Below, one piece after another: positions 1-22,253 of a stretch of DNA of 22,253 nucleotides (positions are counted from its first letter, which is position 1; each line of letters begins with the position of its first letter). Source of the stretch: a virus; IMG/VR virus record IMGVR_UViG_3300047121_000653, positions 1-22,253 of that record, one strand, 5' to 3'. The notes beneath the pieces were generated by a model that did no database searches, was not told where the DNA came from, and saw only the letters and a list, made by a program, of their open reading frames with translations. Made by a program: the position numbers and the translations under genes.

Positions 1-291
1 AAAGGATTCCTTTCCTTCCTTGGTCCTTTGGGGCAAGCCGTTGAAGCCGTGGTCGACACAGCCAAGACGCTATCCGCTCCGACAAGCAGGAAAATCCCCA
101 CCGTTGAACAGGTCAAGGCGACTACCGCCACTCAAGTCGGAGGAACGTTCTCCGGCTTTGCTGCTGGCATGATGGGGGGCACTACATCGGCCCTCGATCG
201 TATGGCGGATCAGTCAGCCAAGTCGAACGACTTGCTCTCGCAGATCGCCAAGAACACCGCCCAATCACCATCGCCTACTTATGGGACCTAA
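1..291 (+). CDS. Probable tail tape measure protein, C-terminal end (partial)
   Basis: The frame is open from the first base, so only the last 96 residues of a larger protein are visible; the TTG at 28 is internal, not a start. The tail of the protein has a Gly/Ala-rich hydrophobic stretch (GGTFSGFAAGMMGG) followed by an amphipathic helix ending in LLSQIAKNTAQ. A C-terminal helix of the type LLEQIARNT is common in phage tape measure proteins, which set tail length and end inside the tail. The position just upstream of probable tail-tip genes fits. It stops with TAA at 289-291, seven bases before the next gene. Most of the protein is outside the window, so any minor structural protein with the same kind of end remains possible. 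Confidence 0.6.
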   Translation, partial: KGFLSFLGPLGQAVEAVVDTAKTLSAPTSRKIPTVEQVKATTATQVGGTFSGFAAGMMGGTTSALDRMADQSAKSNDLLSQIAKNTAQSPSPTYGT

Positions 292-298
292 ATAAATC

Positions 299-1120
299 AT
301 GAGTGCATGGACGCATTTGCCGATCTTCATTGATGAAACCGCAGAGTCTCGCGAAACGGACTTCGATCTCATTGGTGGACGTAAAAGCTTCAACCGCATT
401 GCTATCGTCACCGGATACACCCAGGCGGAGGATGCTGCACAAGCGGCCATCGACTTGCCCAGTACTCCATTCCCATTGACCATTGCGGCCAGTGGAGTAC
501 TTCCCGCGATGCAGATGGTCACTGCTAAGGCGAAGCCGCTTGCGCCAAACGCATGGGAAATTGTCTTTGGGTACGAATCTCGTGCGATCGAGCTGTTCAC
601 CTACAGTGGCACGAGCCAGGGCAAGAGCCAGACAATCACCCAGTCGTATGGGACAACGATCTACGGTTCGGGCGCTGCGAATTATGGATCGGCGATCAAC
701 GTCGATCAGAACGGAGTCAAGGGCGTCGAGATCGGGATTCCTGGCCTAGAATTTTCGATCGAAAAGACGATGGCAAAGGGCGTACTAAGTTTTGCGTATG
801 TGTTGACCCTTGTGAATTTGACGTACAAAACCAACAACGCAGCTTTTCGAGATTTCGCCCAGGGTGAACTGCTTTTTACCGGCGCGGAGTTCCGTCAATC
901 TAGCAACGGCGAAACGACAGTTGTTTTCAAATTTTCCGCTTCGCCAAATCGAACTGGGCTGTCGTTTGGTACAATTACCGGCGTTGCCAAGAAGGGGCAC
1001 GAGTACCTATGGATCGACTATGAAGCTTGGGAGTCTGGTGGCTTTGTCATCAGGCGTCCTCGCGGAGTGTACGTCGAGCGAGTGTACGAAGAGGGCAATT
1101 TTGCCTTGCTAGGAATCTAA
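299..1120 (+). CDS. Hypothetical probable tail-tip protein (273 aa)
   Basis: I do not recognise the family. The ATG follows the tape-measure stop after seven bases and lacks a clear Shine-Dalgarno, suggesting translational coupling. The protein is mostly beta-type, with alternating hydrophobic residues and many Gly/Ser/Thr, no signal peptide and no membrane segment. A central Gly/Ser/Tyr-rich stretch (around residues 108-130, with YGTTIYGSGAANYGSAI) is followed by GVEIGIPGLEFSIEKTM. The C-terminal part (GHEYLWIDYEAW) is rich in aromatic residues. Distal tail, baseplate or fibre-hub proteins usually follow the tape measure protein, so a tail-tip role is likely from position only. The next gene starts ten bases after its stop. 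Confidence 0.7.
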   Translation: MSAWTHLPIFIDETAESRETDFDLIGGRKSFNRIAIVTGYTQAEDAAQAAIDLPSTPFPLTIAASGVLPAMQMVTAKAKPLAPNAWEIVFGYESRAIELFTYSGTSQGKSQTITQSYGTTIYGSGAANYGSAINVDQNGVKGVEIGIPGLEFSIEKTMAKGVLSFAYVLTLVNLTYKTNNAAFRDFAQGELLFTGAEFRQSSNGETTVVFKFSASPNRTGLSFGTITGVAKKGHEYLWIDYEAWESGGFVIRRPRGVYVERVYEEGNFALLGI

Positions 1121-1130
1121 CCCCTTAATC

Positions 1131-1859
1131 ATGACATTTCCAGGCGACAAATTCCGACCATCGGCAAGCCGTGAAAGAGAGATCACGAAGCTCATCGAAG
1201 CTGCGCGTGGCAATGCTGCGTCGTTCGGGGTGCCTGGCCTCGATGGCCTCGGGCCTGGACATGTCATCGCCAAGAATGAAACCGGTGCGAATCTGGCAAT
1301 CGGCAAGGCTGCTTTGATCCCCCAGGCTGGAAACCCTCCTGGAGTATCGAGCCAGGAGGCCAGCCCCCGCAAAGATCCGAGTTACCAAAAGGGGTACTAC
1401 ACCCTCAAGGCCTTGACGCCTCTGATCAGTGGGGCCACTCCTCATTTTGAATCAATGGCTGTGACGATCGAGCCAATACCAGAAGGCAAATTCGGTCGGG
1501 TTGCGATCGCTGGACTGGCGGTGGCGGACTACTCGATCGCGAGCGGATTCGTGATGCCGATCGCCGGATCGGTAGTCGGTAGTGCATTCGGCTTGGCAAA
1601 GATCGTCGCCAACACTTCTGGACTCTCCGGGGGTGCTGGCTTTGGAATTTGGGATCTGTCTTGCCGAGCCATGCAAGCCAGTTACACACTCACGACCAAT
1701 TGGGCTGCTGGCTCCGCCACAGCGACAATCGCAGGCTACTCGACGCAGATCCTGGATTCGTTCAACATTGCCACCTGGCAGGTCAACGGGGACAAAGGCT
1801 GGGCGATTTACGACACTGGATTTTGGCAAGTGATCAATCCATGGTGTGTGGGGAGTTAG
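1131..1859 (+). CDS. Hypothetical probable tail protein (242 aa)
   Basis: No family recognised. The start is ATG at 1131, ten bases after the previous stop. The N-terminal 60 residues are charged and probably helical (REREITKLIEAARGN). The rest is Gly/Ala/Ser/Thr-rich and beta-like, with VAIAGLAVADYSIASGF and repeated short hydrophobic strands separated by GS or GG turns, as in phage tail or adsorption proteins. The C-terminus (GWAIYDTGFWQVINPW) is aromatic-rich, a feature often seen in carbohydrate- or receptor-contacting surfaces. There is no signal peptide. Its place between two other unrecognised proteins and ahead of a glycosyltransferase suggests a tail-tip or receptor-binding part, which is inference. 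Confidence 0.68.
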   Translation: MTFPGDKFRPSASREREITKLIEAARGNAASFGVPGLDGLGPGHVIAKNETGANLAIGKAALIPQAGNPPGVSSQEASPRKDPSYQKGYYTLKALTPLISGATPHFESMAVTIEPIPEGKFGRVAIAGLAVADYSIASGFVMPIAGSVVGSAFGLAKIVANTSGLSGGAGFGIWDLSCRAMQASYTLTTNWAAGSATATIAGYSTQILDSFNIATWQVNGDKGWAIYDTGFWQVINPWCVGS

Positions 1860-1862
1860 CCA

Positions 1863-2957
1863 ATGACATCGACGACCATAGAAGGATTGACCTGTGCTTG
1901 GTGCGACGCCAACGGATCGCAAAAGAAGTGCTACCGGTGCCGAGACGCATGCAGACAACCAAAGCTGTCCGACCGTCTCTACAGCATGCAGGTGACTGGG
2001 AACAATGGACTGCTTCCCTTTGCCGTGGTGTACGATGCCAGCTTTGCGACCGTCAACGGATGCTGCTCGAGTATCACCGCTTTCCCGAGAGCTGCTCCGA
2101 ACGATCTGAGTGACATCAACGGTCTGTACCGATGGCGACGCTATCAGCGGAATTTTACATCTGTCCAGAAACACTGGGCGATTTGCACCAATCCCAGCCT
2201 CCCTGGGACTTGCAAGATTATCGGTCCAACCGAGACATGCCGAACCAACAATCAAGAGGCTTTCGGATGCGCACAGGGTTGGCGTCTCCGCGCGGGGATC
2301 ACGACAGCACGACTGTACGTCAGCCGCACTCAGCCTGGCTATGGATGCGACGAACCGGACGAGTGTCGCTATCGCTTGGCACTGGTGATCGATGGACAAA
2401 TCGGTGTGACCTGGGGGACGCAATACACCCAAGGATCACAAACCACGGTTGTATCGTCCTCGCCTTTTTGCGACTTCCCGCTGAGTACCACTTGCGAATC
2501 CGGGAGTAGCGAATTCTGGCCTGTTGGATCACCGCCGCCGTTCAACCCATCCCTGTTGTCCGTCACGCTGCACCCGTTTCGTCTCGTGTTGCGTCGCTCG
2601 GCCGCCACTCTCGAGTTCCCGATGGTCTTCAACACAGCCAACGCTGTGGGCCTGAGCTGCGGCCCGCAGTGTGCAGCCAGCATCTCGGCGATCACTCCTA
2701 CCTTTGCCGATCCTCCTGCGTTTGTTTGCAATGCCTTCGATGAATTGCCGACTGACACTGGAGGTCTTGAAGATGCAGAAAACAGTATTTGCACTCCGAC
2801 CGACTGCGACGATCCGTTTTGCGATCCTCCGAATTTCGTCAATGTCTCAAGTGGTTTTGAACAAACACTGACCGGATCAACAGACTCAGGAGTCGTCACG
2901 CCTGGCTCTCTGCCCCCGACTGCATTCCCGACCGAATGGACTGTGGAGCTTTCCTGA
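1863..2957 (+). CDS. Cysteine-rich hypothetical protein, probable tail module (364 aa)
   Basis: No family recognised. The gene starts three bases after the previous stop. The protein has 21 cysteines in 364 residues (about 6 percent). The N-terminus holds a compact set, CAWC at 11-14, CYRC at 23-26 and C30, that looks like a metal-binding knuckle. Further cysteines are spread along the whole chain, including a CC pair and a closing CTPTDC-DDPFC cluster. This is unusual for a phage structural protein assembled in a reducing cytoplasm. The body is beta-like with many Pro, Thr and Ser. Its TGA overlaps the ATG of the next gene (TGATG at 2955-2959), so the two are translationally coupled. Zinc-binding tail protein or disulfide-stabilised exposed protein are both possible. 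Confidence 0.7.
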   Translation: MTSTTIEGLTCAWCDANGSQKKCYRCRDACRQPKLSDRLYSMQVTGNNGLLPFAVVYDASFATVNGCCSSITAFPRAAPNDLSDINGLYRWRRYQRNFTSVQKHWAICTNPSLPGTCKIIGPTETCRTNNQEAFGCAQGWRLRAGITTARLYVSRTQPGYGCDEPDECRYRLALVIDGQIGVTWGTQYTQGSQTTVVSSSPFCDFPLSTTCESGSSEFWPVGSPPPFNPSLLSVTLHPFRLVLRRSAATLEFPMVFNTANAVGLSCGPQCAASISAITPTFADPPAFVCNAFDELPTDTGGLEDAENSICTPTDCDDPFCDPPNFVNVSSGFEQTLTGSTDSGVVTPGSLPPTAFPTEWTVELS

Positions 2958-4123
2958 TGCAAGACATGTTCGGTCATCCAATCCGAGAAGGTTCATTCAT
3001 CGCACAGACCGTCGATGGCATCAGTGGTGTCACGCACGAGTTTGGCGAAGATCTGTACCTCGAGCCGGAGCAACGGGACATCGGTTGGCCAGCACTCCAC
3101 CTGTACTCGTTTCGGCATGCCAACGACTGGGACCCGGCCAAGGCCAAATCCTGGTTTGCCGAGTGGCTGCACTGGAGTCTTCCTCCGGGGTGCTCTTGTG
3201 CTGTCCACATCCAGGCAACCTTGGAAGCCGTTCCACTGTTCGACGAAATGCTCACGGATCCCGATTCATTTTTCTATTGGGGGGTCGAACTGCACAACGC
3301 TATCAACGAGAGGATCGATGTCGATCACTCGCACCCCCAAGTGCCACTTGCCCGCGCTCGCGAGATCTGGTCGAGGATTGCTGCGGCCGGGCAAGTGGCT
3401 TGGTTTCGCCCTGTGAATGATACCATCAAGGGCGGTCGGCGTCTTGTGATCACCGTCGCAACCGGCAAAGCTCGTGAGTGGCTGCGGTTCACCGAGGGAC
3501 CGATGCGAGCCTACGCCGAGGCCTGCGGTGCGGATTTTGTCGCCTTGAAGAATACCACCCAGGGCTGGTGGGGCCTCGAGAAGTTCCGGGTCCATGCATT
3601 CGCGAAACAGTACGAGGAAACGCTTTACCTAGACGCTGATGTGCTAGTCACCGAATCGGCCGACGAATCGATTTTCCATACACAAGCGAGCGTTTCGATT
3701 CACGACGAGTTTAATTACCTGCCTGCGACATCTTGGGTCGAGGCGTCGGTCAAGTCGGTTTCGAGCTGCATCGACTACCGGCCAGTCTCTAGGCTTTTCA
3801 TTCAATCCCTGAATTCGGGAGTCGTTCATTGCAAGCAGCACGGTGCGGATGTGTGGAAGCCTCCGACGCTGCCGATCCCCACTGGCCATGTCTCCGAGCA
3901 AACCTTGGTCGGGATCAACTTTCATCGAATGCAAGTCGCGAAGCGAATGCTGTCGCCTCAAAAGAACTGTCAGGTCTGGAACCAAGAATTCAACCGGATT
4001 TTGCCCGACGCCCATTTCGTCCATGCTTCCGGCGAGCCAAAGAAAACCGAATTGCTCCGATCGCTCGTCGAGCAGCTCCGCTTGGTAGGAAACCCTGCGC
4101 TCACACTCACCCCAAAGGATTGA
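2957..4123 (+). CDS. Glycosyltransferase, GT-A fold (GT8-like)
   Basis: This is a probable sugar transferase of the nucleotide-diphospho-sugar type. I chose the ATG at 2957, which overlaps the upstream TGA (TGATG), because GGAG sits eight bases before it; an in-frame ATG at 2936 would give seven more residues. From about residue 160 the chain has the GT-A order: strand RLVITVATG, then WWGLEKFRVHAFAKQYEETLYLD with a DxD-type metal/UDP-sugar motif (D226-A-D228), LNSGVVHCKQH, SEQTLVGINF, and a late ILPDAHFVHASGEPK loop like the H-x-x-G-x-x-K end of GT8 enzymes. The first 155 residues are not recognised and may be a separate domain. It sits in the tail module, so it could modify virion proteins or the host surface. 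Confidence 0.75.
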   Translation: MQDMFGHPIREGSFIAQTVDGISGVTHEFGEDLYLEPEQRDIGWPALHLYSFRHANDWDPAKAKSWFAEWLHWSLPPGCSCAVHIQATLEAVPLFDEMLTDPDSFFYWGVELHNAINERIDVDHSHPQVPLARAREIWSRIAAAGQVAWFRPVNDTIKGGRRLVITVATGKAREWLRFTEGPMRAYAEACGADFVALKNTTQGWWGLEKFRVHAFAKQYEETLYLDADVLVTESADESIFHTQASVSIHDEFNYLPATSWVEASVKSVSSCIDYRPVSRLFIQSLNSGVVHCKQHGADVWKPPTLPIPTGHVSEQTLVGINFHRMQVAKRMLSPQKNCQVWNQEFNRILPDAHFVHASGEPKKTELLRSLVEQLRLVGNPALTLTPKD

Positions 4124-4128
4124 CGCCC

Positions 4129-4626
4129 ATGCGTTGCCCACGATTGCTAGGCCTGATGACTCGCGCGAAGATCATGTTCGCATTGTCCCCCAACGTGATC
4201 CGCATCATGCTCCCTGACGACAGCGAGATCGAACTGGTGCTGATCGACTGCTTCACGCCGCCCATGTCGCGAAAGATCGAGCATAAACGCATGGGCACTG
4301 ACGAGAAGCACGACAAGGAGGAACCAAATCCTGCCGGAGTCGCGGCCTACCGTGCAACGGTCGGAATCCTCGAGAAGTGCCCCTTGTGGACTCGAGTGCT
4401 CATCCCCACCCCGCAGCATGACCGAGAGTGGTTTCGCAACCTCCGGCCCAAATCCAAGCAACCAGGCCACCTGTGGATCAGCGAGCACCAGACGCTTTCC
4501 CAAAGGCTGGTCGAGCTCGGAGTGGCAACCAAAGAGCAACCAAAAGACGGAGCGTCGCTATTTGATGGGACTTCGATTCGCACTAGCCAGGAGGACTCAG
4601 GACTATGGTCGTATTCGCCGAACTGA
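4129..4626 (+). CDS. Small protein with staphylococcal-nuclease-like (SNase) fold, probably inactive
   Basis: The ATG at 4129 lies five bases after the glycosyltransferase stop and has AAAGGA about ten bases upstream; the open frame extends further 5' but that part overlaps the previous gene. The 165-residue protein shows the outline of an SNase OB-fold: IRIMLPDDSEIELVLIDCFTPPM resembles the strand pair with the R-L-x-G-x-D-x-P-E motif. A later helix and ILEKCPLWTRVLIP follow, and the end TLSQRLVELGVATK matches the family's slnewLVenGyA element. The usual Asp/Glu/Arg active-site residues are not clearly kept, so catalysis is doubtful. The assignment rests on pattern only; plain hypothetical is the alternative. 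It overlaps the next gene by 22 bases. Confidence 0.6.
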   Translation: MRCPRLLGLMTRAKIMFALSPNVIRIMLPDDSEIELVLIDCFTPPMSRKIEHKRMGTDEKHDKEEPNPAGVAAYRATVGILEKCPLWTRVLIPTPQHDREWFRNLRPKSKQPGHLWISEHQTLSQRLVELGVATKEQPKDGASLFDGTSIRTSQEDSGLWSYSPN

Positions 4627-4832
4627 ATGCTGAGATGCAACATCTCATGCCCCACAATTCCAGTCCACACGGACGATACCGCAGGCAGGCTAGAGGCACA
4701 GCGCCCACATGCCCCTGCTGTGGAGCCAAGTACAAAGCCGCCTCCACTCGAGAGCGGATCACTTGGTACTACCGTCAATGCAACTGTGCCCCCAAGCATG
4801 GTATTCCACGCCAAAGGCCGAGCCGATACTGA
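4605..4832 (+). CDS. Zinc-ribbon protein, Ogr/Delta-like
   Basis: A perfect AGGAGG at 4589-4594, ten bases upstream, decides the ATG at 4605 inside the end of the previous gene. The 75-residue protein has TCPCCGAKYKAASTRE followed by YRQCNC. This resembles the C-x2-C ... Y-x-Q-C-x-N-x2-C zinc ribbon of the small late-transcription activators Ogr of P2 and Delta of P4, where the metal site supports contact with RNA polymerase. Here the second pair is CNC rather than C-x4-C, so the metal site may differ. Being placed next to the terminase, it could be a late-gene regulator or a packaging accessory protein. Its TGA overlaps the terminase ATG (4830-4834). Confidence 0.6.
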   Translation: MVVFAELNAEMQHLMPHNSSPHGRYRRQARGTAPTCPCCGAKYKAASTRERITWYYRQCNCAPKHGIPRQRPSRY

Positions 4833-7093
4833 TGGCAAAGAAGCGACCGCCAGCCGCAGCAGCTCCCGAGGATCCCGAGGACGACGACAACGAGTCTGGC
4901 TCGGAGCGTCCCAAGGACTCTTACGCCAAGCACCGCAAACGCCAGGCCTCCAAAGCCAAAGAGGAATCGACCGAGGCCAGAGACATCGGGCCGATTCCGG
5001 CGATCGTCAATCCTAAGCGACGAGAGTCCTGTCGGCTCAATCTCAAGAAGTACCTTCTGACGTACTTCAAAGAGTCCTTCCCGCTGCCGTTCAGTGAGGA
5101 CCATGAGCGGATCCTCAAGGAAATCGAAGAGCGAGCGATCAACGGAAGCTTGAAGTGCATCGCCATGCCGCGAGGGAGTGGCAAGACAACTGTCCTGTTG
5201 CGAGCCCTGCTCTGGGTGCTGTCCTATGGACATCAGCGATTCGGAGTCCTAGTCGAAGCCGACGAAGGTGCTGCCGAGGAATCGCTCGATGTGATCAAAA
5301 TGGAGTGGGAAACCAATCCACTGCTCCTGGAGGATTTTCCTGAGATCGCTTTTCCGATCCGATGCCTCGAGGGAATCACCCAGCGAGGCAACGCGCAGAC
5401 GACCCAGGGCAAGCGAACGCTGATTGGATGGCGTCGGAAAGAGCTCGTGTTTCCGACGATAGAGGGATCGCAGGCGGCTGGGGCAATTATTCGCTGCACC
5501 GGAATCCTTGGGCGAGTCCGAGGCATGCAGAAGGTACTCGCCGACGGCAAGACAATTCGACCTAGTTTCGTGCTCGTCAACGACCCACAGACCGACACTT
5601 CGGCACTGTCCGACGCGGAATGTGCCAAGCGGGAAAAGGTGATCGGGGGCGCAATCCTAGGCCTTGGTGGGCCTGGGAAACGAATCGCAGGCTTTGCGGC
5701 CGTCACCGTGATCCGAGAGGGCGACGTAGCTGACCGGATGCTAAACCACAAGCTCATGCCCAAATGGCACGGCGATCGATGCCGGCTGGTCTATGAGTGG
5801 CCGACAAACCGGGAATTGTGGACAAAGTACTTCGACATCCGCGCCGAAGAGATCGCCGAAGGAAACGACGAGCATCCCAAGGGCAACAAGTTTTACAAGG
5901 CCAACCGCGAAGCGATGGACGCAGGGTCCCGGGTGGGCTGGGCACATCGCAAGTTTCCTCACGAGATCTCGGCGATCCAGCACGCCGAGAATCTCCGTTT
6001 CGATAATCCGGACACGTTTGACGCCGAGTATCAAAACGAGCCCAAGAAATCGATTGTTGCCGTCGATGGCATCCGCTGCCTGACCTCCGACGAGTTCTGC
6101 TTGCGGATACTCCCGACGCACCGCCGAGGGGAGATTCCCGACTGGGTCGAGCACATTACCTTGGGGGTCGACGTTCAAGGATCCTCGCTCTGGTGGGTCG
6201 TTGCCGGTGTCGGTGCCGACTTCTCCGGGGTAGTTGTCGATTATGGGATCTGGCCCGAGCCTGGGATCGACTATGTCACGCTCGCCGACATCGATCGGAC
6301 CATCATACGAGCCACCGGAATCCGATCCTCTACCGAGTCGCTATTGGTCGCGCTAGGCAAGCTCCGAGACGAGCGACAAGCGGTGATTTATAGTCGCGAC
6401 GACGGGACGCAGTTCCGGCCTGAGATCATGGTCGTGGATGCGGGGTACCAGACGGAAGTCGTCTATCGATTCTCCCAGATACATCAGCACGTGGTTCCAA
6501 GCCATGGCAAGGGAGTCACTGCACGCCAGAGGCCCTGGAACCAGGAGAAGAAGAAAGCCGGGGAGCGGATGGGGTTTGGTTGGCGCATGCCACCGACCCG
6601 AGGCACCCGGGCCCCGCGGTACTGCCTCGTCGACACGAACACTTGGAAGACGGCCATGATGGAACGCTGGACCACCGATGCAGGGGAGCCTGGTGCTTGG
6701 TGGCTCTACCGAGCCGCCCCGCTGCGTCACCGGATGATCGCTGACAACCTTTCTGCAGAATACCCCACGAAGACTCAGGGGCAAGGCAGAGAGCTGTTTG
6801 AGTGGGGATGCAGGCCAGGACGGGACAATCACTTCCTTGACGCGACGATCCTAGCCGCGGTGGGTGCCTCGATCCTGGGGGTGAAAGTTCCCGGTGAGTC
6901 GGATCGAGTGGTACGCCGCCGCAAGATTTCCATGTCCGACCGATCCGGACAGGATCGACCCGAGCAGGATCAATCCCGAGAGCCGTCACCGGTCGAGCAG
7001 CGAGTCGAAGCCGTCGAGAAGATCGCCAAGCGGCCGAACGATGGCAAGCTTACCCTAGCCGAGCTGCGGGCCCTCAGGCGGAAGAGTGGGTGA
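4832..7093 (+). CDS. Terminase large subunit, GpA-type
   Basis: This is the ATP-driven DNA-packaging motor and nuclease that cuts concatemers and fills the capsid. I chose the ATG overlapping the previous stop (TGATG), giving 753 residues; the frame is open upstream without a better start. Residues 1-60 are charged and low-complexity. The ATPase domain shows Walker A (RGSGKTT, 114-120) and a Walker-B-like strand FVLVNDPQTD (D251). The nuclease domain shows the acidic triad context of GpA enzymes: GVDVQ (D447), VVDAG (D536) and NHFLDAT (D670), the last close to the usual N-x-x-L-D end. The C-terminal 80 residues are charged. The gene ends the plus-strand block and its last 39 bases overlap the convergent gene 7055-7459. 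Confidence 0.92.
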   Translation: MAKKRPPAAAAPEDPEDDDNESGSERPKDSYAKHRKRQASKAKEESTEARDIGPIPAIVNPKRRESCRLNLKKYLLTYFKESFPLPFSEDHERILKEIEERAINGSLKCIAMPRGSGKTTVLLRALLWVLSYGHQRFGVLVEADEGAAEESLDVIKMEWETNPLLLEDFPEIAFPIRCLEGITQRGNAQTTQGKRTLIGWRRKELVFPTIEGSQAAGAIIRCTGILGRVRGMQKVLADGKTIRPSFVLVNDPQTDTSALSDAECAKREKVIGGAILGLGGPGKRIAGFAAVTVIREGDVADRMLNHKLMPKWHGDRCRLVYEWPTNRELWTKYFDIRAEEIAEGNDEHPKGNKFYKANREAMDAGSRVGWAHRKFPHEISAIQHAENLRFDNPDTFDAEYQNEPKKSIVAVDGIRCLTSDEFCLRILPTHRRGEIPDWVEHITLGVDVQGSSLWWVVAGVGADFSGVVVDYGIWPEPGIDYVTLADIDRTIIRATGIRSSTESLLVALGKLRDERQAVIYSRDDGTQFRPEIMVVDAGYQTEVVYRFSQIHQHVVPSHGKGVTARQRPWNQEKKKAGERMGFGWRMPPTRGTRAPRYCLVDTNTWKTAMMERWTTDAGEPGAWWLYRAAPLRHRMIADNLSAEYPTKTQGQGRELFEWGCRPGRDNHFLDATILAAVGASILGVKVPGESDRVVRRRKISMSDRSGQDRPEQDQSREPSPVEQRVEAVEKIAKRPNDGKLTLAELRALRRKSG

Positions 7094-7459
7094 TGGATCT
7101 TGTTCCGGTACAGATTCGGTTGGCTCGTCCATCGAGCGACTGATCTCGTGTAGAAGATCCTTGTAGAATTTGCGACGAGCTCGGTAGTAGGCGTCACGAA
7201 TTTCGACGCTTTCGGGCGACTGGTCGGTCATTTCCCATTCCGCGTACTTACTAACCAATGCCATGCCGTTTCCTGGCACAAGCTCAATCACCGCATTGCC
7301 TGTTTCTGGGTCCCACGTTCGCAGGGCAAAAGAAAAGATTCGATTAGTCTCGCGCATCAACTCGAAGAATTCTTTTTGTGACAGGACAGTGGAGAACTCC
7401 AGTCGCTTACTGCCGACGTCCCCGATCATCATCATCATTTTTGGTTCAAACATTTCCAT
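7055..7459 (-). CDS. Hypothetical protein, last gene of the early operon (134 aa)
   Basis: No family recognised. ATG at 7459, with a second in-frame ATG at 7453; a weak AGAG lies upstream. An unusual MMMM run occurs near residue 8. The middle (LSQKEFFELMRETNRIFSFALRTW and YYRARRKFYKDLLHEISRSM) is helical and charged, while the last 25 residues are Pro/Glu/Ser-rich and disordered-looking. That tail is encoded by the stretch shared with the convergent terminase end (7055-7093), so its composition is partly set by the overlap. It overlaps gene 7446-7640 by 14 bases. No terminator is visible where the two converging operons meet. Confidence 0.7.
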   Translation of the reverse strand: MEMFEPKMMMMIGDVGSKRLEFSTVLSQKEFFELMRETNRIFSFALRTWDPETGNAVIELVPGNGMALVSKYAEWEMTDQSPESVEIRDAYYRARRKFYKDLLHEISRSMDEPTESVPEQDPSPTLPPEGPQLG

Positions 7460-7640
7460 GGTTTTTCTCTGTTTGTTTCGGTGTTTTAGATGGATAGTGC
7501 TTTGCGAGGAACTCTTGGAACTCTGGCGATTTGACCAAGTCTTCCATGGCTTGTGCTGCCCTCTTCATCGCACCGGCCCAAAGGGCAAAGGCTTCGGAAA
7601 TCTGCTTCGGATCAATCGTCTTTGGCTTACGCCTACCCAC
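7446..7640 (-). CDS. Hypothetical small helical protein (64 aa)
   Basis: Starts with GTG at 7640, with GGAG six bases upstream, inside the last codons of the upstream gene. The protein is short, basic at both ends (MGRRKPKTIDPKQ and KTPKQTEKN) and helical in the middle (ISEAFALWAGAMKRAAQAMEDLVKSPEFQEFLAKHY), with Ala/Met packing typical of small phage adaptor or DNA-associated proteins. There is no zinc site and no membrane span. Function unknown. Confidence 0.62.
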   Translation of the reverse strand: MGRRKPKTIDPKQISEAFALWAGAMKRAAQAMEDLVKSPEFQEFLAKHYPSKTPKQTEKNHGNV

Positions 7641-7956
7641 GGTTTGCTCCTATTGCCTTGTCGATAAGGTTGTCCAGGTGTTCTTCACTTGGGCAACTCT
7701 TTCCGGGCTTTACTGCGTCCTTAGGGTTTTGCACCACGCACAACGTCGAATCGCTATGGTGCTGTGCTCGCAACCATCGGTATCGCTCCGCGTCAATTTG
7801 GTCAGCGTGACATGCGTACCAATCGGCCACAGTCTTGCAGTCCCAGATGTACGCATCCTGATAGCTTACGTGAGGGCCATAGACCTCCGTTATTGTACGT
7901 CCGCTTTTGTACAGCCGGATTCGAGCTTTCGCGCGTTCTACGTCTTCCAGTGTCAT
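7633..7956 (-). CDS. Hypothetical phage protein with YRWLR motif (107 aa)
   Basis: I start it at the ATG at 7956 (MTLEDVERAKARI), which follows a purine-rich GGGGGGAAAGCA; the open frame runs about 50 bases further upstream without need. The segment DAERYRWLRAQH followed 25-30 residues later by LDNLIDKAIG matches a very common, functionally unassigned phage protein type that has D-A-x-R-Y-R-W-L-R and then L-D-x-x-I-D-x-A-I. The rest (YGPHVSYQDAYIWDCKTVADWYACHADQI) is not recognised. Upstream lies a 128-base gap containing a hairpin and a repeat. Confidence 0.72.
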   Translation of the reverse strand: MTLEDVERAKARIRLYKSGRTITEVYGPHVSYQDAYIWDCKTVADWYACHADQIDAERYRWLRAQHHSDSTLCVVQNPKDAVKPGKSCPSEEHLDNLIDKAIGANRG

Positions 7957-8049
7957 TGCTTTCCCCCCGTTTGCTGCTTGTAGTCTACGGATACCCCAGG
8001 ACCACAACTAGGACCACGGACGGGAAATCCTTTGGTTTTTCTGGCTTGT

Positions 8050-8070
8050 GCGAGTCTTGCTAAGACTCGC
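8050..8070 (-). terminator. Perfect 9-bp hairpin between early genes
   Basis: GCGAGTCTT and AAGACTCGC form a perfect 9-bp stem with a 3-base loop, 15 bases downstream of the stop of gene 8085-8294 on the minus strand. No immediate U-tract follows; a TTTTT stretch appears on the plus side about ten bases away. It could be a weak terminator, an RNA-processing or stability element, or part of the duplicated junction described separately. Confidence 0.35.
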
Positions 8071-8084
8071 TAACGTTGGGTTTG
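8056..8084. repeat. 29-bp imperfect direct repeat, copy 1
   Basis: This stretch matches 8294-8322 at 26 of 29 positions in the same orientation. In copy 2 the repeat spans the end of gene 8298-8582 and the GTG of gene 8085-8294. In copy 1 the same reading frame would end PNVSES-stop, against PNDSAS-stop in copy 2, but there is no gene behind it. It looks like the leftover of a duplicated or deleted gene junction. Confidence 0.6.
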
Positions 8085-8294
8085 CTAGTTCGAATCAGAC
8101 CACCCGCAATCCCCGCACTCCCATTTGGTGCCGATTGCCGCGCCTCCCAATTCAGGGGGATCGTCGAACCAAGTGGCCTCCCATACCAACTTGCCGCAGT
8201 CCGGGCACACCTTGTCGCATGGATCCCAGTCACTGTCTTCCCAGTATGGATTTGCCTCGTCCTCCGGTCGATCTGATTGCTGTGGTTCGGTCAC
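8085..8294 (-). CDS. Small acidic zinc-ribbon protein (69 aa)
   Basis: GTG start at 8294, three bases after the upstream stop, with no good Shine-Dalgarno, so translation is probably coupled. The protein is acidic at the N-terminus (EDSDWDPCDK) and has two CxxC knuckles, CPDCGKL and CGDCGW, spaced by about 27 residues with WEATWFDDPPELGGA between. This is a rubredoxin-like or zinc-ribbon arrangement. Partner unknown. It is bracketed by the 29-bp repeat pair. Confidence 0.65.
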   Translation of the reverse strand: MTEPQQSDRPEDEANPYWEDSDWDPCDKVCPDCGKLVWEATWFDDPPELGGAAIGTKWECGDCGWSDSN

Positions 8295-8322
8295 TTGCTA
8301 AGACGCGCTATCGTTAGGTTTG
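8294..8322. repeat. 29-bp imperfect direct repeat, copy 2
   Basis: Partner of 8056-8084 (three mismatches). It contains the last codons and TAG of gene 8298-8582 and the first base of the GTG start of gene 8085-8294, so the two copies bracket gene 8085-8294. Confidence 0.6.
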
Positions 8323-8582
8323 GTGATGATTGGTACCGCCTGCAATTTGAGCAAGCCTACCTGCATCTCTAACACCGCTTTGGGGATGTATCGATCTTTC
8401 AAGTCAAGCTTGTAATTGAAAACCGAGTATGCATTTCGGAACACGAATCTGACCACCAGGTCATCATTGCAGGACCAATTAGCATACAGGCCCTCGCAGT
8501 GCGAAGCCTTGAAAGCCTCCCACCACTGTACAAACTCGCCAAGACAGGCAAAGGCTTGGGTGTCTTTGTCATCGGTTGTCAT
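8298..8582 (-). CDS. Hypothetical protein (94 aa)
   Basis: ATG at 8582 overlaps the upstream TGA (ATGA). Unrecognised. The protein is mixed alpha/beta with an aromatic N-terminal helix (EFVQWWEAFKASHC) and strand-like VVRFVFRNAYSVFNYKLDL. It has no membrane span or metal site. Its end (LLKLQAVPIITKPNDSAS) lies in repeat copy 2. Confidence 0.7.
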   Translation of the reverse strand: MTTDDKDTQAFACLGEFVQWWEAFKASHCEGLYANWSCNDDLVVRFVFRNAYSVFNYKLDLKDRYIPKAVLEMQVGLLKLQAVPIITKPNDSAS

Positions 8583-8953
8583 CGCAGTAGCTCCAATCGT
8601 CCTTTGCCGAGGATCTCTTTCACGGTGGCCTCTTTCCCGCTTCGGTGGTCTTTGACGAGCCCGCGCGAGAAGTTGTAGGTGCGAACCACGGTGTGGTCGT
8701 GAATCGCTACGTCGCGACGATCCTTGCGGACCTTGGCCTGTGCGTCGGCTTTGGCCTGGGCGATCCGCTTGTCCAGTTCGGCCAGGGCCATGCGGTACGA
8801 CGCTTCACGTGTCCGGCAGTCGGCGTAGGCCGAGATTCCAGACGCATGATCGGTGATCCGACAAGCCGACTCGATCTTGTTGCGGTTCTGGCCACCTGGG
8901 CCAGTTCCCCGCATGTACTCGATCGTCCGTCCGTTTCTGGTTGATTTGGTCAT
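8579..8953 (-). CDS. Stand-alone class I release-factor domain protein with GGQ motif
   Basis: This 124-residue protein carries the catalytic domain of class I peptide chain release factors without codon-recognition domains. RGTGPGGQNRNKIESACRI (residues 15-33) matches the R-S-S-G-P-G-G-Q-x-x-N-K-x-x-S-A-V-R-I signature; GGQ is at 20-22 and places a water in the ribosomal peptidyl transferase centre to free the nascent chain from tRNA. The C-terminal VRTYNFSRGLVKDHRSGKE resembles the end of bacterial RF domains (I-R-x-Y-x-x-x-x-x-x-V-x-D-H-R). ATG at 8953 overlaps the upstream stop by four bases. Relatives are ArfB/YaeJ, PrfH and mitochondrial rescue factors; a basic C-terminal ArfB-like tail is absent. 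It could rescue stalled ribosomes, or release peptides prematurely. Confidence 0.85.
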   Translation of the reverse strand: MTKSTRNGRTIEYMRGTGPGGQNRNKIESACRITDHASGISAYADCRTREASYRMALAELDKRIAQAKADAQAKVRKDRRDVAIHDHTVVRTYNFSRGLVKDHRSGKEATVKEILGKGRLELLR

Positions 8954-9126
8954 CGGTCAAACTCTATCTTCACTTCTAGGATTCCGCAGGCTAGCAGCAC
9001 TCCGAAGATCAGTATAGCGATCAGGGGAATCAGGAGCATCGGCCAGCATCCGTTGTTGGTCCGGGCCCGAGCTGCTTCGCGGGGGATCGCTCCGCCGCCG
9101 AGCAGCAGTCCGAGTAGTTTGAACAT
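8950..9126 (-). CDS. Small one-span membrane protein (58 aa)
   Basis: ATG at 9126, stop TGA at 8950-8952, overlapping the ATG of the GGQ gene (ATGA). The protein starts MFKLLGLLLGGG and has a strong hydrophobic segment CWPMLLIPLIAILIFGVLL followed by ACGILEVKIEFDR. One membrane span, possibly with a second short N-terminal hydrophobic helix. It fills what would otherwise be a gap of about 180 bases, and coupling at both ends supports it. The competing longer minus-strand frame at 8957-9202 is Arg/Ser-rich and reads as a shadow. Function unknown. Confidence 0.66.
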   Translation of the reverse strand: MFKLLGLLLGGGAIPREAARARTNNGCWPMLLIPLIAILIFGVLLACGILEVKIEFDR

Positions 9127-9134
9127 AGCTTGCC

Positions 9135-9554
9135 TCAGTTCGTGCTAGGTTTGATCCATCTGGTAATGATGCCGCACAAGCTCTGGTTGTTCTGGGCCAC
9201 AACGGCCCGGAGCTGGTCGAGCTCGGCGTCCTTGGCTTTCCTGGCCTTGCAATGCTCCGCGTTGATCTTCCACAATTCGTCGAAGTTCCTCACCAGATTC
9301 TTGTTGATGTCACGGAGCTGGTCGAGTTTGGTTTGTAAGGCTTTCTTGTCCCTGACGTGCTGCGCGAGGAATCGCGTCAGTTCGTCGTTGCTTTTCTGCA
9401 TGTGATTTTTAGTGTCACGCAGAAGCTCGACTTCGTCGCGAAGCTTTCGGGCTGCGTCGAAGATGGCCAGCAGGAGACCGGGATGCGTCTCCCATTTGCC
9501 GATGAGAGCCATTGCCTCATCGACACTCAATGGGTTGTCGTGGTCGGTGCTCAT
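9135..9554 (-). CDS. Coiled-coil protein (139 aa)
   Basis: I start it at the ATG at 9554, which overlaps the stop of the 29-residue upstream peptide (ATGA); the frame is open to 9620 but that part overlaps upstream coding. After MSTDHDNPLSVDEAMALIGKW comes a long run of heptads (residues about 40-120, including LRDEVELLRDTKNHMQKSN and LQTKLDQLRDINKNLV) typical of a parallel coiled coil. The C-terminus (CGIITRWIKPSTN) is short and aromatic. No enzyme motif. Structural or scaffold-like role possible. Confidence 0.68.
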   Translation of the reverse strand: MSTDHDNPLSVDEAMALIGKWETHPGLLLAIFDAARKLRDEVELLRDTKNHMQKSNDELTRFLAQHVRDKKALQTKLDQLRDINKNLVRNFDELWKINAEHCKARKAKDAELDQLRAVVAQNNQSLCGIITRWIKPSTN

Positions 9555-9640
9555 AGCGAGGGCCCTCGAAAGTCGTCGTCGCCGAGCGCAATGATGACGC
9601 AGAAAAACACTACGACGCAAACAGCAATGATTAGGTCCAT
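9551..9640 (-). CDS. 29-residue membrane peptide
   Basis: The ATG at 9640 overlaps the stop of gene 9640-11166 (TGATG) and its own stop overlaps the ATG of gene 9135-9554 (ATGA), so it is locked into a coupled series. The product begins MDLIIAVCVVVFFCVIIAL, a single membrane span, and ends with acidic GDDDFRGPSL. The longer open frame up to 9808 is antisense-like and Arg-rich and overlaps a real domain, so I reject that extension. Likely missed by gene callers because of its length. Confidence 0.55.
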   Translation of the reverse strand: MDLIIAVCVVVFFCVIIALGDDDFRGPSL

Positions 9641-11166
9641 CAGTTGCACCGGCTCCCGCAGCTTGCGTACCCGGCGATGTCCACCCAGTTGTCCCGTTTG
9701 CGTTGGTGCGTCTCGCGGGAGGTCTTCAGCAAGATCATCGCCAGTGCGACGTCTCGGGACTCGAATGTCACCCCGTCTTTGAGCTTGGAAAGGAACAATG
9801 CCGACCACATGCCAGCGGTCCGGCGGAAGTCCTGATCAGGAGGCCCGTATTGCGATTGACGACTGCCACGCGTGATCCGGGATGCTTCGGCCAGGATGTC
9901 CTCGTCGTCCTCGTCGTCGTCGTCTTGCTCGGCGGCGGTAGGGTATGGGACTTCGACCTCTAGGTGATAGTCGCGAAGCTGCATGGCCAGGCCTGCGAGC
10001 CCCATCCACTGGCCAAGATAGGTGATTCGATCTTGGTCGTCGATTCGCACATCTCGCACCCGCTTGTTGAGCCAAATGGCCAGGGTCAGCTCGGCCACAG
10101 CTCCATTGCTGTTCTCCCAGCCTGGAAGCAGGACAATCTCGTCGCACCGCAGGACGGCCTCGAGGCACCGACGCACGGTCTTGGCGAAGTCCATGCTTTT
10201 GGGAAAGGTGCAAGCGTCACGATTCGCATGCGATGGATTTGCGTACGGATCGAAACCATCGTGCTTGCGATCCTCGTCCGCTGGGCTGATGACTTCGTTG
10301 CCGGCGTCGCGCAGCTCTTTGGCGACGCGATCGAAAAGCGGGTAGTTGAACCAAGCGATCCCTCGCATCGGCCCAGCGATGTACAGGACTCGCTTGCGTT
10401 GGATTGGCTCGGTAATCGGCTCCGCGTCTGTATCGTACGCATTCGGTACCGTGTATCCGATCGTGATCTTTTCGTTCTGCATGTTCGCGAAATCTGTTTC
10501 GGGAACATCTAGCTTTTGCTGTGTTTCCGTTGGTCCGTCCATGACCATTTTGCTGGCGTCAGCAGAATGGTTGTCGAGCAAACTGTTCGGAGTTTCCGAA
10601 GGGTTCGAACTGTCCGAGATTTCCGGATCGTTGGATGCAAAGACATCGCTTAGCTTCTTTGGCCAGTCCGAAAGCGTTCGCCCAACGTTGCGATGAGAAA
10701 TCGTAACGATTGCATTTCCAGCGAGCGCAGCAATGTCGCATGAGTAAATCGTCGAATCCCATGCTTTCAGCACGCCATCAACATACAAGGCCTCGTCTCC
10801 GCTGTCGTCAGTCACGGCAACAATTTGCTTGACTCTCTCGTAAGTGTCAGCGATTTCCTCAGTTGTTAAGGATTCCTTGATAACTGGTTCGGGCTCGACG
10901 GCAACTGTCAAGGATTCCTTAACAGTTGGTTCAAGCTCAAAGGCAACGGTTTTGACGATCGGCTTTTCGACCTCCGAGACCATCTGGACACCCATCTGTG
11001 AAAGGTCCGGTGGACGGTCGATCGAACCGATCTCCACTAGCGATCCATCCACCGTGTATTGCCTCCCTCCGATCAAAGTATCTACTTGAGCCTGTAAAAG
11101 CTTGCCAACAACATGCGGGTCAAAGTGCTTTGCTGCATGAATCACCCGCCATTTAAAATCCTTCAC
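9640..11166 (-). CDS. Fusion of DUF4406 (deoxyribosyltransferase-like) and DUF6378-like domains
   Basis: GTG at 11166 is fixed by AGGAGG eight bases upstream. The 508-residue chain has an unrecognised N-terminal half with a 14-residue duplication (VKESLT ... VIKESLT, about 82-101). Then comes a DUF4406-type Rossmann domain at 259-372: VLYIAGPMRGI, NYPLFDRVAKELRDAGNEVISP, CDEIVLLPGWENSNGA and AELTLAIWL. These fit the nucleoside 2-deoxyribosyltransferase-like family. An acidic linker follows (414-423, DDDDEDDED), then a DUF6378-type helical domain at 424-504 (RQSQYGPPDQDF, DVALAMILLKTSRE, RDNWVDIAGY), probably related to MazG-like NTP pyrophosphohydrolases. Role: modified nucleotide pool or nucleotide-signal turnover. 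Function of both domains together is inferred. Confidence 0.8.
   Translation of the reverse strand: MKDFKWRVIHAAKHFDPHVVGKLLQAQVDTLIGGRQYTVDGSLVEIGSIDRPPDLSQMGVQMVSEVEKPIVKTVAFELEPTVKESLTVAVEPEPVIKESLTTEEIADTYERVKQIVAVTDDSGDEALYVDGVLKAWDSTIYSCDIAALAGNAIVTISHRNVGRTLSDWPKKLSDVFASNDPEISDSSNPSETPNSLLDNHSADASKMVMDGPTETQQKLDVPETDFANMQNEKITIGYTVPNAYDTDAEPITEPIQRKRVLYIAGPMRGIAWFNYPLFDRVAKELRDAGNEVISPADEDRKHDGFDPYANPSHANRDACTFPKSMDFAKTVRRCLEAVLRCDEIVLLPGWENSNGAVAELTLAIWLNKRVRDVRIDDQDRITYLGQWMGLAGLAMQLRDYHLEVEVPYPTAAEQDDDDEDDEDILAEASRITRGSRQSQYGPPDQDFRRTAGMWSALFLSKLKDGVTFESRDVALAMILLKTSRETHQRKRDNWVDIAGYASCGSRCN
10861..10927. repeat. Two 25-bp palindrome-like repeats inside gene 9640-11166
   Basis: 10861-10885 and 10903-10927 share the palindromic core AAGGATTCCTT with nearly matching flanks, 42 bp apart. 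In protein they encode the 14-residue duplication around KESLT. The same 11-base core also occurs at 2-12. They may only reflect an in-frame duplication, or they may be protein-binding or RNA hairpin sites. Confidence 0.55.
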
Positions 11167-11202
11167 TCTCTCATCCTCCTAAGAAAAACCACCCGAAATT
11201 CC

Positions 11203-11835
11203 TTACGCTGCTCCCCTGCGGATCAGCGGGGACAGGTATGACACGCCGTCGATAATTGGGATTTGAAGATTCAAATGCCCGAGTCCCTTCTGCACCAACT
11301 GGATTCCGTAACCGTTGACCCAGTCGGTCAAGTTTTGATGCATGTAGAAGGGCTGGAGCTGGCACAGGCAACCGGGGTTCCATGCTCCGATCGGGCCCGA
11401 GGCGACGGTTCGTTTGGTCGCCATGTCCATCCGGTGGGTATGGCCGAACCAGATGTTCGAGTTGTACTTGGCCAAGTGCGCGGCCGCTGCGGCCTTGGAT
11501 GTGAATTGTCCGTGGGTGAAGTAGCAATTATCCCGCAGGATCGTACCGGGGACATGGCACCCGTCGTACCACTGACCCTGCTTGTAGATGGGGATCTTTC
11601 GCTTGTCGAGCTGCAACACCGTCTCGGTCGAGAACAACGTGTTGAGCATCTTGACGTCGCCTCGGGATCCTTTGCCCGTTCGCAGTGCGTCGGTGACGAT
11701 CCACTTCTCGATGCGTCGCTCGTGGTTTCCCTCGAGGTACTCGATCGTCGCTTGTGGTGCTGCCGACTGCAGCGCATCCAGGAACTGGTTCGTTGCCGCG
11801 CAGTCGTCCTCGAAAGTGTAGTCGGTCTCGGCCAC
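11203..11835 (-). CDS. Metallophosphoesterase, C-terminal part after an in-frame TGA
   Basis: This frame continues, without frameshift, the gene at 11842-12216 after a single TGA (11842-11844). If translated alone it could begin at GTG 11835, but no good Shine-Dalgarno precedes it. It carries the remaining calcineurin-type motifs: YLEGNHERRIEKW (motif III, G-N-H-E), FTHGQF (H of motif IV) and WFGHTHRMDM (motif V, G-H-T-H). Alone it lacks the two N-terminal metal-binding motifs and should be inactive. After the last motif come about 60 residues of unknown role. The full product would be about 337 residues, a normal length for phage members of this phosphatase/nuclease family. Confidence 0.75.
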   Translation of the reverse strand: MAETDYTFEDDCAATNQFLDALQSAAPQATIEYLEGNHERRIEKWIVTDALRTGKGSRGDVKMLNTLFSTETVLQLDKRKIPIYKQGQWYDGCHVPGTILRDNCYFTHGQFTSKAAAAAHLAKYNSNIWFGHTHRMDMATKRTVASGPIGAWNPGCLCQLQPFYMHQNLTDWVNGYGIQLVQKGLGHLNLQIPIIDGVSYLSPLIRRGAA

Positions 11836-11841
11836 GTAGCC

Positions 11842-12216
11842 TCAGGTGTGGTGCTCGGCCAGGAAGCCACCGCAGTCGAGATGATCACCCAGGAGGATGA
11901 TCGAACTGGGCTTGAGCATCGCGATGTCCGCAAGCATCGCCGACGCTGCCGACTGATCAACGAAGCATCCATGGGAATCGGGGACGATCACTCGCAGTGT
12001 GACACCGCCCTTGGAGCTTTTGGCTTTGCGCGTCAGGTTCAATTTCACCGACGAGCTTCGCAATCGATCGAGGGTCTGCTCGAGCAGCTCTCGTGCCGAC
12101 CGCTCTCGCTTGAGTGCAACCTCGAGCTGCTTGAGCTGTGCTCTGGCGGTCAGTAGCTCTTGGGACTCGGTCGCCTCGTTGCGGGTCCAAGCTTTGATCT
12201 GTTTTTTGAGGCTCAT
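11842..12216 (-). CDS. Metallophosphoesterase, N-terminal part, ends at in-frame TGA
   Basis: ATG at 12216 overlaps the upstream TGA (ATGA) and has GAGG seven bases before it. Residues 1-60 are a basic, helical, coiled-coil-like region (LKQLEVALKRERSARELLEQ), then calcineurin-type motif I (VIVPDSHG, D80-H82) and motif II (IILLGDHLDCGG, G110-D114). After EHHT the frame meets TGA at 11844 and then continues in frame as GYVAETDYTFEDD. The expected residue at this place in a typical member is Trp or similar, and TGG to TGA is one base change. So this is a nonsense mutation, a sequencing error or a readthrough site. The catalytic site needs both halves. Confidence 0.75.
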   Translation of the reverse strand: MSLKKQIKAWTRNEATESQELLTARAQLKQLEVALKRERSARELLEQTLDRLRSSSVKLNLTRKAKSSKGGVTLRVIVPDSHGCFVDQSAASAMLADIAMLKPSSIILLGDHLDCGGFLAEHHT

Positions 12217-12506
12217 GAAGCGACCTCGTTCAGCCAGGTGTCGAAACCGAATCGACCCACCTTGCAGACTCTCGCATTCACAAATCGGAGAAGGTCCGCT
12301 TTGCCCGGGAACAGGTCTCGCGACTCGCCGCCCTTGTGCCAGTCGATGCAAAGCGTCTTGAGCTCTCCGGCCTTTTTAGGCTCGTTGGCTTCCAGGACCT
12401 GAAACCAAGTCTGCATGCCCTTCTTTCGTTGGTACTGCGTCGCCGACTGGCGAGCTTCCTGCAGGAGGCTGTTCGGTTTCGGGCTGGTCTTTTTGCTGGC
12501 TGGCAT
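12213..12506 (-). CDS. Hypothetical basic protein (97 aa)
   Basis: Two adjacent ATG codons (12509 and 12506) follow GGAGG; the second gives the better spacing. The N-terminus MPASKKTSPKPN is basic and disordered-looking. Then follows a helical part (LLQEARQSATQYQRKKGMQTWFQVLE) and CIDWHKGGESRDLFPGKADLLRFVNARV with a final GFDTWLNEVAS. The pattern W-H-x(12)-K-x-D-L-x-x-x-V-N recurs in small phage proteins near replication genes, but I cannot name a family. Its stop overlaps the next ATG by four bases. DNA binding is a guess from charge. Confidence 0.65.
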   Translation of the reverse strand: MPASKKTSPKPNSLLQEARQSATQYQRKKGMQTWFQVLEANEPKKAGELKTLCIDWHKGGESRDLFPGKADLLRFVNARVCKVGRFGFDTWLNEVAS

Positions 12507-12528
12507 CATGCCTCCATGGGTTGAAAAG

Positions 12529-13431
12529 TTATGCGACCTCGGCGGCCATCTGCGGAGCGACGTTCGCACCGGGTTTGGCTGGTGGGGGTGGTGGCGGTGG
12601 GACTTGCAGCTTGAGCTCGTCCCAGCTCTCGCCCCTGGCTTGGCACATGCGAACCATCACCATGCCGAGGTAACCTTTGGGTTTGTCGACCTGGTGCTCT
12701 CGGCAACGTGCCAATGCGTCCAGCAGGCCTGCTTTGTCGAAGTCGGTGCCGACCCAGGCGATCCGCCAGATCTCGTCGCGACTCAGGCCCAGCCGGATCC
12801 CGCGAGCTTGCATTTCGCTCATGCTCGCTGCGGTTTCCCGAACCGATTCCCGAAATTCCAAACCCGCCGACGTCCAATCGATCGAACGACGGGTCTTGTC
12901 TGGTCCGGTTAGGTTGGGTCCTGTCCTGTCCTGTTCGGTACGGTCCGGTCGTGTGCTCGGGGGATTCCCCTGAGGCGTCGGGGGGTTGTCGGGGGATTCC
13001 CCCGAAGTGCTAGAATCCCTGAGTTTTTCCGCTTGGTCCGCAATCTCCTGAGCGATCTCACCCGCTGGGACAGCCTCAAGCCATCCGATGTCCTCACGTG
13101 AGGCCCAAGCGAACAAGTCCCGGAAAACGGACTCGGCAAAACCAGTGATCCTGGCAACGTGGGAGATCTTCAGGGGAATCCCCCGACTGTTCCCCAGCGT
13201 CCCCCTGACATGGCAGGAGGCCGCATAGGCACAAAGGGCGCACCACGCGCCATAGATCGCTGGAGCTCGTTCGGCGTCGAAGTCCTCCAGCATGGCTTGG
13301 TAGCCGGTCGACGAAAAGCCGACTGGCATGGCGATCCAAGTGAGCTGCTTCAACTTGCGAGATTCCGCTCGCTCGAATGTCTCGGTCCACTTGGCGATTC
13401 GGTAGACGGTCCCAGTCCCGGAGCTATCCAT
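12529..13431 (-). CDS. Phage replication protein, Lin1244/replisome-organiser type
   Basis: ATG at 13431 overlaps the upstream gene by eight bases; GGAGG lies about ten bases upstream. Residues 10-120 match the N-terminal domain of phage replication initiators: WTETFERAESRKLKQLTWIAMP, STGYQAML, YGAWCALCAYAASCHVRGTL, then a HTH-like HVARITGFAESVFRDLFAWAS ending IGWLE. These bind the origin and help load the helicase. A Pro/Thr/Asp/Arg-rich linker (about 140-185, with DRTEQDRTGP) is encoded by tandem short DNA repeats and by palindromes, suggesting the origin lies within the gene as in lambda O. A second helical domain (200-260, DEIWRIAWVGTDFDKAGLLDAL) and a PPPPPPP tract follow. Confidence 0.82.
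   Translation of the reverse strand: MDSSGTGTVYRIAKWTETFERAESRKLKQLTWIAMPVGFSSTGYQAMLEDFDAERAPAIYGAWCALCAYAASCHVRGTLGNSRGIPLKISHVARITGFAESVFRDLFAWASREDIGWLEAVPAGEIAQEIADQAEKLRDSSTSGESPDNPPTPQGNPPSTRPDRTEQDRTGPNLTGPDKTRRSIDWTSAGLEFRESVRETAASMSEMQARGIRLGLSRDEIWRIAWVGTDFDKAGLLDALARCREHQVDKPKGYLGMVMVRMCQARGESWDELKLQVPPPPPPPAKPGANVAPQMAAEVA
12900..12955. repeat. Short tandem repeats in the linker of the replication gene
   Basis: Units of the form CGGTCCGGT and TCCTGTCCTG recur in this stretch, coding on the minus strand for the DRTG-type linker. Low-complexity linkers of this type often hold iterons when the replication origin is inside the initiator gene. Next to the palindromes at 12958-13004. 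Confidence 0.5.
12958..13185. repeat. Three 15-bp GGGGATTCCCC palindromes, candidate origin iterons
   Basis: Copy a (12958-12972, CGGGGGATTCCCCTG), copy b (12990-13004, a perfect 15-base palindrome CGGGGGA-T-TCCCCCG) and copy c (13171-13185). Copy c is exactly the reverse complement of copy a; copy b differs from a at one position. Copies a and b are 32 bp apart, about three helical turns. All are inside the putative initiator gene, so I read them as candidate binding sites of its product. Confidence 0.6.
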
Positions 13432-13633
13432 TCGTCAGGATCCTCCAGGCCTCGAAGCTTGCGAGCACGATCACGAACAACACGGCCACGACTGACGCGC
13501 AGGCCAGGAAGGCCGCTTCGGGGGTGAGCTGTGGAAGCGATTCCCCGGCGAGGTCGTCTTGCCAGTCGTGTTTGTCGTTGTCGAAGCTGTCGTCGTCGTG
13601 ATCCATGCCGGAAAGTTCTAGTTCGTTGTACAT
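13424..13633 (-). CDS. Small acidic one-span membrane protein (69 aa)
   Basis: I place the start at the ATG at 13633 (MYNELELSGMDHDDD), eight bases after AAAGGG; the open frame runs further but overlaps the end of the upstream gene. The N-terminal 35 residues are very acidic (DHDDDSFDNDKHDWQDD). A C-terminal span AAFLACASVVAVLFVIVLA is followed by SFEAWRILTNG. This is a tail-anchored-type arrangement, predicted with an acidic domain on one side of the inner membrane. Function unknown. Confidence 0.65.
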   Translation of the reverse strand: MYNELELSGMDHDDDSFDNDKHDWQDDLAGESLPQLTPEAAFLACASVVAVLFVIVLASFEAWRILTNG

Positions 13634-13667
13634 CGTTTCTGCCCTTTCGATGGTTACAATCGGACGG

Positions 13668-13994
13668 TTAAAAGCTTTCTGGGACATCATGCGAACCAAG
13701 ATCCGCACGCAGCCTCCCAGAGAAATCCTTCCACCGGTCCGCAAAGTCGCGGGAAGGCACGTTAAGCTCCCGCGTTGCTTGACTCAGGCCAGGGGTGTCG
13801 ACCCAATCGGTGATTTCGGCCCGGAGCTCACGTTGAGCCGCCGGGAGGAAATTCGCGTAGGTCTTCAATGCCGCGACCGCTGCTGGATCGCGGATGGTTC
13901 CGTCGCTGTTGAACGGTCGGAGGACAAAGCACCCCGAGTCGAGCGGCTGCTCGTCGGGAGTGCGTACGTGGTATTTGGTGTAGAGCTGGTTCAT
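13668..13994 (-). CDS. Conserved phage protein of the MNQLYTKYHV type (108 aa)
   Basis: The ATG at 13994 (MNQLYTKYHVRTPDEQP) is fixed by AGGG eight bases upstream and by similarity to a widespread phage protein that begins this way and continues DxxxFVLRP ... A-A-x-x-A-L-x-T-Y-A. Here these are CFVLRPFNSDG and AVAALKTYANFLPAAQREL. The function of that group is unknown to me. The last 35 residues (LSQATRELNVPSRDFADRWKDFSGRL) add a helical tail. It starts two bases after the upstream stop. Confidence 0.78.
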   Translation of the reverse strand: MNQLYTKYHVRTPDEQPLDSGCFVLRPFNSDGTIRDPAAVAALKTYANFLPAAQRELRAEITDWVDTPGLSQATRELNVPSRDFADRWKDFSGRLRADLGSHDVPESF

Positions 13995-13996
13995 GT

Positions 13997-14290
13997 CTAA
14001 ATCCCTGCCTTTGCTGCGCATGGCTTGCACAAAGCTAGGCCGTCTGGAATGCAAACGGTCGAAGATCCGCAAGTCATGCAAGGTGAAATGTCGTAGCCGC
14101 TGCGCTCGATTGCCGCGACGAGCGAGAGGGCAACCTCCAGAGCTGCAACAGTCCGGTCCCCTACTCTCTTTCGAACTAGATTTAGTTCGTCTCGATCTGG
14201 AACAGCCTGAGAAAATCCACCGCTTCCGAGCGGAAGATCATCCGGAAGCAAAACCCCGTAGATCGGCCCTTTGTTTTGGTCTTGGCTCAC
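13997..14290 (-). CDS. Small protein with C-terminal zinc ribbon (97 aa)
   Basis: GTG at 14290 overlaps the upstream stop (GTGA). The first 60 residues hold a helix VGDRTVAALEVALSLVAAIE. The C-terminus has two knuckles, CMTCGSSTVC and CKPCAAKAG, giving a C-x2-C ... C-x2-C metal site as in many small phage zinc proteins. Substrate or partner unknown. Confidence 0.68.
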   Translation of the reverse strand: MSQDQNKGPIYGVLLPDDLPLGSGGFSQAVPDRDELNLVRKRVGDRTVAALEVALSLVAAIERSGYDISPCMTCGSSTVCIPDGLALCKPCAAKAGI

Positions 14291-14547
14291 TGGTTGGCCT
14301 CCATCTGCACTGCCTTGCTAGGATCCGTGGATTGCTTGATCTCCGACAACAACTCAGCACAGTGGTAATGCAGAAGGATGTTGATGATCGACAGCGCGAA
14401 CAAACCAGTTGCCATAAAACAAAGGTCGCTGACGTCGGACTTGATTTTTACGAGATCTCGCCCGATGTCTTGAATGCCACGACTCACATCAGTCTCGAAA
14501 CGGGTCGGAGTCTTTGGCTCCACCCGAGTGATTGGTGGTAATCTCAA
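14287..14547 (-). CDS. Small one-span membrane protein (86 aa)
   Basis: The TTG at 14547 overlaps the upstream stop (TTGA); a GTG at codon 9 is an alternative start. A predicted helix (IQDIGRDLVKIKSDVSDL) leads into one membrane span, CFMATGLFALSIINILLHY, and an acidic-basic tail. The amphipathic helix plus one span arrangement is like XhlA-type membrane proteins linked to lysis, but no endolysin is in the window, so this remains a shape comparison. Confidence 0.62.
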   Translation of the reverse strand: MRLPPITRVEPKTPTRFETDVSRGIQDIGRDLVKIKSDVSDLCFMATGLFALSIINILLHYHCAELLSEIKQSTDPSKAVQMEANQ

Positions 14548-15404
14548 GATGCCACCGTGTCACCTTTCTTGCTGGCTCGCTTGGGCTTGGTGGCCTTGGC
14601 CGAGAGAGCTGCGGAATAGGTCCCGACTCGTCCACGGTCTGCGACGCGCCTGGACGCTGCGTCGCACGCGGCTTTCACATCTTTTACTTGGCCCTCGAAG
14701 TCGTCCTTTTTGCTGGGAAAAAGGTCTCCGTCGATTACATACAACTTGCTGGTGTCGCCACCCTTCTCCGCCTGGAGCTTTTCACGCTCGGCGATCTGCT
14801 TCTTGGTCACCGTCAGGTTGACATGCTTGACTCTCGAACCGATCGCTCGTACTGGATCGAGCTTGCTATGGAACGCAGCCAAGCCGGTGGGGTCTGGATC
14901 GATTTCGAAGCCAGGGAGAAAGTTCTGGACGAATTGAGCGGCCACGATCTCCCGAGCTTGGGAAACCTCGTAAGACTCCTCTCCGTAGAGCTCGGCCGTA
15001 CGAGCGAACCAGCCGAATTCGAAGTCGTGGGGCCGGATCCGGAGCTTGGGCCGACCTTCGTCGTCGAGTTGGATCTGCCCCGTCTTTTTGTTCTTCGCGA
15101 GCATCAGGTGCCGCAGCTCGTGATCGATCACCGCTTGCAGTCGTTTGCTCGTCCATGCGTCCATCCGTTCGCCGTCGAGGGTCATCAGAGCATCGCCGAG
15201 ACCCAGGGTCCGCTCGGCTAGCTTGGTGATCCGGATGCATCCAGCGGCCTCGGAGCCTCGCACCTTGATCGCTGGCCCCTCTTCGCTCCTGGCGATCAGT
15301 GCGGTGATTGTCACGCCTGCTGCATGCAGATCCCCATGGTTTTCTTTCATGACCTTCTGAATCGTCAGGTTCACTTCTTCATTCGCAATGCTGTACCAAC
15401 TCAT
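14544..15404 (-). CDS. Putative phage metallopeptidase (HExxH)
   Basis: ATG at 15404 overlaps the upstream stop (ATGA) and has AGGGAG about seven bases upstream; the ATG at 15410 is too near that site. The 286-residue protein contains AVIDHELRHLML with the HExxH zinc motif (H95-E96, H99) and RPHDFEFGWFARTAELYG about 25 residues later. Both elements occur in the phage-metallopeptidase family (PF18894-like), where the second holds conserved His, Asp and Glu/Phe. The remaining 130 residues (EREKLQAEKGGDTSKLY, then a Lys-rich end ATKPKRASKKG) are not recognised. It lies in the early operon, which suits an attack on a host protein; this is inferred. Confidence 0.78.
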   Translation of the reverse strand: MSWYSIANEEVNLTIQKVMKENHGDLHAAGVTITALIARSEEGPAIKVRGSEAAGCIRITKLAERTLGLGDALMTLDGERMDAWTSKRLQAVIDHELRHLMLAKNKKTGQIQLDDEGRPKLRIRPHDFEFGWFARTAELYGEESYEVSQAREIVAAQFVQNFLPGFEIDPDPTGLAAFHSKLDPVRAIGSRVKHVNLTVTKKQIAEREKLQAEKGGDTSKLYVIDGDLFPSKKDDFEGQVKDVKAACDAASRRVADRGRVGTYSAALSAKATKPKRASKKGDTVAS

Positions 15405-15766
15405 GCCCATTCTCCCTTGTCATTTACCGAAATCGTTTTCTTGAGACGATGCACAGTGCCTCCGTCTCTTCTCTCGTCTGTCGTCTCGATGATTCCCCAG
15501 GCCCGAAGGTCCGAGAAAGGTTGTGTCCAACAGTTGATTCCCCGGCCACTGATCGCAGCCATCTCACGCATCGTGAGTCCGCGAGCAGCTCGGGAGATCG
15601 CCGTGAAGACTTGCATTCGCTTGCCGACGATCAGCCTCGATTCCTTCCGTGCCGAGTCCGACCGTGCCGCAGCCAATCGGACGATGTCCCGATTCGCGTC
15701 GGCAGCGTCGCCAGACAGGGGGAGGAATTGTTGCTGAAACGCTGTCACGGTGATCACTCCATCCAC
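15401..15766 (-). CDS. Winged-helix DNA-binding protein (121 aa)
   Basis: Two GTG starts fit: 15766, or 15757, which overlaps the upstream stop as GTGA. The C-terminal half has a helix-turn-helix and wing: VFTAISRAARGLTMREMAAISG, then WTQPFSDLRAWGIIETTDERR and GTVHRLKK. This resembles phage winged-helix proteins with ALxxRPMTxEEIA-like starts and a GlIxxxxxRR wing. Probable regulator or replication accessory. It overlaps neighbours at both ends. Confidence 0.68.
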   Translation of the reverse strand: MDGVITVTAFQQQFLPLSGDAADANRDIVRLAAARSDSARKESRLIVGKRMQVFTAISRAARGLTMREMAAISGRGINCWTQPFSDLRAWGIIETTDERRDGGTVHRLKKTISVNDKGEWA

Positions 15767-16086
15767 GCTGGCTGTTCAGGAAGTGCCGACGCAGCCGACT
15801 GGACTGTCGGCATCACATCGACTTCGGCAGCCGTGGCCACCGTAGGCCAAGCGACCTCGGGAGCATCGTCAGAGACTTGCCGACCCTCTGCGTCGACCTC
15901 GTCGATCTCGATGCCGGGATTCTGTTCGATGAACTCCCCGAGATGATTCCAAGGTGCATCGCCGAATCGGATGTACCATTGATCCATGTCGACGTCGTAG
16001 AACGTCTTGACTGGTTTCTTTTTCGTGCCCAAGCCGACCGCATAAAGCTTTCCGGCTTGGAGCGTAAACCCTGCTAACTTTGGCAT
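15754..16086 (-). CDS. Hypothetical protein (110 aa)
   Basis: The second of two adjacent ATGs (16086) has AAGGG six bases upstream; a longer frame to 16128 is not needed. The protein begins MPKLAGFTLQAGKLYAVGLG, then has an aromatic segment (TFYDVDMDQWYIRFGDAPW) and an acidic, Val/Ala-rich end. No family recognised. Preceded by a GC-rich structured gap (16087-16225). Confidence 0.68.
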   Translation of the reverse strand: MPKLAGFTLQAGKLYAVGLGTKKKPVKTFYDVDMDQWYIRFGDAPWNHLGEFIEQNPGIEIDEVDAEGRQVSDDAPEVAWPTVATAAEVDVMPTVQSAASALPEQPAWME

Positions 16087-16225
16087 CATGAACCCTTTCA
16101 GATGACAACCAGAACAAACACACAACAAACAAAACGATCGCTGGGGAACCGCCCCCCGAGGGCCTTTCGTAATGCGGGGACATCACGCAGCCCGCGACCG
16201 TGCAGCGCGGGAAAGGGCTACCGCG
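16087..16225 (-). other. GC-rich gap with several possible hairpins
   Basis: No gene seen. On the minus strand CCTTTC ... GAAAGG could close a small junction containing CCCGCG-N9-CGCGGG and TGCG-N9-CGCA. Further on, GGGG and CCCC can pair before a T-rich run (GTTTTGTTTGTTG). This may be a terminator or a structured 5' leader of gene 15754-16086. I cannot choose. Confidence 0.35.
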
Positions 16226-16432
16226 CTATCGACGAGGCACGATGCGTCCGACGAGCGGACGATACTGCCTAACTGGGGTTTTCACTGTGCGAGAGATCGC
16301 ACGTGAGCACTGGCCTGACACGCACTGTGTCGCCGATTTGGTCGTCTCGGCTGCTGCGATCGCCGCATAGCCACCGCCGAGCAATACCAAACACATCGCA
16401 TACAACACCAACCACAGACTTTGGGACCTCAT
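16226..16432 (-). CDS. Small secreted protein with signal peptide (68 aa)
   Basis: ATG at 16432 follows GGAGG by five bases. The N-terminus is a classic Sec signal: MRSQSLWLVLYAMCLVLLGG, then AAIAAAETTKSA, with a likely cut after AAA. The mature part (about 40 residues) has two cysteines, CVSGQC, and is basic (RAISRTVKTPVRQYRPLVGRIVPRR). No family known to me. A lipobox is absent, so a soluble periplasmic or outer-face peptide is likely. It lies downstream of the tRNA-like cluster on the same strand. Confidence 0.7.
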   Translation of the reverse strand: MRSQSLWLVLYAMCLVLLGGGYAAIAAAETTKSATQCVSGQCSRAISRTVKTPVRQYRPLVGRIVPRR

Positions 16433-16496
16433 TGTCGCCTCCGCTGGAAAAGACTATCAACCAAACCGCCTCGTACGTCGCTCGTACGACTGGCAA

Positions 16497-16567
16497 AGCC
16501 CTGAGCAGGATTCGAACCCGCGCTTCCTGGATTACTCCAGGTGTTCCTCCGCAATAACTTTCAGGGC
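16497..16567 (-). tRNA. tRNA-like gene, near-complete cloverleaf, 6-base anticodon loop
   Basis: On the minus strand the 71 bases fold as: 7-bp acceptor GCCCTGA/TCAGGGC, weak D arm (GTT/AAC), 5-bp anticodon stem CCTGG/CCAGG, 4-base variable region, and a T arm GCGGG-TTCGAAT-CCTGC with the classic TTCGA loop, set exactly against the acceptor stem. The anticodon loop is AGTAAT, six bases instead of seven, and has no U at the expected position, so I cannot assign an amino acid. CCA is not encoded. It may be a real tRNA with odd loop, a decoy or a decaying gene. Confidence 0.55.
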
Positions 16568-16571
16568 TAAA

Positions 16572-16639
16572 AGGACCGGACAGGGTTTGCCTGCATTTCG
16601 ACGCACCAAAGGCGCGAGACTTACTTAGTCGACCGGTCC
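16572..16639 (-). tRNA. Degenerate tRNA-like element 2
   Basis: Minus strand, 68 bases, four bases upstream of the element at 16497-16567. Acceptor-like stem GGACCGG/CCGGTCC is perfect (7 bp). The other arms are GACT/AGTC, CGCGC/GTGCG (with one G-U that works only on this strand) and GCAGG/CCTGT next to the acceptor. Loops are short (five bases) and the T loop lacks TTC. Probably a degenerate or non-canonical tRNA-like RNA. No CCA. Confidence 0.4.
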
Positions 16640-16717
16640 TCGCCACACTTTGCGTTTCGCAGTGGCCTCGCGGTTTCGATTAACGTGACTTCCACTCACG
16701 AGACCCCGAGGGGTCAA

Positions 16718-16784
16718 AGGACCGTGCGGGGTTCACACCCGCTACTCAAACGTGAAAAGGGTAATACTTGGTGGTATACGGTCC
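16718..16784 (-). tRNA. Degenerate tRNA-like element 3
   Basis: Minus strand, 67 bases. Perfect 7-bp acceptor-like stem GGACCGT/ACGGTCC, immediately followed by a perfect T-type arm GCGGG-TGTGAAC-CCCGC (5-bp stem, 7-base loop), as in a tRNA top half. The bottom half is only 35 bases: ATAC/GTAT could form a D-like arm, and no good anticodon arm is visible. Its acceptor shares GGACCG with element 2, suggesting common descent. Confidence 0.4.
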
Positions 16785-16854
16785 TCGCAACTTAGGCAGT
16801 TGCCGCCTCAACGTTCGAGCTTGCGAGAAGCAGGCACAAGGCCATTGCGACTCG

Positions 16855-17364
16855 CTACGCTCGTTCGTGTGTGTTACTCAGTACTTGTTTCTGTTGTTCG
16901 GCGAGCATGTCGAGGCAAGCTCGCACGGCTGCGTCTCGCGACTCGAGCAGCAACTGGGCTGCTTGAACTCGCTCGAATGTGACCGGACCAAGTAGGCCCT
17001 GGCGGTTTCGAAACTCTTCGGAAATCGTTGCATCAAGATTGAAAAAGTGATGCCCGATAAGACGACATGCCTCGACGTTTGAAAATTCGCAAATCCAAAA
17101 TTTGATCGCGTTCAACTGGTGGTCATGGGTCGTGTTAATCGGACAGAACCCGAGCGAGATCCTCATGGCCCAAGTGTACGATTCGAGGAGCTTACGGAGT
17201 GCCACTTGTCGCTCGTGCGTTGGTGGAAGGAAATCCCACAAGTACTCAGCGACCTCTTTGTACTTGGCCGCGATTTGCTTCCGATCCTCGGGAGCGTTGT
17301 TCGGATCCATCCAGCCGATCATCTTGTCGGCTAGGACTTCCCAGCAGTCAGGTGTCTCAGACAT
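16855..17364 (-). CDS. Candidate Acb2/Tad1-type helical-hairpin protein (169 aa)
   Basis: ATG at 17364 overlaps the upstream gene by eight bases, with GAGG ten bases before it. Residues 27-71 (DRKQIAAKYKEVAEYLWDF, LPPTHERQVALRKLLESY, TWAMRISLG) match the pattern I know from the Acb2/Tad1 hairpin family: helix, then P-x-S-x-E-x-S-L-A-x-T-K-L-E-E-A-x-x-W-A-x-x-A-I. Members of that family are small phage sponges that bind cyclic nucleotide signals of CBASS or Thoeris defence. This protein is longer and has a second helical half (76-169, with FERVQAAQLLLESRDAAVRA) that I do not recognise. The match is by eye; binding is not shown. The tRNA-like cluster lies just downstream on the same strand. Confidence 0.55.
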   Translation of the reverse strand: MSETPDCWEVLADKMIGWMDPNNAPEDRKQIAAKYKEVAEYLWDFLPPTHERQVALRKLLESYTWAMRISLGFCPINTTHDHQLNAIKFWICEFSNVEACRLIGHHFFNLDATISEEFRNRQGLLGPVTFERVQAAQLLLESRDAAVRACLDMLAEQQKQVLSNTHERA

Positions 17365-17740
17365 CGCTTGTGTACCTCACAGTCCGATCAACCCTAGGTG
17401 CTGCGACAGCGATTGTCTCTTGTTCCTTGGGGACGCCTCGCTCGAAGGTCACCAGGGTCAAATGTGTGATGCCAGTCGGCAAGCGATCCATAACGCCAGT
17501 GCTAGCCGACCAACCCATCCACCCAGCAAGTGCATGCGCCGTCTCGGTCGTCGCCTCTCTGGACTTGGCGAGCTTTGTCGCCCAGGTCAACGCTTCGGCC
17601 ATCGCATCGCTGCCGACGAAAGCTCTCAACGGCATGTCGTCTGCCGACGATCTGGCGATCACGACGACGACCGTGTGCTCTTCCGGCTTTCGTTTGCTGG
17701 GCAGTGGTTGGATCTTCTTTGGTTTTAGGGCGATTCCCAT
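17357..17740 (-). CDS. Hypothetical protein (127 aa)
   Basis: ATG at 17740 overlaps the upstream TGA by one base (TGATG). The N-terminus is basic and Pro-rich (KPKKIQPLPSKRKPEE), followed by VVVVIARS, a helix ALTWATKLAKSREATTETAHALAG and a strand ITHLTLVTFERG. Mixed alpha/beta, soluble. No family known to me. Strict coupling to both neighbours suggests a shared role with 16855-17364 and 17740-18069. Confidence 0.66.
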   Translation of the reverse strand: MGIALKPKKIQPLPSKRKPEEHTVVVVIARSSADDMPLRAFVGSDAMAEALTWATKLAKSREATTETAHALAGWMGWSASTGVMDRLPTGITHLTLVTFERGVPKEQETIAVAAPRVDRTVRYTSDV

Positions 17741-18069
17741 CAGGCCACCATGTCCACGACTGAGGCCTCGATGTCTACTTGGACGGTGAACGCAACGTCG
17801 GCCGTCAGCTCGACGAGCGTGACCGAGTCTCGGCCTCGCATGTTTCGCATCACGGCCCAGAAGTACCGCAGATGGTTCAGGAGCGTCCCGTCGGTATTGC
17901 CGACATGGTGAGCGAACTGATTCCAGGCCGACGCCAACTCTGGCACCGAGCCTCGGACGACCAGCAGAGTCGAGCCGACTCGCAGGACCGCCTCTCGATC
18001 GCCGACGCGAGCTGCGACTTGATACAGTCGATCCACATGATTCAAAAATCGTTGTTGCTTTCCCGTCAT
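17740..18069 (-). CDS. Hypothetical helical/beta protein (109 aa)
   Basis: I choose ATG 18069 (MTGKQQRFLNHVDRLYQVA); the frame extends through the terminator hairpin upstream, which is unlikely to be translated. The sequence has an N-terminal helix, strand VLRVGSTLLVVRG, a helix ELASAWNQFAHHVGN and LNHLRYFWAVMRNM, and ends with Val-rich strands. No motif recognised. It is the first gene after the strong terminator at 18103-18133. Confidence 0.65.
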   Translation of the reverse strand: MTGKQQRFLNHVDRLYQVAARVGDREAVLRVGSTLLVVRGSVPELASAWNQFAHHVGNTDGTLLNHLRYFWAVMRNMRGRDSVTLVELTADVAFTVQVDIEASVVDMVA

Positions 18070-18102
18070 TCTCACTTGCCCTTTGTAATGAGTTTGAAAA
18101 AA

Positions 18103-18133
18103 GGCCCCGGTATCAATCCGTGATACCGGGGCC
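18103..18133 (-). terminator. Strong intrinsic terminator inside the early operon
   Basis: GGCCCCGGTATCA (18103-18115) and TGATACCGGGGCC (18121-18133) form a perfect 13-bp stem with a 5-base loop. On the minus strand it is followed at once by TTTTTT. It lies 22 bases after the stop of gene 18155-18469 and 34 bases before gene 17740-18069. It should end most transcripts from the leftward promoter unless antitermination occurs. Confidence 0.88.
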
Positions 18134-18154
18134 ACACACCCCGCCCGAAGCGGT

Positions 18155-18469
18155 TCAAGCTAGTCTCACAAAAACCGACCTGTTCTTGATTCTCAAAACC
18201 TCCCGATCGCCAAGCAAAGCACCAGCCGAGATCAAGCGAGATTCGGCTGCCGCTTTCTGCTCTGGATTCATTCCTCGAACAGAGGCCATCCATGCGCGGT
18301 AGCAATTCTCACAAAGCCCTCGACGAGTCGCCTGCTTGTCGCACTCCGAACCATCGCGATTGGTACCGAGGCACTTGTCACATCGGACACGCTCCTCGAC
18401 TCGTGATTGCTTTCGTCGAGTCCGTCCAGCACGCAAAACCATAATCAGCTGTTCTCTTGAGTTGCTCAT
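18155..18469 (-). CDS. Zinc-finger protein, first gene of the early operon (104 aa)
   Basis: I take ATG 18469 (MSNSREQLIMVL) with AGAGG nine bases upstream; a TTG at 18475 is also possible. The N-terminus is basic (RAGRTRRKQSRVEERVRC). The centre has CDKCLGTNRDGSECDKQATR and then RGLCENCYRAW, a C-x2-C ... C ... C-x2-C metal site as found in small DNA-binding or antiterminator-like phage proteins. The C-terminal 45 residues are charged and Leu/Val-rich. First in the operon and followed by a strong terminator, it is a candidate regulator, possibly an antiterminator; that is position-based. Confidence 0.7.
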   Translation of the reverse strand: MSNSREQLIMVLRAGRTRRKQSRVEERVRCDKCLGTNRDGSECDKQATRRGLCENCYRAWMASVRGMNPEQKAAAESRLISAGALLGDREVLRIKNRSVFVRLA

Positions 18470-18551
18470 AACCAAAATCCTCTGGGCGAGACGCGGTTGG
18501 CGTCATGCCACTGAAACAAGCGTTTCATACGCTCGCTTTCACACGTCTGGA

Positions 18552-18580
18552 TTTTTACGTTGTAAGTTTATAAACGTCAA
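18552..18580 (-). promoter_or_regulatory. Leftward sigma70-type early promoter
   Basis: On the minus strand, -35 TTGACG (18575-18580) and -10 TAAAAA (18552-18557) with 17 bases between. Transcription would start near 18545, leaving a leader of about 75 bases before ATG 18469. The spacer contains the palindrome GTTTATAAAC (18567-18576), which overlaps the -35 by two bases and could bind a repressor. Confidence 0.5.
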
Positions 18581-18587
18581 CAGGAAT

Positions 18588-18628
18588 CTCCCAACTTACT
18601 CCCAACATTCTCCCAACGTGCTCCCGTT
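18588..18628. promoter_or_regulatory. Operator-like direct repeats with 11-bp period
   Basis: CTCCCAAC occurs at 18588, 18599 and 18610, exactly 11 bp apart, and a weaker CTCCCGTT at 18621. The array sits just upstream of the leftward -35 box and downstream of nothing coding. Spacing by one helical turn places all sites on one DNA face, typical of cooperative regulator binding. TCCCAATG at 18641 belongs to the adjacent hairpin and may be a further degenerate site. Confidence 0.55.
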
Positions 18629-18641
18629 CGTGTAGATGTTT

Positions 18642-18659
18642 CCCAATGTTTTCATTGGG
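18642..18659. promoter_or_regulatory. 7-bp hairpin/palindrome between divergent genes
   Basis: CCCAATG and CATTGGG flank TTTT. It may be a dyad operator for rightward transcription of gene 18697-19092, or a transcript hairpin. It is related in sequence to the CTCCCAAC repeats beside it. Confidence 0.4.
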
Positions 18660-18696
18660 CTATTGATCTTTGAAAAAAATCGAGAAAGATTACGGC

Positions 18697-19092
18697 ATGA
18701 ACCACGAGAAGAACCAAATACCGATCGAACGAATCCGAAAGTTCGTTGAACTGCTAGAGCTTGCGGCCACGGAGATGCGAACAGCACTCAAGAACCTGGA
18801 GGACGCAAAAATCCAGGAGTTTCCGCACGGCGCATGGAAAACGCTTCACACTGGCATGGAGCATGTCTTCGAGCAGGGCCGGAAGTTCGTCGGCCCTGTC
18901 AGTCCAATGGTGATGAGAAACGCCGACGAAATGCTGCTCCCCGAGCAGCTTGAAGAAAAGCGGACACTCGAAGCGAAGTATCGCGAAAAGAGGTCCAGCA
19001 AAACTAAGTCGGCGATTGCAAAACAACTTGCTGAGGCAGCAAGGGTGGCGAAGGAATCTCCGAGTCGCAAATCAAAACGGACGTCTGACTGA
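18697..19092 (+). CDS. Charged helical hypothetical protein (131 aa)
   Basis: I start at ATG 18697 (MNHEKNQIPIERIRKFVELL); the open frame begins at a TTG at 18670 that would be read through the control region. The protein is highly helical (LELAATEMRTALKNLEDAKI, LPEQLEEKRTLEAKYREKRS) with a strongly basic end (PSRKSKRTSD). It is divergent to the early operon, the place where phage repressors are usually found, but no helix-turn-helix is visible. DNA-binding through the basic tail is possible. Confidence 0.66.
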   Translation: MNHEKNQIPIERIRKFVELLELAATEMRTALKNLEDAKIQEFPHGAWKTLHTGMEHVFEQGRKFVGPVSPMVMRNADEMLLPEQLEEKRTLEAKYREKRSSKTKSAIAKQLAEAARVAKESPSRKSKRTSD

Positions 19093-19353
19093 CCCCCTCT
19101 TTTCCCCACTGACTGGCAATCCAACTGGCTTTTTTTCGTCCGACTCGCGAGAAGCGAAGCAGCACCCTGGAATCTAAGTTATCGACAATAAAAACGTTGA
19201 CTTTCGGCATGATTTCACCACGAGAAACAACAAGACTTTGAAATAACGCAGCTAGTATCCGATGGGTTTTGACACGTTTGGTCAAAGCCGTCCTAGATTT
19301 CCTAAACCGTCCAGTTTTCCCAGCCGGGAAAACGCAAAGAAAAGGGTAAAGCA
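19093..19353. promoter_or_regulatory. Non-coding leader with candidate promoter for gene 19354-19878
   Basis: No gene seen. A -35-like TTGACA stands at 19269-19274 with TAGATT (19294-19299) 19 bases later, a weak promoter. It overlaps a dyad TTTGAC-N7-GTCAAA (possible operator). A 7-bp hairpin TTTTCCC-AGCC-GGGAAAA (19315-19332) follows, then an AAAGGG ribosome site before ATG 19354. Confidence 0.38.
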
Positions 19354-19878
19354 ATGTCTGCATGGCACGTCCGAGCAGGTGGTAAGACAATTGGTCCCAT
19401 CAGTTCCACGCAGTTGAAACAAGCGGTTGAAGCTGGCAAAGTCCCGGCGAACGCTCAAGTTCGTAAAGATGGGGTCGATGACTGGCAACCGATCACAAAG
19501 ATCAAGGGACTCAATTGGCCCGAGGTGGCTTTGGAGCCTCGATCGCTGGCCCCGTTGCCGAACGAGGTTATCGCACCCCAGCCGGCACCGATCCCGGCTT
19601 ATCAGCAACCGATGTTTCAACCCGCCGCAGCTCCGGTACCACAGAGCATCGTGAATGTTCACGTGGCCGCACCGACAATGAGGCGATGGAGCCGGGGTAC
19701 TGCTATCCTGCTGAGTCTGATCGTCCCTGGTTTGGGGCAAGCGTACAAAGGGCAGATCATCAATGGGCTGGTTTGGTTTGTGGTGACGATCGCTGGATAC
19801 ATCATGTTGATCGTTCCTGGCGTGATACTTCACATTCTGTGTCTTGTTGGTGCATCTTGGGGGGATGAAACCCGGTGA
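19354..19878 (+). CDS. GYF_2 domain membrane protein (174 aa)
   Basis: ATG after AAAGGGTAAAGCA. Residues 1-50 match GYF_2: MSAWHVRAGGKTIGPISSTQ, an L-x-x-A-V-x-x-G-x-V helix and WQPITKI (the V-x-x-G-x-x-D-W-Q-P-I signature). A Pro/Gln-rich linker (about 62-100) leads to RRWSRGTAILLSLIVPGLGQ, which resembles the start of TM2-type segments, then GQIINGLVWFVVTIAGYIM and a further hydrophobic stretch. So a cytoplasmic peptide-binding type domain on a two- or three-span membrane anchor. Such proteins are numerous in planctomycetes. Being next to integrase and in the lysogeny region, it could be expressed in lysogens, for example as an exclusion factor (inference). Confidence 0.78.
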   Translation: MSAWHVRAGGKTIGPISSTQLKQAVEAGKVPANAQVRKDGVDDWQPITKIKGLNWPEVALEPRSLAPLPNEVIAPQPAPIPAYQQPMFQPAAAPVPQSIVNVHVAAPTMRRWSRGTAILLSLIVPGLGQAYKGQIINGLVWFVVTIAGYIMLIVPGVILHILCLVGASWGDETR

Positions 19879-19964
19879 TGCCTTGACTGTGCCGACCGAG
19901 TCCGTAGACTGTCTGGACACCCCGCTCGGGGCGGTTTTCAGGATGAAGACCACCCGGAGCCATC

Positions 19965-20207
19965 ATGTCGGCCAATTCTACAGACACCACGCAGATCCTC
20001 GGATTGCTTCAGCAGTCGATCGAGGCTGCGATGCGGAAATCTACAATACCTCGCGAAGCTTTCTCTAGGGAGGAAGTCGCGGAAATCCTCGGTGTCTCTG
20101 TCCGTACGATCGATGGCCTGATCGATTCCCAGCAGTTGCGAGCCGTTCGAATCGGTAGGCATCTGAGAATCGACCGCAAGGAAATCGATCGGTTTTTAGG
20201 CCGGTAG
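19965..20207 (+). CDS. Excisionase-type helix-turn-helix protein
   Basis: ATG after GGAG at the right distance; 80 residues. After a helical lead (ILGLLQQSIEAAMRKS) the domain FSREEVAEILGVSVRTIDGL and IDSQQLRAVRIGRHLRIDRK with EIDRFLG is the HTH_17 / MerR-like fold used by excisionases (Xis), where the helix and wing bind DNA beside att sites and steer integrase. It ends three bases before the integrase gene, so both are one operon. In other hosts the same fold acts in regulators, but context favours recombination-directionality. Confidence 0.82.
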   Translation: MSANSTDTTQILGLLQQSIEAAMRKSTIPREAFSREEVAEILGVSVRTIDGLIDSQQLRAVRIGRHLRIDRKEIDRFLGR

Positions 20208-20210
20208 TGA

Positions 20211-21362
20211 ATGAGCTCGATCTACAAACACAAGCACCGAGGGTGGTACTGTTGCGTTACCTTGCCGTCTGGCCGACGATGCCAGATCTACTTGGGCAAG
20301 GTGACTAAGGCCGGTGCTGAAACCGTCCGACGAAACGTCGAGCGTCTGATGGCCAGCAACAATGTCGGGATCGAACCGGATCCCCAGATCCAAGCTTGGC
20401 TCGCGTTGTGTGACGCTCGATTCCGTGCCAAGCTCCAGGCCGCTGGGCTACTTGCGAAGTGGAAACCGCCGACCGTCTCGCCGCTGCTCTCGATCGTTTG
20501 GGATGCTTATGTGTCCAAGCGAGCCGACTTTGCATTCAGTTCGCTCAAGGGCTTCAAAACCGCTCGAAAGCATGCGATTGACAACCTTGGCGATCGTCTG
20601 ATCAGTGAGATTACCATCGCCGACGCGAAACACTTCGCACTGAGGATGGAGTCCGTCCACGCAGCCGCCCACGCGAAAAAGATCGTCGAACGGACCAAGC
20701 AAGTCATGCAGGACGCCGTCGATTCCCGACTTTTGGCGACCAATCCGTTCGCCGGGGTCAATCTGCGAGCCAAGATCGATCGAACGAAGGATCACCATTT
20801 GACCGAGGCCGACGCGATGAAGGTGCTCGATAAGCTCGGATCGATTCAAGCGAAGGCCTCGTTTGTGCTGGCGAGGTTTGCAGGCCTGCGGATCCCACAC
20901 GAGCTGCTGCCCCTGACATGGCAACATGTGGACTTTGAGAAGCATCGAATCACAATCCCGACGGGGACCAAGACCGGCCAGCGTGTCGTGCCGATGGTCC
21001 CGATCGTCTATGAGCACATGCTACGCCTGGCTGAGACTGCCGACACATCGCCTTGGGTATTTAGCCGAGCTCGGGCCAGTGCGGGGACAACCCTGCGACG
21101 GTGGCTCGAATCGGCGATCCTGCTAGCTGGGTTGAAGCAATGGCCCAAGCTATGGCACAATCTCAGGGCCTCATGCCGAACCGACATGGAGGAACGGTTT
21201 GCTTCGCACGTTTGCGAGGCCTGGTTTGGCCATTCCAAGCGGGTAGCCAGGGATCATTACCTGATGGTCACCGACGAGCACTGGACCAAGGCGATCGAGA
21301 AACCGAAGGAAAAGAGCGATGTACGGCGCGGGTCCAATGTACGGCGCGACGTACGGCGCTAA
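20211..21362 (+). CDS. int: Tyrosine integrase (site-specific recombinase)
   Basis: It integrates and, with Xis, excises the element by strand exchange at att sites. The 383-residue protein has an N-terminal arm-type DNA-binding region (SIYKHKHRGWYCCVTLPSG, RRCQIYLGKVTKAGAETV), a core-binding helical domain (about 85-185) and a catalytic domain with all key residues: R227 (AGLRIPHE), K254 (TGTKTGQR), H316 and R319 (HNLRAS), H341 (FGHSKR) and nucleophile Y350 (RDHYLMV). The last 20 residues (KEKSDVRRGSNVRRDVRR) are basic and are encoded by GTACGGCGC repeats that run on into the non-coding region. Nothing looks broken. Confidence 0.93.
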   Translation: MSSIYKHKHRGWYCCVTLPSGRRCQIYLGKVTKAGAETVRRNVERLMASNNVGIEPDPQIQAWLALCDARFRAKLQAAGLLAKWKPPTVSPLLSIVWDAYVSKRADFAFSSLKGFKTARKHAIDNLGDRLISEITIADAKHFALRMESVHAAAHAKKIVERTKQVMQDAVDSRLLATNPFAGVNLRAKIDRTKDHHLTEADAMKVLDKLGSIQAKASFVLARFAGLRIPHELLPLTWQHVDFEKHRITIPTGTKTGQRVVPMVPIVYEHMLRLAETADTSPWVFSRARASAGTTLRRWLESAILLAGLKQWPKLWHNLRASCRTDMEERFASHVCEAWFGHSKRVARDHYLMVTDEHWTKAIEKPKEKSDVRRGSNVRRDVRR

Positions 21363-21412
21363 TCGGGTCCGAGCGTGTTCGAGCGTGTCCGAGCGTGTCT
21401 CGGTACGTAAAA

Positions 21413-21434
21413 AAACCCTGGAAAACCAGGGTTT
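21413..21434 (-). terminator. Intrinsic terminator, best on the minus strand
   Basis: AAACCCTGG and CCAGGGTTT form a perfect 9-bp stem with a 4-base loop. On the minus strand the stem runs into TTTTTTT; on the plus strand only TTTA follows. It could end leftward transcription entering from the right, protecting int, and partly end int transcription. Confidence 0.65.
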
Positions 21435-21449
21435 ATGAAGTGTTTAAGT

Positions 21450-21464
21450 ACCCCTGCAAGGGGT
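21450..21464. promoter_or_regulatory. Small inverted repeat downstream of int
   Basis: ACCCC-TGCAA-GGGGT, 5-bp arms around TGCAA. Core att sites often have such arms around an overlap region of 5-8 bases, so this is a possible crossover core; a hairpin is the other reading. Confidence 0.3.
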
Positions 21465-21553
21465 CTAACATAGAATGTAAAAGCTTGGTTTTTTAGTCGG
21501 TTTGCCGAGACAGTACGGCGCTTGGTACGCAGCTACAACGAGAAGAGGAACAA

Positions 21554-21793
21554 ATGACTAAAGGCAAGAAAATTGAAGGACTGGAAAAGCTATCGATCCC
21601 TCCAAGCATGCGGGTGATTGACCCTATCGAAAGCAAGGTTTGCATCCACGGTCCGGACACCTACGCAACAATGTGTGGATTAGCAGACGATGCGGATACG
21701 GGGATTGTCTACGGAACTAGGCGAGCCGTAACCTGCCAAGCCTGCGTTGAAGCGGTTTTGCATGCGTCGCAGTTTTTAAAGCAAGAGGCTTAA
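21554..21793 (+). CDS. Hypothetical small CxxC protein (79 aa)
   Basis: AGAGGA precedes the ATG. The sequence has SKVCIHGPDTYATMCGLADD and later VTCQACVEAVLH. The spacing of cysteine, histidine and CxxC resembles small phage proteins of the H-x-V ... T-L-C-G ... V-T-C-x-x-C type that probably bind zinc. Two bases separate it from the next gene, so they form an operon. Function unknown. Confidence 0.72.
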   Translation: MTKGKKIEGLEKLSIPPSMRVIDPIESKVCIHGPDTYATMCGLADDADTGIVYGTRRAVTCQACVEAVLHASQFLKQEA

Positions 21794-21795
21794 CC

Positions 21796-22014
21796 ATGAC
21801 CCAACCAATCGATCAACAACCTGTTGCCGATTCTGACCTGGAGGACCTGAGCTATGACGACGGTCCCGAGCCACCTTGCTTAAGCTGCGCTGGCGAAGGG
21901 GTTGTCGACTCAGTGGCCGGGGAGTCAGGTAGATACGGCTGGGATGACGACGGCCCTGGAACGTGCCCGAACTGCAACGGAAGCGGGTACAGGAAAGACC
22001 AGCAGTGGTTCTAG
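21796..22014 (+). CDS. Small protein with DnaJ-like zinc knuckles (72 aa)
   Basis: AGAGG precedes the ATG. Two CxxCxGxG-type motifs, CLSCAGEGVV and CPNCNGSGY, are separated by a Gly/Asp-rich loop. This matches one zinc centre of the DnaJ cysteine-rich domain and is a common stand-alone form in phages. Acidic N-terminus (DLEDLSYDDGPEPP). Partner unknown. Confidence 0.74.
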   Translation: MTQPIDQQPVADSDLEDLSYDDGPEPPCLSCAGEGVVDSVAGESGRYGWDDDGPGTCPNCNGSGYRKDQQWF

Positions 22015-22253
22015 GGCCTGCGCTCGAGGCGGACGATTAACAAATCGATGCACCCAAGCGCCGCCGGCGATAATCCAAATCTGCTGAATCTCCAGGCTTT
22101 ATAGCGTTTTTCTGCGCGGGCCCGAAAAGTTTTCGGGGATTTGAGCGCAAAAAAGTTTTGAGCCCAAAATTTCGCGGGTCCCTCTCAGAGGTCCCCCCTT
22201 CCCGCCTCCAATGGGAACAATCGGGAGATTAGACACACTTTCTTTTTGTAACC
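22015..22253. other. Non-coding, palindrome-rich right end
   Basis: No gene seen. It contains CCCGAAAA-G-TTTTCGGG (22121-22137, perfect 8-bp arms), TTGAGC twice with 17-bp spacing (22141, 22158), AAAAGTTTT twice (22125, 22151) and CCTCT-C-AGAGG (22181-22191) inside GCGGG ... CCCGC (22174-22205). It could be a control region for genes to the right, an iteron origin or a packaging (cos-like) site. Confidence 0.4.

Follow-up and report, generated by a model that had tools for sequence, protein, structure and literature searches.

Stand-alone phage proteins built on an RF-1 domain are already known from mycobacteriophages, from Acinetobacter phage 133 and as the family phrog_3122. Many mycobacteriophages have annotated RF-1 genes. 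Such genes occur in mycobacteriophage tRNA arrays and are a core gene of some mycobacterial tRNA arrays; a rescue role has been proposed for them, and the combination of RF-1 domain, phage and tRNA array was noted in the same work (PMC5966550). The RF-1 gene of Acinetobacter phage 133 also adjoins a tRNA cluster. A published survey of release-factor domains leaves phage members unmentioned in its main text (PMC6514570), and in the literature we found no functional test or activity report for any phage protein of this kind. Two findings on cellular proteins bear on what such a protein could do: ArfB no longer binds the ribosome once its tail is removed (PMC8012679), and a shortened switch loop slows release by RF1 (PMC6561943).

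The DNA analysed here, referred to as the window, is an IMG/VR virus record of 22,253 bp that carries terminase, integrase and further phage genes, among them one for a small protein with a release-factor GGQ motif. The family of this protein is an architecturally distinct, new subfamily within a class of phage proteins that is already known but uncharacterised. The features discussed below are as follows.

4709–7093, plus strand: terminase large subunit
8298–8582, minus strand: 94-residue ORF that overlaps the GGQ gene at its stop codon
8579–8953, minus strand: gene for the 124-residue stand-alone RF-1/GGQ protein (pI 10.2, net charge +12)
8642–8683, minus strand: RF1/RF2-type C-terminal hairpin RTYNFSRGLVKDHR, residues 91–104, absent from ArfB
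8687–8713, minus strand: site of the release-factor switch loop, residues 81–89; the GxGxRxDK motif and three further residues are missing, with IHDHT instead
8876–8896, minus strand: catalytic GGQNRNK motif, residues 20–26, invariant in an 11-sequence family alignment
8950–9126, minus strand: 58-residue ORF with a hydrophobic stretch, immediately upstream of the GGQ gene
16496–16568, minus strand: tRNA gene with a 6-nt anticodon loop (ARAGORN and Rfam), part of a tRNA-like cluster
16571–16640 (end-points estimated from the related locus L005), minus strand: tRNA-Gln(UUG)-like element with a shortened T loop
20211–21362, plus strand: integrase

The gene, its phage and the probable host

The ORF occupies exactly 8579–8953 on the minus strand, starts with ATG and encodes 124 residues (MTKSTRNGRTIEYMRGTGPGGQNRNK...VVRTYNFSRGLVKDHRSGKEATVKEILGKGRLELLR), with a GC content by codon position of 0.60/0.49/0.72. 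It is a real gene under purifying selection and not a chance ORF. There are 21 full-length homologues with 67–100% identity, all in other viral contigs (IMG/VR) and all carrying GGQNRNK, and dN/dS relative to the window is 0.02–0.10 where dS is measurable. Between the window and L011 the GGQ protein is 97% identical, against 54% for the nearby gene at 9135–9620. An alternative genetic code was considered and rejected: likely genes terminate on all three stop codons, and the GGQ ORF requires no special code.

In many of the related loci (L001–L012, L014, L015 and L019) the GGQ gene is surrounded by the same genes as in the window, namely terminase, metallophosphoesterase and/or a DUF4406/DUF6378 protein, as far as the contigs extend. 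In L013, L016, L017, L021 and L022 it is flanked by genes without a match to those of the window, apart from a weak metallophosphoesterase similarity in L021 (27%). The window's own DUF4406 (nucleoside 2-deoxyribosyltransferase-like) and DUF6378 domains are fused in one 508-residue frame (9640–11166, minus strand), and a putative phage metallopeptidase lies at 14544–15410 on the minus strand (PhageMetallopep, 50 bits).

Of 392 Planctomycetota genomes, 53 contain homologues of the terminase at E≤1e-20, with 40–45% identity for the best; none of 200 genomes from the phylum of Sphingopyxis does. This distribution points to a planctomycete host, and the viruses with this GGQ family probably infect Planctomycetota bacteria. 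Given the integrase, the phage is probably temperate.

Architecture and ancestry of the GGQ protein

The Pfam RF-1 model (PF00472) detects the protein at 60.4 bits (E 2.1e-16), above its cut-off of 35 bits. NCBIfam models score it at 53.5 bits for RF1, 45.7 for PrfH, 42.4 for RF2 and 19.6 for ArfB, the last aligning to residues 11–39 only. All four scores fall far short of the full-length cut-offs, the RF1 and RF2 models reaching 42–54 bits against 370–423, because the C-terminal part alone is present. A sequence search of the PDB returned RF1, RF2, mitochondrial RF1 and PrfH; among phage families, phrog_19918 (355 positions, unknown function) matches residues 13–121, and phrog_3122, annotated ‘RF-1 domain peptide chain release factor’, matches residues 10–42 only (E 5.9e-5).

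The protein begins about 10 residues ahead of domain 3, so that release-factor domain 1 and the codon-reading domain 2 are absent and the full set of domains 1–4 is not there. The GGQ itself is intact at residues 20–22. Relative to RF1, the RF1-type switch loop motif GxGxRxDK has been lost between the helix and the hairpin; the RTY..DH hairpin of RF1 and RF2 is present. In the predicted structure (mean pLDDT 87.5), strands surround the GGQ loop and a single 37-residue helix (residues 49–85) follows the GGQ lobe; next come strands at 91–94, 99–102 and 108–110, together with two short helices. All 38 Foldseek matches in the PDB at E≤0.001 are class-1 release factors (RF1, RF2 or mitochondrial RF1), most of them ribosome-bound structures, with PrfH falling just below that threshold. 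The BFVD neighbours are phage proteins: a Caudovirales ‘PrfB’ (164 residues), proteins of Acinetobacter phages 133 and Henu6 (76 residues) and one of Pseudomonas phage phiPsa347 (131 residues). The protein is a release-factor domain 3 with intact GGQ together with the release-factor C-terminal hairpin.

The preliminary description of this locus, which had been made from the letters alone, called the gene phage-borne, with a full GGQ signature and with neither stop-codon recognition domains nor an ArfB-like basic tail. Each of these points holds: the record and the homologues are viral, GGQNRNK is complete, the decoding domains are gone, and the last 30 residues carry a net charge of +4 compared with +6 to +9 in ArfB. 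The picture of a bare GGQ domain needs amending, as the RTY..DH segment of RF1 and RF2 has been retained.

These likenesses bear on the idea that the protein works off the ribosome, recycling dropped-off peptidyl-tRNA in the manner of Pth. Jumbo phages (PMC7824862) and phages with tRNA arrays (PMC5966550) also encode PTH2, so that such a need does exist. The sequence of the GGQ protein, however, is like that of release factors and not like that of Pth. GGQ catalysis is, to our knowledge, confined to the peptidyl-transferase centre, where class-1 release factors use it, and we regard an off-ribosome hydrolase as highly improbable.

For phylogeny the comparison set comprised bacterial and phage proteins. 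Several ‘phage’ entries in the ‘phages’ collection seem to carry bacterial prfA or prfB, and counts by phage name from that collection were not used. In two maximum likelihood trees the window family together with L025 and L026 forms a supported clade (99/94 and 100/99) outside RF1, RF2, PrfH and ArfB, separated from the ArfB clade with support of 94/80 and 88/86. The AU test nevertheless rejects neither a grouping with ArfB (p 0.25–0.26) nor one with RF1/RF2/PrfH (p 0.12), because the alignment has only about 118 columns. The release-factor-type hairpin argues for ancestry from the release factors.

A scan of genome contigs found no member of the family among cellular sequences; it returned ArfB, PrfH-like proteins of Achromobacter and Novimethylophilus, and one stand-alone protein from Ktedonobacterales. 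Against the 392 Planctomycetota genomes the family profile reached about 65 bits at best, and among the matches listed the best lay in RF1-sized open frames, mostly of 350–390 residues, of which the ten that were read are RF1. A separate observation concerns a Phycisphaerales genome (G001), which encodes a cellular GGQNRNR protein in a 222-residue open frame (L150), unlike both ArfB and RF1 and on a long branch in the tree.

That the phage simply carries an ordinary host ArfB or PrfH is very unlikely. The AU test leaves room for it, but the architecture already contradicts it: there is no ArfB tail and only the short, low-scoring ArfB match, and there is no PrfH decoding domain. A host copy was ruled out on this architecture, the contig scan and the planctomycete genomes. 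The preliminary description had proposed a phylogeny against ArfB and PrfH and had named placement within them with host-like synteny as what would speak against its reading; in the trees the family is nested in neither, and no such synteny was found.

Coupled losses and tRNA arrays among the phage relatives

Among 78 phage relatives, every protein with a remnant of the decoding domain (GGHRxQRVPPTE..HTSTVTVAV) has the switch loop, and none without the remnant has it. A strict pattern gave five apparent exceptions, all resolved on reading by eye (GMRADK, GQRADK and GHRAEK; RVPPNE). Many of the 78 are close relatives, and the independent cases perhaps amount to four to six lineages. With no codon reading there is nothing left to couple, and a joint loss of switch loop and decoding domain would make sense. 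The co-loss can be regarded as a natural experiment, which supports the switch loop as the coupler between decoding and catalysis. We suggest, tentatively, that phages have repeatedly reduced class-1 release factors to a codon-blind catalytic core, losing the decoding domain and its mechanical coupler together, and use the product as a counter-defence or supply module, often within tRNA arrays, that rescues ribosomes which have jammed in the course of infection. Such a route of ribosome rescue would dispense with both the ArfB tail and ArfA. Many large phages among the relatives (L027–L050, L056–L061 and L064–L077) encode PrfH-like release factors with the decoding-domain remnant and GGQNRNK, often inside dense tRNA arrays.

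In the window, the tRNA-like cluster that the preliminary description had linked to the GGQ gene does exist and includes one tRNA called by ARAGORN and Rfam (16496–16568, minus strand), but it lies about 7.5 kb from the gene. A tRNA also lies at about this distance in L003, L005, L006, L011 and L012, and one at 2–3 kb in L013, L016 and L017. The elements of the cluster (16400–16820, minus strand) have common GGACCG...CGGTCC ends, and the callable one has the 6-nt anticodon loop. The L005 equivalent of the Gln(UUG)-like element has an intact T loop and is called as tRNA-Gln by ARAGORN. The same odd loop as in the window occurs in L006, a Thr(UGU) tRNA occupies the matching place in L011 and L012, and L013 has another odd tRNA. 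A whole-window Rfam search in gathering mode missed the tRNA at 16497–16567 (minus strand), which scores 36 bits in e-value mode, above the gathering score of 29.

In the loci of the 78 relatives ARAGORN found 407 tRNA or tmRNA genes, with at least one in 40 loci and one within 1 kb in 19. Around the relatives in 25 large-phage records, tRNAs number 5.2 per 10 kb, about 5.9-fold more than the 0.89 per 10 kb in the remainder of those records. This comparison sets local ARAGORN calls against Rfam calls minus the local ones for the remainder; the density is higher locally in 15 of the 21 large-phage records with at least three tRNAs. Since two programs are mixed and many of these relatives retain the decoding-domain remnant, the statistic is context from the wider group and not proof for the window family.

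Such arrays bear on whether the protein might strip nascent chains from elongating ribosomes and so stop host synthesis. The preliminary description had raised host shut-off as one of several possibilities and had seen deliberate interference with translation. A codon-independent hydrolase could do this, and the protein is small and strongly basic. Shut-off would also strike the phage's own translation, however, the integrase alongside suggests a temperate phage, and relatives cluster with tRNA genes, which help translation. Nothing favours this claim; the tRNA arrays around relatives fit support or rescue of phage translation better, and we consider host shut-off unlikely.

Ribosome anchoring, probable function and known systems

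The best explanation, to which we give about an even chance, is that the protein is a phage-specific class-1 release factor derivative that hydrolyses peptidyl-tRNA on the ribosome independently of the codon, a rescue factor that supports phage translation. The part that cuts has been kept and the part that reads stop codons has been lost, and the protein would thus most likely free stuck ribosomes. Loss of the codon-reading domain and of the switch loop, which couples codon reading to the placement of the GGQ, would release it from codon control. It could then enter stalled ribosomes at the A site, or 50S subunits that retain peptidyl-tRNA, as mtRF-R does. Docked by means of its long basic helix and the hairpin, or by a partner, it would release the nascent chain. 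The benefit to the phage would be a supply of ribosomes while it takes over the host, or once host RNases or anticodon nucleases have brought translation to a halt.

The hardest objection to rescue is anchoring, for the protein has no ArfB-type tail; as ArfB needs its tail for binding, a GGQ domain that lacks one may be inactive by itself. The slower release seen with a shortened RF1 switch loop also counts against the best explanation, as do the lack of a partner gene conserved next to it across the family, the distance between the GGQ gene and the tRNA cluster, and the fact that the tRNA statistics come mostly from distant large-phage relatives.

The missing anchor is also what speaks for a partner-dependent release factor, whose catalytic half would be placed in the decoding centre by a host or phage adaptor, as in ArfA–RF2 or MTRES1–mtRF-R. 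Consistent with this, 32 of the 41 stand-alone phage proteins retain the RTY..DH hairpin, although domain 2/4, into which it normally packs, is missing. The neighbourhood offers no candidate: comparison of the loci found no adjacent gene conserved across the family, the 58-residue ORF being confined to the closest phages (L001–L010) and the 94-residue ORF to L001–L004 and L008–L010, and the neighbours have no informative Pfam match. An obligate partner encoded next door was therefore rejected, and partner dependence in general seems rather improbable. Inactivity of the GGQ protein on its own would point to a partner. Activity would make it a minimal codon-independent release enzyme that has no known ribosome anchor; it would then serve to test what portion of a release factor peptidyl-tRNA hydrolysis requires, and would reveal how phages keep ribosomes free.

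Among known systems, domain 3 of RF1 and RF2 gives the best profile and structure matches, the likeness comprising the GGQ domain, the following helix and the RTYNF..V.DHR hairpin, whereas domain 1, the codon-reading domain 2 (PxT/SPF) and the switch loop are missing and the C-terminal helix is shortened. The stand-alone phage RF-1 proteins (phrog_3122, Acinetobacter phage 133 p133, Pseudomonas phage phiPsa347) are likewise small and GGQ-only, several lying near tRNA genes, but the trees place the mycobacteriophage type apart, and the RTY..DH hairpin is missing from its relatives in viral contigs. PrfH and the PrfH-like release factors of phages and plasmids share a domain 3 without domain 1; PrfH differs in retaining a decoding-type domain and in its link to RtcB, while the large-phage and Variovorax/Achromobacter relatives keep the decoding-domain remnant and the switch loop. 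RtcB was found in 3 of the 25 large-phage records but neither in the window nor in 8 further small records of the family that were searched, and a PrfH–RtcB repair module was rejected for the window family. The most likely functional likeness is with ArfB (YaeJ)/ICT1 and C12orf65 (mtRF-R), by analogy with their codon-independent GGQ rescue without a decoding domain. The phage protein has no basic C-terminal tail and has the release-factor hairpin that ArfB lacks, and mtRF-R joins its GGQ domain to a basic C-terminal extension and acts on the split 50S subunit.
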